Shown: piece by piece, positions 1 through 64,000 of the stretch
How the letters are laid out: each line of letters opens with the position of its first letter
Numbering within the stretch: position 1 is the first letter of the stretch
Source of the DNA: Atopobium massiliense
GTDB lineage: Bacteria; Actinomycetota; Coriobacteriia; Coriobacteriales; Atopobiaceae
Direction: 5' to 3'
NCBI GenBank assembly: GCA_900343135.1
Contig: OPYK01000001.1
Span: 1 to 64,000, forward strand
Length of the DNA stretch: 64,000 nucleotides
Program-made: the position numbers and the translations under genes
Notes under the pieces: generated by a model
The model's database searches: none
What the model saw: only the letters and a program-made list of their open reading frames with translations
Told to the model about the DNA's origin: nothing

Positions 1-156
1 CTCAAAGACGAGAAAGCATATACCCCGATACATATGGAAACGCTGTGGTGTGGTCAGAACTACATCACAGCGATCCTTATCCTTATACAACAGAATAACT
101 TATTTACACACTTTTTGTCCTATAGCTCGCTTTTTTCTTATCCGCTTGGCGTATGT

Positions 157-165
157 TGGTATACT
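157..165 (+). promoter_or_regulatory. Extended -10 promoter element of the ClC gene
   Basis: TGG followed directly by TATACT gives an extended -10 (TGnTATAAT-like), which would start transcription near position 172. No good -35 is visible at normal spacing. The element matters for start choice: the reading frame is open from position 34, but codons before about 172 would not be in this mRNA. Confidence 0.5.
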
Positions 166-231
166 AAGGTAACAATCTGCTGGCGCGGCGTGCGTGAAAC
201 ACACCGTATTACAAAAGAGAATTGTATTATC

Positions 232-2067
232 GTGGTTAAACAGCTATTTCACTCACAGACAACGCCGCGCATGCTTACGCGACGAATTGAACATTCTATG
301 CGTACGGTACAGTTTGACTGCGCGGTCGCTGGTTTGTTCGTTGGCATAAGTGCCGGCGTGCTTATTAGTGCGTATCGTTACGCGCTTCACACGGCAGAGC
401 ACATGGTAAATCAGGCACACGTGCTCGTTCAAACATATCCCTCACTTGTCGTGCTGCTTGTTATTGCGTGTGCGGCGTTAGGTTTGTTTGTAAATTGGCT
501 CATTAAACTTGAACCCTTAACCTCAGGGAGCGGTATACCTCAAGTTAATGTTGAACTTCAGGGTTACATTCATAGTTCTTGGTGGAAGGTAGCTTCACTT
601 AAATTTATAGAGGGTATAAGCTGCGCTTTTGCGGGGCTTTCGCTTGGGCGAGAGGGTCCAAGTGTGCAGCTTGGCGCTATGTGCGGCAGTGCCATTAGTC
701 GCCTTACGCATCGTCATATCTCGCAATCGCACCTACTTATAAGTTGTGGCGCTGCGGCGGGTATGTCTGCAGCGTTTCATGCACCGCTTACAGGCTGTTT
801 ATTTGCGCTTGAGGAAATGCATCGTAGTTTTAACGCACCGTTACTGGTAGCTGCGTGGATTGCAAGTATTAGTGCCGATTACGTGTCGAGCACTCTGCTT
901 GGTGTTGCGCCCGTGCTTCGTTTCGACATTGTGCGCGAGCTTAGTCATTCATACTATTTGCTTGTAATTTTATTTGGTGTTGTGTGCGGGCTTTTGGGCT
1001 GTGTGCATAATGCGTGGATGTTCTTTTTAAGCGAAAAAGTATTCAAGCCGATCGACCGCGCATATCCGGGTCTTGTTCGTATTTGCGTATTTATAGCGTC
1101 GGCAGGCGTTATCTATGCAGTTCCCATGCTATGTTGCGGGGGAGACGCAATCTTTTCGTTTTTAGCTAATCCACATGCAGCACATCCTATTTGGTTATTG
1201 CTGGCGCTGCTTGCAGGAAAGTTTTTCTGTACAAGTATTTGCTTTTCTTCGCAAGCACCAGGCGGCACATTGTTTCCGCTCTGTACCTTTGGCGCACTCA
1301 TAGGAGCTATATATGCGCTCGTTGCATATGAAATCGTGGGCTTATCTGATGTATACGTTATTAACTTTATTGTGCTTGGCATTGCCGGCATGTTTGCCTC
1401 GGTTATACGCGCGCCAATATGCGCAGCAGTATTAGCATTTGAACTTACCGGCACGCTCGATTCGCTGCTTGCTGTATCTATTGTTGCTATCGTGTCATAT
1501 TTATGCGCAAATGCATGCCGTGTAGATGGCTTTTTTGAACATCTTACGCAAAAATGTGCTGCACGTATTCGTCAGCAACGCCGAGAAGAGCATATGCCGC
1601 ACGTGCGTACAGCTCATGTGTCTGCAGTAAGCGAGCAAACTGCAGAAACTACCAGCGAAAGTTCAAAAGGTGGTTCAAGTTCAAGTTCAGAATCACGTTC
1701 AATTGTGACGGTGGTAAACACTCAGAATGAACATCAGCCTAACACGCGTGCACAGGCGAACCCAGAAGCTACAAAAGCCCCTGAAACTCAACCGCGTGAT
1801 ATTAGAGGCCACATGCTTGTAGAAAACATGACAATTGGTCTTTACAGCGCGCTTGACGGCTGTGCATTGCGCGATACGCAGCTTCCAGCATACGTGCGCG
1901 TGGTGCTTATTGTGCGTCATGGTGAAAACGTATTGCCGCAAGGTTCAACGGTATTACAGCACGGCGACGATGTATTATTCGTGTGGCCGCGTGAACATGA
2001 ACACAGCGTGCGCGTACAGCTTACACGGCTTGTTCAAACAACGTTTACGTCTGATACCAACGCGTAG
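232..2067 (+). CDS. ClC-family chloride channel/antiporter with C-terminal TrkA-C domain
   Basis: Integral membrane chloride transporter, 611 residues from the chosen GTG. The ClC selectivity signatures are present in order: GSGIPQ, GREGPSVQ and GGTLFP. The gating glutamate in GREGP and the proton-path glutamate in the LEEM motif are both kept, which in this family points to Cl-/H+ exchange rather than a pure channel; the fluoride-type variant motif is absent. After the membrane part come a Ser/Thr-rich linker and a TrkA-C-like regulatory domain (last 75 residues or so). The start is uncertain. GTG 232 has a weak upstream AAAGAGA; ATG 271 and ATG 298 are alternatives. The frame is open back to 34, but a probable promoter at 157-165 argues against that start. 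The gene stands alone, tail to tail with trxB. Confidence 0.85.
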   Translation: MVKQLFHSQTTPRMLTRRIEHSMRTVQFDCAVAGLFVGISAGVLISAYRYALHTAEHMVNQAHVLVQTYPSLVVLLVIACAALGLFVNWLIKLEPLTSGSGIPQVNVELQGYIHSSWWKVASLKFIEGISCAFAGLSLGREGPSVQLGAMCGSAISRLTHRHISQSHLLISCGAAAGMSAAFHAPLTGCLFALEEMHRSFNAPLLVAAWIASISADYVSSTLLGVAPVLRFDIVRELSHSYYLLVILFGVVCGLLGCVHNAWMFFLSEKVFKPIDRAYPGLVRICVFIASAGVIYAVPMLCCGGDAIFSFLANPHAAHPIWLLLALLAGKFFCTSICFSSQAPGGTLFPLCTFGALIGAIYALVAYEIVGLSDVYVINFIVLGIAGMFASVIRAPICAAVLAFELTGTLDSLLAVSIVAIVSYLCANACRVDGFFEHLTQKCAARIRQQRREEHMPHVRTAHVSAVSEQTAETTSESSKGGSSSSSESRSIVTVVNTQNEHQPNTRAQANPEATKAPETQPRDIRGHMLVENMTIGLYSALDGCALRDTQLPAYVRVVLIVRHGENVLPQGSTVLQHGDDVLFVWPREHEHSVRVQLTRLVQTTFTSDTNA

Positions 2068-2144
2068 AATCCTTGCTGTGTATGTGCCATAACAAGATCG
2101 TCAGTTATCCAAAGCTGTCTGATTAAAATGCAGCGAACAAACAG

Positions 2145-2178
2145 CCCCGCGTAATTAAAGCTGCTTTATACACGGGGT
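2145..2178 (+). terminator. Possible terminator after the ClC gene
   Basis: Imperfect hairpin: CCCCG pairs with CGGGG and an inner AAAGC pairs with GCTTT. Only scattered T residues follow. It is weak but the only candidate for the plus strand here. Confidence 0.35.
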
Positions 2179-2209
2179 AGCGTTTGTCGTTTATTACTTT
2201 ACATAAGAT

Positions 2210-2257
2210 ATATTATCAAATTAAATAATAAAGGGGAGAGACTAAACGAAATCGCCC
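2210..2257 (-). terminator. Intrinsic terminator of trxB
   Basis: Read on the minus strand, AGGGGCGA pairs with TCTCCCCT (one mismatch), followed by TTATTATTTAATTT. It lies about 30 bases past the trxB stop. Confidence 0.6.
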
Positions 2258-2287
2258 CTGTACAACCTTTGCAAACAAACTGCGCGG

Positions 2288-3352
2288 TTAGCGTTGCTGC
2301 TGTGCACGCTTGAGTTCACGTTTAAGATTGCGCACGTAGGTTGCTGCCGCTGTTCCAGCAACAGCACCGTCGCTTGCTGCGGTTATAAGCTGACGCAAAC
2401 CTTTGGAGCGCACATCACCTGCAGCAAATAATCCTGGCGTTTTGGTTTCCATGCGGTCGTTGGTAATAATAAAGCCCTTGTCGTCGCTTTCAACAAGGCT
2501 ACCAACCAGCGTGCTCATGGGCTTTCTGCCAGCAAATACAAAAATACCAATCTCGTGCGGCGCGCAGGTAATCGTTTCTAAGGAATGATCTTTGGTGTTC
2601 TCAAGCACAATGCGGGTAAATGCATCCGACGTTTCACCTGATACTTCCTTAATTTTAGTGTTGTATGCGATGGTTACGTTTTCTGCTTCGTGCAGCTGCT
2701 GAACAAAACTTTCTTGCGCGCGCAATGTGTCACGACGCACAAGCAGCGTTACGCGTTTTGCAAACCGCGCCAAAAACAAACCCTCTTCGCAAGCAGAGTT
2801 GCCGCCGCCTACAACGTATACATCTTTTCCGCGATAAAACATGGCATCGCAGGTAGCACAGTATGAAATACCACGGCCAGTATACGTGCTTTCGCCCTTA
2901 AATTCGGCCTCTTTTGCCGTTGCGCCACACGCAATAAGCACACAGGTTGCATGATACGTGTGTTTAGATGTTTTAACTTCAAAATATGGTGCATCTTCGC
3001 TGTTTTGAGCTTCATGCTTAATAATTTCGCTTGCACGCTCCATACTCAGTTCAACGCCAAATTCCTTAACATGTGCTTTCATTTGCTCTGCAAGCTCATA
3101 GCCGTTAACATGCGGAATACCAAGGTAATTATCAATCATGTCGGTAACAATCATCTGACCGCCAGCCGATTCTTTTTCGAGAATAATGCAGTCTAACAGA
3201 GCACGCTTAGCATACAGCGCGCACGACATACCCGCAGGTCCCGACCCAATAATAACGAGATCTTTTTTGATAATTTCTGGTGAGTCAAGCTGTACCTGAG
3301 GTGTAGGGTGAGAGTTTGTGGGCTGCTGTTGATAAGTGCTTTCGATGCTCAT
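2288..3352 (-). CDS. trxB: Thioredoxin reductase
   Basis: FAD-dependent cytosolic enzyme that reduces thioredoxin with NADPH. The 354-residue protein has an FAD-binding GSGPAG motif at 36-41, the redox-active CATC at 165-168, the NADPH-binding GGGNSA stretch and a C-terminal FAD motif containing GLFAAGDVR. It carries about 28 extra N-terminal residues rich in Gln/Pro compared with typical members. The ATG at 3352 is preceded by a good AAGGAG at about five bases, so the extension is probably translated. No thioredoxin gene is adjacent. The gene is monocistronic, with its own terminator at 2210-2257. Confidence 0.95.
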   Translation of the reverse strand: MSIESTYQQQPTNSHPTPQVQLDSPEIIKKDLVIIGSGPAGMSCALYAKRALLDCIILEKESAGGQMIVTDMIDNYLGIPHVNGYELAEQMKAHVKEFGVELSMERASEIIKHEAQNSEDAPYFEVKTSKHTYHATCVLIACGATAKEAEFKGESTYTGRGISYCATCDAMFYRGKDVYVVGGGNSACEEGLFLARFAKRVTLLVRRDTLRAQESFVQQLHEAENVTIAYNTKIKEVSGETSDAFTRIVLENTKDHSLETITCAPHEIGIFVFAGRKPMSTLVGSLVESDDKGFIITNDRMETKTPGLFAAGDVRSKGLRQLITAASDGAVAGTAAATYVRNLKRELKRAQQQR

Positions 3353-3470
3353 GTATGCTCCTTATACCTATCGTTTAAGTTCTTTTATGCATATGGTGTT
3401 ACGTACACGGTAGCATAATACCCCACCTGCGCTGCTTCAAACACATATGCTCGGGGCGTGCGCGCATGTT

Positions 3471-3511
3471 CCATAAAAATGTCGAAAGAACACGAATGCT
3501 CTTTCGACATT
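3471..3511 (-). terminator. Intrinsic terminator of the uracil permease gene
   Basis: Perfect 12-base inverted repeat: AATGTCGAAAGA at 3478-3489 and TCTTTCGACATT at 3500-3511. On the minus strand it runs into ATTTTTATGG, a classic hairpin plus U-tract. Confidence 0.8.
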
Positions 3512-3548
3512 ACTGTTGCTCTGAGGCAGTTACTATATGGAACCTGTG

Positions 3549-4859
3549 TTATGCCTTCTTGCGAATAAGCGTTAACAGTGCGTTTAATACAATACCAAGC
3601 AAGGTTGCACAAGCCATACCAGGGATTTCGTAATCACCTACCGGAATAGTGAGACCGGCAGTTTCCATACCAACACCAATGATAATAACGGCAGAAGCAA
3701 TCATGAGGTTGTGGTTCTCGTTAAAATCAACAGCATTGGTAACAAGCATACGTAAACCATTTGAAGCAATAAGACCAAATAACAGCAAGCTTACGCCACC
3801 CATAACGGGCACAGGAATACTGTTAATAAAAGCGGAAACCTTAGGGCAAAAACCACCAACAATAAGCGCAAAGCCGGCCGCATACCAAAATACCTGTGTA
3901 GAGTATACACGCGTAACACTCATAACACCAATATTTTCGGCATACGTAGTTGTTGGAGGACCTCCAAGAAAACCGGAGATGAAGGTTGAAAGACCATCGG
4001 CGGCAAGAGACTGAGGAAGCATCTTGCGGAAATCTTTGCCAACAATTTCGCCAACTGCTAATAGGTGACCGATGTGCTCAATAACAACAACGATGGCTAC
4101 AGGTGCAATAAGAATAGCTGCTTGAATGCTAAAATGCGGCATTTGAACGGCAGGCAGGCCAAACCATGCAGCGTCGATAACACCCTGAAAATCAACCATA
4201 CCTAAGGCTGCTGAAAGCACGTACCCAACCAAAATGGCGAGGAGAACAGGCAGCGTACCCACAATCCCCTTGCAGCTTGAGAAAATCACGGCAGCAAGAA
4301 GCACAACCAAGCTTACAAGTGCGGCGTTTGGAATAAACACGCCGGTAGATGATGTAAGCGCCATTTTAACCGCGGTTGACGACAGACCAACGCCAATAAC
4401 CACCATGACGCAGGCAATAAGTACGGGCGGGAACAGCGCATCGAGCCAGGTTGTACCCACAAACTTAATAACTGCCGAAATGATGAGGAACACAGCACCA
4501 GCGCATACAACACCCGATAGTGCGGTGTGAACATTGCCGGTGGCGGCGGTTGCTACCAGGATAGGACTAATAAATGCAAACGAACTACCTAAGTAACTAG
4601 GAATACGGTTGCGCGTCATGAGCAAGTAGATAATGGTACCAATACCGGAACACATGATAGCGATATTGGGGTTTAAGCCGGTGAGTACGGGTACGAGTAC
4701 GGTTGAACCAAACATACTCATCATGTGCTGAATACCAAGCGGGATAGCGCGTGCTATCTCTACCCTATCATCAACGCCAATAATGTCTGATTGAGTGGGC
4801 TTAGCTGCGGGCTCATTGCAGGCATCTGACGTGCGCTCTTGTTTTAAGTGCGTCGACAC
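3549..4859 (-). CDS. uraA: NCS2-family uracil permease (UraA type)
   Basis: Proton-coupled uracil uptake carrier in the cytoplasmic membrane. The 436-residue product has the UraA pattern: QHMMSMFGSTVLVP near the N-terminus, GLNPNIA, the VIEHIGHL segment (substrate/proton glutamate) and GGPPTTTYAENIG (second key glutamate), with multiple hydrophobic spans throughout. I start it at a GTG (4857-4859), because AAAGGAG lies seven bases upstream; an in-frame start further upstream has no such site. It follows the purine permease gene but a hairpin separates them (4934-4966), so they may be separate units. I looked for a riboswitch and saw none in the short leader. Confidence 0.9.
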   Translation of the reverse strand: MSTHLKQERTSDACNEPAAKPTQSDIIGVDDRVEIARAIPLGIQHMMSMFGSTVLVPVLTGLNPNIAIMCSGIGTIIYLLMTRNRIPSYLGSSFAFISPILVATAATGNVHTALSGVVCAGAVFLIISAVIKFVGTTWLDALFPPVLIACVMVVIGVGLSSTAVKMALTSSTGVFIPNAALVSLVVLLAAVIFSSCKGIVGTLPVLLAILVGYVLSAALGMVDFQGVIDAAWFGLPAVQMPHFSIQAAILIAPVAIVVVIEHIGHLLAVGEIVGKDFRKMLPQSLAADGLSTFISGFLGGPPTTTYAENIGVMSVTRVYSTQVFWYAAGFALIVGGFCPKVSAFINSIPVPVMGGVSLLLFGLIASNGLRMLVTNAVDFNENHNLMIASAVIIIGVGMETAGLTIPVGDYEIPGMACATLLGIVLNALLTLIRKKA

Positions 4860-4933
4860 GGCTGTACTCCTTTCTCGTGCGAGATGCACGTAAATAGATG
4901 CACGTACATGCAAATGGACGGTATAGTTATGCC

Positions 4934-4966
4934 AAAAGGCTTTCCGAAGCCATCGAAAAGCCTTTT
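4934..4966 (-). terminator. Terminator between purine and uracil permease genes
   Basis: AAAAGGCTTT (4934-4943) pairs perfectly with AAAGCCTTTT (4957-4966). It lies about 20 bases past the stop of the upstream permease and ends in CCTTTT on the minus strand. Confidence 0.6.
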
Positions 4967-4988
4967 GGGTAACTGCTAATAATGTGTG

Positions 4989-6302
4989 CTACATAAGCAC
5001 GAAGTACACAACAAATGCTGCGGCTGCAACCCACATAAGTGGTTTGATTATCTTGGCTTTGCCAGTAATAAGAGCAATAAAGCAGTATGCAATAAAGCCA
5101 AAACCGATACCGTTTGAAATTGAGTAGGTTAATGGCACACCAATGATAACGCAGAACGCAGGAAATGCGTCTTGGATATTGTTCCAATCGATTTCAACTG
5201 CTTCGCTCATCATCATGAAACCAACGAGCACAAGCGCGCCGGCAGTTGATGCAGAGCTTACAACAGCAATAAGTGGTGCAAAGATGGCGGCAAGGATAAA
5301 AAGAACACCAGTTGTAATGGCAGATAAACCAGTGCGCGCGCCGTCTGCAGCACCAGAAGCTGCTTCAATAAACGACGTAATGGACGAGCAGCCAGCCAAA
5401 CCACCAAGTGCGGCAGCTGCTGAGTCAACGGTAAGAATCTCACGGATGTTTTGTACCGATCCATCTTCGTTAAGAAACTCGCCAGGCTTTGCAACTGCGG
5501 TTACGGTACCCATGGTGTCGAAAAAGTCGCTCATAAGAAGCGAAAATGCAAACACAAGGCAAATAGGTGTGGTGAGCGTTTTAACGATACCCATAACGCC
5601 TGCCTCGTCGGTAAGGAATGGCGCACCAAAACTAGAAAAGTCGAGCGGTGCAACAACACCCTGCGGCAAAGGAGTAACGCCTAAAGGAATACCAACCAGC
5701 ACCGAAATAAAAATACCGCACAGCAGCGCACCTTTAATGCGGAAGCTGTAAAGCGCAACCGTTGCGGCAATAGAAACCACACCAACAATGAAGGCGGGAT
5801 CGGTTACTTTGTTGAGGGCTACAAAGGTTGCCGGATTGGTAACAATGATTGAACCATTGTGAAGACCAATAAATGCAATAAATAATCCCAAGCCAACGGA
5901 GATGGCGTGACGAAGCGAAATAGGAATAGCATTCATAATGGCTTCGCGCAAACCACACAGCACCAAAAGCAGGATGACAACACCTTCGATAAAGATGATT
6001 GACATTGATGCATGCCAGTCGTTACCGGTAATAGTTGGTAATGTAAATGCTACAACTGCATTAATGCCTAAACCGGTTGCAAGTGCAATTGGGCGATTTG
6101 CATATAAACCCATGAGAATGGTAACAACACCCGATCCGATGCACGTGGCGGTAACAGCTGCGGTAATTGGAATACCTGCAGCAAGCATGAGAGCCGGGTT
6201 TACCGCGATGATATACGCCATCGCTAAAAAGGTGGTAAATCCTGATCGGATCTCCTGCGTAATGCTTGAGCCACGCTCAGCCATTTTGAAGAATTGTTCC
6301 AT
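4989..6302 (-). CDS. AzgA/PbuG-family purine nucleobase permease
   Basis: Twelve-span-type membrane carrier of the adenine/guanine/hypoxanthine family, 437 residues. The N-terminus (RSGFTTFLAMAYIIAVNP), the SDFFDTMGT motif and the GGLAGCSSITSFIEAASGA stretch are characteristic of AzgA/PbuG transporters. Substrate cannot be assigned between guanine/hypoxanthine and adenine from sequence alone. The start ATG has AAAGGAAGG upstream. The gap to dut is only about 60 bases and is filled by the dut terminator, so there is no room for a purine riboswitch. Together with uraA, nrdR and dut it makes a nucleotide-supply neighbourhood. Confidence 0.88.
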   Translation of the reverse strand: MEQFFKMAERGSSITQEIRSGFTTFLAMAYIIAVNPALMLAAGIPITAAVTATCIGSGVVTILMGLYANRPIALATGLGINAVVAFTLPTITGNDWHASMSIIFIEGVVILLLVLCGLREAIMNAIPISLRHAISVGLGLFIAFIGLHNGSIIVTNPATFVALNKVTDPAFIVGVVSIAATVALYSFRIKGALLCGIFISVLVGIPLGVTPLPQGVVAPLDFSSFGAPFLTDEAGVMGIVKTLTTPICLVFAFSLLMSDFFDTMGTVTAVAKPGEFLNEDGSVQNIREILTVDSAAAALGGLAGCSSITSFIEAASGAADGARTGLSAITTGVLFILAAIFAPLIAVVSSASTAGALVLVGFMMMSEAVEIDWNNIQDAFPAFCVIIGVPLTYSISNGIGFGFIAYCFIALITGKAKIIKPLMWVAAAAFVVYFVLM

Positions 6303-6334
6303 AACCTTCCTTTCCCATACCCTATAGAGAAATG

Positions 6335-6364
6335 AAAAAACCGATAGGGTTATGCCTATCGGTT
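6335..6364 (-). terminator. Intrinsic terminator overlapping the dut stop codon
   Basis: Perfect hairpin AACCGATAGG (6339-6348) / CCTATCGGTT (6355-6364), followed on the minus strand by GGTTTTTTC. Its 5' arm includes the first bases of the dut stop codon (TAA, 6363-6365). Confidence 0.85.
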
Positions 6365-6809
6365 AATTACCACTGGAGCCAAAACCTGATTCGCCTCTAT
6401 CGGTGGACGACAATTCATCCACTTCTACAAGGTTAACAATAGGAACCTGTTGTATGACGAGCTGTGCAATACGCTCGCCTTTTGTGATAACAATATCCTG
6501 TTTTGGGTCGAGATTTACGCAACTTACCAACAACTCGCCGCGATAATGTGCATCGATAAGACCTGGACTATTTGGCATAGACAAGCCTTGTTTATACGAC
6601 AGACCGCTGCGAGGCAGGACAAAGCCTGCATACCCATCGGGAATAGCAATTGCAATACCGGTATGAATGAGTTTACGCTCAAAAGGCGCAAGGGTGCAGT
6701 CTTCGTTTGAGCATAAATCTAAGCCGGCATCACCGCTATACGCATAGGATGGCAATTGAACCGTACTATCTAGACGTTTAATGGGCAGGCAGATGGTATC
6801 GATACTCAT
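6363..6809 (-). CDS. dut: dUTP diphosphatase
   Basis: Homotrimeric dUTPase that converts dUTP to dUMP and pyrophosphate, keeping uracil out of DNA and feeding thymidylate synthesis. All five family motifs are visible in the 148 residues: AGLDL (28-32), PRSG (66-69), GLIDAHYRGE (83-92), RIAQL (113-117) and the C-terminal P-loop-like RGESGFGSSG (138-147). The ATG overlaps the nrdR stop in an ATGA arrangement, so the two are translationally coupled. thyA and folA, the next steps in dTMP supply, lie at the other end of the window. Confidence 0.95.
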   Translation of the reverse strand: MSIDTICLPIKRLDSTVQLPSYAYSGDAGLDLCSNEDCTLAPFERKLIHTGIAIAIPDGYAGFVLPRSGLSYKQGLSMPNSPGLIDAHYRGELLVSCVNLDPKQDIVITKGERIAQLVIQQVPIVNLVEVDELSSTDRGESGFGSSGN

Positions 6810-7255
6810 TGTGACAAGCTCCTTAACTCGCGATTGAACTCATCGATATCCTGAAAGTCACGATAGACAGAAGCAAAACGGACATAGGCAACTTTGTCGA
6901 TGTTGATGAGTTTTTGCAACACCATCATACCGATTTCTTGCGAGCTAACCTCATATTTGCTTGAATCGCGCAGCTCAGCCTCAATTTGGTCGATAAGCGC
7001 ATTAATTTCTGTAAGGTCGACATCTCGCTTGATTGTTGCGGCCATTAATCCGCGACGGAGTTTTTCGTGACTAAACGGTTCGCGTGATCCATCTCGCTTG
7101 ATAACTAAAATAGGCATTTCTTCGCGACGTTCGTACGTCGTAAAACGAAACGAGCACTCTACGCACTCACGACGCCTACGGATAGCATCATTACCTTCAG
7201 AAGCACGAGAATCCACAACTTTCGATACATCACATCCACATTTAGGACAGTGCAT
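6806..7255 (-). CDS. nrdR: Transcriptional repressor NrdR
   Basis: Zinc-ribbon plus ATP-cone repressor that senses dNTP/ATP and controls ribonucleotide reductase genes. The 149-residue protein has CPKC (Cys3, Cys6) and CVEC (Cys31, Cys34) zinc ligands, followed by the ATP-cone (about 49-139). The start ATG is preceded by AAGGAG. It is the first gene of an nrdR-dut pair. No ribonucleotide reductase gene is in the window, and I see no clear NrdR box in the gap upstream (7256-7372). Confidence 0.95.
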   Translation of the reverse strand: MHCPKCGCDVSKVVDSRASEGNDAIRRRRECVECSFRFTTYERREEMPILVIKRDGSREPFSHEKLRRGLMAATIKRDVDLTEINALIDQIEAELRDSSKYEVSSQEIGMMVLQKLINIDKVAYVRFASVYRDFQDIDEFNRELRSLSQ

Positions 7256-7372
7256 ACATCTCCTTATCGTTAAACTCCACTAGTAACTTACCATGATACG
7301 CAAAATGGCATAGAAAATAAAACAACTTTGAAATCGAAAATAAACAATCTTGTAACAATGTGTGCTGCCTAA

Positions 7373-7936
7373 TTAATGCTGCGTAGGAATGATAAGAATT
7401 TGGCCTGGCGTAAGTGTGCAGCTTTCGAGCTTATTGTATTGCTGTATCCATTGGGCAACCTCCTCTGTGCGTATACGTTGTGCTGTGCTTGCAGTTTTGC
7501 AGTGCGTTTGCACAATGCTGTAAAGACTATCGGTGGGCTTAACCTCGTATGCAATTTTTGATGCCGAAGAAATAAACGACGTAGTGGCGTTGTGCTCCTC
7601 TGCGCGCGCATGATTGAACACAAGTGTGGCACATATAAACAGCAATGCCGCTGCAACGCAGATCATTACGTTGGCTGCACGCAGGCGCTGAGTGTTATGT
7701 GTTGTTCGTGTTGAACTTTTTATGCTGGTGTGTGCCGGAGATTTTGTTTGCTGGGTAATGCATGGCAACGCAATGACTCGTGCCTGGATGCATGCTACGT
7801 GCGATTTCAATGATGTGTTTGCCTCATGCGACATATGCGCGTACGTAGTCTCCTCGTTTAGTTTACGTGCGGAGGTATCGTATTGATAGGCTGCATGGCT
7901 GCCATAGCTAAGATGCGTGCGTATACTGTTTGACAT
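7373..7936 (-). CDS. Membrane-anchored LysM protein divergent from lexA (YneA-like)
   Basis: The product has 187 residues: a Ser/Thr/His-rich cytoplasmic N-terminus (about 1-85), one membrane span (about 92-110, with VMICVAAALLFICATLVF) and an extracellular LysM domain at the C-terminus (TDSLYSIVQ ... LTPGQILIIP). I use the ATG at 7936 because AAAGGAA precedes it. LysM proteins divergent from lexA are known SOS cell-division inhibitors (B. subtilis YneA, C. glutamicum DivS, M. tuberculosis Rv2719c). Placement and architecture suggest the same role, but sequence similarity outside LysM is not something I can claim. A long N-terminus distinguishes it from YneA. The shared LexA boxes at 8054-8090 could control both directions. 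Confidence 0.75.
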   Translation of the reverse strand: MSNSIRTHLSYGSHAAYQYDTSARKLNEETTYAHMSHEANTSLKSHVACIQARVIALPCITQQTKSPAHTSIKSSTRTTHNTQRLRAANVMICVAAALLFICATLVFNHARAEEHNATTSFISSASKIAYEVKPTDSLYSIVQTHCKTASTAQRIRTEEVAQWIQQYNKLESCTLTPGQILIIPTQH

Positions 7937-8053
7937 GATAGGTTCCTTTCTGGTTATAAGCGGCAAACTATGTTGTAATGCATAGTACACGATACGCCCG
8001 ACATAAAAGTTTTTGCAGGTAGATACCTATATGCCACAGGGTAAAAAATCTTG

Positions 8054-8090
8054 GAACATTCGTTTGCACACATGTGCGAACATGTGTTAC
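8054..8090 (+). promoter_or_regulatory. lexA promoter with two LexA (SOS) boxes
   Basis: TTGCAC (8064-8069), 18 bases, TACAAT (8088-8093) forms a sigma-70-type promoter. Box 1, GAACATTCGTTT (8054-8065), touches the -35. Box 2, CGAACATGTGTTAC (8077-8090), lies between -35 and -10. Both fit the Gram-positive GAAC-N4-GTT(C) pattern. Box 1 is identical to the box in the recA promoter, which strongly supports autoregulation of lexA. Confidence 0.8.
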
Positions 8091-8117
8091 AATTGATATA
8101 CGAACAAAGGAGGAGTT

Positions 8118-8759
8118 ATGCCAACAGGAAGATTGCGTAAACGTCAGCAAGAAATTTACGAATACATTTGCGAATATAGCGCTGTACATGGCTATCCACC
8201 ATCAGTGCGCGAAATAGGCGCAGCTGTGGGGCTGCGCTCCCCTTCTACCGTTCATACGCACCTGCGTGTTTTGCAAGAGTTTGGCTATATTAAGCGCGAT
8301 CCCAAAAAACCACGTGCACTTCTGCTTACGCCAACTGTTACCCACCAATCGGGCACCGAGGCTATTGTATCGGCACAAGGATCTATTAAGCTGCCGGTTG
8401 TTGGTAGAGTTGCGGCAGGTGTTCCTATTTTAGCTGCGCAAAATGTAGAAGAGTACATGCAGGTGCCGTCTACTATTGCAGGTGATAAAGCAGCATTTAT
8501 CCTGCAGGTACGCGGCGAGTCCATGAAAAATATCGGCATTAATAATAACGATTACATTGTTGTACAGCAGCAAGATACCGCTCGTAATGGAGAGATTGTT
8601 ATTGCGCTTATCGATAACGAATGCACGGTCAAGCGATTCTTTAAAGAGGAACATTACGTGCGTCTCCAGCCTGAAAACGATACAATGCAGCCGATTTTTG
8701 TAGAAAATCCTGTTATTTTAGGAAAAGTGATCGGCCTCTTTAGACGCGTTGTTTCGTAA
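8118..8759 (+). CDS. lexA: LexA repressor
   Basis: SOS master repressor and self-cleaving S24 peptidase-fold protein, 213 residues. It has an N-terminal winged helix (about 1-65) and the Ala100-Gly101 cleavage site within GRVAAGVP. The catalytic dyad is Ser135 (in GESM) and Lys172 (in CTVKRF). AAAGGAGG stands four bases before the ATG. It carries two upstream operator boxes and is divergent from the LysM gene. The next gene starts one base after its stop, so it is probably co-transcribed. Confidence 0.97.
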   Translation: MPTGRLRKRQQEIYEYICEYSAVHGYPPSVREIGAAVGLRSPSTVHTHLRVLQEFGYIKRDPKKPRALLLTPTVTHQSGTEAIVSAQGSIKLPVVGRVAAGVPILAAQNVEEYMQVPSTIAGDKAAFILQVRGESMKNIGINNNDYIVVQQQDTARNGEIVIALIDNECTVKRFFKEEHYVRLQPENDTMQPIFVENPVILGKVIGLFRRVVS

Positions 8760-8760
8760 C

Positions 8761-9645
8761 ATGAATGCTGCTCAAAGCAATGTACGCGTAACGCGAACTG
8801 TACCTGTGCATAAAGCAAACAACATGAACGCAGGTAGCACAGATAGCGCAGCTCGCGGGGCTCACGCGCCTCAAGTGCGTCTGCAGTGCATTGATGTTAT
8901 CCGGGGTATATGCTGTATTTCGATGTTTGTCTTTCACGCGTGTTTTATAGCGCAGGAGCTGTTCGGTGTACCTATCGATTGGTTTAGCGGTGTGCTTCAA
9001 GAGCTGTGGCGAGCACACATTGCGTGGTCGTTTTTATTTATAGCGGGCATGATGTGCGCATTTACGCATCACATGTATAAGCGCATTGCATGGTATGGTG
9101 CAACAGCCGCGCTCATTTGGCTTGTAAGCAGCAGCCCATATGTAGATTTGCCTATAAGCTATGGCATTATCTTTTGTATGTGTGCATCTACCATACTTGC
9201 AGCTATCTTACAAACGTATTCTATTCGCTTTGCCCACTACGGATGGGTTGCAGCGTTTATCTGCGCATTTATTCTTACTTTCCACGTGCACGAAGGTGTG
9301 TTTGGTGCGTTCGGGTTTACGCTTTTACTACCTTCTCAGCTCTATACAACTAACAGCTTTGCGTTTTTAGGTTTTTGCTCACATACGTTTCAATCGTGGG
9401 ATTATTATCCCCTCGTGCCGTTTAGCTTTTTGTATCTAGCTGGATATGCCTTTGCTCATACACGAAAAGCAAGCAGAAAACCGCTTGAGAAAATTGCGTT
9501 AGAGCGGCTCTGCGCGCGGCTTGTTAGCACCAGCCGCAGCTGGCGCGCTGTATCAAACATTGGCAAACACACGCTTTTTGTGTATGTGCTGCATCCGGTT
9601 TGCATTTATGCGGCAGGTATTGCTATATGTGCGCTTATCCACTAG
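8761..9645 (+). CDS. DUF1624/heparan-glucosaminide acetyltransferase-like membrane protein
   Basis: Polytopic membrane protein of 294 residues. After a hydrophilic N-terminus (about 40 residues) it reads RLQCIDVIRGICCISMFVFHACFI, whose DVIRG start and membrane-embedded histidine resemble the acyltransferase/DUF1624 superfamily that moves acyl groups across membranes onto sugars. About eight hydrophobic segments follow, ending with NIGKHTLFVYVLHPV, also typical. The start at ATG 8761 lacks a clear ribosome site, and ATG 8824 is possible. It begins one base after the lexA stop and so may be SOS-regulated. Its end overlaps the convergent miaA end by 11 bases. The substrate is unknown. Confidence 0.7.
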   Translation: MNAAQSNVRVTRTVPVHKANNMNAGSTDSAARGAHAPQVRLQCIDVIRGICCISMFVFHACFIAQELFGVPIDWFSGVLQELWRAHIAWSFLFIAGMMCAFTHHMYKRIAWYGATAALIWLVSSSPYVDLPISYGIIFCMCASTILAAILQTYSIRFAHYGWVAAFICAFILTFHVHEGVFGAFGFTLLLPSQLYTTNSFAFLGFCSHTFQSWDYYPLVPFSFLYLAGYAFAHTRKASRKPLEKIALERLCARLVSTSRSWRAVSNIGKHTLFVYVLHPVCIYAAGIAICALIH

Positions 9646-10612
9646 CGCTTGTAGCGCCGGTGCAGTTGCTTTGAATGCAAGCGAGCGCCTCGTGTGTAAG
9701 ATCATCGAGTGTTTTATGTTCGCAATTAATCCAGATAACGCGCTTATCGTGCATAAACCATGAAAGCTGCCGTTTTGCATAGCGTCGCGTGCGCTGCTGA
9801 ATTGTGGCAACCATGGCATCATAGCTAAGCTCACCATCAAGATATTGCAGCACTTCTTTGTAGCCGATAGCTTGCGCAGCTGTGTGCGATTCGCGAAGCC
9901 CTACATCTATAAGCTGCTCTACCTCGCGCACAAATCCCTGCTGCATCATGGTAAGCACGCGCTCATTTATACGCTCGTACAGCACATCGCGCGGCCAGTT
10001 AAGCCCTACTATGCAGCTTGTATACACGCTTTTGCGCACGTGAAGGCCACTATGCACAGTGGCGTAACTTTTGTTGTCATCAAGAAGTTCAAGCGCACGG
10101 ATAATACGGCGCGTATTGTGTGGGTGGATAAGCGCAGCTGACGCAGGATCCCGCGTTTGAAGAAGCACATACAGTGCATCTTGGCCATGCTGTTCAAGAT
10201 AACTGGTATACGTAGCGCGCGCAGCTGACATAAGTTCCCCTTGCGGAAACTGCATATCGTCAATTACGCAGTTAAGGTACAGCCCCGTGCCGCCGCACAA
10301 AATAGGAAGTGCGCCCTGCGCGCGGAGCATATCGATGCAGTGTCTGGCCTCTGTTTGAAATAGTGCCGCTGAATAGGGTTCGTTTACGTTAGCAACATCA
10401 ACCATATACAAGGGAGCTTTCCGTAAGCTCTTTGGCTCTTTTGCCGTTCCAATATCCATGCCGCGATACACTTGCATGGCATCTATCGAAACTACAGCAG
10501 AGTTAAAGGCTGTGGCAAGCGCTTCTGCAAGCGCACTTTTGCCCGATGCCGTAGGTCCAACAATGGCGCAAAGGTCATACTGTGTTTGTATGTGTGAAGT
10601 GAGCGTATCCAT
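9635..10612 (-). CDS. miaA: tRNA dimethylallyltransferase
   Basis: Adds dimethylallyl to A37 of tRNAs that read UNN codons. The 325-residue protein has the P-loop GPTASGKS (19-26), the DAMQVYRGMDIGTAKEP block, LCGGTGLY and GLNWPRDVLYERI, all diagnostic. The gene sits 14 bases behind miaB, which encodes the next step, so the two-step ms2i6A pathway is one transcription unit, though in reverse order of the reactions. Its 3' end overlaps the opposing acyltransferase gene. Confidence 0.95.
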   Translation of the reverse strand: MDTLTSHIQTQYDLCAIVGPTASGKSALAEALATAFNSAVVSIDAMQVYRGMDIGTAKEPKSLRKAPLYMVDVANVNEPYSAALFQTEARHCIDMLRAQGALPILCGGTGLYLNCVIDDMQFPQGELMSAARATYTSYLEQHGQDALYVLLQTRDPASAALIHPHNTRRIIRALELLDDNKSYATVHSGLHVRKSVYTSCIVGLNWPRDVLYERINERVLTMMQQGFVREVEQLIDVGLRESHTAAQAIGYKEVLQYLDGELSYDAMVATIQQRTRRYAKRQLSWFMHDKRVIWINCEHKTLDDLTHEALACIQSNCTGATSASG

Positions 10613-10626
10613 GTGAATATGCGCTG

Positions 10627-12006
10627 TTAGCTTATATCGCCAACAAGCGATCCTCGTAAGTACCAGGTTTTTGCTTCAGAAATTTCTACTTCGCACATCT
10701 GCCCAATAAAGTGCTCGGGACTTGTGCCTTCCGGTAAATTAAAGAGCACGGTTTGATTTTTTGGACTGTGACCAACAAGCACCGACGGATTCTTTTTTGA
10801 CGTGCCTTCTACCAGGGCGGTTACACGCGCATGTAAATCTACCTGATTTGCACTATAAGCAAGCTCCTCAATGCGTTTCGTGAGCCGCTCAAAACGCTCT
10901 TGGATAACTTCGTGCGGCGTGGTATCAACAATTTTTGCTGCAGGTGTTCCGGGACGCTTCGAATAGATAAAGGTGTATGCCGATGCATACCCCACCTCAT
11001 CTACCAGCGACATTGTTTGCAAAAAGTCTTCTTCTGTTTCTCCCGGAAAACCAACAATGATGTCGGTTGAAAGAGCGATGCCCGGGATAGCTTCTTTAAG
11101 CTCAGCAATAACGCTGAGATATTTTTCACGATTGTACGCACGGTGCATTGCGCGAAGAATGCGGTTGGATCCGCTTTGTACAGCAAGGTGCAGCTGTGGC
11201 ATAACATTTGGTGTTTCTGCCATAGCGCGAATAGTGTCGTGCGAAAGATCCTTGGGGTTAGACGACGTAAAACGAATACGCTCAACACCCGTTTTGCCTA
11301 CTTCGCGCAACAGCTCACTAAAACGTGGTTTGCCGTACAGGTCGCGACCGTAGGAGTTTACGTTTTGACCAAGGAGTGTAACTTCGCGTACACCATCATC
11401 TACCAGGCGCGCAACCTCAGCAACAACGCGTTCAAACACACGGCTGCGCTCACGCCCACGCACTAACGGCACAATACAAAAGGTACAAAAGTTATTGCAG
11501 CCGGTCATGATGGGCACCCACGCATGGAAATATTGTTCGCGTTTTGAAGGCAGTTCGCATGAGAAACCACGGTTTTTCTCAACCGTATCAACAAAAACCT
11601 CGCTGCCATCCGACTCAAACGCCTCACACAGCAGCTCGGGCACGCTTGCAAGCGCGCTTGTACCAAATACGACGTCAACATTGGGAATGTGCTTTTTGAG
11701 GCGTACACCATCGCGCTGCGCAATACAGCCACCAACAGCAATAACACGCTTGCCGCAAGGAGGCGCTGGCACCACTACCAAATTTGACACAGCACCATAC
11801 AGGTGCGTATCAGCTTTTTCGCGCACCGAGCACGTCATAAATACCACGATATCGGCTTCTTCTACCGTTTGTACTTCGTTGCAACCGCAATCATCTAAAA
11901 GACCAGCTACACGCTCAGAATCGTGAAGATTCATTTGGCATCCAAAGGTTTTAATGAGGTATGTTTTTCCAACAAGTTTATTGTCTTGCACAAGCTGCCT
12001 TTCCAT
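10627..12006 (-). CDS. miaB: tRNA-i6A37 methylthiotransferase
   Basis: Radical-SAM enzyme with two iron-sulfur clusters that thiomethylates i6A37 in tRNA. In the 459-residue protein the N-terminal cluster cysteines are Cys23 (FGCQMN), Cys59 (MTCSVRE) and Cys94 (GGC). The radical-SAM motif is Cys170-x3-Cys174-x2-Cys177 in CNNFCTFC. A C-terminal TRAM domain binds RNA. I see no strong ribosome site before the ATG. A TATAAT-like -10 lies about 100 bases upstream (12103-12108 on the minus strand). It is one of three methylthiotransferases in the window. Confidence 0.95.
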   Translation of the reverse strand: MERQLVQDNKLVGKTYLIKTFGCQMNLHDSERVAGLLDDCGCNEVQTVEEADIVVFMTCSVREKADTHLYGAVSNLVVVPAPPCGKRVIAVGGCIAQRDGVRLKKHIPNVDVVFGTSALASVPELLCEAFESDGSEVFVDTVEKNRGFSCELPSKREQYFHAWVPIMTGCNNFCTFCIVPLVRGRERSRVFERVVAEVARLVDDGVREVTLLGQNVNSYGRDLYGKPRFSELLREVGKTGVERIRFTSSNPKDLSHDTIRAMAETPNVMPQLHLAVQSGSNRILRAMHRAYNREKYLSVIAELKEAIPGIALSTDIIVGFPGETEEDFLQTMSLVDEVGYASAYTFIYSKRPGTPAAKIVDTTPHEVIQERFERLTKRIEELAYSANQVDLHARVTALVEGTSKKNPSVLVGHSPKNQTVLFNLPEGTSPEHFIGQMCEVEISEAKTWYLRGSLVGDIS

Positions 12007-12172
12007 GCTGCATACGGTAGGAGTACGGCCGGTATGTACCTATAGTTGAAGGTGAAGGTGTTACCATGCCTACGTTTCGTATCAATCGATATATCGTTTA
12101 GGATTATAGCCTATTTTGGTGCAGGTATACGTTTTTCCGTTGTTTGTACATGGTTGGGAGTACTCTAAAAGC

Positions 12173-12466
12173 TCACTCGTTTTGTGCAGTTGAAGACATG
12201 TACAGCGGATGCGTACACACGCTTAAACGAATTGCGGTTCGCGCATCGCCATTAATGTCGACGCTGGCAAACGTGGGTGCACAGGAAATATCGATACCAC
12301 ATGGAATAAGAAAGCCGCGCGCAATAGCAACCGCCTTAATGGCCTGGTTGACGGCGCCAGCGCCTACAGCCTGAATGCAAACTGGTTGCGCGTCTTTAAT
12401 CATTGCCGCAATAGCACCTGCAATAGCAGATGGCGATGACTTGGTTGAAACCTTAAGATAGTCCAT
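12173..12466 (-). CDS. spoVS: SpoVS-family protein
   Basis: Small nucleic-acid-binding-fold (Alba-like) protein of 97 residues with the near-invariant family core: LKVSTKSSPSAIAGAIA, IQAVGAGAVNQAIKAVAIAR and GDARTAIRLSV. In Bacillus, SpoVS affects sporulation; homologues also occur in non-spore-formers with unclear roles. I start it at ATG 12466, preceded by GGAG at five bases, which matches the conserved family N-terminus; the frame extends further upstream without support. It follows rny and the GHKL ATPase gene. That echoes the Bacillus order rny-ymdB-spoVS...miaB, but no YmdB-like gene is present. Confidence 0.93.
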   Translation of the reverse strand: MDYLKVSTKSSPSAIAGAIAAMIKDAQPVCIQAVGAGAVNQAIKAVAIARGFLIPCGIDISCAPTFASVDINGDARTAIRLSVCTHPLYMSSTAQNE

Positions 12467-12583
12467 GGGTGCTCCGAATGAAGTATAGATATGGTATGAA
12501 TACAAGTATAAAGGTAAACTTGAGGGTGTGTGAACCGTGCTTGGAATTACATGCCACACACGTATATATCCATCATATACAAG

Positions 12584-13819
12584 CTAATCGTCATGTTCAA
12601 CTGTAAAATGAAGACTAATTTTGCCGCCTGTAATGCGCAGCTGCGGCTCCCCTGCCTCCCGGAGGTAATACTTGCGCGAAAAACGTTCAACGCATGCTTC
12701 AACCTCATGCAGGAGTGTTTGTTTATCAGCATCTGATACATGTATTGAAGTGTCACGCGAAAAAATGTCAACCACAGGTTGAGGTTGAGGTTTATGCTCG
12801 AGCCTTACACGTGCAGGCCGTAAAGGCTTTATGTGAAGTGAACGAATACGATGCGCCGTGCGCTCTGAGATATCAAGCCCAAGCGTGTGCGCAAGAGAGA
12901 TAAGCTCTGCAGCATCGGCTGCACAGGATAAACGGTTGCAAACAGGGATGGTATCGTACGAATCGATAAAAAGCATGTCACTCGCACGGGTATCATCGCG
13001 CCCGCACGCATAGAGTGTAGCTACTATTTCTGCAGGTGAACCTATATATACCTGACAGTTCGCTTTATTTTGCCATGCGAATTCTGCCACCGTGCGATAA
13101 ATATTGTGCGGACCTGTAAAGTTGGCAAACGCATCTGCGCTGCCAGCATCGGCAGAATTAGCCCCTATGGCTTCTGTGTTGTGAGCGGGATTCAATCGCT
13201 GCAAGCCGTGCATACGTTGCGACACGTGCGCACTGCGCTGAAGTACAGGCCAGGTAGATTGGTCCTTTTTTTCGCTTATAGTTGTTGTATCGAATTCTAC
13301 GCGCAGGCTGCAGCCAAGTTGCTTATCGGATGCGCAGATAAAGGCACGTGTTGCATTTTGCGCGATGGAATACAGTGCCATACCACGGCCGTGCACACCC
13401 CATGCATCGGTGTGCATTGAATTAAGCTTTGATGTAACCCGCGCTTCGAAAACTGTTTTATGAAGCGAGTGCGGAATGCCGCAGCCATCGTCGATAACAA
13501 CAAGCGTACGGGTATTTTCTTGCCGTTCTGAAGCAATATAAATTGTATGCGCACCCGCATCGTAGCTGTTGCGCAATAGCTCAATAACAGCATCCTCAAC
13601 ACAACGAATATCTTGTTTTGCTTGGCGCGTCTGCGCCTCTTGAATGTGCAAACGCACATACCCATCGCCAAGGTCGTCCTCAACACGCACACGTTTTTGT
13701 TTTGCATGTGCATTAATAAACGACGATAACTCGCGTGTAGACGTGGGTAGTTGTGGCGTGTGTTCTATATCAGCACGAGCAGGTATGGGTGACGACGTGG
13801 TTTTGTTACTTGTTGCCAT
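12584..13819 (-). CDS. GHKL ATPase with MutL-like N-terminus, function unknown
   Basis: The product has 411 residues. The Bergerat ATP-binding motifs are clear: N-box with Glu80, Asn84 and Asp87 in IELLRNSYDAGA; G1 box DDGCGIP (110-116); G2 box GVHGRGMALYS (141-151). A TSK triplet (129-131) stands just before the G2 box. The motif order and spacing resemble MutL (ELVENSLDAGA / DNGxGI / TSKI / GFRGEAL) more than histidine kinases, and no H-box or membrane span is present. The C-terminal 200 residues show no MutL endonuclease motif (DQHAxxER) and I do not recognise them. The gene lies between rny and spoVS, with AAGGAG before the ATG. I assign no function; an ATP-driven clamp is possible. Confidence 0.75.
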   Translation of the reverse strand: MATSNKTTSSPIPARADIEHTPQLPTSTRELSSFINAHAKQKRVRVEDDLGDGYVRLHIQEAQTRQAKQDIRCVEDAVIELLRNSYDAGAHTIYIASERQENTRTLVVIDDGCGIPHSLHKTVFEARVTSKLNSMHTDAWGVHGRGMALYSIAQNATRAFICASDKQLGCSLRVEFDTTTISEKKDQSTWPVLQRSAHVSQRMHGLQRLNPAHNTEAIGANSADAGSADAFANFTGPHNIYRTVAEFAWQNKANCQVYIGSPAEIVATLYACGRDDTRASDMLFIDSYDTIPVCNRLSCAADAAELISLAHTLGLDISERTAHRIRSLHIKPLRPARVRLEHKPQPQPVVDIFSRDTSIHVSDADKQTLLHEVEACVERFSRKYYLREAGEPQLRITGGKISLHFTVEHDD

Positions 13820-13925
13820 GCATGCTCCTTACTCATACATACAATCCAACGTAGCTTAACGGCGTGAGCCGCCGTGTTTGGTGTTGCGTGCGTGTCCGCT
13901 GCGCAGGGCAGCTACCATATAAGAC

Positions 13926-13954
13926 GTGCCATGAAGCTCAAAACCCCATGGCAC
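13926..13954 (-). terminator. Stem-loop after rny
   Basis: Perfect 8-base stem GTGCCATG (13926-13933) / CATGGCAC (13947-13954), about 65 bases past the rny stop. On the minus strand only TCTTAT follows, so it is a weak intrinsic terminator or a processing hairpin. A second small hairpin (ACGGCG/CGCCGT, 13859-13875) lies further on. Confidence 0.4.
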
Positions 13955-14018
13955 GAACTGTTGTGGTTGATTATCGCGATGAGCTCACGAAATGCACCGT
14001 GCAAAAAAGCTGAATGTG

Positions 14019-15584
14019 CTATTTTGCAATATCGGTTGCGCGTGACTCACGAATAACAACAACGCGCACTTGACCTGGATAATCAACTTCCTCTTCGATT
14101 TGTTTTGCAATGTCGTGTGCAAGAACAACACTCTGATCGTCTGAAATCTTTTCGGGCTGAACCATAACGTGGAGCTCACGACCGGCTTGCATTGCATAGG
14201 TACGAGCAACACCATCATGCGCGTTAGAAATCTCTTCGAGCTTCTCCAAACGCTTGATGTAATTTTCTGCCGATTCACGACGAGCACCAGGACGAGCAGC
14301 AGAAATAGCATCGGCCGCCTGAACAAGAACATCGAGTACGCAGGATGGCTCAATATCGGCATGGTGTGCCTCAACAGCATGGACAACCTCGGGTTTTTCG
14401 CCATAACGGCGGCAAAGTTCCGCCCCAATAACGGCGTGCGGACCTTCTACTTCGTGGTCGATAGCCTTACCGATGTCGTGAAGAAGACCGGCACGTTTAG
14501 CAGGGCCAGTTTCAAACCCAAGCTCGGAAGCCATAATACCACACAGAATACCAACCTGAACGCAGTGCTGAAGCACGTTTTGACCATAGGATGTGCGGTA
14601 TTTAAGAGCGCCTAACACGCGCATAAGCTCGGGGTGCATATCGTGAATGCCCACATCAAAGCACGCCTGTTCGCCTGCTTCTTGTACACGCTCACGGACA
14701 AGACCTTGCGCTTTTTTGTACATTTCTTCAATGCGTGCAGGATGGATACGTCCGTCAGCAATAAGATTTTCGAGTGTAACGCGGGCAATTTCGCGACGTA
14801 CAGGACTAAAGCTCGAAAGAACCACGGTTTCTGGCGTGTCATCGATAACAAGCGAAACGCCCGAAATTTGTTCGAAGGCACGAATATTACGTCCTTCTCT
14901 ACCAATAATGCGACCTTTGAGATCGTCTGATGGAATGTGAACAGACGTTACCGTGAGTTCTCCTGCTTGGTCAGCAGCACAGCGCTGGATAGCAACGGAA
15001 ATGATTTCACGTGCAATTTTGTCGGTTTGGTATTTAATGCGTGCTTCAGAATCACGCAGAATTTGTGCTTCTTCACGCGTTGTTTCACTACGCACGCGCT
15101 CAAGCAGCTCATTGTGAGCTTCATCTTTGGTGAGCGTGCTTATACGTTCGAGCTCTGCGAGGTGTTTTGCCTCAAGCTCGTCACAAGCCACTTTTTGTTT
15201 GTCAAGCTGACCTTGAAGGCAAGATAGTTGGTGTTCTTTGCGATCGAGGGATGTGTTACGTCTATCAAGCGATTCTTCACGCTGCATAATGCGATTTTCA
15301 AGAGATTGCAAATCGCGCTTACGTTGTTTTTCTTCGACTTCAGCTGCTTTTTTAAGCTGATAGATTTCTTCTTTTGCTTCGACGAGCGCTGTTTTTTTGG
15401 CCGCTCGCGCATCCTTTTGCGCATCGTTTACAATGCGTTGTGCATTATCTTTGGCTGTTTGTACCTCTACCTTTACCTGGTCAAGCTTAGCTGTGCTCAC
15501 TCGTATAAGGAACAAATATACACATAATCCTGCACATACACATGAAACAAGCGCCACTAAAAGCAGTGGCAACAAGTTATCCAT
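14019..15584 (-). CDS. rny: Ribonuclease Y
   Basis: Membrane-tethered endoribonuclease that starts mRNA decay in many Gram-positives. The 521 residues read in order: an N-terminal membrane span (about 4-26), a long charged coiled coil (about 30-205), a KH domain (IIGREGRNIRAFE, about 220-280) and an HD domain with the metal-binding HD in GLLHDIGKA and further His residues in EAHHAD. Length matches the family (about 520). AGGAG precedes the ATG. A 358-base gap lies upstream, so it has its own promoter and possibly a long leader. GHKL ATPase and spoVS genes follow. Confidence 0.97.
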   Translation of the reverse strand: MDNLLPLLLVALVSCVCAGLCVYLFLIRVSTAKLDQVKVEVQTAKDNAQRIVNDAQKDARAAKKTALVEAKEEIYQLKKAAEVEEKQRKRDLQSLENRIMQREESLDRRNTSLDRKEHQLSCLQGQLDKQKVACDELEAKHLAELERISTLTKDEAHNELLERVRSETTREEAQILRDSEARIKYQTDKIAREIISVAIQRCAADQAGELTVTSVHIPSDDLKGRIIGREGRNIRAFEQISGVSLVIDDTPETVVLSSFSPVRREIARVTLENLIADGRIHPARIEEMYKKAQGLVRERVQEAGEQACFDVGIHDMHPELMRVLGALKYRTSYGQNVLQHCVQVGILCGIMASELGFETGPAKRAGLLHDIGKAIDHEVEGPHAVIGAELCRRYGEKPEVVHAVEAHHADIEPSCVLDVLVQAADAISAARPGARRESAENYIKRLEKLEEISNAHDGVARTYAMQAGRELHVMVQPEKISDDQSVVLAHDIAKQIEEEVDYPGQVRVVVIRESRATDIAK

Positions 15585-15942
15585 ATAAAACTCCTCATAT
15601 GTACGTTTAATAAGTGTTCAGGAATCTGCATGGCAGCAAACGTGCAACGCAGAACCCATCAGTTGAGTAATCTCGCATGAACGACAGATATTCGTTTTAG
15701 TAGAACAAAGATGTCTGTGCACATCTTTGCATGTGATTCGTACATCGAACAAAATAATCATAGCGCGTGTGTCTTGCAGCGGGTACCCATACCAACTTCA
15801 GGTGCACCAAGGGCAATACACAAGCGAGGAATTTTCTCAAAAGACATTATAATGGTACGAAAAGTATACTGATGTTGTCAAATGATGAGCACGAACATAA
15901 GCAGGTATTATATGAACCTTCACTGAAAAGGCAGAGAAAATG
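15585..15942. other. Intergenic region between recX and rny
   Basis: No convincing gene. It contains a perfect 9-base stem-loop, CAAAGATGT (15706-15714) / ACATCTTTG (15721-15729), with TTGTTCT following on the minus strand. There is also a palindromic ATTATAAT (15846-15853) and a minus-strand TTGACA (15876-15881). These two are 24 bases apart, too far to form one standard promoter, but TTGACA with TACCAT at 18 bases is possible. It is either a long rny leader or a small RNA with its own end; I cannot decide. Confidence 0.4.
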
Positions 15943-16662
15943 CTAATTTTGCTCGGTATCTTCTTTGATAGCACGGGCAACACGGTAACAAAGCTGCGCG
16001 TTATAGCCGCGCGAAGCTAAAAAGCGCACAACCTTAGCATAGACATCACCACGGGTATGTGCTTTTTTAAGCGCTGCAGCATATGCACGCTCGTAGAGTT
16101 CATCGCCTGTTATAAAGGCATCAGGCCAGCCTTCCACCTCTTGAAGAACAATCCCCCGTTTTTTAAGCTCAAAGGCAATTTTTGTTTGGCCCCAGCCGCA
16201 CGCAAGCTTGGTGCGAATATAGAGCGCAGCATACCGATTGTCGTTTATGAGCCCTACATCACACGCATGATTAACCGCACAGGTTACGTAATTGGAAGTA
16301 AAGCCGCGCTTAAGCAAAAGGTCGGTAAGCTCTTTGCGCGCATAATCACGGGCATTAATTGCTTGTTCAATGCGCTCAGCTATCATGCGCTTTTCGAGTG
16401 TTTCTATATGCTGAAAAGCCTCATCGATAGAAGTAAGCACAAGACCCTTTTTAAGCTGCAGTATAAGACGTTTTGCTGCAGCTTGAGCCACATATACCGT
16501 GTGTGTAGTACCAAGGGGATCGCGGCATATAACGCGCGCACGTTGAGGCTTGGCAGAAGTGCCAAAGCTACCAAAACTATCCTCACGCGTGCGCGCAAGT
16601 TCTACCGTTATACTGCATGCATCGTTTGATTTTTGTTCAAAAAACTGAGAAGAACTAGTCAT
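15943..16662 (-). CDS. recX: RecA regulator RecX
   Basis: Alpha-helical repeat protein that binds RecA filaments and modulates recombinase activity. The 239 residues show the family's three-helix repeats, e.g. ARKELTDLLLKRGF, and the GLINDNRYAALYIRTKLACGWG-type segment. An N-terminal extension of about 70 residues precedes the RecX core. It follows recA by 15 bases with no clear ribosome site, so it probably depends on recA transcription and shares its SOS control. Confidence 0.9.
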   Translation of the reverse strand: MTSSSQFFEQKSNDACSITVELARTREDSFGSFGTSAKPQRARVICRDPLGTTHTVYVAQAAAKRLILQLKKGLVLTSIDEAFQHIETLEKRMIAERIEQAINARDYARKELTDLLLKRGFTSNYVTCAVNHACDVGLINDNRYAALYIRTKLACGWGQTKIAFELKKRGIVLQEVEGWPDAFITGDELYERAYAAALKKAHTRGDVYAKVVRFLASRGYNAQLCYRVARAIKEDTEQN

Positions 16663-16677
16663 AATGCTACGCGTGTA

Positions 16678-17901
16678 TTAATGCTCTGCCGCATCTGCAG
16701 CCTCTACTGCAGCATCGTGGCTGGCAGCTTCCCAGGCAGCGTCGAGAGCCGCAGCGGAGGCTGTAAGCTGGGCATCTGCCTTCGCGTTTGCTGCAACTTC
16801 AGACTTCCCTGCTTCTGCAGACGTATGTGCTTTAGCGGCAGCGGGCTCCATAGTATCGTCGTCAGAAAACTCAATGCCATACGCGATTTTAACCTGCTTG
16901 GTGATTTCGTCGAGCAAATCGGGGTTTTCACGCAGGTAGGTTGATGCTGCTTGTCTTCCTTGGCCTAAACGCATGTCGTTATAGCTAAACCACGAACCGC
17001 TCTTTTCGCAGATACCGCAATCGACAGCCATATCAAGTGTGGTGCCTTCCTTTGAGATGCCGGTACCATACATAATGTCGAATTCAGCTTGCTTAAACGG
17101 TGGTGCCACTTTGTTTTTAACAACGCGCACGCGTACACGGTTACCAATGAGGTCGTTACCCTGCTTGAGTGTTTCAATACGGCGAATTTCAAGGCGTACG
17201 GAGCTAAAGAATTTAAGTGCACGCCCGCCCGGTGTTGTTTCGGGGTTACCAAACATAACGCCAATTTTTTCGCGCAACTGGTTAATAAAAATGCAGGTAG
17301 TTTTCGACTTTGAAAGCGATCCGGCAAGCTTACGCAACGCTTGACTCATAAGACGTGCTTGCAAACCAACGGTGGTATCGCCTATTTCACCATCGATTTC
17401 TGCACGTGGTACAAGGGCAGCAACGGAGTCGATAACAATAACATCGATGGCACCAGAACGCACGAGCATGTCGCAGATTTCAAGCGCTTCTTCACCGTTA
17501 TTTGGCTGCGAGATAAGCACTTCGTCGATATCAACGCCAATGCGCGCGGCGTAATTGGGATCGAGCGCATGTTCGGCATCGATAAACGCAACGATACCGC
17601 CGAGATTTTGCGCTTCAGCCAATATTTCGAGCGAAAGCGTTGTTTTACCCGAGGATTCTGGACCATAGATTTCGATAATACGCCCGCGTGGAACACCGCC
17701 AATACCCAGCGCTACATCGAGCGACAAAGCTCCTGTTGGGATGGCTTCTACTTCGAGGTCGGGACCGGTTTCACCATACTTCATGATGGAACCTTTACCG
17801 AACTTCTTTTCGATTTCGCCGGTAGTTAGTTTGAGCTGAGCGTCTCGCTCTGCACCATAGGATTTAGCGTGTATTTCGCGCGTTTGTTTTGTTTTTGCCA
17901 T
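16678..17901 (-). CDS. recA: Recombinase RecA
   Basis: DNA strand-exchange ATPase and LexA co-protease, 407 residues. The Walker A motif is GPESSGKT (80-87), with the conserved loop regions and the [21 protein letters not shown] block following. The C-terminal tail beyond about residue 350 is unusually long and rich in Ala, Glu and Asp compared with most RecA proteins. A good sigma-70 promoter with an embedded LexA box lies directly upstream (17934-17962), and AAGGAG precedes the ATG. It is the first gene of a recA-recX unit. Confidence 0.98.
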
Positions 17902-17933
17902 AGCAACTCCTTGAGCTGTGTGCTTACAGTTTT

Positions 17934-17962
17934 AGTATAAACGAACATTCGTTTGACGTCAA
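17934..17962 (-). promoter_or_regulatory. recA promoter with LexA box in the spacer
   Basis: On the minus strand TTGACG (17962-17957), 17 bases, TATACT (17939-17934). The spacer holds a LexA box that reads CGAACATTCGTTT on the plus strand from 17942, the same core as box 1 of lexA. Spacing and position make repression by LexA very likely. Confidence 0.85.
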
Positions 17963-18057
17963 TCACATATTTATAATCTCATATGTTCGAAATACAACAC
18001 TCGTCCATAACTTGCAAAAAACGCGCGCAGCTGCACGAAACAAAACAAAATAGGTGC

Positions 18058-18672
18058 CTAAAGCGCAGATTGAATAGCGTGTTCAATAAGCAAAAGTGCA
18101 TAAGATACTGCCTGTGTGCGAACGGCGTTTCGATTACCTTCAAAATGTTTACATATACATGAAAAACCACGCGTGCCCATAATGCAAAACCACACCGTGC
18201 CGATAGGTCGATGAGGAAGCGCGCCCGTGGGGCCTGCAATACCCGTAACCGATACACTGTAGGTGCTACCAAAAAGTGATTGCGCACCACGTGCCATTTG
18301 AAGTGCGCAAAAGCTCGAAACAGGTCCGAGCGCGAGATCGTCTAAAAGTGGCTGTGAAACACCCAAAACAGCGTGTTTTACCTGCGGCGTATAGCTAGCA
18401 AATCCACCACACACGGCAGCTGACGAGCCAGAGATTTCGGTAAGTGCGCTTGTTACCAAACCAGCAGTGCACGACTCTGCAGTACTTACGGTTGTATGTG
18501 TAGCTAAAAGCTGATTTACAACGCGCTCTGCCTGTGCATAAAGCTCACATGGCCACGCAAGCTCTGCTCGCGCATCATTACTGCAGCTCACAGTGCTAGA
18601 ATGCACAGAGCTACAATCTTCCGTATGACTGTTAGATTCACCCGCGCAAGCTGTGCGTGTGCTCATGCTCAT
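18058..18672 (-). CDS. cinA: CinA C-terminal-domain protein (NMN amidohydrolase, PncC type)
   Basis: Stand-alone CinA C-terminal domain of 204 residues, a family that deamidates nicotinamide mononucleotide. The core shows STAESCTAGLVTSALTEISGSS, GGFASYTPQVKHAVLGV and VTGIAGPTG, all typical. The N-terminal MoaB-like domain of full CinA is missing, as in PncC. About 40 low-complexity Ser/Thr residues precede the core. Possible starts are GTG 18675, ATG 18672 and ATG 18666; the middle one gives a 35-base overlap with pgsA. It stands upstream of recA as in Firmicutes, but recA has its own promoter. Confidence 0.9.
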   Translation of the reverse strand: MSMSTRTACAGESNSHTEDCSSVHSSTVSCSNDARAELAWPCELYAQAERVVNQLLATHTTVSTAESCTAGLVTSALTEISGSSAAVCGGFASYTPQVKHAVLGVSQPLLDDLALGPVSSFCALQMARGAQSLFGSTYSVSVTGIAGPTGALPHRPIGTVWFCIMGTRGFSCICKHFEGNRNAVRTQAVSYALLLIEHAIQSAL

Positions 18673-19348
18673 CACCCACTAAGACAGGCCAGGACTTTAT
18701 AAAGTAATCGATGCCCGACCAAATTGTAAGAATAACAGCAATAATCATGCCAAGAGAGCCAATGCAAAACAGCACAAACGACACCATAACACCGTCGAAG
18801 CACAGCGAAAGCAAAATGCCACATAATGCAACCATCGTTGTTGCTGTTTTCCACTTACCGAGCTGCGAGGCAGCAATGACGCTGCCTGATGTGGCAACTA
18901 CCATACGCAGCGCACTTACCAACAGCTCGCGCGCAAGAATGATGAGGATAACCCAGCTGGAAACGAGGGTTTGCTCAAGCAAAAAACATAAGGCACCAAG
19001 AACGAGAATTTTATCGGCAATAGGATCGAGAAACTTGCCTAACGTGCTTATTTCGCCACGACTACGTGCAAGGTAGCCGTCGAGCTTATCGGTAAGCGAA
19101 ATAATACAAAACAGCACGAACACAAAGGTATAGCCAAGCTGCAGATGACCTGCATCAACTAAGCAGGTATCGAGGGTTGCGCCGTCGAAAAGCGCGTGTT
19201 GCGCTACCCCTTGGGCAACCGCCAGCCACACGGGAACGGCAAGAATACGAATTGCGGTAACAATATTTGCCAGGGTACAAATGCTGCTGCGACCGACAGG
19301 CGATGCTGCATTATTACTCGTTGGTGTTGATGTGAGCATGGTTGGCAT
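18638..19348 (-). CDS. pgsA: Phosphatidylglycerophosphate synthase
   Basis: Membrane CDP-alcohol phosphotransferase that joins CDP-diacylglycerol and glycerol-3-phosphate. In the 236 residues the signature DGxxARxxxxxxxxGxxxDxxxD is complete: LDGYLAR ... GKFLDPIADK. Several hydrophobic helices surround it. Start ATG 19348 has AGGA seven bases upstream; ATG 19351 is adjacent. It overlaps rimO upstream and cinA downstream by about 35 bases each, suggesting tight translational coupling. Confidence 0.93.
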   Translation of the reverse strand: MPTMLTSTPTSNNAASPVGRSSICTLANIVTAIRILAVPVWLAVAQGVAQHALFDGATLDTCLVDAGHLQLGYTFVFVLFCIISLTDKLDGYLARSRGEISTLGKFLDPIADKILVLGALCFLLEQTLVSSWVILIILARELLVSALRMVVATSGSVIAASQLGKWKTATTMVALCGILLSLCFDGVMVSFVLFCIGSLGMIIAVILTIWSGIDYFIKSWPVLVGDEHEHTHSLRG

Positions 19349-20927
19349 CATCCGATCCTAACAGCGTTGCAGATAGTTCATAACAGTACGAGCTTACAAG
19401 CCGCACACGCACAATGTCGCCAATTTCGCCAGCATCAGCAGGTAGATGAACAGCTCCATCGCAATCGGGCGCCTGGAACCATGCGTGTCCTATGAGCTCA
19501 AAGCTTCCATCGTCATTATAATCTTTTGAATCGATAATAACATCTACAACTTCGCCAACGTGCTTTGCCGTTGCAGAAAAACCAAGCTCTTCGGCCACGT
19601 CACGCAAGCGCTGCGTGCGCTCGAGTTTTGTTTGCGCCGAAACCTGATCGCGCATACGTGCAGCCGTCGTACCATCTTCTTGCGAGTAAGAAAATATCGA
19701 CATGTAATCGAACTCTTCTGCCTTAAAAAAGTCGACAAGCTCGTCGGCTTCCTGCGCTGTTTCGCCTGGAAAACCAACCATTCCTGTGGTGCGCAACACC
19801 ATGTCTGGAATTTCGCGCCGAAGCGTTGCAAAAAGCTCGTGGAGTTCTTGCGCGCTTCCTGTGCGCCCCATGCGCTTCAGCACGTGCTCGCTGCAATGCT
19901 GAATAGGAATATCAATGTACGGCAGTACTTCGGGCGTATCGCGTATTGTAGAGATAAGCTCAGGCGTCATGCCTTCAGGCTGCAAATAAAGTACGCGAAT
20001 CCAGCACTGTTTGCCGCGCACGTGGTGCGCAACCTGCTGTAACAGCCACGCTAAGGTTTTTGATTCTTTAAAATCGCAGCCCCAAATACCGGTATCCTGA
20101 CCAATGAGAATAATCTCGTGAATGCCAGCATCTACCAGCATATCTACCTCAGCCAAAATGTCCTGAGGAGGACGGGATGCGTAAGGCCCACGTATGTGAG
20201 GAATAGCGCAAAACGCACACATGCGCGAGCAACCCTCCGATATTTTTACAAACGCGCTTGTTGCTTCCTTGGTGCGAAGCGCGCGACGCGTAAGTTCTTC
20301 AACAAAGGAAAAACTGGGGTGCTCAAGGCCGAGCACGTCGCACACAACACCAATAATGCCGTCTTCGTCATTTGCTTTTACAAAGGCCGCAACCTCGGGA
20401 AGCTCGCCGGTAAGCGCTTTGCCGTAGCGCGACGGCACGCAGCCGCACATAATAATGGGGCAGGTAGTAATGCCATTTTGTTGTTCTTGGGCAAGGTCGA
20501 GTGTAACATCAATCGACTCACTTGTAGCAGTCGCTAAAAACGAGCAGGTATTTATAAGCACCACATCGGCATCATCGGCATTATGAGCCTCGCGAAAACC
20601 GCTTGCCAAAAGGAGCGCACGCATGCGATCGGTGTCAACCTGATTTTTAGCGCAGCCAAGCGTAACAAACAGACACATACGACCTTTACCATAGTTTGCC
20701 TGATTAGTGGCATCGTCGCCCGCTTCGTCTGTCGTGGATGCAGGAGCATTGGATCCAGGAGCACAAGACGACGAAGACTGCGGGAGCTGCGCTTCTAGTG
20801 CCGTTTTGCAGGCGCTTTCGTGAGCGGCGCGGGCACGTACAGCAGCAAACGATGTCCGAATTGCGTTTTTGTCTGTTGCACACTGAGTGCTGTTATCTGT
20901 AGTTGGTAAATTGCAGTGGTTGTCCAT
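19314..20927 (-). CDS. rimO: Ribosomal protein S12 methylthiotransferase RimO
   Basis: Radical-SAM methylthiotransferase that modifies an aspartate of ribosomal protein S12. The core begins with MCLFVTLGCAKNQVDTD, where LGCAKN is typical of RimO rather than MiaB. It carries the CSRMCAFCAIP radical-SAM triad and a C-terminal TRAM domain. The 537 residues include about 83 extra low-complexity N-terminal residues. The ATG at 20927 has a strong AAGGAAAGGG, but the internal ATG opening the core also has AAAGG, so two forms are possible. It overlaps yajQ by 35 bases. Confidence 0.94.
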   Translation of the reverse strand: MDNHCNLPTTDNSTQCATDKNAIRTSFAAVRARAAHESACKTALEAQLPQSSSSCAPGSNAPASTTDEAGDDATNQANYGKGRMCLFVTLGCAKNQVDTDRMRALLLASGFREAHNADDADVVLINTCSFLATATSESIDVTLDLAQEQQNGITTCPIIMCGCVPSRYGKALTGELPEVAAFVKANDEDGIIGVVCDVLGLEHPSFSFVEELTRRALRTKEATSAFVKISEGCSRMCAFCAIPHIRGPYASRPPQDILAEVDMLVDAGIHEIILIGQDTGIWGCDFKESKTLAWLLQQVAHHVRGKQCWIRVLYLQPEGMTPELISTIRDTPEVLPYIDIPIQHCSEHVLKRMGRTGSAQELHELFATLRREIPDMVLRTTGMVGFPGETAQEADELVDFFKAEEFDYMSIFSYSQEDGTTAARMRDQVSAQTKLERTQRLRDVAEELGFSATAKHVGEVVDVIIDSKDYNDDGSFELIGHAWFQAPDCDGAVHLPADAGEIGDIVRVRLVSSYCYELSATLLGSDDANHAHINTNE

Positions 20928-21390
20928 AATCCCTTTCCTTAAGCGCGGCGATTACCTCTTGCAAGGTATCGCGCGACGCCGAACTTACGCGCAGCTTATC
21001 GCCCTCTACGATAGCTTTGCATTTTAACTTTAAATCGCGAATATCTTTCGCAATCTTTTTAGCAACATCTTGTTGAATACCCTGGATGAGCTTGGCTTCT
21101 TGTTTTACGCTCCCCCCTTGTGCAGGCGTTGGGTTTTGTATGGATAGCGCGTTTAAATCGATTGCACGCTTTGAGAGCTTTGCGCGCAGCACATCGATAA
21201 CCTGGCCGGCAACAAACTCCGACGGAGCAGCAATCGTATAGGATGCAAGCTGCTTATCGAAGCTAATCGTTGCGCCCGTTTGTTTAAGATCGTAGCGCTG
21301 TGCAAGCTCACGCTGCGCTTGTTGATAGGCGTTATCAGCCTCTTGCATATTAACTTCACTTACAACATCAAAACTCGACTCTTTTGCCAT
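20893..21390 (-). CDS. yajQ: YajQ-family nucleotide-binding protein
   Basis: Small two-domain ferredoxin-like-fold protein of 165 residues. The N-terminal SSFDVVSEVNMQEADNA and the C-terminal VSSASRDTLQEVIAALKERDYG-type ends are hallmarks. Members bind nucleotides or cyclic di-GMP in some species; the role here is unknown. AAAGGA precedes the ATG. It heads the run yajQ-rimO-pgsA-cinA with overlapping ends. Confidence 0.92.
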   Translation of the reverse strand: MAKESSFDVVSEVNMQEADNAYQQAQRELAQRYDLKQTGATISFDKQLASYTIAAPSEFVAGQVIDVLRAKLSKRAIDLNALSIQNPTPAQGGSVKQEAKLIQGIQQDVAKKIAKDIRDLKLKCKAIVEGDKLRVSSASRDTLQEVIAALKERDYGQPLQFTNYR

Positions 21391-21445
21391 GATATGTCCT
21401 TTCTAAGTGGCATGTACATGTCGCTGGCGTGTGGTTGTGTGCTCA

Positions 21446-21485
21446 GCCCCTCCCGTTATATAGGCACGAGCCTATGCGCAGGGGC
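21446..21485 (-). other. Nested stem-loop between the RodZ-like gene and yajQ
   Basis: Inner perfect hairpin ATAGGC (21460-21465) / GCCTAT (21470-21475) within an outer GCCCCT (21446-21451) / AGGGGC (21480-21485). No U-tract follows. It could be a processing site or partial terminator ahead of yajQ. Confidence 0.4.
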
Positions 21486-21521
21486 ATTCAGACACTGCGC
21501 TCAAACTGCACTGCTAGCCCG

Positions 21522-23123
21522 CTAGCCATTCGATTTCTTCTTTTTCGCGGTTGCGTCGCTGCCATTTGACGCCCCTTGTTGCTTGCTATCTTGCTTCGAT
21601 GCATGCTTTTTGTTCGAAGATTCTGCATTTTGTTTGTCGTCGGCTTTGCCACTTTGTTTGTCGCCAGAGGCATCGCCGTCTTGCTGCTGGTCGTCTTTAG
21701 GCTTGGTTCCCTTAATAGTTACCGTGCCTATACCTGCAGTTTTGGTGTCAAACTTAACAGGATCGCCATTTTTTGTAACGCGCACAGCCGAAGGATTGCT
21801 TACCTGAATAGTAATGGCATCTTGAACATCATACGACTGCGTCCAAGGACCAGTTACCTGCTGAGCAATTACCGATTTCCCATCGTGTACTATCTCAACC
21901 CAGCTTACTTCCCCCTCGGCAACACTTACATCAACGGTTGTTTTTTGCTGCGCGGCTTGCTGCTCTTGCTCGGCCTTATTTTTAGCTGCTTTTTGAGCTT
22001 CTTCTTCGGCTTCAGGTGTAGCTACCGTTTCACTTGAGGGTTTTGCAGGCTGCGTGTTGGAAGCAACTTGCACCGTTTTAGTGCCAGACAGGTTGTTATT
22101 AACGCAGGATGTTACCGACACAATAAGAAGCACGGTAATAAAAATTGCAACAAGCACACTCAGTAACACCATAAGACGTCGCGGCGTTGCCACAAACCAC
22201 GTTAGTATGCCAAACAGGTAATCTTGTGCAGTACGTGGCCTGTTGCTGCGGCGCGGTTGACGTTGGGGACGTTGCGATTGCTGTCTGTGTACACTGGGGC
22301 GCTTCACATTAGCAATGTTGCGTGAGCGTACTCTACCCTGCGGCGACGACGCACTTTCGTACGCATATGCATTATCAAAGCGCAAGTCATCAACATAATG
22401 AGCATTACTAATATCACGCGTTTGTACAGTATCACGGCCAAGTGACGTGCGCGAAGGCGCGCCTGCGCGCGGATCCCTACCCGCCCTATCAGCTTGCGTG
22501 CGTGAAGGTGTATATGAGCGATTGGGATGGTAGGCATCGCTACTGGTAAAACGGCGCTGGGACGTGGCCGGCACATAGGTATCAAGCCGGCTTGTACGCG
22601 CGGATGGCATTTGCGCTGGTTGCTCTAATGCCGTGTGCGGATTAATGCGTCCGTAGTGACGCTGCGGCATAATGGGTACGGTGTTTCCTGTTTGACGGCT
22701 TCGCACCTGCGATGTGGTTGCATAGTCATGCATATCGCCCGCGTAGCCACCTGTTGTCGGAAGCAGACCTTCTTTTCCTCGATAATCGCGAGGCGTGCGT
22801 ACTACAATGCGGTTTGTTGTATTGAGTGCATCCTGAGCTGCACTTTCTCCATACGTTGAGCGCGTAGCATCTTGCTCATTAAACTCGGCAAGATCGTGCA
22901 TAAATTGACTCACAATTACACGAGTATTTAAACCAAGATAGCGCGCATACGAAGCAAGCATGCCTTGCGCATACCCACTTTTTGGAATGCTAAGAAAGTC
23001 GCCCTCCTCAAACGCTTCGATTACCTGCGGCTTTAACCGAAGATTGCGTGAGGCTTGATCAACCGATAACCCCAGTTGTCTGCGCCTATCAAACAACATT
23101 TCGCTAAAACGCGGACGTGCCAT
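21522..23123 (-). CDS. RodZ-like helix-turn-helix membrane protein
   Basis: The N-terminal HTH_25 domain (about 1-75; RRRQLGLSVDQASRNLRLKPQVIEAFEEGDF) is typical of RodZ, the MreB-linked cell-shape protein. A very long Arg/Ser/Tyr-rich linker (about 80-310) leads to one membrane span (about 318-340) and an extracellular DUF4115-like beta domain (about 385-480), ending in a Lys/Ser/Asp-rich tail with KKKK. Total 533 residues, much longer than classical RodZ. I choose ATG 23123, just after the ftsK stop, because MARPRFSEML fits the family; an upstream in-frame ATG at 23168 overlaps ftsK. Placement between ftsK and pgsA also matches rodZ in Firmicutes. Confidence 0.8.
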   Translation of the reverse strand: MARPRFSEMLFDRRRQLGLSVDQASRNLRLKPQVIEAFEEGDFLSIPKSGYAQGMLASYARYLGLNTRVIVSQFMHDLAEFNEQDATRSTYGESAAQDALNTTNRIVVRTPRDYRGKEGLLPTTGGYAGDMHDYATTSQVRSRQTGNTVPIMPQRHYGRINPHTALEQPAQMPSARTSRLDTYVPATSQRRFTSSDAYHPNRSYTPSRTQADRAGRDPRAGAPSRTSLGRDTVQTRDISNAHYVDDLRFDNAYAYESASSPQGRVRSRNIANVKRPSVHRQQSQRPQRQPRRSNRPRTAQDYLFGILTWFVATPRRLMVLLSVLVAIFITVLLIVSVTSCVNNNLSGTKTVQVASNTQPAKPSSETVATPEAEEEAQKAAKNKAEQEQQAAQQKTTVDVSVAEGEVSWVEIVHDGKSVIAQQVTGPWTQSYDVQDAITIQVSNPSAVRVTKNGDPVKFDTKTAGIGTVTIKGTKPKDDQQQDGDASGDKQSGKADDKQNAESSNKKHASKQDSKQQGASNGSDATAKKKKSNG

Positions 23124-23124
23124 G

Positions 23125-25896
23125 CTATACCTGCCTATACTGTGCTTGTAATGCCTTGAACTCTTCAAGGCGCTCGTTATCCATTAAAACTTCGCGCGGC
23201 TTAGAACCATCGGGTGGACCTACAATGCCCTTAGCTTCGAGCATATCCATAATCCTACCTGCACGTGCATACCCAACTTTAAGGCGACGCTGCAAGCCAG
23301 ATGTGCTACCAAGCTGCGAATCAACCACAATTTGCGCTGCTTGCCAAATGAGCGGATCGTCGTCGTCCTCGCCACTTGACGCAGCGTTCGAGCTTACCTG
23401 ACCAGGCACCACTTGCGAAAGAATTTCGGTGTGGTAGTCGGGCTCGCCTTGACTGCGAATAAAATCAACCACGGCATGAATTTCGGAATCGGACGTGTAA
23501 CAACCAAGCACACGCTTTGGGGTAAGCCCGCGGTCTTTAAAGAGCATGTCACCATTACCAAGTAGGCGTTCTGCACCAGTTTCGTCGAGAATAACACGCG
23601 AATCGATACCAGCAGACACCTTAAGCGCTACGCGCGTATCAATATTCGATTTAATAAGACCGGTAACAACGTTAGCACTGGGGCGCTGCGTGGCAACCAC
23701 CAAATGGATGCCGGCTGCGCGCGCAAGCTGCGCAATACGAACAATCGATGCTTCAACATCTTTGCCTGCAACCATCATAAGGTCGCTCAGCTCGTCGATA
23801 ATTACCACCAGGTACGGCAGAGGCTCAGGTGCATCTTCATCGCCATCTTCGCGGGCACTCACACAGTGCTTGTTGTACACACCAATATCACGAGCAGACG
23901 CACGCTCAAAGAGCTTAAGGCGGCGCTCCATTTCGCTTACTGCCCACTGGAGCGCCGATGCCGCTTGGCGAGGCTCGGTTACAACTGGTACGTACAGGTG
24001 CGGCAGGCCGTTATACGCACTAAACTCAACGCGCTTTGGGTCGATCATGATAAGTCGCACTTGTTTGGGCGTTGTACGCATAAGCAAGCTCATAATCATT
24101 GAGTTGATAAGAACCGATTTACCCGAACCAGTGGTACCTGCAACGAGCATATGCGGCATTTTTGCAATGTCGGTAACAACGGGTTTACCAGCAGAATCGC
24201 GCCCAACAGCAACCTGCAAAGGACCTTTGGTAGCATAGGCAAGCACATCGCCTAAATGTACATTTTGGCGTGTTTGATTGGGGATTTCGATGCCAACAAA
24301 CGAAGTACCTGCAATTGGAGCAAAAATACGCACCTTTTGCGCGGCGAGCGTAAGGGCAATATCATCCTCAAGATTGCGAATTTTGTTAACGCGTTCACCC
24401 TCACCCATCTCAACACGAAACGTAGTAACTAAAGGTCCAGACACGTAATCGACAACGCGGCTCCGCAGGCCAAACTCTTGTAAGGTGTTTTGCAAGCGTT
24501 GCATGGTTTTTGTAAGCTCGGCATCGCTTGATGCACTTTGAGCACTGTGCGGATTGGAACTAAGCAGGCTCATGCTGGGCAACGTGTACGAATCGTCGGC
24601 ATCGCCAGGGCGCGTACACATGGCAGGTGCCGGCTTAATCTCAACCTGAGCCTTCGTCTTAGATTGAGCGTTAGGATGAGCTTGAGTCTTCGTGCGCTGA
24701 GCGCGTGCGGTATGCGAACTGCTGGCACTACCGGCACCAGTAGAGCCACTTGTCGGCACGTGAGTATCTTCGTCTAATTGAGAAGAAGCATCGCCTGCAC
24801 GCACTCCTTGTGCACGCAGCAGAAAATCGGGTATGGCAGGCGCGTCAACACGTGCACGAGTGCTTTGAGCTGCGGCAGCATCCCGCGCTTCTTTTGTTGT
24901 TTGCACGGTGCCAAACGCAGGCACATCAGATGAACTCTCAACCTGAGCTTGAGGTGTGCAATTGAGCATTGTTCCTGCCGGTTGCGTTTGTCCAACATCG
25001 ATATCGGGATGCGGCGTACGGCGTAATTTTGTAGTTGGAGCTTCTGGCTGCATACCGGTTGATAACGCAGCTGCTTGCATGCCTTCTGCTGCAGCATCGT
25101 TACGCTGGAGAACGGTTGTTTTTCGGCTTCCTAAATAGGTTGTTTTTGGCTCGCTTGAAGGAGTGTTGCGTTGCAGCCGGCGCGCAGGAGCAGGTGTAGA
25201 CGCCTGTGGTTGCATGATACCTGCTTGTTGCTGCGCGGCTGCGCGACTGCGCCGTGATGAATACGACATGGCAGCTTTTTGGGCAAGCGTTGAAGATGTA
25301 GATGATATCCAGGGCGAAAGCACAGAAAGAAACTCAACTATGGCGTGAAACCAGCGCGTAAGATGAGCTGAGAGCGAAAACCCGCAGATAACAAATCCTG
25401 CAATTACAAGGCAGGTGGTTATAGCAATACCCAGCGCGCTTCCGCAAAACATATATAAAAATGCAGCAATACCGCAGCCAATGTAGCCGCCAAGCGACGT
25501 AACAAGGTTTGTATCGAGAAGTTGCTCTGCAAACACAACAGAAGACGGCACATTACACAGCGTGGCAAGACCGAGTGAAGAGCACGCAATGATAACAATA
25601 CCAAGACCAATGCGCGGACGTGCAAGTGCAGCATCATCGATAAAAAAACTGAGCGCACAGCAGCCAAGAGCAAGCGGAATAACCCATGCCCACTGACCAC
25701 ACAGGTATACCTGCGCCCCTGCCAAATATTGCGCAACGGGCGCACTTGAGCGGGTTGCAAGCGACAAGCCACAGCACACAGCAAACAGCGCAAACGCAAG
25801 CCCGATAAAATCACGCGAGCGCGGCGAAGCTGCATATGTGCTAGCAGCTGCATGTGGTTGTTGACGTGCAATTTTCTTTGCGGAACCCCTTGCCAT
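23125..25896 (-). CDS. ftsK: DNA translocase FtsK/SpoIIIE
   Basis: Septal DNA pump that clears chromosomes during division. The 923 residues have four N-terminal membrane spans (within about 27-185), a low-complexity Ala/Gln/Thr linker to about 440, the RecA-type motor with Walker A GTTGSGKSV (near 585) and Walker B VVIIDELSDLM, and the C-terminal winged-helix gamma domain (PLIWQAAQIVVDS to the end), which reads KOPS-like sites. The ATG immediately follows the rnj stop codon, with GGAGGT inside the rnj end, so the two are coupled. Confidence 0.96.
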   Translation of the reverse strand: MARGSAKKIARQQPHAAASTYAASPRSRDFIGLAFALFAVCCGLSLATRSSAPVAQYLAGAQVYLCGQWAWVIPLALGCCALSFFIDDAALARPRIGLGIVIIACSSLGLATLCNVPSSVVFAEQLLDTNLVTSLGGYIGCGIAAFLYMFCGSALGIAITTCLVIAGFVICGFSLSAHLTRWFHAIVEFLSVLSPWISSTSSTLAQKAAMSYSSRRSRAAAQQQAGIMQPQASTPAPARRLQRNTPSSEPKTTYLGSRKTTVLQRNDAAAEGMQAAALSTGMQPEAPTTKLRRTPHPDIDVGQTQPAGTMLNCTPQAQVESSSDVPAFGTVQTTKEARDAAAAQSTRARVDAPAIPDFLLRAQGVRAGDASSQLDEDTHVPTSGSTGAGSASSSHTARAQRTKTQAHPNAQSKTKAQVEIKPAPAMCTRPGDADDSYTLPSMSLLSSNPHSAQSASSDAELTKTMQRLQNTLQEFGLRSRVVDYVSGPLVTTFRVEMGEGERVNKIRNLEDDIALTLAAQKVRIFAPIAGTSFVGIEIPNQTRQNVHLGDVLAYATKGPLQVAVGRDSAGKPVVTDIAKMPHMLVAGTTGSGKSVLINSMIMSLLMRTTPKQVRLIMIDPKRVEFSAYNGLPHLYVPVVTEPRQAASALQWAVSEMERRLKLFERASARDIGVYNKHCVSAREDGDEDAPEPLPYLVVIIDELSDLMMVAGKDVEASIVRIAQLARAAGIHLVVATQRPSANVVTGLIKSNIDTRVALKVSAGIDSRVILDETGAERLLGNGDMLFKDRGLTPKRVLGCYTSDSEIHAVVDFIRSQGEPDYHTEILSQVVPGQVSSNAASSGEDDDDPLIWQAAQIVVDSQLGSTSGLQRRLKVGYARAGRIMDMLEAKGIVGPPDGSKPREVLMDNERLEEFKALQAQYRQV

Positions 25897-27555
25897 TTAT
25901 ACCTCCATGACAACCGGGATTATCATTGGACGAGTGCGCGTTTTAGACCACAGAAGTGACGAGAGTTTTTGGCGAATACCCTGCTGGTACGCTTCTACAC
26001 CAGCAGCATCGTAGCTATGAGAACCCTCAATGTAATTGCGAATAAGCTCAATGGCATGCTCTGCTAAATCGTCAAGGCTAAAGGATACACCTCTACTTGA
26101 GAGTTCGACATCGGCAATTTTGCGCTGGTTTGTGATAGTAACAACACAAAAAACGATACCGTCGCGCGAGAGCTTTTGACGGTCGCGGAATACAACGGGG
26201 TCGGCGTCGCCAACAGACAAGCCATCAACATAGATAACACCTGACTCAACGTTTTGACCCCATTGGAGCTTGTGGTTTTTCATAATGAGCTCATCGCCAT
26301 TATCGGCAATAAAAATATGGTCGGGGGCGATACCCATTTGCTCGGCAAGTTTTGCGTGCTGACGCTGGTGCACCGCTTCGCCGTGAACGGGAACAAAATA
26401 CGTGGGTTTGGTCATAGCCATAAGAAGCTTAAGCTCCTCTTGGCTTGCATGCCCCGATACGTGCACAAGTGTGCGGCTTCTGTCGTATACGTCGCAGCCC
26501 GTTTTGCTCAGCAGGTTAACAATGCCCTGAACACTCTTTTCGTTGCCGGGAACAGGCGTTGCCGAAATAATAACAGTGTCCGATTCGCGAATAGAAAACG
26601 TTTTGTGCTCACCGGTGGCCATGCGTGCAAGCGCACTCATCGGCTCACCTTGGCTTCCGGTACACATAACGACAATTTTGTCGTCGGGCATATCGGTCAT
26701 CTCAAGTGCATCGATAATGTCGTCGGGAGAAATCTTAAGATAGCCAAGCTCGCGCGCTATACGCGTGTTTGAAATCATGGAACGCCCCGTTACCACAACT
26801 TTGCGCCCCACCGAAACAGCTGCGTCGCACACCTGCTGAATGCGGTGAATATGGCTTGAGAAGGAGGCCACAAACACGCGTCCCTGTGCATTTTTAATGA
26901 TGTGACGCAAGCTTGGCCCTACGGCAGCTTCGCTTGGCGTAAAGCCGGGTTTGGTTGCGTTAGTTGAATCGGCTAAAAGCACATCGATACCCTCTTGAGC
27001 AAATTCACAAATTGCCTGGAAATCGGTGGTAACACCATCGATGGGCGTTTGGTCAAACTTAAAATCGCCGGTAAGCATAAAACTACCCGCAGGCGTTTTC
27101 GTGTAAATACCAAGTGCACCAGGTATGGAGTGCGTAATTGAGAAGAAATTCACTTCAAATGCGCCCAAACGAACAACATCGCGGTCATGAACCTCACACA
27201 AGTTTGGAGCTACCACTTTGTACTCGGAGAGCTTTGCGTTGATAAAACCAAGCGAAAGCTTGCTTGAGTAGATGTTAACTTTTTGCTGAAGGTCGCCAAG
27301 CAAATATGGAATAGCACCAATGTGGTCTTCATGACCGTGCGTAATGATAATACCGCGCAGCATGTCCGCGTGCTCAAGCACGTAGGTGTAATCGGGCAAA
27401 ACAAGGTCGATACCAGGCTGATTGTCGTCTGGAAACATAAGACCGCAGTCGGCCAAGATAAGGTCGTTGCCATATTGAAACGCCGTCATATTTTTGCCGA
27501 TGCCATCAAGGCCTCCGAGCGGAATAATTTTTAGTACAGATTTGGTTTTTCGCAT
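25897..27555 (-). CDS. rnj: Ribonuclease J
   Basis: Metallo-beta-lactamase/beta-CASP exo- and endoribonuclease involved in 5' mRNA decay and rRNA maturation. The 552 residues show LGGLDGIGKNM at the start, the zinc motif THGHEDHIG, TGDFKFD, LADSTNA, a beta-CASP region with TGSQGEPMSALARMA, and the C-terminal HVSGHAS motif and small domain. I use ATG 27555 (MRKTKSVLK), with AAAGGA upstream; the frame extends slightly further upstream without a site. It starts a unit that continues into ftsK. Confidence 0.95.
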   Translation of the reverse strand: MRKTKSVLKIIPLGGLDGIGKNMTAFQYGNDLILADCGLMFPDDNQPGIDLVLPDYTYVLEHADMLRGIIITHGHEDHIGAIPYLLGDLQQKVNIYSSKLSLGFINAKLSEYKVVAPNLCEVHDRDVVRLGAFEVNFFSITHSIPGALGIYTKTPAGSFMLTGDFKFDQTPIDGVTTDFQAICEFAQEGIDVLLADSTNATKPGFTPSEAAVGPSLRHIIKNAQGRVFVASFSSHIHRIQQVCDAAVSVGRKVVVTGRSMISNTRIARELGYLKISPDDIIDALEMTDMPDDKIVVMCTGSQGEPMSALARMATGEHKTFSIRESDTVIISATPVPGNEKSVQGIVNLLSKTGCDVYDRSRTLVHVSGHASQEELKLLMAMTKPTYFVPVHGEAVHQRQHAKLAEQMGIAPDHIFIADNGDELIMKNHKLQWGQNVESGVIYVDGLSVGDADPVVFRDRQKLSRDGIVFCVVTITNQRKIADVELSSRGVSFSLDDLAEHAIELIRNYIEGSHSYDAAGVEAYQQGIRQKLSSLLWSKTRTRPMIIPVVMEV

Positions 27556-27814
27556 GCGTGTCCTTTCAAACGTAGCAGTACAAGTATTAAACACATGGCA
27601 GGCATGTGTGAATGTGTAAAGTAATTTAGCAACTTATAATTTTACATGATGACGATGTTCGTTGTGCGTTTAAGATGTGAAACTACGTTAAAAACGCATG
27701 TACGCTGCCCTGCGCGGCGCCCGCACCCGCAGGTGATCGTTGTGGAAGCCTGCGCTGTGAGCGCGATGGAAGTACAGCGCACCAACACCATAAACACCCA
27801 TTAATCCGCGCGAT
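27556..27814. other. Intergenic region upstream of rnj
   Basis: An AT-rich half next to rnj probably holds its promoter, though I cannot pick convincing -35/-10 boxes. A GC-rich half (about 27690-27800) contains a minus-strand frame of 37 codons (ATG at 27801, stop at 27688) with His/Arg-rich sequence and no good ribosome site. I do not call it a gene. Confidence 0.35.
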
Positions 27815-27848
27815 ATAAAAAAACACGCCTGCGTTCTACAGGCGTGTT
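27815..27848 (-). terminator. Intrinsic terminator of pnp
   Basis: Perfect 10-base stem AACACGCCTG (27822-27831) / CAGGCGTGTT (27839-27848), with a run of seven T on the minus strand directly after. It lies about 100 bases beyond the pnp stop. Confidence 0.9.
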
Positions 27849-27946
27849 ATACCAGCTACTATTTTTAGACCGTCTGGACGTTCTGTATGCTTGCGCGTAC
27901 AGTGAAAAGAGCGTTAAGACTGGCTCTTTGGCACGAGCACAAACGC

Positions 27947-30229
27947 TTAATCTTCACGCGTGGTGTGATGACGACGAAGCTGACGGTGACCCGGGCGCAA
28001 TTCGCCCTCGTTTGTCTCTGCTCCAGCAGCGTCTGAGAAGTGACGATGCTGCGGCTTAGACACATAGCCCCGCTCGCGACGCGCGTCTTTCCCGCGCGAA
28101 GGCCGCTCAGGCCGATCGTTTCCAGCACGTGGTGCTACCTCGGGTTTATCCAAGCGATCGAGAGAAATCTTTCCTTTGTCATCTACTTCAAGGACAACAA
28201 CGTCAACTTCATCACCAATGGAAAGCACGTCTTCGATTTTCTCAACACGGCCTTGTGCCACGCGAGAAATGTGCAGCAAACCGTCTTTTCCGGGCAAAAG
28301 CTCAACAAAAGCGCCAAAGGGTTGCAAACCAACAACGCGACCGTGGTACTCCTCGCCCACTTCGGGCACCTTAATAATCATATTGATACGGTCGGCAGCA
28401 GCCTGTGCGGCCTCACCAACACCAGCAATAAAGACGCTACCATCTTCTTGAATTTCAACCGTAGCGCCTGTTTCGTCTTGGATAGAGCGAATAACTTTGC
28501 CGCCCGAACCAATAACATCACGAATGGTATCAACAGGAATTTTAATGCTGATAATCTTGGGTGCAGATTCTTTGGTGTGAGCGCGCGGCTCAGGGATTTG
28601 CGCGAGCATAGCATCAAGAATTTCCATACGGCCAACGTGTGCCTGCTGAAGTGCTTGACGCAAAATTTCGGGAGTAAGACCAGTTGCCTTGTTGTCCATT
28701 TGCATGGCGGTAATACCCTTGGTTGTACCAGTTACCTTAAAGTCCATATCACCGAGGAAGTCCTCAAGACCTTGGATGTCGGTAAGGACAACGGTTTTGC
28801 CTTCTTCCTGGATAAGACCCATAGCAACGCCGGAAACAGGGCGCACAATAGGTACACCTGCGTCCATAAGAGCAAGCGTGGAACCGCAGGTAGAAGCCAT
28901 AGACGATGAGCCATTCGACTCCATAACTTCGCTTACGACGCGAATTGCATACGGAAATTCGTCTTCACTTGGAATAACAGGCAATAGTGCACGCTCAGCC
29001 AAGTTACCATGTCCAATTTCGCGGCGTTTAGGCGAACCCAAACGACCAGTTTCACCGGTGCAATATGGCGGGAAGTTGTAGTGATGCATATAGCGTTTGC
29101 CTTCTTGCGGCTCGATGGTGTCGAGACGCTGCCATTCGCTCAGCATACCCAGGGTTGCCACCGAAAGCACCTGCGTTTGACCACGTTGGAACAAACCAGA
29201 ACCGTGAACAAGTGGCAGATAATCGGGCTTAATCATAAGCGGACGCACTTCGGTTGCACTACGACCATCAACACGCTCGCCTGTTTCAACAACCATAAGT
29301 CGCATCGCGTGCTTTTCGAGGCTCTTAAGCTCAGCAGGCAGCGCAACTGCCCATTCTTCTTGCTCCTCTTCGGTAAACTCATCAACAATCGCAGCTTTAA
29401 GTTCTTCAACTTTTTCGATGCGGTGAAGTTTGTCGTCGTCTTTAAGCGCAGCACTCATTTCGTCAAAGTGCGCAAATACACGGTTGTGAAGCTCCTCGAT
29501 GGGCTCGTCAAGCTCGTAGGTGTGCTCTTCGATAGGACCGTTTACCTCGGCAACCTTTGCGAAGAATTTTTCTTGTTCGGCACAAAACGCGGCGATAGCT
29601 TGTTGACCAAACGCCATTGCAGACAGCATGTCCTCTTCGGAAATTTCTTGCGCAGCAGCTTCAAGCATGGAGATGAAGGTTGCAGAACCAGCAAGTTCAA
29701 GGTCGAGATCGGAGTGTTTGCGCTCTTCGTAAGTGGGGTTCACAATAAATTCGCCGGTTTGTGTGTTGCGACCAATACGAACGCACGCAAGCGGGCCCTC
29801 AAAAGGAACACCACCGGTGCGCATTGCGCAGGACGCACCCATAACACAGATGGTGTCAACGGGATTAAACTGGTCGGCTACCAGCGGCATTGCAACAATT
29901 TGCACTTCGTTACGAAAACCATCGGGAAATGCTGGGCGAATAGGACGGTCGATCATGCGTGCTGTAAGCGTAGCTTTTTCGGTGGGACGCGATTCGCGCT
30001 TGAGATAGCCGCCAGGAATGCGACCAACGGCATACATTTTTTCAATAAAATCAACGGTAAGCGGGAAGAAATCGTAGTCTTTGCGTTCTTTTGAAACAAC
30101 AACAGTTACATTAACGGTAGAATCGCCGCACGAAACGAGGCATTCTCCTGTTGCTTGTTTTGCAAGCTCGCCCGTTTCGAGCTTGTAGTGTTTATCGTAT
30201 AAATCGAACTCGTATGATACTTTTGCCAT
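27947..30229 (-). CDS. pnp: Polynucleotide phosphorylase
   Basis: 3'-5' phosphorolytic exoribonuclease, trimer of two RNase PH-like domains plus KH and S1. The 760 residues include GGYLKRESRPTEKATLTARMIDRPIRP, the second PH domain with GSGLFQRGQTQVLS and GSSSMASTCGSTLALMDAGVP, a KH domain near 560-620 (DVIGSGGKVIRSI) and an S1 domain near 630-700 (GRVVGLQPFGAFVELLPGKDGLLH). A charged tail rich in Arg, Gly and His follows S1. Upstream is rpsO with its own terminator and then a perfect hairpin in the pnp leader. Confidence 0.97.
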   Translation of the reverse strand: MAKVSYEFDLYDKHYKLETGELAKQATGECLVSCGDSTVNVTVVVSKERKDYDFFPLTVDFIEKMYAVGRIPGGYLKRESRPTEKATLTARMIDRPIRPAFPDGFRNEVQIVAMPLVADQFNPVDTICVMGASCAMRTGGVPFEGPLACVRIGRNTQTGEFIVNPTYEERKHSDLDLELAGSATFISMLEAAAQEISEEDMLSAMAFGQQAIAAFCAEQEKFFAKVAEVNGPIEEHTYELDEPIEELHNRVFAHFDEMSAALKDDDKLHRIEKVEELKAAIVDEFTEEEQEEWAVALPAELKSLEKHAMRLMVVETGERVDGRSATEVRPLMIKPDYLPLVHGSGLFQRGQTQVLSVATLGMLSEWQRLDTIEPQEGKRYMHHYNFPPYCTGETGRLGSPKRREIGHGNLAERALLPVIPSEDEFPYAIRVVSEVMESNGSSSMASTCGSTLALMDAGVPIVRPVSGVAMGLIQEEGKTVVLTDIQGLEDFLGDMDFKVTGTTKGITAMQMDNKATGLTPEILRQALQQAHVGRMEILDAMLAQIPEPRAHTKESAPKIISIKIPVDTIRDVIGSGGKVIRSIQDETGATVEIQEDGSVFIAGVGEAAQAAADRINMIIKVPEVGEEYHGRVVGLQPFGAFVELLPGKDGLLHISRVAQGRVEKIEDVLSIGDEVDVVVLEVDDKGKISLDRLDKPEVAPRAGNDRPERPSRGKDARRERGYVSKPQHRHFSDAAGAETNEGELRPGHRQLRRHHTTRED

Positions 30230-30246
30230 ATATATCCTTAACCTCT

Positions 30247-30269
30247 ACTTTTCACCCCTTGTGAAAAGT
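30247..30269 (-). promoter_or_regulatory. Stem-loop in the pnp leader
   Basis: Perfect 9-base stem ACTTTTCAC (30247-30255) / GTGAAAAGT (30261-30269), 17 bases before the pnp start and without a U-tract. In E. coli a leader hairpin is the site of pnp autoregulation; a similar use here is only an inference. Confidence 0.45.
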
Positions 30270-30280
30270 GCCTCTACATG

Positions 30281-30306
30281 CAAAAAGCGCCCGTAATCGG
30301 GCGCTT
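30281..30306 (-). terminator. Intrinsic terminator of rpsO
   Basis: Perfect 9-base GC-rich stem AAGCGCCCG (30285-30293) / CGGGCGCTT (30298-30306) with a TAAT loop and TTTTT following on the minus strand, ten bases past the rpsO stop. Confidence 0.9.
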
Positions 30307-30315
30307 ATGTGCAAC

Positions 30316-30594
30316 TTACTGAATGTTGTCGCGGATACCCAAGCTCTTGATAAGGCTACGATACGCTTCGATATCTTGGCGTTTAATGTAGCCCAACAAG
30401 TTACGACGTTTACCTACGAGCATAAGCAAACCACGGCGCGTGTGAAAGTCGTGCTTGTGTTCCTTAACGTGCTCGGTAAGACCCTTAATGCGCTCGGTAA
30501 GCAAAGCAACCTGAACAGCTGCGCTACCTGAATCGTTAGCGTCTTTACCATATTGAGCAATGAGCTGCGCTTTGCGCTCTTTTGAAACTGCCAT
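30316..30594 (-). CDS. rpsO: 30S ribosomal protein S15
   Basis: Binds 16S rRNA early in small-subunit assembly. The 92 residues start MAVSKERKAQLIAQYGKDANDSG and contain the family block RIKGLTEHVKEHKHDFHTRRGLL and KRRNLLGYIK. The frame extends upstream, but ATG 30594 has AAAGGTGG at seven bases and gives the normal length. The conserved rpsO-pnp order is kept, with a strong terminator between. Confidence 0.97.
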   Translation of the reverse strand: MAVSKERKAQLIAQYGKDANDSGSAAVQVALLTERIKGLTEHVKEHKHDFHTRRGLLMLVGKRRNLLGYIKRQDIEAYRSLIKSLGIRDNIQ

Positions 30595-30822
30595 GAGTTT
30601 CCACCTTTCGTATAGGATTTGCCTCAAACTGAGAAAGCGTGCAGGTGTGCGCATCAATCTAAGTGTGAGGTACGAACTTATCAAGTTTAGCATGAGATAC
30701 CGAATTGCAATGGTGCAAAAAGCGGTGCTTGCGTACGCGTGCACAAACACTCCACGTTATGCACATAATGTGCATGCTCGCAAGGAAACGAAAGTTCCGG
30801 CAACGGTTCGCAGCGCGAGCGC

Positions 30823-31572
30823 TTAGTGCAGCAAAAACTCAAAAGCAGGGAGTCGTACGTCGAGATAGGTTTGTGCCCAAAGGCACATAAGCGACGCTGC
30901 CGCATATGCAGGCTCACCCTCAGGTGCCATGTGCGCAATGTCTGCAAAACGCGCATTAAGCAGCTGCTGCGTGAGCGTACGTGTGGCGGTATCGTAGGGC
31001 TTCAGCATGTCTTGACCGCGCGCGCACGACGCGCAGAGCGCTCCCCCATCAAGCACAGAAAAATAGGCAACCTGTTCATCTGAACAAGACGCGCACGAGG
31101 CAAGGATGGGCAAATACCCTGCATGCGCCATGAGTTTAAGCGCATATGCGCACATAAACGCCAGAGCGGAATTGCGGCTTTTCGCAGATTTAATAGCCGC
31201 TAAAAACGCCGTACAAATGGCAAACACATACGCATCGCGGGCATCATGCGAGCTGAGATACCGCGTAAGTTCACAGGCGGCACACGCAAGCGCAAAGGTA
31301 TCGGGGTCATCACGAATGTGCACGTTTGCATTACGTAGCTGAGCTTCTTGAATAGTGTCAAGCGACGAGCCCTCGCTCAGTAAAAAATCGGCTTCACAGC
31401 CAAGTTCGGTTCTACTCGCAAAGCGACCGCCGGGCCTCAGAGCTCCTTTTGCAACAGCGCTACGCAGACACCCGTCCTCGCACAATAGCCGCACGATAAC
31501 ATCTTTTTCCTTAAGACGCACACGATGATCGATAACAAGCGCATGCATATGGATAAGCGGCCGACGCTGCAT
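30823..31572 (-). CDS. recO: DNA repair protein RecO
   Basis: Recombination mediator that helps RecA load on SSB-coated DNA. The 249-residue protein has an N-terminal OB fold (ALVIDHRVRLKEKDVIVRLLCEDG) and a C-terminal zinc finger (CASC ... CASC, about 165-190). It starts at the era stop with a one-base overlap (TAATG). The second ATG (residue 9) is a possible alternative start. Confidence 0.9.
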   Translation of the reverse strand: MQRRPLIHMHALVIDHRVRLKEKDVIVRLLCEDGCLRSAVAKGALRPGGRFASRTELGCEADFLLSEGSSLDTIQEAQLRNANVHIRDDPDTFALACAACELTRYLSSHDARDAYVFAICTAFLAAIKSAKSRNSALAFMCAYALKLMAHAGYLPILASCASCSDEQVAYFSVLDGGALCASCARGQDMLKPYDTATRTLTQQLLNARFADIAHMAPEGEPAYAAASLMCLWAQTYLDVRLPAFEFLLH

Positions 31573-32492
31573 TATTCAGCCTCATACCCAAGGCGCCTAA
31601 TTTCGTTTTGATCATTTCGCCATTTTGGGTACACGCGTACAACTAAATCTAAAAATACCTGCGCACCAACAAGTTTTTCGATATCGCGGCGCGCCTGCAT
31701 ACCAATTTCTTTTATGAGCGTAGCTTTTTTACCAATGATAATGGCTTTTTGACCTGCACGCTCAACCATGATGGTAGCACGTATACTACATAATTTTTTG
31801 GAGCGCCACACAACGTCGTCAATGTGCACTGCCACGCTGTGAGGAATTTCGTCATGTGTAAGATTCAGGATTTTTTCGCGAATAAATTCACTCATAAGCT
31901 CTTCATCAGTAGCATCTACATCCATATCATCAAAAAACCAGTGCGGACCTTCGGGCAGGTGGTCTTCAATACGATGCAAAAATTCACCCACACCAAACTG
32001 CTGCGTTGCGCTTACTACCAGTGTATCGTCAAACGATCCAAGCATAGAAGAAGCCTCAAGTTGAGCTTCAACCTGAGCTTGCGTAGCTTTGTCCGCTTTA
32101 GTAAGAACAAGAATTTTATACGCAGCGCTGCTTGCATGAACATGCTTAGCTACCCACATATCACCACGACCAATTGGCGCCGTTGCATCCACTAACAATG
32201 CAACAACTTCTACATCGTTAAGCTCTAAAAGCGCTGTTTGGTTGAGGGTTTTACCTAAGGCATCTTGAGGCTTATGAAGACCGGGCGTATCAACAAGAAT
32301 AATTTGCGACGTATCAGAGGTAATAACAGCACGCAAACGCTTGCGAGTTGTTTGCGCAACATTTGATGTGATGGCAATTTTACCGCCGTAACATGCATTA
32401 AGAAGGGTCGATTTACCAACACTGGGACGACCAACCAAAGCAACGAAACCGCTTTTAAAACCCTCATGTTGAGCTGTAGTGTTTGAATCCAT
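31572..32492 (-). CDS. era: GTPase Era
   Basis: Essential GTPase that binds the 3' end of 16S rRNA in 30S maturation. The 306 residues have G1 GRPSVGKS, G2 TTRKR, G3 DTPG, G4 TKAD (Thr for the usual Asn) and a C-terminal KH domain with VERAGQKAIIIGKKATLIKEIG. I take ATG 32492 because AAAGGA lies six bases upstream; an upstream in-frame start would overlap dgkA. The unit ybeY-dgkA-era-recO is the familiar Gram-positive order. Confidence 0.96.
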   Translation of the reverse strand: MDSNTTAQHEGFKSGFVALVGRPSVGKSTLLNACYGGKIAITSNVAQTTRKRLRAVITSDTSQIILVDTPGLHKPQDALGKTLNQTALLELNDVEVVALLVDATAPIGRGDMWVAKHVHASSAAYKILVLTKADKATQAQVEAQLEASSMLGSFDDTLVVSATQQFGVGEFLHRIEDHLPEGPHWFFDDMDVDATDEELMSEFIREKILNLTHDEIPHSVAVHIDDVVWRSKKLCSIRATIMVERAGQKAIIIGKKATLIKEIGMQARRDIEKLVGAQVFLDLVVRVYPKWRNDQNEIRRLGYEAE

Positions 32493-32554
32493 GTTCATTC
32501 CTTTAGTACGAAAATGCAGGTGTACACAGGTGCAAAGGCATGTAAGCGCACATA

Positions 32555-32935
32555 CTAACCCCACCAACCAAGTGCGCGCAACACAAGGCCAGCGCCAATC
32601 AGTGCAACAATAACGCACATCGACCAAACGGCCGCCGCAGCAATATCCTTAGCTTGTCCTGCAAGAGGATGAAATTCGGGCGACACCAAGTCGACAACTT
32701 TTTCGATAGCTGTGTTTAACAATTCTGCTGCTATCACAACTGCGCAGCATAAGGCAAAGATAAGCCATGATATCGCATCAAAATGCACAACGACGCCCAC
32801 AGCTACCCCAACAAGCGCACCCGCAAGCATTACTTTAATGTTGCGTTCCTGATGAAACGCAAGACGGAAGCCTTGCTGTGCAAATAAAAACGACCGCTTA
32901 AATGAAGGGTGATAGGGATGTTTGCCAGGAATCAT
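32555..32935 (-). CDS. dgkA: Undecaprenol/diacylglycerol kinase
   Basis: Small trimeric membrane kinase of 126 residues. In Gram-positives it mainly phosphorylates undecaprenol to recycle the cell-wall lipid carrier. Motifs present: QERNIKVM near the N-terminus, the catalytic ELLNTAIEKVVDLVSP and AKDIAAAAV, with three hydrophobic helices. The start overlaps the ybeY stop (ATGA). Confidence 0.94.
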   Translation of the reverse strand: MIPGKHPYHPSFKRSFLFAQQGFRLAFHQERNIKVMLAGALVGVAVGVVVHFDAISWLIFALCCAVVIAAELLNTAIEKVVDLVSPEFHPLAGQAKDIAAAAVWSMCVIVALIGAGLVLRALGWWG

Positions 32936-33558
32936 CGCTGCTCATCTCTATGGCGCGTAAGAGTAACATGCCCAACGTGTTTGGTGGTGCCAACTTCGAT
33001 AAGAAGCCTATCTTCAAGTGCTTCCATAACTTCGGCATCAGCATCATTCAAATGGTCGTATCCCAACAGATGGAGCATTGCATGGATGAGAAGCAGGCGA
33101 CATTCGTCCTGGTGATCCATACCAAAATCGTCAGCCTGATGAGCGATGTACTCCGATGCCAGTATAATGTCACCAAGCTCACAGGGCTCCCCTGCAGCTA
33201 AACTCGGATCGTCTGGACGCTCGCACTCAATGGAAATAACATCGGTTGGTTTGTCTTGCCCGCGAAACTCACGGTTTATGTCGTGAATATGATCGATAGT
33301 AACGATCGAAATGGAAATCGTACACGGACGAACTACCTGCTGATCGTGCAGCACGTATAAGCAAATTTGGCGCATTTGCTCCTCAGTAAGCAAAAGCTGA
33401 ACACCTTCGTCATATGAAAAAGAAAACGTGGTGTGCTGCCAGGCTTCGCGCATAGCAGAATCTGCCGATGCGGAAGCCTGAGCAGGTGCGATAGCAAAAA
33501 CAGAATCGTCTTCGCTGCGTTGCGTATCAGTGGTGTGTGATATATCGTGTGTTGCCAT
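32932..33558 (-). CDS. ybeY: Endoribonuclease YbeY
   Basis: Zinc endoribonuclease for 16S rRNA processing and ribosome quality control. The 208 residues carry the metal motif HAMLHLLGYDH (H-x3-H-x5-H), PTDVISIECERP and GDIILASEYIA. About 45 extra polar residues lie at the N-terminus. AAGG precedes the ATG at 33558. phoH, often adjacent in other genomes, is not here. Confidence 0.94.
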   Translation of the reverse strand: MATHDISHTTDTQRSEDDSVFAIAPAQASASADSAMREAWQHTTFSFSYDEGVQLLLTEEQMRQICLYVLHDQQVVRPCTISISIVTIDHIHDINREFRGQDKPTDVISIECERPDDPSLAAGEPCELGDIILASEYIAHQADDFGMDHQDECRLLLIHAMLHLLGYDHLNDADAEVMEALEDRLLIEVGTTKHVGHVTLTRHRDEQR

Positions 33559-33711
33559 AGCAAAACCTTACCAATTAAAGATGCATACAGAAAAATCGTC
33601 TCGCACAACGCGTGGCGATTGTTTGTACTAGTATAGCCGATTTAGCAGCATACACGCTACATCGCGCAGCTAAAACCGCCCAGCCGACGATACCCATCCA
33701 TAACACGCCAG

Positions 33712-35061
33712 CTAGATGCGGGTAACAATGAGCGAAGAATCGGGCATAACAGAAGCAATAGTTACGTCGATGAGCGTGTCGATGGGAATGGTTTTATCAA
33801 CATGCGCATCAAAAAGGCCAGATGTAATGCCATAACCTGCCGTTTGAACAACCACGCTATCGCGCATACCAACAAGTGTTTGAGCTTGCGTGTAGCGCAT
33901 CTGTGCGGCAAGCTCGTGCATGGTGCGGCTACGAGCTGCCATAACATGAGGGTCTACCTGCCCTACTGCCGTGGCTGCAGGTGTACCGCTCCGTTTTGAA
34001 TAGCGGAAAATATGCATTTTTGCAAATCCAATGTCCTTGCAAAACTTGTAACTGGTGGCAAATTCATCATCGGTTTCGCCAGGAAACCCAACAATAAGAT
34101 CAGTACCAAGTGCAACATGCGGCATACGCTCACGTGCACGCTCAACGGCTGAACGGTAAAACGCTGTTGTGTAATTGCGCTTCATACGCCGCAGCGTCGC
34201 ATCGCAGCCCGACTGCAGGCAAATATGCAAAAACTGCGCAATACGACCCTCAGATCCTGCAATAACATCGAGCAATTCATCAGTAATATCGGGCGGCTCA
34301 ATCGACGACAAACGAATACGCTCAATAGACGTTTGTTTCATAATTTCGGAAAGCAAACCCGGAAGACGCAGGCGCGAACCCTTATACTCATAGCGATAAT
34401 CACCAAGGTTAATGCCGGTGAGCACCACCTCGTGTGCACCATGGGCCTGCGTCGCGCGCACCTGGGATATAATCTCGTCTACATCGGCTGAACACGCGGG
34501 TCCGCGCGCTTTCCACACAATGCAAAATGAGCAGCGGTTATTACAACCGTCCTGCACTTTAATACCGGGGCGTGTGCGACCAGTTGGCGTAGGCGTAGAG
34601 ATGAGGTTTCCGCTATCGTCTACCGAGCCCGCAATGCAGCCAAATTCGTTAAGCACACATGACGCTACCTGCGCTTTATTTACTTGCACATTTACGTTTT
34701 CGGCAATAGACGAAAGCTCATCGGCATGCAAACTCGCTACGCAACCGGTTGCAACCACAAACGGTGTATGCGCAAGCTTCGCCGCGCGGCGCACAACCTT
34801 GCGCGTTTTAGCTTCGGCTTCGCTCGTAACCGCGCAGGTATTTATGATAATAGCGTCAGCTTCGGTTTGTGGCACAACTTCACAGCCAGCGCGCTCAAGC
34901 TCAGAAGCAATTACGTCGGTTTCTACGCGATTTACGCGACAACCAAGGTTAATAAATGCAACTTTTGGCGGGCGCGCAGACTGCGTATCATCAGGTGTAG
35001 ATACAGCTTCTGCAGAAGGCGTGTTTGTTTCTAAAGAGGATGGGTGTGTCAGGCGTTCCAT
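33712..35061 (-). CDS. mtaB: tRNA t6A37 methylthiotransferase MtaB
   Basis: Radical-SAM enzyme making ms2t6A at position 37 of ANN-decoding tRNAs. The 449 residues have INLGCRVNRVETD (LGCRVN is typical of MtaB), the triad CNNRCSFC, SSIEPPDITDELL and VGFPGETDDEF. ATG 35061 has AGGAG at seven bases and is preferred over the GTG at 35067. It follows dnaJ closely, the common dnaJ-mtaB neighbourhood. Confidence 0.93.
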   Translation of the reverse strand: MERLTHPSSLETNTPSAEAVSTPDDTQSARPPKVAFINLGCRVNRVETDVIASELERAGCEVVPQTEADAIIINTCAVTSEAEAKTRKVVRRAAKLAHTPFVVATGCVASLHADELSSIAENVNVQVNKAQVASCVLNEFGCIAGSVDDSGNLISTPTPTGRTRPGIKVQDGCNNRCSFCIVWKARGPACSADVDEIISQVRATQAHGAHEVVLTGINLGDYRYEYKGSRLRLPGLLSEIMKQTSIERIRLSSIEPPDITDELLDVIAGSEGRIAQFLHICLQSGCDATLRRMKRNYTTAFYRSAVERARERMPHVALGTDLIVGFPGETDDEFATSYKFCKDIGFAKMHIFRYSKRSGTPAATAVGQVDPHVMAARSRTMHELAAQMRYTQAQTLVGMRDSVVVQTAGYGITSGLFDAHVDKTIPIDTLIDVTIASVMPDSSLIVTRI

Positions 35062-35069
35062 ACACACTC

Positions 35070-36170
35070 CTACTTCTTTTTCTTGTGCGTACGCTGCCGT
35101 TTCTCAACAATTTCAGCAATAAGCTCAATATCTTTTTTGGTGAGCGACGCGGGACTTACCACTTTAAGCACAGCTACCAAGTTGCCACGAGAAGCCGAGC
35201 GCTGCTGCGGCATACCTGCATGCTTTACAACAACATGCTGAGCGTATTCAGCGCGCGGCGGCACAACAACATCAACGGTTTCATCGGGCAAAATACCAGC
35301 AACCTGCTTTGTGCAGCCAACCAGCGCTTCAAGCGAATCGATGGTGAGCGATGTGTACAAATCGTTGCCATCGCGCTCAAAGCGTGGTTGCGCGTGAATT
35401 GCAATTTGTACAACCAAGTTGCCGCTTGCTGCATTGCGAATACCTGCCTCGCCCATATGCGGAATGGTAATAATCTGACCATGGGTAACACCTGCAGGAA
35501 TGGTAATTTCAACATGTTCACGATTAGGACAACGCCCCTGACCATCACAGGTTTCGCACGGCTTATCGAGCTTAGAGCCCTCGCCCTTACACGCAGAACA
35601 CATCTGCTGGGTTTGCATGCGTCCAAACATCGTTTGCTGCGTTGCAACAACATAGCCAGCGCCATTACACACACTACACGGTATAAGCTTGCCGCCCTCA
35701 GCGCTGCCTTTACCTGCACAATCTTCACAGGGAGCCAAGCGCTCATAGGTAATCTTTTTTACGCAACCAACCGCAGCGTCTTCAAGCGAAATGGTCATGG
35801 TAATTGCCATATCCCTACCGGCGGAAGGCTTGCCTGCATGACCTGCACCACGACCGCCAAAAAATGAGCTAAAAATGTCGCCTACATCAAAGCCGTTCGC
35901 GCCAAAGATGTCAGACATATCAACAAAATCGGAACCGTAGCCACCAGGACCTGCAGGATCGCCATATCTATCGTAATTCGCACGTTTTTGCTCGTCGGAA
36001 AGGACAGAATATGCTTCGTTTATTTCCTTAAATTTTGCTTCCGCATCGGGTTCTTTGCTCACGTCGGGGTGATAGCTGTGCGCAAGTTTTAGAAATGCCC
36101 GCTTAATGGTTTTTGCGTCGGCATCTTTTGCAACACCTAAAATCTCGTAATAATCTTTGGATTGAGCCAT
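35070..36170 (-). CDS. dnaJ: Chaperone DnaJ
   Basis: Hsp40 co-chaperone that stimulates DnaK. The 366 residues include a J domain (about 1-70, HPD present), a Gly/Phe region ([18 protein letters not shown]), four CxxCxGxG zinc motifs ([32 protein letters not shown]) and two C-terminal peptide-binding domains. Start at ATG 36170 with GAGG upstream matches [13 protein letters not shown]. No dnaK, grpE or hrcA is in the window and I found no CIRCE element. A second J protein gene lies just upstream. Confidence 0.95.
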
Positions 36171-36241
36171 GTGGTAAACCTCTCTTTTACATTTGCTCAA
36201 CAACTATACAATATCCTACCCACATATACATGGGCGCGCAC

Positions 36242-37411
36242 TTACATCATAAAAAAGCGAAGAAGTATAAGTGCTGCATATATACACGAAACAATGCATG
36301 CAACTTTGCCGCTTGCCGCTGCATGCAGCCACCAGCGTACAGGGTGCACAACTCCCCGCTTACACAAAAGCATAACGCCCACTACCGCTAATATGCCGAT
36401 AAGAACAATGTCGCTCATTAGCGTTTGGGTAATAATGCGCGCGATACAAAATGGCAGCACAAGGCAGATAAGCTGCGCACCAAGACGCTCAGAAGCAGTA
36501 AGGCGCTCTGAGGCAACTTGGCAACGAATAATCAAATCGCCTGCACGCGCGCCGTAGGTGCCAACATGACCTTTGCCTGCCACGCGAAACTCATCCATGT
36601 CGTGTGTATGCGCAGAAATTGAAACGCGCTCAGAGGCGCTTGCAAGTACGCGTCCCGAACCAGAACACGTGGTACACGCATCAACAACAAGTTTACCTGC
36701 GCCAGCACAATGTGAGCACGTCATAGCATACGAACCAAAGCCGATAAGCGTGCGCAAATCGAGCGTAAGCGTACCTGTACCATCGCACACGGAGCACTCA
36801 ACAACATGCGAAGCAATATCGCGCGCGGGGTCTTCATCGAGCGTTGGCGTTTCTATACCATGCGCATGACAGTGCTCACAAGGTACGTAGCACTTGTAAT
36901 TAAACGATTGGGTTATACCGTCTTTTGCCATATCGTCAGAAAGCTGCACTTCAATAACGATATCCTTACCATCTTGAGGTTTATAGGCACACACGGAAGG
37001 CGCGGCTTGCGTGCGGCGACCAAACCCATCGCTGGTATCAAACCCGCCAAAACCACCAAAATCGGTAAACCCGCCAAAGCCGCCCATAGAGGCAAAAATG
37101 TCGCTGAGATCGTAAAAATCGCCCGTTGAATAGGAGCCTTGGCCATACGCACCACTGCCATAGGAACCCGCACCGGCAGTACTACCGGCAAAGGGATTGC
37201 CGTGAAGCTGCGCAGTGTAGCGTGCACGCTTTTTTTCGTCTGAAAGCACCGCGTATGCTTCAGATACCTGCTTAAACTTTTCTTCTGCATCGGGCGCTTT
37301 GTTAACGTCGGGGTGCAGCGTGCGTGCCTTTTGCTGAAATGCTTTACGAATTTCGGCGGCTGTTGCATCCTCGGATACGCCAAGAATATCGTAGTAGTTG
37401 CTTTGTGCCAT
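36242..37411 (-). CDS. J-domain protein with C-terminal membrane segments
   Basis: The product has 389 residues. The J domain (about 1-65) has HPDV; the Gly/Tyr/Phe-rich region includes FGGFTDFGGFGGF. Four CxxC pairs form a zinc region (CEHCHAHG, CSVCDGTG, CSHCAGAG, CTTCSGSG), and FRVAGKGHVGTYGARAGDLII is the usual end of the first peptide-binding domain. The second peptide-binding domain is replaced by three hydrophobic segments (about 314-332, 334-350, 368-387). It is therefore probably membrane-anchored with the J domain in the cytoplasm. Start ATG 37411 has GAGGT. It precedes dnaJ, and both begin MAQS, suggesting duplication. Confidence 0.85.
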   Translation of the reverse strand: MAQSNYYDILGVSEDATAAEIRKAFQQKARTLHPDVNKAPDAEEKFKQVSEAYAVLSDEKKRARYTAQLHGNPFAGSTAGAGSYGSGAYGQGSYSTGDFYDLSDIFASMGGFGGFTDFGGFGGFDTSDGFGRRTQAAPSVCAYKPQDGKDIVIEVQLSDDMAKDGITQSFNYKCYVPCEHCHAHGIETPTLDEDPARDIASHVVECSVCDGTGTLTLDLRTLIGFGSYAMTCSHCAGAGKLVVDACTTCSGSGRVLASASERVSISAHTHDMDEFRVAGKGHVGTYGARAGDLIIRCQVASERLTASERLGAQLICLVLPFCIARIITQTLMSDIVLIGILAVVGVMLLCKRGVVHPVRWWLHAAASGKVACIVSCIYAALILLRFFMM

Positions 37412-37536
37412 GAAGTACCTCGCGCTAATGAATAGTAACACTCAAAGTAGTTGTGTAAAAAGCTCGTGCAAAAAATTGTAACGCTTATACACTGGTAAAT
37501 GGTGGTTATTTAATGGTGAATGCTCACAGGTAACAA

Positions 37537-37554
37537 AGCGCTGTGTGCAGCGCT
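37537..37554 (-). terminator. Probable terminator of hemW
   Basis: Perfect stem AGCGCTG (37537-37543) / CAGCGCT (37548-37554), with TTTGTT following on the minus strand, 19 bases beyond the hemW stop. Confidence 0.55.
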
Positions 37555-37572
37555 CCACAAAGGCGGTATAAC

Positions 37573-38904
37573 TCATGCGCTCACGTGCAGCGTAAAAGGC
37601 GGCTCTTGTGCCAGCCCCCACAAGCGCTCAAATAGCGCGTTTCCCATAAGCCAGCCCGCTTCTGTAGGAAGAATGCGCCCATCTGCGCGCACAATAAGCG
37701 AAAAATGCTCAAGCTCCTCTAAGAGCGCATCCATGGTGCTTGTTCCAAAAACGTCATAGGCATGTGTAAGAAGATCGGGCTCAATACCGCAGGTACAACG
37801 CGCTTGTAGCATGAGGTCTTCTGCGGTACATTGCTCCTCATTAAAAAATTCAAGGGTGAGATTTCGATGCTGCCATCCCGGGTATGCACACATATGCGCA
37901 CGTGAGTCGTTTACCGTAATACGCACACGCACCACACTGGTTGTACGTTCAGGAAGCTGCGGCATATGTTTCCGCAACATGTCGTATTGCCACGCCGTAA
38001 GCATCGAAGCTGCACTTGTACCAACACCCATGTAGGACTCTTGTGTCCAGTAGGCGCGGTTATGCGCACACGCGTATAACGGCACCTGAGCAGATGTTGC
38101 AGAGTGCGTATCGTGCGACATTACGCGCGCATAAGACGCCACTTCATAGCGCACAAACCCTATTTCCTGCAATATGCGCGCTGCTGCTTTCATGCGCGCC
38201 GCCTGCACCAAATCGTTATTAAACGCAGGATGTACACTGCTATAACGCTTCCAAAACGCCGTATGCGGCTCTATCGCAAGTGGATAGATGCTTATGTGTG
38301 ATATGCCCTGCTCACAGCAAAGCACAAGACTTTGATACCACGAGGCAGGCGTTTGATATGGAATAGCACACATCAGATCGCATGACACACATAGTCCCTG
38401 CGTTGCTGCGCAGCGCAGGCGCGACAAGGCTTGCCTTGCCGTATGCGTTCTTCCAAGCGCACGCAGCTCACGCTCATGGCACGACTGCACGCCAAACGAA
38501 ATGCGTGTAAGCGGGCTTTGAGCAAGCTGTGCGAGTAGTTCATCGGATGTAGAATCGGGGTTTGCTTCGCAGCTAAATTCCACAGGCGAGCACAATTCAG
38601 CAATGCTCGAAATAAGCTCGGGCAGCTTGGAGCCAAGACAGGTTGGTGTGCCGCCACCAATATATGCCGTTTGTACATCGCACAATAATCCCCATGATGC
38701 AAGCTGCTGTATATCGGTGCGCACAGCCGCAAGGTAGCGGTCGCGATCGTTAGTATTGGCTGCATAGGGCCACGAAGCAAAATCGCAATAGCCACATTTT
38801 TGCGAGCAAAACGGAATATGCACATACAAACTGTAAGCGCTATGAGCATCTCGACGCTCAGCATAGGTATACGTGCGCGGACGTACAACCTTATGAGCGT
38901 TCAT
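37573..38904 (-). CDS. hemW: HemW-like radical SAM protein
   Basis: Coproporphyrinogen-dehydrogenase-like radical-SAM protein; characterised HemW members act as heme chaperones. About 443 residues. It contains YVHIPFCSQKCGYCDF (CxxxCxxC plus a downstream Cys in the HemW position), AYIGGGTPT and GVQSCHERELRALGRTH. The start is unclear: ATG 38904 and ATG 38913 both overlap dus by a few bases and neither has a strong ribosome site. It follows lepA-dus in one unit, and a lepA-hemW-hrcA-dnaJ order is common, but hrcA is missing here. Confidence 0.88.
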   Translation of the reverse strand: MNAHKVVRPRTYTYAERRDAHSAYSLYVHIPFCSQKCGYCDFASWPYAANTNDRDRYLAAVRTDIQQLASWGLLCDVQTAYIGGGTPTCLGSKLPELISSIAELCSPVEFSCEANPDSTSDELLAQLAQSPLTRISFGVQSCHERELRALGRTHTARQALSRLRCAATQGLCVSCDLMCAIPYQTPASWYQSLVLCCEQGISHISIYPLAIEPHTAFWKRYSSVHPAFNNDLVQAARMKAAARILQEIGFVRYEVASYARVMSHDTHSATSAQVPLYACAHNRAYWTQESYMGVGTSAASMLTAWQYDMLRKHMPQLPERTTSVVRVRITVNDSRAHMCAYPGWQHRNLTLEFFNEEQCTAEDLMLQARCTCGIEPDLLTHAYDVFGTSTMDALLEELEHFSLIVRADGRILPTEAGWLMGNALFERLWGLAQEPPFTLHVSA

Positions 38905-40231
38905 GAGAGCCATCCAGAAAGACTGACGCTTGCAAGGAAGATGAGCTTGGATCGACAACGGTTGTATCAACGTGTTTGTTGTTAATTGCACATACAGTAT
39001 CGCTGGTGCAAACGGAGTCTTCTAACTCGTTTATACACGCTAAAAAGTCGCTAAGCGTTTTGCACGTCATAAACCGCGCGCGCCAGGCTTTTGCGTGAGG
39101 AAATGCTGCAAGATACCAGCTCATAATGCTTCGCGCGCGAGCCATGTGGCTGCCGTGAGCTGCCAATAAGTGAACAGAAAGGCGCATAGCGGCAAGGCGC
39201 GCGGATGTGCTGCGTCTAAACGGTGCCAACGTCGACACATCCGCAGACATATCAAGAGTACTAGTGCAAACAGCGCAACCATTTGAAGCACTATCATGCG
39301 TTTTAGCGTGTTGCAGCTGAGAAAAAAGCGTGTATGCGTCCGAAAAAATCCAGGGATTACCATACGTGCCGCGTGCAATCATAACGCCAGCTACGCCGGG
39401 TATAGAAGCAAGTGTGCATGCGCGCTCAGGCGTAAGAATATCACCCGATGCAATCGTAGGCACCGAAATGGCATGTGCCACGCGCTCAATGCAAGCATCA
39501 CACGAGTTGCCACTGTAAAGCTGCTTGGCATAGCGTCCATGCACCGTGATAGCAGCCGCACCAGCATCTTCGAGCACACGCGCAAACTCGCTTGCCGTTT
39601 CATTACCCTGCTCATAGCCACGCCGAATTTTGCAGGTAACAGCAACCGAAGTTTCGGCGCACAGCGCGCGAACGATATCAGCTGCTTTCTCGGGCGTGCA
39701 CATAAGTGCGCTTCCCTCGCCTTTTTTTGTTACCTTAGCAACGGGGCACGCCATGTTCACATCAAAAAACAACAAGCGATCAGAAAGCCGTTCGGCTATA
39801 CGCGCAGCCGCCGCACGAAATTGATCGGGTTTTGAGCCAAAAAGCTGGACGACCAGGGGTTTTTCGACATCAGATGGGCAAATAAGATCCCAGGTTTTAT
39901 CGCTATCATAGTGAAGGCCGGCAACCGAAACCATTTCGCTATACGCAAAGCCCGCCCCTGCACATTCATTTACAATACGGTAACTTTTGTCGCTTACCGA
40001 TGCCATAGGAGCAGCTACAAAGGGATGTTTGGCAAATATACCGGGAATATCATCGCGCGAAAGTGGTGCGAGCTGCGTTGCATTCGCTGCATGCGTCATT
40101 GTACCCTGCGAAATGACAGCATTGCTCACCACATCGTTCCATGCGCACAACTCTGCCTGTGGCGCATAGGTTTGTATGATCTGCGCAACAGCACGCGTAT
40201 CAACCTGCTGCGACACAAAAGGAGCATGCAC
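38891..40231 (-). CDS. dus: tRNA-dihydrouridine synthase (Dus)
   Basis: FMN enzyme that reduces uridine in the D-loop of tRNA. The 446 residues contain VAAPMASVSDKSYR, SEMVSVAGL, QLFGSKPDQF, the catalytic cysteine in NMACPVAKV, TVHGRYAKQLYSG and GVMIARGTYGNPWIF. An extra N-terminal stretch of about 50 residues precedes the core; an internal ATG opening MTHAANATQ is an alternative start. The GTG start overlaps the lepA stop (TAGTG), so translation is probably coupled. The subfamily looks closest to DusB. Confidence 0.88.
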   Translation of the reverse strand: MHAPFVSQQVDTRAVAQIIQTYAPQAELCAWNDVVSNAVISQGTMTHAANATQLAPLSRDDIPGIFAKHPFVAAPMASVSDKSYRIVNECAGAGFAYSEMVSVAGLHYDSDKTWDLICPSDVEKPLVVQLFGSKPDQFRAAAARIAERLSDRLLFFDVNMACPVAKVTKKGEGSALMCTPEKAADIVRALCAETSVAVTCKIRRGYEQGNETASEFARVLEDAGAAAITVHGRYAKQLYSGNSCDACIERVAHAISVPTIASGDILTPERACTLASIPGVAGVMIARGTYGNPWIFSDAYTLFSQLQHAKTHDSASNGCAVCTSTLDMSADVSTLAPFRRSTSARLAAMRLSVHLLAAHGSHMARARSIMSWYLAAFPHAKAWRARFMTCKTLSDFLACINELEDSVCTSDTVCAINNKHVDTTVVDPSSSSLQASVFLDGSHERS

Positions 40232-42066
40232 TATTCATCGCCCACTTTAAGCACCGCCAAAAACGCCTCTTGCGGCACTTCAACCGAGCCAATCGACTTC
40301 ATGCGCTTTTTGCCTTCTTTTTGTTTCTCGAGCAGCTTACGTTTACGCGAAATGTCGCCGCCGTAACACTTAGCAAGCACGTCTTTTCTGCGCGCACGCA
40401 CGGTTGAGCGCGAGATAATTTTGCTGCCAATGGCGCCTTGAATAGGCACTTCAAAAAGCTGCTGCGGAATAATTTCTTTAAGCTTATCGCACAAAGCGCG
40501 CGCCATCGGATATGCTTTATCTTTGTGAACGATGCACGACAGTGCGTCAACCTCGTCGCCCGCAAGCAAAATATTGAGCTTTACCAGCTGCGACGGACGA
40601 TAGCCATCGATTTCGTAATCGAGCGATGCGTAACCTTTGGTGCGACTTTTAAGCTGATCGAAGAAGTCCAAAATAAGTTCAGCTAAAGGTATATCAAAAT
40701 GCAGTTCAACAGACTTTTGCGTAAGATACACCATGTCGCCAGTAATACCGCGGTGATCGATGACAAGCTGCATAACCGCCCCACAATATGCGGGCGGAAC
40801 AATCACCTTAGCGGTAAGGTAGGGCTCTTCAATACGATCGATACTCGTTACATCGGGCAAATCCTGCGGACTTGTAATCGAACGCATGGTGTGATCGGTG
40901 GTATATACGTGATAATTAACCGATGGCGCCGTTGCAATAAGGTCGAGGTTAAACTCGCGCTCAAGGCGCTCTTTTACCACTTCCATATGGAGCAGTCCCA
41001 AAAAGCCAACACGAAAACCAAACCCCAGCGCGATAGATGTTTCGGCGCTCCACGTAAGTGACGGGTCGTTTACCTTAAGTTTTTCGAGCGCGTCGCGCAA
41101 GTTTTCGTAATATTTTGTGTCGGTCGGAAAAAGCCCCGTATACACCATGGGTTTAACTTCGTGATAACCGTCGCAAGGCTTTGCTGTGGGGTTATCAAGC
41201 CAGGTAATGGTGTCGCCCGTTTTAACCGCCGCCGGATCTTTAAGGCCGGTAATAACATAGCCCACTTCACCTGCATACAAGCTGTCAAGTGCTACTTCAC
41301 ACGGACGCTTGCAGCCTACTCCGTCGCACAAAAAATCGTCACCCACAGCCATCATATGAAGGTTTTGACCTGCGGTAATAAAGCCGTCAATAACGCGCAC
41401 CGTGGCGATAACGCCGCGGTATTCATCAAAGTATGAGTCGAGAATAAGCGCCTTTAAAGGTGCACCGGGCGTGGTAGTTGGCGCCGAGATCGTATATACA
41501 ATGCTTTCGAGCAAATCGTGAATACCCTCGCCCGTTTTACCCGATACAAGCACAGCATCAGCAGAGTCAATGGCAAGCTCGTCTTCGATTTCTTGTTTAA
41601 CTTCGAGCGGATGTGCACTTGGCAGGTCGATTTTGTTGATAGCAGGCACAATGTCGAGGTTTGCGTTCATTGCAAGCGTTGCGTTTGAAACCGTTTGTGC
41701 TTCAACACCCTGCGTGGCGTCAACAACAAGCACGGCACCCTCACAAGCAGCAAGCGAGCGCGACACCTCATAGGTAAAGTCTACGTGACCTGGCGTATCA
41801 ATAAGGTTAAACTGATACACATCGCCATCATCGGCGGTGTATTCTACGCGTACGGCGTTCGACTTAATAGTAATACCACGTTCGCGTTCGATATCCATAG
41901 AATCGAGCATTTGTGCATCGAGGTCGCGCTCGTCTACCGTATGCGTGAGTTCGAGTATACGGTCGGAAATCGTCGACTTACCGTGGTCGATATGAGCCAC
42001 AATTGAGAAATTGCGGATATGTGTGATGTCGATATGTGATGTATCGTTGTGTTTATTTGTATTCAT
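40231..42066 (-). CDS. lepA: Elongation factor 4 (LepA)
   Basis: Ribosome-binding translational GTPase. The 611 residues have G1 AHIDHGKST, RERGITIKS, DTPGHVDF, NKIDLPSAHP and the LepA-specific C-terminal region ending KKRMKSIGSVEVPQEAFLAVLK. Start ATG 42066 gives the typical N-terminus (ITHIRNFSIVAHIDHG), but I see no ribosome site. It is divergent from rpsT, a widely conserved arrangement. Confidence 0.96.
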   Translation of the reverse strand: MNTNKHNDTSHIDITHIRNFSIVAHIDHGKSTISDRILELTHTVDERDLDAQMLDSMDIERERGITIKSNAVRVEYTADDGDVYQFNLIDTPGHVDFTYEVSRSLAACEGAVLVVDATQGVEAQTVSNATLAMNANLDIVPAINKIDLPSAHPLEVKQEIEDELAIDSADAVLVSGKTGEGIHDLLESIVYTISAPTTTPGAPLKALILDSYFDEYRGVIATVRVIDGFITAGQNLHMMAVGDDFLCDGVGCKRPCEVALDSLYAGEVGYVITGLKDPAAVKTGDTITWLDNPTAKPCDGYHEVKPMVYTGLFPTDTKYYENLRDALEKLKVNDPSLTWSAETSIALGFGFRVGFLGLLHMEVVKERLEREFNLDLIATAPSVNYHVYTTDHTMRSITSPQDLPDVTSIDRIEEPYLTAKVIVPPAYCGAVMQLVIDHRGITGDMVYLTQKSVELHFDIPLAELILDFFDQLKSRTKGYASLDYEIDGYRPSQLVKLNILLAGDEVDALSCIVHKDKAYPMARALCDKLKEIIPQQLFEVPIQGAIGSKIISRSTVRARRKDVLAKCYGGDISRKRKLLEKQKEGKKRMKSIGSVEVPQEAFLAVLKVGDE

Positions 42067-42199
42067 ATAGAGTATGATAGCGTATTTTTTGCAAAGTGTT
42101 ATACTTACTTTTTGACCTCGCCGTGTCAGATGCTGGATACCCCACATCCTCCATCGAAAATCTAGAGGTCTCATTCAGTGACACGAAAGGATACAAACC

Positions 42200-42463
42200 G
42201 TGGCTAACATTAAGTCTCAAATTAAGCGTATTGCTACCGCTGAAAAAGCACGCGTCCGCAACAAAGCAGTACGTTCAGAACTGAAAACCGCTGTTAAAGA
42301 AGTCCGTCTTGCGGTTGAAGCAAAAGATGTTGCAAAGGCAGACGCTGCTGTGCGCAATGCATGCCGCTTGCTTGATAAAGCTGCTTCCAAAGGCATCATC
42401 CACAAAAACCAAGCTGCACAACGTAAAAGTGGTGTTCAGCTGCTCGTAAACAAGCTGCACTAA
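42200..42463 (+). CDS. rpsT: 30S ribosomal protein S20
   Basis: Primary 16S rRNA-binding protein. The 87 residues begin with [25 protein letters not shown] and end with GVIHKNQAA-like [14 protein letters not shown], typical of S20. It uses GTG at 42200, preceded by AAAGG about nine bases away. TTGACC, 18 bases, GATACC upstream is a possible promoter. Divergent from lepA. Confidence 0.97.
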
Positions 42464-42543
42464 GTCGCGCTTTTTGCCGCCTAACAACGTATACGGTGTA
42501 TGCATTGTTTGTTGTGGCGCGCAGCTTTTACCATATGTACGAT

Positions 42544-42577
42544 AAACGCGCTCTCGTGCTGGAGGGTGCGTTTTTTT
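42544..42577 (+). terminator. Intrinsic terminator of rpsT
   Basis: AAACGC (42544-42549) pairs with GCGTTT (42568-42573), with an inner CTC/GAG pairing, followed by a run of seven T starting at 42571. Confidence 0.7.
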
Positions 42578-42675
42578 ATGTCTGTTAATGCAAGCGTATA
42601 ACCGTGATATGCCATGTGTTCGAGCTGCAAAATTGCACGCTTGTACCATCACATCACAGACATTCAGGGCGATTC

Positions 42676-42704
42676 TTGTGCATTGTGTAAACGTTTCGTA
42701 ATAT
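42676..42704 (+). promoter_or_regulatory. Candidate promoter of the antiporter gene
   Basis: TTGTGC (42676-42681), 17 bases, TAATAT (42699-42704). Start of transcription would be about 60 bases before the ATG. Confidence 0.45.
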
Positions 42705-42769
42705 ATTGCTGTTCGTGCTCATCTACTCAGCTATACACGCTACAGTAGCTCCAATTAAAGGAGTAGCCT

Positions 42770-44155
42770 ATGCAGATACTACACGTTTTAACAAACCCCG
42801 TTATTGTGTCCGTTGTTGTGCTATGCGCGCTTAGCTTAGCCAAACTCAACGTACTCCTTGCGATGATTGCAGCGTGCATTGCAGGAGGTATTGCCGGAAA
42901 TTTGCCACTTTTTGGCAGCGACAGCAACAGTATTATGAACTTGCTGTGTGAAGGCTTTTCTACCAACGCGCCAACCGCACTTGCATACATTTTGCTGGGC
43001 ACGTTTGCCCAGGCTATTACAACGGTTGGCCTTGCCGACGTAATCACGGTAAAACTAAGCCACATCATTGGCAAAAGCAAGTATAAAATGCTGCTTCTTC
43101 TCACTATTTGTGCCTGCATGTCACAAAATATTATCCCTGTTCACATTGCCTATATTCCAATTCTCATCCCGCCTTTGTTGCCGCTTATGGATGCACTGTG
43201 CATCGACAGGCGTGCAGCTGCGTGCTGTAGTGCATTTGGTCTCGAAATGCCCTACATCGCTATTCCATTTGGCTTTGGACTCATTTTTCAAACAGTTGTA
43301 GCCACTAACATTACCAAAAGCGGCCTTGCGGTAGAAGTAAGCGACGTTACCGCAGTTAATTGGTACCTTGCCGCTGCTATGGGCCTTGCACTTCTGGTAA
43401 GCGTGTTTGTGCTCTATCGAAAGCCGCGCTCCTACAACACTTGCGCAGACGCTGAATCGCAGTCATGTGCCACGCAACCAGAAGCACGCGCAGACGCAAC
43501 AAATAACAGCGAGCAAACCGCATCGCACGCCACTACCCTTTCTTACAAGCACTACGTTACCATTGCAGCTATTGGCGTTGTTGTGCTTGTGCAATGCATA
43601 AGCAAGGATTTGTCACTTTCTACTATTTGTGGCTTTGCTGTTATGATTGCAGGTAAAGCAATTAGTTGGGATGACATCGACAGCCAGCTTCAGGGCGGAT
43701 TTAAGCTCATGGGGCTTATTGCATTTGTTATGCTTGTTGCAGGCGGTTTTGCGCAGGTGCTTGGCGCTAGTGGTGGCGTTGACCAGCTCGTTTCGCTTGG
43801 CGTGAGTATCATGGGACACAACAAGTGGTTTGCAGCAACCGTCATTACCGTCATCGGGCTTTTTGTAACGATGGGTATTGGTACATCATTTGGTACGGTG
43901 CCAATTTTGGCTGTGTTGTTTGTGCCACTCTGCCAAAGTCTTGGCTTTTCTACTCCTGCCACCATATTGCTCATCTCAGCGGCAGCAGCGCTTGGCGATG
44001 CCGGCTCTCCGGCATCCGATACCACGTTAGGACCTACAAGCGGCCTTAATGCCGATGGTAAACACAGCCACATTTGGGACACCTGCGTGCCCACATTCCT
44101 TGTGTTTAACATTCCTCTTATGGCAGCAGGCATTATATTGGCTCAGTTCATCTAA
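42770..44155 (+). CDS. NhaC-type Na+/H+ antiporter family protein (YuiF-like)
   Basis: Polytopic membrane protein of 461 residues with about eleven spans and a polar loop near 225-260 rich in Ala/Glu/Thr. It resembles the Na+/H+ antiporter family with an extra N-terminal domain (B. subtilis YuiF type): ALAYILLGTFAQAI, SQNIIPVHIAYIPILIPPLL, GFGLIFQTVVATNI and the C-terminal AALGDAGSPASDTTLGPTSGLNADGKHSHIWDT-type segment. Some YuiF members transport histidine, so the ion or amino-acid substrate stays open. AAAGGAG precedes the ATG. Confidence 0.8.
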   Translation: MQILHVLTNPVIVSVVVLCALSLAKLNVLLAMIAACIAGGIAGNLPLFGSDSNSIMNLLCEGFSTNAPTALAYILLGTFAQAITTVGLADVITVKLSHIIGKSKYKMLLLLTICACMSQNIIPVHIAYIPILIPPLLPLMDALCIDRRAAACCSAFGLEMPYIAIPFGFGLIFQTVVATNITKSGLAVEVSDVTAVNWYLAAAMGLALLVSVFVLYRKPRSYNTCADAESQSCATQPEARADATNNSEQTASHATTLSYKHYVTIAAIGVVVLVQCISKDLSLSTICGFAVMIAGKAISWDDIDSQLQGGFKLMGLIAFVMLVAGGFAQVLGASGGVDQLVSLGVSIMGHNKWFAATVITVIGLFVTMGIGTSFGTVPILAVLFVPLCQSLGFSTPATILLISAAAALGDAGSPASDTTLGPTSGLNADGKHSHIWDTCVPTFLVFNIPLMAAGIILAQFI

Positions 44156-44172
44156 CACAGTTCACATGTGCA

Positions 44173-44254
44173 CATGCAGGCGTGCAATCCTGCATGCCTA
44201 AACAGCACACCGTACAAAAAACCACGACGTGGAGGTATCTCACGTCGTGGTTTT
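44173..44254. terminator. Bidirectional terminator between antiporter and CAP-protein genes
   Basis: The main hairpin is a perfect 14-base stem, AAAACCACGACGTG (44218-44231) / CACGTCGTGGTTTT (44241-44254), with A/T tracts usable in both directions between convergent genes. A smaller perfect hairpin CATGCAGG/CCTGCATG (44173-44196) precedes it. Confidence 0.85.
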
Positions 44255-44317
44255 GTAGTATACACGAGTGCGCACGGCGCGCTAGGCGCACGCACACGGT
44301 ATGACCAGCTCCATCAC

Positions 44318-45553
44318 TTATTTCGTGTAGCCAATTTCCTTTAACCAGCAATTAAAGTCGGCTTCAAGCTCATCTACAGCCATCGCATCGCTTGCACCAA
44401 AATTGAATACCTGACTACACACATCACCATTACACCCATCGCAATATTGGCTTATTGCAAATCCGGTAGTTTCATATTGTGGATTAATAATGTTGAGGTA
44501 GTGCCCAACCTGTCCAGATGCGCCCCGGTCTTTAAGATAAATTGCACGCTCCTCGGTATACCACCCATCAAATGGCTGCGAGTAGCCCCACGCAAGATTT
44601 TCACCTACTGGGAACTGTCTTGTGTGATTGTACGTTATGGCGGATGCGTTTGCATTTGCTTGCGCTTGTGCCATAAGTAGACGGGTAATTTTAAGCTCGC
44701 CTAAACCATGCTTTTTTCGAAGTTCATTACAAAAACGGATAAACTTAAACGATTGACGCATATATTCTATACGCGTTGCATCAGCAGCGTTACCGATGTG
44801 CGTGTACTTTTTATAAGCACAATTAAGAAGCGCATCCACAGCAGCTGTATCGCCCCTATCTCTAAAATAAGCAAGTGAACCTTCATGAATCTTATTCGCA
44901 TCCGCCTGCTTTGGCTTATGAGAGAGCGAAGCATACGAAGTACCTTCAAGTTTGTCAAGCTCGGACTGGTTTATACCAGCTTTTTCATACATAAAACCGG
45001 TAGCATCTTCTGCAACGTAGCCAAGACCAATTAATTTGTCGTGCTCAGCTTTATCCCATGTCCAGTTGTAACGATTGGCATACCCATACGGATTGCGCTC
45101 ACGGTACATCTGCTTGTCGCCACCAGAAATAACACGCACGTCATCGAGGCGCCAACCCAAACCCACAAGACGGTCGCGCTCTTGTGTATCCGACGTATAC
45201 AGATGCATATACTCATACGGATTATACAAACGATACACGGTAGTACCAGTTGACGGAGCAAACCAACCAATGCCTTCGGGCGTCCAGCCAGCTGCAATAA
45301 GGCTTATACGCTCCTGTTTTGAGAGCGTATAGAGATGCTCGCCGCTATTGGGGTTGTACATACGAAATACACCCACAAGACCCGAAGGATCGGTATACGG
45401 CGTTTCTGCTTGTGCAGAAGCAGTAGTTGCAGACTGGGCACATGCTAATCCGGGAGCTGCCATAGCAGCAGAAAACGCAACCGCAAGACCCGCGCCAAGC
45501 ACGCGGAATGCAACTGATTGCGATGAGCGAAAGAAACGTGAATCACAACGCAT
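44318..45553 (-). CDS. Secreted protein with YNP-type repeats and a CAP/SCP domain
   Basis: The product has 411 residues with an N-terminal signal peptide (about 1-40, ending near ACAQSA). Three repeats of the type YNPNSGEHLYT / YNPYEYMHLYT / RNPYGYANRYN follow (about 62-190), each trailed by a (L/G)xAAGW-like turn; these resemble the DUF5648 surface repeats. The C-terminal CAP domain (about 265-400) has the histidine in SAITYNHTRQ, GENLAWGY and GHYLNIINP, plus paired cysteines in CDGCNGDVC. AAGGAG precedes the ATG. Function unknown; it is exported, perhaps cell-surface or host/community-facing. It is a single gene flanked by terminators. Confidence 0.8.
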   Translation of the reverse strand: MRCDSRFFRSSQSVAFRVLGAGLAVAFSAAMAAPGLACAQSATTASAQAETPYTDPSGLVGVFRMYNPNSGEHLYTLSKQERISLIAAGWTPEGIGWFAPSTGTTVYRLYNPYEYMHLYTSDTQERDRLVGLGWRLDDVRVISGGDKQMYRERNPYGYANRYNWTWDKAEHDKLIGLGYVAEDATGFMYEKAGINQSELDKLEGTSYASLSHKPKQADANKIHEGSLAYFRDRGDTAAVDALLNCAYKKYTHIGNAADATRIEYMRQSFKFIRFCNELRKKHGLGELKITRLLMAQAQANANASAITYNHTRQFPVGENLAWGYSQPFDGWYTEERAIYLKDRGASGQVGHYLNIINPQYETTGFAISQYCDGCNGDVCSQVFNFGASDAMAVDELEADFNCWLKEIGYTK

Positions 45554-45815
45554 ATGATCTCCTTAGTCGTATCATATCGTATAGAAATGGGCTGGTAGAA
45601 GCTGTACATACCACCATGCAATGCACACGACCAGCGCAAGGAACATATGTAAAAGATGCAGCAGTCGCGCATCTATATCTATGCACGGAAAGTATACTAT
45701 ATCTTTGAAAATGAGCTGCAACGATATGTTCAGCGTAATATAGTGGTTACTATTTATTAATATCGACCAACTGCTCAATCAACCAATCGTTCAACCAACC
45801 AACAAAAAGGAACTT

Positions 45816-46415
45816 ATGATACTTGCATCTCAATCGCCCCGCAGGCGTCAGCTTCTTGAAGAAGCTGGCTATACGCTCACTATAATGCCTGCAAATATCG
45901 ACGAGACAGCAAAGCCGCACGAAGATCCGCGTGCACTTGTTGTGCGTCTTGCTACACAGAAAGCACGTCACTGTGAAGAGTTGTTGCTTGCCACCGCTGC
46001 AGATACGCCTGCGCATGCATGCCCCGAGCCAATACTTGCTGCCGATACTGTTGTGTGGACACAAGATGCGCACATATTAGGCAAACCCCACAGCAAAGCA
46101 GAAGCTGCAGCAATGTTACGCGAGCTTAGCGGCACCAAACACTATGTTTCAAGCGGCGTTGCTATTATTGCAGCCGGCGTGCTTCACACGTTGTGCGAAA
46201 CATGTGCCGTATATTTTTATCCGCTCACAGAATCGCAGATTGCACAATATGTAGCCAGCACAGAGCCCTACGATAAGGCAGGAGCATACGGCATTCAAGG
46301 GCATGCGCGTCTGTTTATTGAGAAAATTGATGGTGATTTTTATACGGTTATGGGATTGCCAATTGCCCGCTGCGTACAGCTGTTATCGAAACTCGGGTAT
46401 CCTGCTATACTATAG
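45816..46415 (+). CDS. maf: Maf-family nucleoside triphosphate pyrophosphatase
   Basis: House-cleaning enzyme that hydrolyses non-canonical nucleoside triphosphates (dTTP/UTP and modified forms). The 199 residues have the typical LASQSPRRRQLLEEAG start, AADTVV, GKPHSKAEA, SGVA and DKAGAYGIQG. AAAAAGGAA precedes the ATG. It leads into the glycosyltransferase gene 60 bases downstream. Confidence 0.95.
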   Translation: MILASQSPRRRQLLEEAGYTLTIMPANIDETAKPHEDPRALVVRLATQKARHCEELLLATAADTPAHACPEPILAADTVVWTQDAHILGKPHSKAEAAAMLRELSGTKHYVSSGVAIIAAGVLHTLCETCAVYFYPLTESQIAQYVASTEPYDKAGAYGIQGHARLFIEKIDGDFYTVMGLPIARCVQLLSKLGYPAIL

Positions 46416-46475
46416 ATGCACGTATGAAACTCGTGCATATATAATTCTTGAAAACAGCCAGCTGCGAGGTAGGTT

Positions 46476-47627
46476 ATGACACACACAAACACACACACTG
46501 CACATGAGCATACACCAGCTACAGCGTGCGCCGCACCTGCACGCAAGATTGTGCGCATGGCACAAACGACAGACGATTTTGCGTGTGCGTTAGATGACGT
46601 TGTTATCTTACTTGCTGCCAACGAATTTTTTACGCCCTATACAGCGGTTACTATTCAATCAATTGTCGAAAACGTAACGCGCGAGCGTCATGTTGATATT
46701 ATTGTCCTTACCCGCGATATTCAGCAAAAAACGATGAATGCGCTTTGCAATAATATTCACGCAGACAACGTGCATTTGCGCTTTTTAGATGTGCGCAAGG
46801 CACTTTCGGGCGTTACGCTGCCCTATCATGGGCATTTTCGTCCCGAAACATATTTTCGCTTACTTGCGCCGTGGATTTTGCCAAACGTAAAAAAGGCAGT
46901 ATATCTCGACAGTGATTTGGTTGTACTCGACGATTTAGCTACGCTATTTGACACCAACGTTGATGGCTACCTGCTTGCCGCTACGCCCGACGCCGATACC
47001 ATAGGGCAGCTTGAAGGCTACGACGACACGGTTGGTCCCTATCTTATGCGCGATTTAAATCTTTCCGACCCGTATGCCTACTTCCAGGCAGGCGTGCTCG
47101 TTATGAACCTTGAAGCGTTTCGCGACGTGTTTACCATCGACGACATGCTAAAACTAAGCTGCGTGCGCACCTGGCGCTGGCTTGACCAAGACATCCTTAA
47201 CATGCTTGCCGACGGCTCGTATGTGCGTCTTGACATGCGCTGGAATACGCTCATGGATTGGAAGGGCTTGCGACGTATGCATATTATTGCCCAAGCGCCG
47301 CAAGAAATTCGCCAAAAGTATGAAGACGCGCGCGCAAATCCGGCAGTAATCCACTATGCAGGCCCTGACGATAGGCCATGGAACAACCCTACCTGCGATT
47401 TTGCCGTCTATTTTTGGGATTTTGCAAGCAGAAGTGCCCTGTTAGATGTGCTCGAAGAGCGCCTCAATCATGCGCAGCAAACTATGAGGGGAAAAGTGCA
47501 GCAGGCTAAGTCGGATGTTATTTTTAGAGGTATTATGCCCGCGTTTGATAAGCTGTGCCCGCCAGGCTCCAAGCGGCGTTGTCGTGCCATTAAGGCATAC
47601 GTTGCCGCAGGTGGCGACCTTACCTAA
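46476..47627 (+). CDS. Family 8 glycosyltransferase
   Basis: Retaining GT8-type galactosyl/glucosyltransferase of 383 residues. It has LLAANEFFTPYTAVTIQSI, the metal-binding D145-S-D147 in YLDSDLVVLDD, FQAGVLVMNL, DQDILN and a C-terminal HYAGPDDRPW, equivalent to the HxxGxxKPW motif. An extra 40-residue His/Thr-rich N-terminus precedes the domain. It faces a GT2 gene and glf, so a role in a surface polysaccharide is likely but the acceptor is unknown. Confidence 0.88.
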   Translation: MTHTNTHTAHEHTPATACAAPARKIVRMAQTTDDFACALDDVVILLAANEFFTPYTAVTIQSIVENVTRERHVDIIVLTRDIQQKTMNALCNNIHADNVHLRFLDVRKALSGVTLPYHGHFRPETYFRLLAPWILPNVKKAVYLDSDLVVLDDLATLFDTNVDGYLLAATPDADTIGQLEGYDDTVGPYLMRDLNLSDPYAYFQAGVLVMNLEAFRDVFTIDDMLKLSCVRTWRWLDQDILNMLADGSYVRLDMRWNTLMDWKGLRRMHIIAQAPQEIRQKYEDARANPAVIHYAGPDDRPWNNPTCDFAVYFWDFASRSALLDVLEERLNHAQQTMRGKVQQAKSDVIFRGIMPAFDKLCPPGSKRRCRAIKAYVAAGGDLT

Positions 47628-47637
47628 GTAACCTTAC

Positions 47638-47668
47638 CTACGCACATGTGCGTAATACATGTGCGTAG
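47638..47668. terminator. Stem-loop between convergent glycosyltransferase genes
   Basis: Perfect 11-base stem CTACGCACATG (47638-47648) / CATGTGCGTAG (47658-47668). No T-run follows on either strand, so it is not a standard intrinsic terminator; position suggests it still ends both transcripts. Confidence 0.5.
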
Positions 47669-47677
47669 AACAGCTGT

Positions 47678-48712
47678 TTAGTTAAACTTCACAAGCTTTT
47701 GAGCAATACGATACAAACCAATTGTTACTTTTTCGCCCGCCGCAGTTGGCAAATTGGTGCAAATGCCCACCAGCGAATGGCGCGTGTGGCGATAGGTGCG
47801 CTCGTCAAACGCCTTCATATCATCCCAGGTGGCTGCAAGCTCACGCATAGCGTCGGGTCTATCCGAAAGACGCGAGAACACCGAGGTTATGCCCATAACA
47901 ATACTTAAGTGATCGAGCATGTAATTGCGCAGCTTAACGGAGGTAATGTCGTCAAACACGTGATACGCGTGAATCATGATTTTTGCTACACGCCAGTAGT
48001 GGTCGATGCGACCGGTAAGTACCTGTTCATTAACCGACTGATCGTCGCGGCCAATAAAGTAGCGATACAAGTCGATGTCGAGGTAATACAGGGTTTTGCA
48101 GCGTGGCAATGGCACGTAGGCATAGATATTATCAACGTAAAAGGTGTGCGCAGGCATCGGAAGCCCGCCATCAAGCAGCACATCGCGCCGGTAGCACAGC
48201 GAGTGCATCAGCAAATATTGGCTCAAACCAAAGTGCCCAATGTCGTCCCAAGAAAAAATGCGGTCTTTGGGGAACACTTTTGCGTAATCGATTTTGTTGT
48301 ACGTGTTGTCTTCAACATGCTCATATACGTAGTTGCTCATTACCAAATCGACACGAATGTCGTTATTAATAAACGAGCGCAGGCGCATAAGCAGCGTATC
48401 AAGCGCATCAGCATCAAGCCAGTCGTCGGAGTCGACCACTTTGTAGTACACGCCGTCGGCGTTATGCAAACCGGCAAGCACCGCCATGCCATGTCCGCCG
48501 TTTTCTTGATGGACGGCTTTTACAATGGTTGGATAGCGTGTTTGCCATTCAAGCGCTTTTTCGTAGGTGTTGTCTTTGGTAGAGCCATCATCAACAACAA
48601 TAATTTGCACGTCTTCGGCATACTGCGAGCCTTCAAGGATGGAAGAAATGCAATGATCCATGTAGGCGGCAGAGTTGTAACAAGGAATACCAAAACTGAT
48701 TACTTTTTGCAT
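47678..48712 (-). CDS. Family 2 glycosyltransferase
   Basis: GT-A-fold glycosyltransferase of 344 residues. The N-terminus has ISFGIPCYNSAAYMDHCISSIL, IIVVDDGSTKDNT (nucleotide-sugar aspartates), GGHGMAVLAGLHNADG and VVDSDDW (metal-binding). It looks like a soluble or peripheral enzyme with no strong membrane span. The start is taken at ATG 48712; no clear ribosome site is seen. It lies 55 bases after glf on the same strand, so it may use UDP-galactofuranose. Confidence 0.85.
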   Translation of the reverse strand: MQKVISFGIPCYNSAAYMDHCISSILEGSQYAEDVQIIVVDDGSTKDNTYEKALEWQTRYPTIVKAVHQENGGHGMAVLAGLHNADGVYYKVVDSDDWLDADALDTLLMRLRSFINNDIRVDLVMSNYVYEHVEDNTYNKIDYAKVFPKDRIFSWDDIGHFGLSQYLLMHSLCYRRDVLLDGGLPMPAHTFYVDNIYAYVPLPRCKTLYYLDIDLYRYFIGRDDQSVNEQVLTGRIDHYWRVAKIMIHAYHVFDDITSVKLRNYMLDHLSIVMGITSVFSRLSDRPDAMRELAATWDDMKAFDERTYRHTRHSLVGICTNLPTAAGEKVTIGLYRIAQKLVKFN

Positions 48713-48767
48713 GCGGTTACCGTTTCTTTCGTGTGGCAGCTTGTGAGCAGGCGTGAACATACACGCG

Positions 48768-49967
48768 CTAGCGATGAGCAATAATTTCGTCGGAAAGTTC
48801 TAATGCAGACGCGCACACGCCATCCATGTCGTAGTAGCGATATTCGGCAAGGCGACCAACAACGTGAAAGTTGAGGATGGAATCAACGCGCGTGCGGTAC
48901 TGTTTGTAACGCTCAATATTCTGTGGCTCATTAATAACGTAGTACGGCGTTTGGCCACTATTAGGCGTGTATGGCATGGGATATTCACGCAAAATGGTAG
49001 TTTTTCCGTGAGGCTGCGGGCCGCCCATGTGCTTAAATTCGGTGATGCGCGTAAATTTCTCGCTTACGGTGTAATTTACGGTAGCAACAGGCTGAAACTC
49101 ATCTTGGTTGAGTGTTTCAAACTGCATGTCAACGGTGCGGTAGGGCAAATCGCCGTTATCGAGGTTGAACAACTCGTCCAAAGGACCGGTGTAAATAACC
49201 TCACCATCGTAGCGACTGCCACATGCGTGGACTTCGTTGTTTTCAACAGAAAGCACGTCGCGCGCGTCTACATCGACAAATACCGAAATTAAATCGTGAT
49301 CGAGCATGCGCTCAAAAAGTGCCGTGTATCCATCTTTGGGCATGCCCTGGTAGGTTGCCTGCGGGAAGTACCTATCGTCGTCGCCAATAAATACCGGCAC
49401 GCGACCCATAACAGCAGGGTCAATTTGGTCGGGCGTTTTGTCCCATTGTTTTTCGGTGTAATGCAAAAAGATGTTTTCGTAAATGTAATCGGCAACAGCT
49501 TGCAAATCGGCGTCATTACGCTCACGAAGCTCCATAATAGGAACTTTTTTATCACTGCCAAACGTTGCTTTAAGTTTTTCGTAGAGCTCCTCGCCTCGCT
49601 CATCGCCAAACGCGCGCTTGAGTGAGGCGTGATTAAACGGTACGGGCATAAGCGTGCCATGAATATTGGCGAGCACTTTATGCTGGTAGGGCAGCCAATC
49701 GGTAAAACGCGACAAAAAGCTGTGCACACGATGGCTGGTTGTGTGATAAATGTGAGGACCATAGGTATGAATAAGAATACCTGCATCATCTAGGCAATCG
49801 TATGCATTTCCGGCAATATGATTACGACGCTCGAGAATTGCAACACGAAATCCGCAATTCTCTGCAAGTCTTCTTGCACAAACAACACCTGCAAAGCCAC
49901 AACCTACCACCAGCGCATCATATGCGTGCGGGTTAAAATCTGTAGGTAAGCCACTGGTAATATTCAT
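48768..49967 (-). CDS. glf: UDP-galactopyranose mutase
   Basis: FAD enzyme that converts UDP-galactopyranose to UDP-galactofuranose for cell-surface glycans. The 399 residues have ALVVGCGFAGVVCARRLAE, NHIAGNAYD, HTYGPHIYHT, NYTVSEKFTRITEFKH and a C-terminal VVGRLAEYRYYDMD. AAAGGAG precedes the ATG. It is the head of a glf-GT2 pair and indicates galactofuranose in a surface polymer. Confidence 0.95.
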   Translation of the reverse strand: MNITSGLPTDFNPHAYDALVVGCGFAGVVCARRLAENCGFRVAILERRNHIAGNAYDCLDDAGILIHTYGPHIYHTTSHRVHSFLSRFTDWLPYQHKVLANIHGTLMPVPFNHASLKRAFGDERGEELYEKLKATFGSDKKVPIMELRERNDADLQAVADYIYENIFLHYTEKQWDKTPDQIDPAVMGRVPVFIGDDDRYFPQATYQGMPKDGYTALFERMLDHDLISVFVDVDARDVLSVENNEVHACGSRYDGEVIYTGPLDELFNLDNGDLPYRTVDMQFETLNQDEFQPVATVNYTVSEKFTRITEFKHMGGPQPHGKTTILREYPMPYTPNSGQTPYYVINEPQNIERYKQYRTRVDSILNFHVVGRLAEYRYYDMDGVCASALELSDEIIAHR

Positions 49968-50091
49968 ACAAAACTCCTTTAGTGCATAGCACCATAGATG
50001 AATCTGGTGTACACAATGTACATGAAAACTATTTTAGCATGGAGCGCAAAACGTACGTACTGACGCATGTAAAAAAAGCTTACAATGGATA

Positions 50092-50109
50092 CATATTCGT
50101 GAGAATATG
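50092..50109. promoter_or_regulatory. Palindromic operator candidate upstream of pta
   Basis: CATATTC, GTGA, GAATATG: perfect 7-base arms, 30 bases before the GTG start. A TACAAT (50081-50086) just upstream could be the -10, placing the palindrome at the start of transcription. The binding protein is unknown. Confidence 0.4.
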
Positions 50110-50138
50110 GTGTATACATCACATGCAAAGGAGTTATA

Positions 50139-51116
50139 GTGAGCGATTTTCTCGAACACATGAAACAGCGCGCGCGTGCAAACAAAAAAACCATCGTTTT
50201 GCCCGAAGGTGAAGATCCGCGCACTATCGAAGCAGCACAGATGATTGTTGATGAGGGCATTGCAAACCTCATTGTCATTGGTAATCCGCAGGACATTTCG
50301 ATTGACGGTGTGCGTGTTATTGACCCTGCAACCTGCGAAAAAACAAACGAGTACGCTGAGCTTTTTTATGAACTGCGCAAACATAAGGGTGTTACGCTCG
50401 AAGATGCAAAAAAACAGGTGCTCGACCCAACCTATTTTGCAACGCTTATGGTAAAAGCCCAGGATGCCGATGGTTTGGTGTCGGGTGCATGCCATTCAAC
50501 AGCAAACACCTTACGTCCTGCGCTGCAAATTCTTAAAACAGCACCTTCTACCAAACTCGTGTCGGCGTTCTTTATGATGTGCACAAAAGATGCCGAATTT
50601 GGCGAAAACGGCACCATGTTGTTTGCCGACTCCGGTCTTAACATTGCTCCTTCTGCAGACGACCTGTCCGAAATTGCCCTTTCAAGTGCAAAATCGTGGA
50701 AGAGCTTTATGACAAGCGATCCAAAGGTTGCCATGTGCTGCTACTCAACAAAAGGTTCGGCTGCAGGCGAAGTTGCCGATAAGATGATCGAAGCAACCAA
50801 GCTTACCTCACAAAAAGATCCATCCCTTGCGGTTGATGGTGAGCTGCAGGTAGATGCCGCTGTTATTCCTTCAATTGCCGCATCGAAGGCACCTGGCTCC
50901 CCTGTTGCAGGTAGCGCAAACATTCTTATCTTCCCCGACTTGTCGTGCGGCAACGCTGCATATAAACTTGTTCAGCGTTTTGCTCACGCTGATGCATATG
51001 GCCCACTTTTGCAGGGAATTGCGCGTCCGGTAAACGATCTTTCGCGCGGCTGCAGCGCACAAGACATCGTGGGCGTTGTTGCTATTACCTGTGTACAAGC
51101 ACAAATGATGGCGTAA
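50139..51116 (+). CDS. pta: Phosphate acetyltransferase
   Basis: Converts acetyl-CoA and phosphate to acetyl phosphate in fermentative acetate production. The 325 residues are the short form (catalytic domain only), with TIVLPEGEDPRTIEAA, DGLVSGACHSTANTLRPALQI, KVAMCCYSTKGS, GELQVDAA and VAGSANILIFPDLSCGNAAYK. It starts with GTG 50139 behind AAAGGAG. Acetate kinase lies downstream on the opposite strand, so the two are convergent rather than one operon. Confidence 0.96.
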   Translation: MSDFLEHMKQRARANKKTIVLPEGEDPRTIEAAQMIVDEGIANLIVIGNPQDISIDGVRVIDPATCEKTNEYAELFYELRKHKGVTLEDAKKQVLDPTYFATLMVKAQDADGLVSGACHSTANTLRPALQILKTAPSTKLVSAFFMMCTKDAEFGENGTMLFADSGLNIAPSADDLSEIALSSAKSWKSFMTSDPKVAMCCYSTKGSAAGEVADKMIEATKLTSQKDPSLAVDGELQVDAAVIPSIAASKAPGSPVAGSANILIFPDLSCGNAAYKLVQRFAHADAYGPLLQGIARPVNDLSRGCSAQDIVGVVAITCVQAQMMA

Positions 51117-51163
51117 GCGCGCAGTATAACGCAGATATAGCGCAGTATTAGCGCAAATATAAC

Positions 51164-51205
51164 AAACCAGCCGAACCAAACGTACACGCTCGATTCGGCT
51201 GGTTT
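51164..51205. terminator. Bidirectional terminator between pta and ackA
   Basis: Perfect 12-base stem AAACCAGCCGAA (51164-51175) / TTCGGCTGGTTT (51194-51205), with TTTTATAT to the right and some A to the left, between convergent genes. Confidence 0.8.
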
Positions 51206-51285
51206 TATATATACATATGATGTGGTTCATATACGTAACACGGCTACGCTCCATGACACCCATGCACAATGCAAACACGGAGTAC

Positions 51286-52455
51286 TTACGCGATAAGCGC
51301 CTGCACGTCGAGAGCAATCATAAGTTCTTCATTGGTGGGCACTACAAGGACGCGGACGCGTGATGTAGGTGCAGAAATGTCACGAACTTGGTCGCTGCGA
51401 ACACTGTTTTTCTCAGGATCAATCGAAACACCAAGCCAGCCAAGTTCATCAACAATACCTGCGCGCATAATGTCGGAGTTTTCACCTACACCTGCAGAAA
51501 ATGCAATGGTGTCAAAGCCGTGCATAGCCTGCGCCATCTCGGCAATAAGTGCAGCGGTGCGGTAGTAGTACATTTCGAGCGTTTGAATGCAGTTTTTGTC
51601 GCCCTTCTCGGCTGCTTCTTCAATATCACGCGAGTCGCTTGAAAGACACGAAAGACCCTTTAGGCCCGATTCTTTGTTCATCATGGTATCGATTTCGTCG
51701 ATGGTGTAGCCACCCACGCGCACAAGATAGAACACAACAGCCGGATCGAGCGTGCCGGTACGCGTACCCATAATAAGACCATCAAGCGGGGTTAAGCCCA
51801 TGGTAGTGTCAACACATTTACCCTCGTGAATAGCACAAAGTGAAGCGCCGCTACCCAAGTGGCAGCTTACAAGTTTATGCGTTTCACCATGAGTAAACGC
51901 GCTGGTAGCCTGCCAAATAAAGCGGTGCGACGTGCCGTGCATACCATATTTGCGAATATGAAGTTCGTCTTCAACCTTACGAGGAAGCGCGTAGCGCGAT
52001 GCTTTTTCGGGCATGTGATAGTGAAATGACGTGTCGCACACGATAACGTTTGGAATAGACGGAAACATGGTGCGGCAAATATCGATAACGTCGGCCTCAA
52101 CGGGATTGTGCAAAGGCGCCAAAGGTGCAACTTCGCGTACGTGTTTCATAACCTCGTCGGTAACAATCGAGGACTCCGAAATGTACCAGCCGCCTTGCAC
52201 AACGCGGTGACCAATACCGTCTACTTCTTTGCCCAAGGGTTTAATAATGCTAAACACATGCTTAATAGCTTCTTTGTGAGTAGGAAGATCGACAACGAGT
52301 TTTTGCTTTTCAGAACCCATTTCTTCGTGACCAATAAATGAGCCATCAATACCGATACGCTCACAATTGCCCTTTGCAAACACCTCTTTTGTGTTTGGGT
52401 TAAGCAACTGATATTTAAGTGATGAACTACCCGCATTTATAACAAGAATATTCAT
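51286..52455 (-). CDS. ackA: Acetate kinase
   Basis: Makes ATP from acetyl phosphate. The 389 residues have MNILVINAGSSSLKYQLL, GIGHRVVQGG, CDTSFHYHMPEKA, RKYGMHGTSH, SCHLGSGASL and AFSAGVGENS, all family motifs. I choose ATG 52455 because GAGGGA lies upstream and MNILVINAGS is the canonical start. It works with Pta but is transcribed separately. Confidence 0.97.
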   Translation of the reverse strand: MNILVINAGSSSLKYQLLNPNTKEVFAKGNCERIGIDGSFIGHEEMGSEKQKLVVDLPTHKEAIKHVFSIIKPLGKEVDGIGHRVVQGGWYISESSIVTDEVMKHVREVAPLAPLHNPVEADVIDICRTMFPSIPNVIVCDTSFHYHMPEKASRYALPRKVEDELHIRKYGMHGTSHRFIWQATSAFTHGETHKLVSCHLGSGASLCAIHEGKCVDTTMGLTPLDGLIMGTRTGTLDPAVVFYLVRVGGYTIDEIDTMMNKESGLKGLSCLSSDSRDIEEAAEKGDKNCIQTLEMYYYRTAALIAEMAQAMHGFDTIAFSAGVGENSDIMRAGIVDELGWLGVSIDPEKNSVRSDQVRDISAPTSRVRVLVVPTNEELMIALDVQALIA

Positions 52456-52608
52456 ATATGTCCCTCTCAAAAGAGCTTATGCATGCTTCCATTACGCTTG
52501 TAGTATTGTACTCTTACCCTGTAAACAATGCATACCACAACCGTTAATACCTATATTTTATGGTGTTTTTTCGTGCGCCATGTGCCCTGCGTAGCACCTT
52601 GGTTAGCT

Positions 52609-52947
52609 TTACGCACCAAATGATGAAGTGAGATTTTCACCAAACAGCATGTGCACGTGCAAGTGGAACACCGTTTGACCAGCGTTTTTACCAACATTTG
52701 TTACCAGGCGATAGCCGTCTTGCTCACCTGACTTCGCATAAATTTCGTGCGCAGCATGAAAGAGCGCATAAGAAAGCTCGGGTGTGGGCTCGTTGTCAAC
52801 AGACGCAATGTGCTGTTTTGGAATAATGAGAATGTGGTGTTTTGCCTGCGGATGTAGGTCGCTAAACGCACACACCATATCGTCTTCATACACAAAGGTT
52901 GAGGGAATTTCACCATGTGCAATCTTACAAAAAATACAATCGCTCAT
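52609..52947 (-). CDS. HIT-family protein (HinT-like)
   Basis: Small nucleotide phosphoramidase-type hydrolase of 112 residues. The N-terminal CIFCKIAHGEIPS and the catalytic histidine triad in HLHVHM (near the C-terminus) define the family; GQTVFHLHVHMLFG is HinT-like. AAAGGAG precedes the ATG. It follows xseB in the same direction. Confidence 0.94.
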   Translation of the reverse strand: MSDCIFCKIAHGEIPSTFVYEDDMVCAFSDLHPQAKHHILIIPKQHIASVDNEPTPELSYALFHAAHEIYAKSGEQDGYRLVTNVGKNAGQTVFHLHVHMLFGENLTSSFGA

Positions 52948-53015
52948 CTTGCGTACTCCTTTAACACGCTTACGCTACCTTAATGCGAGCCTGCCTGTTT
53001 ACTATGCGAGGCGCT

Positions 53016-53315
53016 CTATTCGTTTACATACGCACTGCTTGGTGCAGCAGTTGTGTCAACTGTCTCAGCAGCCTTTTGCGTTGTGTCTTCAAGCACCTGA
53101 ACACGCTGTTCAGCATTCGTAAGACGCGTTTGCAAACTGTTGAGAAGCAGTACACCGTTTGCATACTGTACCAGCGACGCTTCAAGTTCAAGTTCACCCG
53201 ACTCCAAATTGCGAATAATTTGTTCAAGTTCAATTGACGCTTCTTTAAAACTCAGCTTGTCGATATCGCTTTGAGTGAGTTGAGCAGGGGTGTTTTGTGG
53301 TTGAGTGGTTTCCAT
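53016..53315 (-). CDS. xseB: Exodeoxyribonuclease VII small subunit
   Basis: Helical subunit that binds the large subunit of the single-strand-specific nuclease. The 99 residues have SFKEASIELEQIIRNLESGELELEASLVQYANGV, the family core (about 22-55), and a variable tail. AAAGGA precedes the ATG. It lies 55 bases after xseA. Confidence 0.93.
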   Translation of the reverse strand: METTQPQNTPAQLTQSDIDKLSFKEASIELEQIIRNLESGELELEASLVQYANGVLLLNSLQTRLTNAEQRVQVLEDTTQKAAETVDTTAAPSSAYVNE

Positions 53316-53370
53316 GATGTATCCTTTCTAACAAACACTAAAACGGTGTGCCTAAAACCAACGTGAAACA

Positions 53371-54726
53371 CTAGTGTGACATGAGCTGTGCATCTGTATC
53401 TACGCTGGTAACGTGTGCAGAAACAGCGCCCGATTTAAGCCAAATGGATATATCGTCTCCGGGCGTACATGCGCAGGCGCTTGTAATAACGTGTCCACCT
53501 TCATCTTGAACAAGACTGTAGCCTCGTTTAAGTGCATATAAGGGGTTTAGCACTTCGAGCGACGTAGCAAGCAAATCGACAGCGTGCTTCTTTGAACTTA
53601 CGAGACTGCGAGCAATATGCTGCATGTTTGCTGTATTTGTTTGTAGCATCTGAGCTGCCGGCGTAAACATACGCCCGCGCGCTGCATAAAAACGTTCACT
53701 TGTAAGCTCGAGCTGAGTGCGTTTATCAATTAAAAAGCCGTTGGAACTAAGCAAACATTGGTGCTGAGCCAGCGATGCTACGTAAGACGCTGCACGTGAA
53801 AGACAGCTGCGCTGAGCACGAAGCAGGCGCTCGCGGCTCTGCGCAAGTTCTGAAGACGCCTGTGTTATGGTGGATCTGCGCCATTGCTGAAGGCGATCTT
53901 GCCTTTGTGCAAGCACGTGCTGGAGCTCGTCGAGGGCGGGCGCGACCGATTCTGCCGCTGCGGTTGGCGTACTTGTTCGCCTATCGCTTACTAAGTCGCA
54001 GATAGAGACATCGGGCTCATGACCAATGCCCGTAATAACAGGAATAGTTGACGCGGCAACAGTGCGTGCCACACGCTCGTCGTTAAAGCACATAAGATCT
54101 TCGAAGGAGCCGCCACCACGTACCAGCAAAATGGCATCGGGAGCAGCCTCTTGTGCAACGCGAAGTGCGCGACATATTGTTTCTGGTGCATGAGCACCTT
54201 GGACCGCACAGCCAACAACCTGAATAACAACAAGTGGATTTCTTCGCGCAAGTGTACGTTTGACGTCGTCGATAACGCTACCCGAAAGCGACGTACACAC
54301 GCAAATGCGATTACAAAAACGCGGTATGGGACGCTTGCGAGCATCGTCCATAAGGCCTTCTGCCTGCAATTTTTTGGCAAGAAGCGCCACCTGTTGACGA
54401 AGAGCTCCCTCGCCCACCAAATGAAACGACGTAATAACAAAACTCATTTTACCGCTTGCCGCATACACGCTAAACGAACCGCGTACTTCGATTTGCATAC
54501 CGTCTTTGAGTTCGATGTTTGCGTTTTCATAGGTAGAACGCCAAATAATGGTATCCATAGATGCTTGAGCGTCTTTAAGCTGGAAATAACAGTGCCCCGA
54601 GCGAGCGTTAGGCCCGCGGAAACCAGAAACCTCGCCTGCTACGCAGATGCTCGGAAGCGAGCTTAATGTATCTTTTGCAAGCGTTACCGCATCGAATACC
54701 GAAAGGTACGATTGAGTATCTTCCAC
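53371..54726 (-). CDS. xseA: Exodeoxyribonuclease VII large subunit
   Basis: Catalytic subunit of ExoVII. The 451 residues have an N-terminal OB fold (AGEVSGFRGPNARSGHCYFQLKD), the RPIPRFCNRICVCTSLSGSVIDD region, RGGGSFEDLMCFNDE and GIGHEPDVSICDLVSDRRTSTPTAAAE, followed by a long helical segment. The start is GTG 54726, with GGGG eight bases upstream. Confidence 0.95.
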   Translation of the reverse strand: MEDTQSYLSVFDAVTLAKDTLSSLPSICVAGEVSGFRGPNARSGHCYFQLKDAQASMDTIIWRSTYENANIELKDGMQIEVRGSFSVYAASGKMSFVITSFHLVGEGALRQQVALLAKKLQAEGLMDDARKRPIPRFCNRICVCTSLSGSVIDDVKRTLARRNPLVVIQVVGCAVQGAHAPETICRALRVAQEAAPDAILLVRGGGSFEDLMCFNDERVARTVAASTIPVITGIGHEPDVSICDLVSDRRTSTPTAAAESVAPALDELQHVLAQRQDRLQQWRRSTITQASSELAQSRERLLRAQRSCLSRAASYVASLAQHQCLLSSNGFLIDKRTQLELTSERFYAARGRMFTPAAQMLQTNTANMQHIARSLVSSKKHAVDLLATSLEVLNPLYALKRGYSLVQDEGGHVITSACACTPGDDISIWLKSGAVSAHVTSVDTDAQLMSH

Positions 54727-54808
54727 ATTATCACCCCTTCATACAATCCCCGTGCCGTGTGAGCGTACGTACAGACACGCCCGCGCGCCCAATACCAGCA
54801 CTAGTGCA

Positions 54809-55516
54809 CTAGTCGTTTTGGCGCGTGCGGCTTAAAAGATAAACCAGCTGCAAAATAGAAACAAGCGCACCTGAAACATAGGTAAGCGCAGCAGCGATTA
54901 ACACCTGGCGCGCACCTTGTTCGTCTATGATAGCGCCATGGCTCGACAAAAATTTAACCGCCCTGCGCGACGCATCAATTTCGACCGGTAAGGTAATAAT
55001 TTGAAACAAAACAACAATGGCAAATAGTGCAACACCGAGCTTAACAAAGCTCATGGCATTTACCACAACACCCATAAACAACACCATGCTCCAGGCATTT
55101 TGCGCAAAATTAACGGCAGGAACCAGCGCTTGCCGTATGCGCGAAAACACAAGACCCTGCGCTGTTTGAATAGCATGACCTGCTTCGTGGCAGGCAACAG
55201 CAACGCTGGCAACACTCGATTGAGTGTAATTATCGGGACTGAGGTGCAGACTGTTTGTGCGCGGATCGAAATAATCGGTAAGCGAACCTGCAACATGACC
55301 AATACGCACAGACGCACAATCGTGCAGATTGAGCATATCGCGCGCAATTTCGGCGCCGGTTTTACCTGTAGATGTGCTTACATGCGACCAGGTAGCGTAG
55401 GTTTTTTTGATGTACCACTGGCTGAGCGCACCCAAGATAAGCGAGATAACGATAATGCCAAAATACACAGGATCGATGCCAAAGCCATAGCCATAGCCCA
55501 AACCATATCCAAACAT
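54809..55516 (-). CDS. Zinc membrane metallopeptidase (YugP type)
   Basis: Integral-membrane protein of 235 residues. It has a Gly/Tyr-rich start (MFGYGLGYGYGFG), one N-terminal span, the zinc-protease motif HEAGH at 110-114, and three C-terminal spans. This matches the YugP/neutral zinc metallopeptidase family of unknown substrate. ATG 55516 has GGAAGGGG upstream. It sits between rnd and xseA on the same strand. Confidence 0.88.
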   Translation of the reverse strand: MFGYGLGYGYGFGIDPVYFGIIVISLILGALSQWYIKKTYATWSHVSTSTGKTGAEIARDMLNLHDCASVRIGHVAGSLTDYFDPRTNSLHLSPDNYTQSSVASVAVACHEAGHAIQTAQGLVFSRIRQALVPAVNFAQNAWSMVLFMGVVVNAMSFVKLGVALFAIVVLFQIITLPVEIDASRRAVKFLSSHGAIIDEQGARQVLIAAALTYVSGALVSILQLVYLLSRTRQND

Positions 55517-55606
55517 ACAAACCCCTTCCAGATAGGTGCACATCACCATGCTGCAGCTGTGCAAAACGATGGTCCCAAAACTTATGCTCAGGCGTAGCTT
55601 CACGCG

Positions 55607-56752
55607 CTACACAAGCTCAACATGTTTATCTTTTACCGTTAAACCAATTGTACCCGCAAGTAACTCTTGTAGGCGTGCGCCCGCAATATCATAGCGCCAT
55701 GTTTGAAGAAGCTTTGAGGATTGCGGGTTTTTAAGAAACTGAAACAAATCATCGCGACTTGCCACAAGCTGCGTTGCAATGTGCTCTTCTGCGCCAATAA
55801 TGCGAAGCAGCGCATACATCAAATCGAGCACACTTTCGGTATCTTGAGAAGGACGCTCTTTTCTGCCACTTTGCGGGCAATCTTCGGGCACATAGGCAGC
55901 TCCCTGTGCAATTGCAGCAAGCAGCCCTTCGAGATCGCGGTTAGATAAGGTATCAATGGAGCGAATCCGCAGCGCACGATTTTTAGTTGTTGGTGCGAGT
56001 TTGCACAGCTCAATAACCACTTCGTCGGAAAGTATCCACTTGCGTGGCACATTACGCCCGCGCGCCACGTCATCGCGCCACAACGCCACTTCTTTTGCTA
56101 TTGCAAGCTGCTTGCGCGTTAAATTGTTCACACGTTTTATATGCCGAAACGCCTGAGCAGGATCGCGCCGCTGCAGCATATCGTCTAAAGTTTGCTTCAT
56201 TTCGTGAGTAAACCACGCATATCTATTGGTACGCGTAAGCTCACGAACAAGAAGCGTATACATCTGCGGCTGGTAAATGACATCATCAGCAGCATACTTA
56301 AGCTGCTCTTCCGTAAGCGGGCGCAGCGACCAATCAGTGAGTGCCTGCGTTTTTGGCAGGTGCACACCAACCATGGCTTCCACCAAGGCGCCATACCCAA
56401 GCTGATAGCGATACCCTAAAAACGCAGCTGCAAGCTGCGCATCAAACACATTTTTAGGAACCACACCGAGCGCATCATACAGCACTTCAATGTCTTGCGA
56501 ACAGGCAAAAAACACCTTAATAATCGATTTATCCTCAAGCAAACACGCAAGATCACATAAGGAGCTACACGCAAGTGGATCGACAACTGCGCTTTGTGTG
56601 TGCGTTGCCATTTGAATAAGGCACAGCTGTGGATAATAGGTTTTTTCGCGAATAAATTCGGTATCAATAGCAACACACCCCTCTTGTGCAACGTGCGCAC
56701 AAAATGCCTTGAGCTCATCGGGCGTGGTAATAAACAACGTGGACTGATTCAT
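55607..56752 (-). CDS. rnd: Ribonuclease D
   Basis: DEDD-family 3'-5' exoribonuclease for tRNA and structured RNA trimming. The 381 residues have IDTEFIREKTYYPQLCLIQ (first acidic pair), CSQDIEVLYDALG, YAADDVIYQ (last acidic motif) and an HRDC domain (about 205-285). ATG 56752 gives the normal family length; an AAGGA stands about ten bases upstream. It is the most upstream gene of a minus-strand run rnd, yugP-like, xseA, xseB, hit. Confidence 0.93.
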   Translation of the reverse strand: MNQSTLFITTPDELKAFCAHVAQEGCVAIDTEFIREKTYYPQLCLIQMATHTQSAVVDPLACSSLCDLACLLEDKSIIKVFFACSQDIEVLYDALGVVPKNVFDAQLAAAFLGYRYQLGYGALVEAMVGVHLPKTQALTDWSLRPLTEEQLKYAADDVIYQPQMYTLLVRELTRTNRYAWFTHEMKQTLDDMLQRRDPAQAFRHIKRVNNLTRKQLAIAKEVALWRDDVARGRNVPRKWILSDEVVIELCKLAPTTKNRALRIRSIDTLSNRDLEGLLAAIAQGAAYVPEDCPQSGRKERPSQDTESVLDLMYALLRIIGAEEHIATQLVASRDDLFQFLKNPQSSKLLQTWRYDIAGARLQELLAGTIGLTVKDKHVELV

Positions 56753-56947
56753 GTAGCGTAGAACATCCTTAATAGTTGGGTTAATACTGAGCGTTTGTGT
56801 AATCGCCGCAGTAGTGTTGTAGCAATAGTAACGATTAAGTATCATACAATACATGTACCAAAGAATGTGCTTATACCAACAATGAACACGGCATAAGCGA
56901 AAAAAACACCAGCTATGCATGCACGCCTGTGTGCGGAAAAGGACGTT

Positions 56948-57367
56948 ATGGAAACACGTCATGTAGTTTGTGCAGTTATTGAGCACGACCAGCGTATTTT
57001 AGCGGCAAAACGACTCGAACCCGTAAACGGAAAATACTGGGAATTTCCTGGTGGTAAAGTTGAAGAAAACGAAGACGCCACCCAAGCACTTCTGCGTGAA
57101 ATATCCGAAGAGCTCGATATTACGCTCGAAAGTGTATGGCCGCTCGACAAAACGCGTGTAACACTGCCAGATGGTGCCATTGAGCTCGAAGCGTTTGGCA
57201 CACACTTGCCACAAGGTCAAACACCAAAGCTCCATGTTCACTCCGAGTTTATGTGGGTAAGCTATGATCAATTGTTCGATGTAGACTGGCTTGACGCTGA
57301 CGCTGCCATTATGCAGGCAGTTGCAATGTCGTGGGGCGATTTGTTCTACGGCTCGCGCGGCTGTTAG
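56948..57367 (+). CDS. Nudix hydrolase, MutT-like
   Basis: The 139-residue protein has a full Nudix box, GGKVEENEDATQALLREISEELDI-type (G-x5-E-x7-REISEEL), with Asp instead of the usual final Gly. The N-terminal RILAAKRLEPVNGKYWEFPGG is typical of 8-oxo-dGTP/CTP pyrophosphohydrolases. AAAAGGA precedes ATG 56948; the frame is open further upstream. It precedes thyA and folA, fitting nucleotide-pool care. Confidence 0.92.
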   Translation: METRHVVCAVIEHDQRILAAKRLEPVNGKYWEFPGGKVEENEDATQALLREISEELDITLESVWPLDKTRVTLPDGAIELEAFGTHLPQGQTPKLHVHSEFMWVSYDQLFDVDWLDADAAIMQAVAMSWGDLFYGSRGC

Positions 57368-57436
57368 TGACACTCCCGATAAAACAGCAGCTACACGCCC
57401 ATCGAACGCACAAGACGTTTCTACGAAAGGATCTCA

Positions 57437-58285
57437 ATGAGTAGAGCCGATGGAATATTTAAAACAATGTGCCAACACATTATCGACCATGGCACATCAA
57501 CAGAGGGACAAAAAGTACGCCCCCATTGGGAGGACGGCACGCCTGCATATACGATTAAGCAGTTTGGTGTGTGCAACCGCTACGATTTGCGCCAAGAGTT
57601 TCCTGCGCTTACACTGCGCCGCACAGCAATTAAAAGCGCTGTAGACGAAATTTTATGGATTTATCAAAAAAAGTCGAACAATATTCACGATCTTAAGTCG
57701 CATATTTGGGACTCATGGGCAGATGAAACGGGCTCAATTGGTAAAGCATACGGCTACCAAATTGCACAGGTATCGCACTACCCTGAAGGCGACATGGATC
57801 AGATGGATCGCGTGCTGTTCGACCTTACCCATAACCCCTATTCACGCCGCATTATTACGTCGATGTATACGTTTAGCGATTTAAGCGAAATGCATTTGTA
57901 CCCGTGTGCATATAACGTTATTTATAATGTAACTAAAACGCCTAACGAATCAAAACCGACGCTCAACATGCTGCTTGTGCAGCGCTCGCAGGATATTTTG
58001 GCAGCAAATAACTGGAACGTGTGCCAATATGCCGTCCTTCTTATGATGGTAGCGCAGGCAACGAACATGATTCCAGGCGAGCTTGTGCATATGATTGCCG
58101 ATGCTCACATATACGACCGCCACATTCCCGTGGTAAAAGAGCTTATTTCACGCAAAGAATACCCAGCGCCGCAGGTACGCTTAAATCCGACAATTACAAA
58201 CTTCTACGACTTTACGCCCGATGATGTTATTGTTGAGAATTACGAACACGGACCTCAGGTAACTAACATTCCTATCGCCATTTAG
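57437..58285 (+). CDS. thyA: Thymidylate synthase
   Basis: Converts dUMP to dTMP with methylene-tetrahydrofolate. The 282 residues match the clostridial-type ThyA: GQNVRPHWEDG-like GQKVRPHWEDGTPAYTIKQFG, SHIWDSWAD, GSIGKAYGYQ, the catalytic Cys157 in LYPCAYNV, QRSQDILAANNWNV and HIYDRHI. AAAGGA precedes the ATG. It forms a unit with folA, which regenerates the folate, and is fed by dut. Confidence 0.96.
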   Translation: MSRADGIFKTMCQHIIDHGTSTEGQKVRPHWEDGTPAYTIKQFGVCNRYDLRQEFPALTLRRTAIKSAVDEILWIYQKKSNNIHDLKSHIWDSWADETGSIGKAYGYQIAQVSHYPEGDMDQMDRVLFDLTHNPYSRRIITSMYTFSDLSEMHLYPCAYNVIYNVTKTPNESKPTLNMLLVQRSQDILAANNWNVCQYAVLLMMVAQATNMIPGELVHMIADAHIYDRHIPVVKELISRKEYPAPQVRLNPTITNFYDFTPDDVIVENYEHGPQVTNIPIAI

Positions 58286-58305
58286 CTGAACTATTGCACA
58301 CGCAG

Positions 58306-58331
58306 TATCTGCTGCGTGTGCTATACACGTG
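58306..58331 (+). terminator. Stem-loop between thyA and folA
   Basis: Perfect 10-base stem GCACACGCAG (58306-58315) / CTGCGTGTGC (58322-58331) just past the thyA stop and without a U-tract. It may reduce readthrough into folA or stabilise the thyA end. Confidence 0.45.
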
Positions 58332-58416
58332 CGCTACCTGTGCGCGACATACCGTTTACGGTTGCGTACGTATATGTGCACACGGTACAACACGCTTACG
58401 TACAAAAGGACAACGC

Positions 58417-58941
58417 ATGAAAGCAATTGTTTCAACCACCGCATCGTGGGGTATTGGCTACAAAGGAAAGCTGCTCATACATAATCCGCTTGACATGAAA
58501 CACTTTGTAAGCTGTACAACCGGCCATACGGTAATCATGGGCACCACCACCTTCGAGAGCTTTCCGAAAGGGCCGCTCAAACATCGTCGCAATATTGTTC
58601 TTGCGTTTGATGCACACTACGAACGTGCTGGCTTTCCGCGTGTAACCTGCGAAGCTGATGGCATACAGCAGGTAAATTACGAAGTGTTCACATCTATTCC
58701 AGATGCGCTTCGTGCCATTGATACCAATGACACCTGGGTAATTGGTGGCGCTACGGTATACAAACAATTGCTTGATGCATGCAGTGAGGTTATCGTAACA
58801 AAACACGACGTAAACTGCGAGGCTGACGCCTATTTCCCCAATCTGGACGACAGGAGCGATTGGCATATAACCGAAACATCACAAACGCACTACACGCAAG
58901 ACGGCATTGCATTTCGCTTTGTTACCTATACGCACGCATAA
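58417..58941 (+). CDS. folA: Dihydrofolate reductase
   Basis: NADPH-dependent reductase of 174 residues. The active-site Asp26 in NPLDMKHF, VIGGATVYKQLL and the C-terminal beta strands are normal. The usual GRKT(W/F)ES is GTTTFES here, so the NADPH-contacting Arg is Thr43; PLKHRRNIVLA keeps the second Arg. ATG 58417 has AAAAGGA and is preferred over upstream in-frame starts. It follows thyA. Confidence 0.92.
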   Translation: MKAIVSTTASWGIGYKGKLLIHNPLDMKHFVSCTTGHTVIMGTTTFESFPKGPLKHRRNIVLAFDAHYERAGFPRVTCEADGIQQVNYEVFTSIPDALRAIDTNDTWVIGGATVYKQLLDACSEVIVTKHDVNCEADAYFPNLDDRSDWHITETSQTHYTQDGIAFRFVTYTHA

Positions 58942-59004
58942 GTACACAGGCGCATAAACACAAACACAAAAACACGCACACACCTGGGCATGTGCTCCAT
59001 GGTG

Positions 59005-60447
59005 TTAGCTAAGCTCACGTGCGCGAGTGCAAAGTGCATCGTGAGTATTTGGTATGGTGCCTTTGCATACATCACAAAAAAGCATGCGCTGCACGTCGCG
59101 AATGCGTGCACCAACAATGCCCACACACATAAGATCGTGTGTTGAAATAGCGAGATCGGTAAAACAGAGCGGCGCGCGTGTGGTGCAAATTTCACGAAGT
59201 GCAACACGTATCTTCTCAAACACAGCATGTGGAAGCTGCAGGCTAGAAGGCTGCAAAGCGCACGTATCAGAAGAACGTCCAGTTAAACGTGCGGCTGCAT
59301 GCTCAGCTTCTAGCAGATGAACTGCATCATATGCACACGAAAGAAGGTACGCGCGCGACGTATGCGTTATGCGCGGCGACATGTCAAACAAGCACAGCTG
59401 CACGCGCGCCACCACATCAGAATGCGAAACACACAAAGATGCAGCTAACTGCCCACAGAGAGCTTCGAGCGCGTCTACTACAGCTACGCACAAAGACGCA
59501 CGGCGCATCGTGTTTTTTGGATAGGAAAGCTGCGCGCACATCCGCGAAAATGAATGCGAATGCACCAGATTCATCCGCGCAAGCGCCCGCTGCCATATGG
59601 CTACATAGCAGCTTAGATTTCCTTTGGTTTCGCTCAGCACAACATACAAGCTGCAGCAAGCTGCTATGTACTCTACCTGCGAACATGTAAGCGGCGCTGC
59701 TTGTACATCACGGAACAGCGCAGATAGGCATACGGCAAAACACGAAGGATAACACAAAAGCGCATATGCAAACCTATCGCACGCAACAAGTTTTTTAACC
59801 TCTTGTGCAATGCGCTGAGGCGCCACATACGCAATATCATGAATATCCGAACAAAGCGCAGCAAACGTGGCTTCTTCAATACGAAATGCATACGTTGCAC
59901 TAAAGCGAAGCGCACGCACAAGGCGCAGCGGATCTTCCGAAAACCGCGTGTGAGGATCGCCCACGCAGCGAACAAGGCGCGCATTAAGATCGCGCACACC
60001 ACCAAAACAATCAACCAGTCCATCTTGTTTGCGCCAAGCCAGGGCATTTATCGTAAAATCGCGGCGGGCGCAATCGCTGGTAATAGACGTTACAAACACC
60101 ACAGTATCAGGATGGCGATGGTCGCTATAACCCACTTCCTGGCGAAAGGTGGTAATTTCTACCGCAGCACCATCTACCACTGCTGTAAGCGTGCCGTGCT
60201 TCACACCCGTTTCAAACACATGTATGTGCGCAGCTTCAAGCAGCTTTTTTGTTGTTTGCCAATGCGCATTAGTAGCAAGATCAATATCGCAAAACGGACG
60301 ATTAAGCAAGCAATCGCGCACAAAGCCACCAGCCACCCAACACTCATAGCCGGCGTGCTCGAGCGCTGCTATAACACGCTGCGCATAGGCCGGAACAGGT
60401 AGCGTGCGCAGGGTTGATATGTTACAAGCGTGCGTAGGTATAGCCAT
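59005..60447 (-). CDS. cca: CCA tRNA nucleotidyltransferase
   Basis: Class II polymerase-beta-type enzyme that adds or repairs the 3' CCA of tRNA. The 480 residues have AGGFVRDCLL (39-48), metal-binding D54-I-D56, RRDFTINALAW and DPHTRFSEDPLRLVRALRF. The C-terminal half is Cys/Ala-rich and poorly recognisable, with no HD metal motif seen. No strong ribosome site precedes the ATG. It is divergent from pepC and convergent with folA. Confidence 0.9.
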   Translation of the reverse strand: MAIPTHACNISTLRTLPVPAYAQRVIAALEHAGYECWVAGGFVRDCLLNRPFCDIDLATNAHWQTTKKLLEAAHIHVFETGVKHGTLTAVVDGAAVEITTFRQEVGYSDHRHPDTVVFVTSITSDCARRDFTINALAWRKQDGLVDCFGGVRDLNARLVRCVGDPHTRFSEDPLRLVRALRFSATYAFRIEEATFAALCSDIHDIAYVAPQRIAQEVKKLVACDRFAYALLCYPSCFAVCLSALFRDVQAAPLTCSQVEYIAACCSLYVVLSETKGNLSCYVAIWQRALARMNLVHSHSFSRMCAQLSYPKNTMRRASLCVAVVDALEALCGQLAASLCVSHSDVVARVQLCLFDMSPRITHTSRAYLLSCAYDAVHLLEAEHAAARLTGRSSDTCALQPSSLQLPHAVFEKIRVALREICTTRAPLCFTDLAISTHDLMCVGIVGARIRDVQRMLFCDVCKGTIPNTHDALCTRARELS

Positions 60448-60472
60448 GGCTTACATCACTTTCGGCGCTCTA

Positions 60473-60481
60473 TGGTATGAT
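60473..60481 (+). promoter_or_regulatory. Extended -10 element of pepC
   Basis: TGG directly followed by TATGAT, about 40 bases before the ATG. No clear -35 at the usual spacing. Confidence 0.45.
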
Positions 60482-60521
60482 ACTTAAACAAATTACATTG
60501 AGCATTGTACACGGAGGTACC

Positions 60522-62057
60522 ATGGACAACACATCGTCATCTACATGTCTTTCACACGAATGGGCAGCTACATGCTTTAATTCGTTTACCAGCAATCGTG
60601 CAAACCGTATTGCACGCAATGCCGTAACATCAATGGACGTTATGGCCGCGGCACGCGACATTTCTGTAATGCCCACCTATCATGATACCTTTGGCATTAA
60701 GCTCAAGCACACAGGAGATATAACAAACCAAAAACATTCTGGTAGATGCTGGATGTTTACGGCGTTTAATGTTCTTCGACATGAAACAATTAAATTTTTA
60801 GATGTTGATAACTTTGAGTTTAGCCAAGCGTATGGCATGTTTTATGACAAGCTCGAAAAAGCACATGCAAGCCTCGAATATGCTATTCAAACAGCAGATA
60901 AGCCCCTCGACGATCGCAACGTTATGTGGCAGCTTGATATGGTTGCACAAGACGGCGGATACTACTGCTACGCCATGAGCATGATACAAAAATGGGGTAT
61001 GGTGCCAAAAGACGTAATGCCCGAAACCGCCTGCTCCGAAAATTCGGAAGCCATGGACGACCAATTAGCGCGGCTGCTGCACAAACACATGCTTGCGCTG
61101 CGTACAAGCTTTGCCAAGGGAGCTTCCGCGCAGGAGCTTGCCGCTCAAAAAGTAGCCGCTATGAAAGAAGTATACCAGCTGCTTGCAATTTGCTTGGGCA
61201 ACCCTCCTCAAACCTTTGATTTTACGATTGAAGTGGGCAAAAAGTGCAAAGCAGCAAAGGAGCTTATTTCAGTAATTGAGCCTCAAGACAAAGATGACGA
61301 GAAAGACGAAAAGGACGAAGGCAAAAAAGCCAGTAGAAGCAAGGACAATGAACAGGCTGACAAAGACGAAAAGGATGAAAAGGATGAACGGCGCCTTCTT
61401 CGCGATTGCGGCTTAACTCCCCTCTCATTTATGCATAAATACGTGCCCATTTGTCCTACCAACTACGTACAGCTTGTTTCTATTCCACATTCGCAATTTG
61501 AATACAACAAGGTATACCACGTACGCTATAACGAATCGGTGCTGGGTGGCTGCATGCCAGCGCGCTATATGAATGTGCCGCAGCACGTGTTAGAGCAGTG
61601 TGCTATCGCGTCACTTAAAGCGGATGCACCGGTATCCATGGCATGCGACGTGTGCCAGGAGTTCCCACGCTATATTGACGACTTTAAGTATGTTCTTGGC
61701 CTTGACAGTGTTGATTTAAGCGGCTTATTTGGTATTGATATGTCGATGACACGCAGCGAAATGCTCGACGCGCAAGAAACGCACCTTACTCATGCTATGA
61801 CCTTCCAAGGCGTTCAGCTCGACGACAACGGCGCGGTTCAGGCATGGCGTGTGGAAAACAGCTGGGGTGAAGACCGCGGTAAAGATGGGTATCTCATTAT
61901 GAGCGGTCCGTGGTTTAAACTCTACGGCGGCGAAGTAGACGTAAAACGCGATTTTGTTCCTGCAGAGCTTCTTTCGCTGTGGGACGATCCGAGCAAAGAT
62001 GTTGAGGTTGATCCGTGGAGCTCAATGGGTAAAACACTTGCCTGCCCACGTCACTAA
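60522..62057 (+). CDS. pepC: Aminopeptidase C (bleomycin hydrolase family) with a charged insert
   Basis: Cytosolic C1-type cysteine aminopeptidase, normally a hexamer. The 511 residues have the catalytic Cys76 (NQKHSGRCWMF), His424 (THAMTFQGV) and Asn446 (VENSWGE). Between about 256 and 290 lies a repetitive Asp/Lys/Glu segment (DKDDEKDEKDEGKK ... DKDEKDEKDERR), absent from the family members I know. It is encoded by imperfect GACGAAAAG repeats. ATG 60522 is preceded by GGAGG. Confidence 0.93.
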   Translation: MDNTSSSTCLSHEWAATCFNSFTSNRANRIARNAVTSMDVMAAARDISVMPTYHDTFGIKLKHTGDITNQKHSGRCWMFTAFNVLRHETIKFLDVDNFEFSQAYGMFYDKLEKAHASLEYAIQTADKPLDDRNVMWQLDMVAQDGGYYCYAMSMIQKWGMVPKDVMPETACSENSEAMDDQLARLLHKHMLALRTSFAKGASAQELAAQKVAAMKEVYQLLAICLGNPPQTFDFTIEVGKKCKAAKELISVIEPQDKDDEKDEKDEGKKASRSKDNEQADKDEKDEKDERRLLRDCGLTPLSFMHKYVPICPTNYVQLVSIPHSQFEYNKVYHVRYNESVLGGCMPARYMNVPQHVLEQCAIASLKADAPVSMACDVCQEFPRYIDDFKYVLGLDSVDLSGLFGIDMSMTRSEMLDAQETHLTHAMTFQGVQLDDNGAVQAWRVENSWGEDRGKDGYLIMSGPWFKLYGGEVDVKRDFVPAELLSLWDDPSKDVEVDPWSSMGKTLACPRH

Positions 62058-62329
62058 GTGAATGTAACGTCATATACGCACACTGTGCGAACTCTCGTGC
62101 AGATACTATGAAGCAACGCATGCGCGCGCGTGTTACCCAGCACGTGCGCGTATTGATATGTATTCCTCGTATACCTGCGCATCTTCCCTCTTACACGCGC
62201 GCACGCTCACAGCGCAACGACAATTTCCAGGTTACACATGAGTGAGGATACTGTGCACGCGGAAAAATTCTACGTTCCCGCACGGCTAAAACGTGATACT
62301 ATAACTTCTGCAATAACGCACATGCATTT
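62058..62329. other. Intergenic region pepC to tRNA-Pro
   Basis: 272 bases rich in CGCG/ACGT alternations. A 45-codon Arg-rich frame (62108-62245, +) has no ribosome site and I reject it. A GATACT (62295-62300) may be the -10 for the tRNA. Nothing else is recognisable. Confidence 0.4.
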
Positions 62330-62406
<77 letters not shown>

Positions 62407-62551
62407 TGTTTTTCTTGGTCTCAATCCTATTATGCAGTAATGCAACAACCATTCAAAAATCTCTGTACAAAAAAATAGTCCTTTATGCGTGGTGCTTACT
62501 TCCACCAAACACGCATATGCCTTACGCAAAGCCACCTACCTGTGCTACAAC

Positions 62552-64000
62552 CTACGCGTTTTTCGTAAACTGTGCTTGAAAAAGCTCATAATATGCCCCG
62601 CGTGCACGCATAAGCTGCGCATGAGAGCCCTTTTCGATAATACGTCCCTTATCAAGCATAAGAATAGTATCGGCATTCATAATGGTGGATAAGCGATGAG
62701 CAACAACAATAGAGGTTCTATCACGCATAAGCGTATCGAACGCCGCCTGCACAATATGTTCGCTTCGTACGTCAACATTGCTGGTAGCTTCGTCGAGAAG
62801 CAATAAATCCGGGTTTGCCAAAAGTGCACGCGCAATACAAATAAGCTGTATTTGCCCTGCTGATAGCGTGGTATGAAGAGGATCGATAATTGTATCAAAG
62901 CCGTAGGGTAGCTGCATAATGGTAGTATACGCACCAAGGGTTTTAGCTGCAGAAATAAGTTCCGCGCGAGAAATACCGCTGCACCCATACGTCATATTAT
63001 CGGCAACGCTCATGTGCATAAGCGCACTTTCCTGCGAAACGAGTGCGATGTTCTGGCGTAGCTGCTTGCGCGAAAGCGCCGTAATGTTTTGACCTTTGTA
63101 ATACACGCTTCCCTTTTGCGGCACAATAAAGCGCACAAGCAAGCTCAGCAGCGTTGTTTTGCCCGATCCTGTGTGTCCCACAATAGCAAGATGCTCACCT
63201 TGCTTTACTTCAAACGATATATCGCTGAGTACCGGCACCTGCGGTGTATATGAAAAACTCACGCTATCAAATTGTACACACGCCGATGAAGATGGCACTG
63301 GCTGTGCATCGGTAGCTCCAGCAGCTCCAGCCGCTGCAGCTACATCAGTCGCACGTGGGCTGCCAAGAGGATCACCCAAACGGGTTGTCTCGGGCGAATC
63401 TTCGCAGGCAGCTCGCTCATACTGCGCAAGTGCACACAGACGCCTCAGCGACGCTGTGGCAGCTTGCATAACGCTTACCGTTGCGGATAGCTCATAGGCA
63501 GGTTTCATCATTTGCTGCGCATACGTTAAAAACGCAATAAGGCTACCAATACTTAAGTTAACCGCGATGCCAAACGGCGCAGCGTTAGTAATAATAAAAT
63601 ACCCACCAATGGCCACAATAGCAGCATAAAGCAGGTTATTGATGAGGCGCGTTGTAGGATTAGAAAGCGAACTTACAAATTGAGCGCGCATGCCCGCCTC
63701 ATACATAGCTGCATTTTTCCTGGTAAACACAGCCATGCGCGAAGCGCCGAGGCGAAATGCACGAAACAGTCCACGCGCGGCAATAGATTCGTCGATAAAC
63801 GAGTTAAGCGCGCCTTGTAGATTTTGGTTTTCTGAGAAGTGCGCCTGCGCGCGGCGCATGATGGTAAGGTTTGCCCACACTAAACTTGGCATAAGCAGCA
63901 GCATGCATACTGCCATAACAAGTGATATGTGCGCCATGCATGCCCAGCCCGCAACAAGCGTAATTACCCCGCTCATAAGCTGGTAGCTGCCTTGCAGCAA
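62552..64000 (-). CDS. ABC exporter half-transporter (permease-ATPase fusion), N-terminus cut off
   Basis: The 482 visible residues lack the beginning, which lies beyond the right edge. The membrane part has several hydrophobic spans, as in LmrA/MdlB-type exporters. The ATPase part has Walker A GHTGSGKT, LSAGQIQLICIARALL (ABC signature as LSAGQ) and LLLDEATSNVD. The A/T/S-rich linker between domains is longer than usual. The substrate is unknown. A partner subunit, if heterodimeric, would be outside the window. Confidence 0.9.
   Translation of the reverse strand: MLQGSYQLMSGVITLVAGWACMAHISLVMAVCMLLLMPSLVWANLTIMRRAQAHFSENQNLQGALNSFIDESIAARGLFRAFRLGASRMAVFTRKNAAMYEAGMRAQFVSSLSNPTTRLINNLLYAAIVAIGGYFIITNAAPFGIAVNLSIGSLIAFLTYAQQMMKPAYELSATVSVMQAATASLRRLCALAQYERAACEDSPETTRLGDPLGSPRATDVAAAAGAAGATDAQPVPSSSACVQFDSVSFSYTPQVPVLSDISFEVKQGEHLAIVGHTGSGKTTLLSLLVRFIVPQKGSVYYKGQNITALSRKQLRQNIALVSQESALMHMSVADNMTYGCSGISRAELISAAKTLGAYTTIMQLPYGFDTIIDPLHTTLSAGQIQLICIARALLANPDLLLLDEATSNVDVRSEHIVQAAFDTLMRDRTSIVVAHRLSTIMNADTILMLDKGRIIEKGSHAQLMRARGAYYELFQAQFTKNA

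Follow-up and report, generated by a model that had tools for sequence, protein, structure and literature searches.

Introduction

The yeast protein Xdj1 is a class A J protein, and its CTD-II is not exchanged for transmembrane (TM) helices. Membrane-bound J proteins that act with DnaK are already established, for example DjlA of Escherichia coli (PMC11709261). In that account, DjlA begins with a single TM helix, continues with a TerB-like domain and ends in the J domain, and it is described as having no specific substrate-binding domain; its TM helix is termed a dimerisation domain, and its induction of Rcs requires both membrane placement and the J domain (PMC11709261). For two further E. 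coli proteins, HscC is given as the partner of DjlC, and the same is assumed for DjlB (PMC8215388).

Here we analyzed a window of 64,000 nucleotides from Atopobium massiliense that encodes a DnaJ-like protein, TM-DnaJ (TMJ), ending in predicted TM helices. The accounts cited above describe DjlA, DjlB and DjlC as class C proteins without the zinc-finger and client-binding domains of DnaJ, both of which TMJ keeps. A conserved protein of this kind would show how a general DnaJ becomes a membrane-specific chaperone. Moreover, TMJ apparently arose by a single gain and is carried by nearly all members of two families, so that comparison with the paralogue encoded next to it makes the contribution of CTD-II and the dimerisation domain to DnaJ directly testable. 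In searches of the open literature, no listed title or abstract dealt with this protein; the architecture survey of Barriot et al. 2020 (cited in PMC8215388) may list it, and priority for the architecture is thus uncertain.

Domain architecture of TMJ

The TMJ frame starts with MAQSNYYD at position 37411 and stops at 36242 (Table 1). The initial annotation had recognized a J domain, a Gly/Phe (G/F) region, four CxxC pairs and the end of the first peptide-binding domain, all of which were borne out by Pfam and AlphaFold2. The CxxC pairs lie at residues 178, 206, 232 and 246, and the profile DnaJ_CXXCXGXG (PF00684) scored above its cut-off at residues 178–253; the window copy deviates from CxxCxGxG in its first repeat, CEHCHAHG. 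Only a fragment of DnaJ_C was matched (profile positions 33–76 of 152, under the cut-off). The NCBIfam profile DnaJ_bact (TIGR02349) aligned over positions 1–271 of 354 with 194.3 bits, below the equivalog cut-off of 377.2 bits, under which the neighboring dnaJ likewise falls. The end of this profile match, the hydrophobicity and the AlphaFold2 model agree that CTD-II and the C-terminal dimerisation domain are missing from TMJ and that predicted TM helices stand in their place. In the model (60 sequences in the alignment; mean pLDDT 82.3, pTM 0.59), the J domain is folded, the G/F linker is disordered at residues 75–139, and CTD-I, the first beta-sandwich domain, is complete and carries the zinc-finger insert. 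A Foldseek search revealed that the CTD-I region resembles DnaJA2, Streptococcus pneumoniae DnaJ and Ydj1.

Table 1. Positions of TMJ, its parts and its neighbors in the window
Feature	Position	Strand	Basis
TM-DnaJ gene (TMJ)	36242..37411	-	389 aa plus stop, single open frame; orthologues found
J domain, residues 5-65, HPD at 33-35	37217..37399	-	Pfam DnaJ 3.7e-24
Gly/Phe linker, residues 66-144, with DIF	36980..37216	-	pLDDT <50 at residues 75-139
CTD-I and inserted zinc-finger region, residues 145-300	36512..36979	-	Pfam, alignment, AlphaFold2, Foldseek
Predicted TM helix 1, residues 306-328	36428..36496	-	hydrophobicity, AlphaFold2, tail-only model
Predicted TM helix 2, residues 335-349 (331-349 in tail-only model)	36365..36409	-	hydrophobicity, AlphaFold2, tail-only model
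Trp-Trp helix in basic TM2-TM3 loop, residues 358-367	36311..36340	-	AlphaFold2, tail-only model
Predicted TM helix 3, residues 369-388	36248..36307	-	hydrophobicity, AlphaFold2, tail-only model
TACAAT, -10-like hexamer, 69 nt before the TMJ start codon	37475..37480	-	hexamer survey
Canonical dnaJ, 366 aa	35070..36170	-	all three Pfam domains; TIGR02349 profile 1-353 at 353.2 bits
hemW, conserved upstream neighbor	37573..38991	-	TIGR00539, below curated cut-off; synteny
mtaB, conserved downstream neighbor	33712..35067	-	TIGR01579, above cut-off; synteny

Sequence comparison covered 76 TMJ copies, namely the window copy and 75 from named loci; five further named loci were set aside because their copies were truncated or split, contained X or escaped the start rule. 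The HPD motif is present in all 76. In a 60-row alignment, HPD, Arg22, Phe25, Lys38 and Lys47 are invariant, as are the eight zinc-finger cysteines in an alignment of 28 rows; one of the 76 copies has only three CxxC pairs. From the invariant HPD and the other J-domain residues we infer that TMJ would recruit DnaK. A dnaK-grpE-class B dnaJ cluster lies elsewhere in the genome, and its products are possible partners.

The predicted membrane tail

A hydrophobicity scan placed the three hydrophobic segments of TMJ at residues 311–327, 334–350 and 370–386. The tail block exceeds pLDDT 90 in the AlphaFold2 model, and modeling the tail by itself gave a concordant result (pLDDT 89.8). The number of hydrophobic tail segments in the 76 aligned copies is three in 64, two in six and four in six, so that 12 copies deviate from three. 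Ahead of the tail, 75 of the 76 have no hydrophobic segment. Across 121 TMJ frames, some of them genes fetched twice, the C-terminal ends scored at least 1.85, against at most 1.82 for the C-terminal parts of 125 DnaJs and at most 1.64 for 17 outgroup DnaJs, a separation that is narrow at its extremes. Trp360 is invariant in both the 28-row and the 60-row alignments, and a Trp-Trp pair is found in the tail of 72 of the 76 copies. A cysteine occurs among the last 45 residues in 69 of the 76, the window copy being one of those without it. The tails of L093, L098, L103, L106, L108, L109 and L110 have no C-terminal cysteine and carry an extra terminal hydrophobic stretch, most of them with basic last residues.

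The loop between TM1 and TM2 is essentially uncharged (mean 0.09 Lys plus Arg) and that between TM2 and TM3 is basic (mean 3.88), so by the positive-inside rule the soluble domains are expected inside. The C-terminal stretch, with a mean of 1.39 Lys plus Arg, is a mild argument against an external C-terminus. Conservation, charge pattern and predicted fold therefore support the earlier proposal that the tail is a membrane anchor. Judged from the sequences, the tail probably resides in the cytoplasmic membrane, and the J domain would face the cytosol together with the zinc fingers and CTD-I.

Derivation of the tail from a known membrane family was rejected, since no significant Pfam, PDB-sequence or fold relative was found. 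In a Pfam search with 28 TMJ tails, the lowest E value among the best 25 of 31 families was 0.0026, for one member, and none of these families was hit by more than three tails; the tail found nothing better than E 0.72 among PDB sequences and nothing better than E 2.6 by Foldseek. When all candidates in f10 genomes were scored, 57 of 58 gave a single tail match, which leaves no obvious donor gene; the other, G270, has a second, partial match at a contig end.

Distribution and conservation of the tailed family

A search with the tail profile found the architecture in other Coriobacteriia. Matches, counted by hand from the result rows, occurred in 174 of 396 genomes of the class, 111 from family f1, 61 from f10 and one each from f3 and f14. 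The f14 match (G084) was discarded as chance, being a 41-aa frame with two stops. In the phylum sample, 14 of 296 genomes matched, every one from f1 or f10, and the remaining families of both samples, class and phylum, gave no credible match. Tails that have diverged escape the profile, and more diverged relatives may exist elsewhere. Among the f3 genomes, two near-identical tailed copies occur in G046, G038 has a diverged tail that the profile scores at only E 0.42, and no tailed copy was seen in G054 (89% complete, 470 contigs). Family f1 is Atopobiaceae, according to the tree labels on named loci and to f1 genome G019, whose compared stretch is identical to Olsenella porci; f10 probably corresponds to Coriobacteriaceae and f2 to Eggerthellaceae. 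The tail is present in 35 of 37 f1 genomes (the two without it are 57% and 79% complete) and in all 58 f10 genomes, each at least 90% complete. Named TMJ loci include Atopobium, Olsenella, Parafannyhessea and Thermophilibacter, and TMJ is almost always single-copy.

It was conceivable that the tail is a product of a frameshift or misassembly, or that TMJ is a decaying pseudogene of a duplicated dnaJ. One record lends itself to this reading, that of Atopobium minutum DSM 20586 (L094:4420-5516), in which TMJ is split in the G/F region into two overlapping frames by a frameshift that is either natural or an error of sequencing. Against it, TMJ frames are intact in at least 75 of 80 named loci, and the tail is in frame with positions conserved across many species. 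In addition, among 30 independent TMJ pairs the eight most closely related gave tail dN/dS values of 0.04–0.36, well below 1, and by this measure the tail is under purifying selection in them. We thus rejected an artefact as the source of the tail and regard decay as vanishingly improbable; the TMJ architecture is a real, conserved family. The tail nevertheless tolerates much change: summed over the 30 pairs (Nei-Gojobori; most pairs divergent, many near saturation), its dN/dS was 0.46, compared with 0.12 for the J domain and 0.24 for the zinc finger together with CTD-I, and three distant pairs gave tail values above 1.

Another difference from DnaJ lies in the G/F region, where a D[ILV]F motif is present in 74 of 74 neighboring DnaJs versus one of 76 TMJs, the window copy. 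None of 39 further, partly overlapping TMJ copies has DIF. Its context in the window is DLSDIF in TMJ and DMSDIF in the neighboring dnaJ, and the window copy either retained or regained the motif. DIF is reportedly linked to regulation of the DnaK cycle, going by the title of Cajo et al. 2006 (cited in PMC3486835). A control element retained by soluble DnaJ thus seems to have been lost from the TMJ family, and the pattern of loss suggests that TMJ may switch DnaK on differently than soluble DnaJ does.

Locus and origin of TMJ

As initially noted, a normal dnaJ accompanies TMJ; it lies 71 bp downstream. The gene order is lepA-dusB-hemW-TMJ-dnaJ-mtaB-ybeY, in which the DusB and HemW names score below curated cut-offs in the window. 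A dnaJ is found downstream of TMJ in 79 of 80 named loci, including L075, where it stands behind hrcA. At L050 (Olsenella phocaeensis), TMJ and mtaB are present and no dnaJ frame was recognized between them. Among 11 loci from families without TMJ, hrcA lies directly ahead of dnaJ in seven, the rest being those of f6 and f7 and one f5 locus at a contig end. All five loci that keep both genes (L075, L115, L116, L117 and L118) have the order TMJ-hrcA-dnaJ, most simply explained by an entry of TMJ between hemW and hrcA. Hence TMJ apparently was inserted upstream of hrcA and not directly beside dnaJ.

We built a locus tree from five genes of 16 loci, with one locus each of f7, f3 and f10 and with f6 chosen as the root. 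With strong support, f3 groups with f1 plus f10 and f7 lies next outside; f10 and f1 are not cleanly separated. The f7 locus, from one genome, is intact without TMJ. This topology fits a single gain of TMJ in the ancestor of f3, f1 and f10. A 64-row protein tree, omitting three short or odd J frames, the recombinant L114 TMJ and the start-less L118 TMJ, united the 19 TMJ rows in one clade (100/99) with f3 branching first, and united TMJs with the DnaJs of the order against 16 DnaJs from other members of the phylum (99/99). The TM clade lies outside the order's DnaJs in this tree; the AU test did not reject its grouping with the f1/f10 DnaJs (p 0.094) or the f1/f10/f3 DnaJs (p 0.118). The initial annotation had taken TMJ for a possible duplicate of dnaJ. 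Paralogy is supported by the 99/99 clade. TMJ is not a recent local duplicate, however; three families share it as a trait of their lineage. In the f3 genome G046 (L114:3855-6332), tandem TMJs are identical from HPD onwards and the second has the N-terminus of the neighboring dnaJ, which suggests recombination or misassembly.

TMJ might be a membrane-tethered regulator whose tail senses the state of the membrane and alters the amount of free DnaK, replacing a lost HrcA-type heat-shock control. The insertion point adjoins hrcA, and hrcA was detected in four of 37 f1, none of three f10 and none of three f3 genomes compared with 11 of the remaining 17, several of these genomes being incomplete. 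However, four f1 genomes and the named locus L075 keep hrcA and TMJ together, and f6 (0/3) and f7 (0/1) lack hrcA yet have no TMJ. No sensor domain was recognized in TMJ. CIRCE matches upstream of TMJ were no better than those in shuffles over 76 regions, none with up to three mismatches occurs in the window, and HAIR-like sites with three mismatches were found in two of 76 regions (L081 and L085), so we rejected control of TMJ by CIRCE or HAIR. We regard such a regulator as very unlikely. The 140 nt preceding the TMJ start contained one of ten -10-like hexamers in 65 of 74 regions versus seven of 74 after mononucleotide shuffling, mostly 41–90 nt before the start; two of the 76 regions were too short for this survey. 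The upstream sequences thus suggest a standing promoter for TMJ rather than known heat-shock control.

Co-distribution with a second FtsH

FtsH was counted by hand, at E values up to 1e-45, as a marker of membrane proteostasis. At least two copies were found in 46 of 51 f1, 44 of 44 f10 and the single f3 genome, versus one of 49 f2, none of one f6 and two of 50 other class genomes; one of these 50 had no FtsH that passed the threshold. A quick tree was built from 19 FtsH sequences, in which the second copies (FtsH2) form their own clade with members only from f1, f10, f3 and f7. The two FtsH genes at G000:C7:105967-106527 and G000:C9:15142-15705, outside the window, belong to separate clades. 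A smaller count found a single copy in G009, G013 and G014 among 37 f1 genomes.

This pattern suggests a partnership of TMJ with the second FtsH in membrane proteostasis. In its explicit form, TMJ and DnaK would unfold or hold membrane clients and pass them to FtsH2 as a membrane quality-control module. Beyond the near-universal second FtsH in the TMJ families f1, f10 and f3 and its rarity in others, it is favored by the five f1 genomes with a single FtsH, which all belong to genus g15 and of which G014, the one placed in the tree, has the FtsH2 type. Several facts weigh against it. In the one f7 genome, FtsH2 is present and the intact locus lacks TMJ, showing that the two genes can part, and f7 falls outside (f3,(f1,f10)) in the locus tree rooted on f6, so that few independent events are involved. 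Two f8 genomes also have second, weaker M41 matches, and the TMJ and FtsH2 genes are not adjacent, with some 70 kb between them in this genome. We consider such a module unlikely, and the co-distribution is a lineage-level association with perhaps one or two underlying events. A dedicated triage machine for membrane proteins in Atopobiaceae and its sister family, composed of TMJ, DnaK and the lineage-specific second FtsH and with the TM bundle replacing the dimerisation domain, is a decidedly doubtful proposal.

A putative model of TMJ function and comparison with known systems

Given the HPD motif and key J-domain residues, the retained CTD-I, the conserved helical tail and the fixed locus, TMJ is probably a membrane-anchored DnaK co-chaperone derived from a class A DnaJ. 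Points against this reading are the variable helix number, the extra hydrophobic stretch at some C-termini, the change that the tail tolerates and, mildly, the charge of the C-terminal stretch, as well as the missing C-terminal cysteine and the DIF of the window copy. While architecture, conservation, locus and lineage are shown, membrane insertion, stimulation of DnaK, clients and oligomeric state are proposed. By analogy with DjlA, TMJ would be expected to recruit DnaK to the cytosolic side of the membrane. CTD-I would catch exposed segments of membrane or secretory clients there, and the J domain would load DnaK onto the client on the spot. Its clients are probably membrane proteins that are still nascent or have misfolded. 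Since CTD-I and the zinc fingers are kept, unlike in DjlA, TMJ can presumably select its clients itself. Conserved glycines in the tail could serve dimerisation, as the TM helix of DjlA is said to do.

Among known systems, canonical class A DnaJ (TIGR02349) shares with TMJ the J domain, the G/F region, the four-CxxC zinc finger, CTD-I, the locus and the ancestry. It differs in that TMJ lacks CTD-II and the dimerisation domain, having predicted TM helices there, and that DIF is absent from 75 of 76 TMJ copies. DjlA of E. coli and Legionella is described as similarly membrane-anchored, its J domain lying in the cytosol and cooperating with DnaK (PMC11709261, PMC10754441). In TMJ, by contrast, the J domain is N-terminal, and a C-terminal anchor of several helices follows the retained zinc finger and CTD-I; Pfam and AlphaFold2 thus place its parts in the reverse of the DjlA order, N-terminal TM helix and C-terminal J domain. 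DjlB and DjlC of E. coli come closer in topology, as the C-terminus anchors the J protein, with DjlC shown in the plasma membrane; unlike TMJ, they are class C and are reported there to have only the J domain in common with DnaJ (PMC8215388). Yeast Xdj1 resembles TMJ as a J protein that passes precursors on at a membrane; it is eukaryotic, however, and is described as binding the TOM receptor Tom22 via its substrate-binding domain (PMC12953747).
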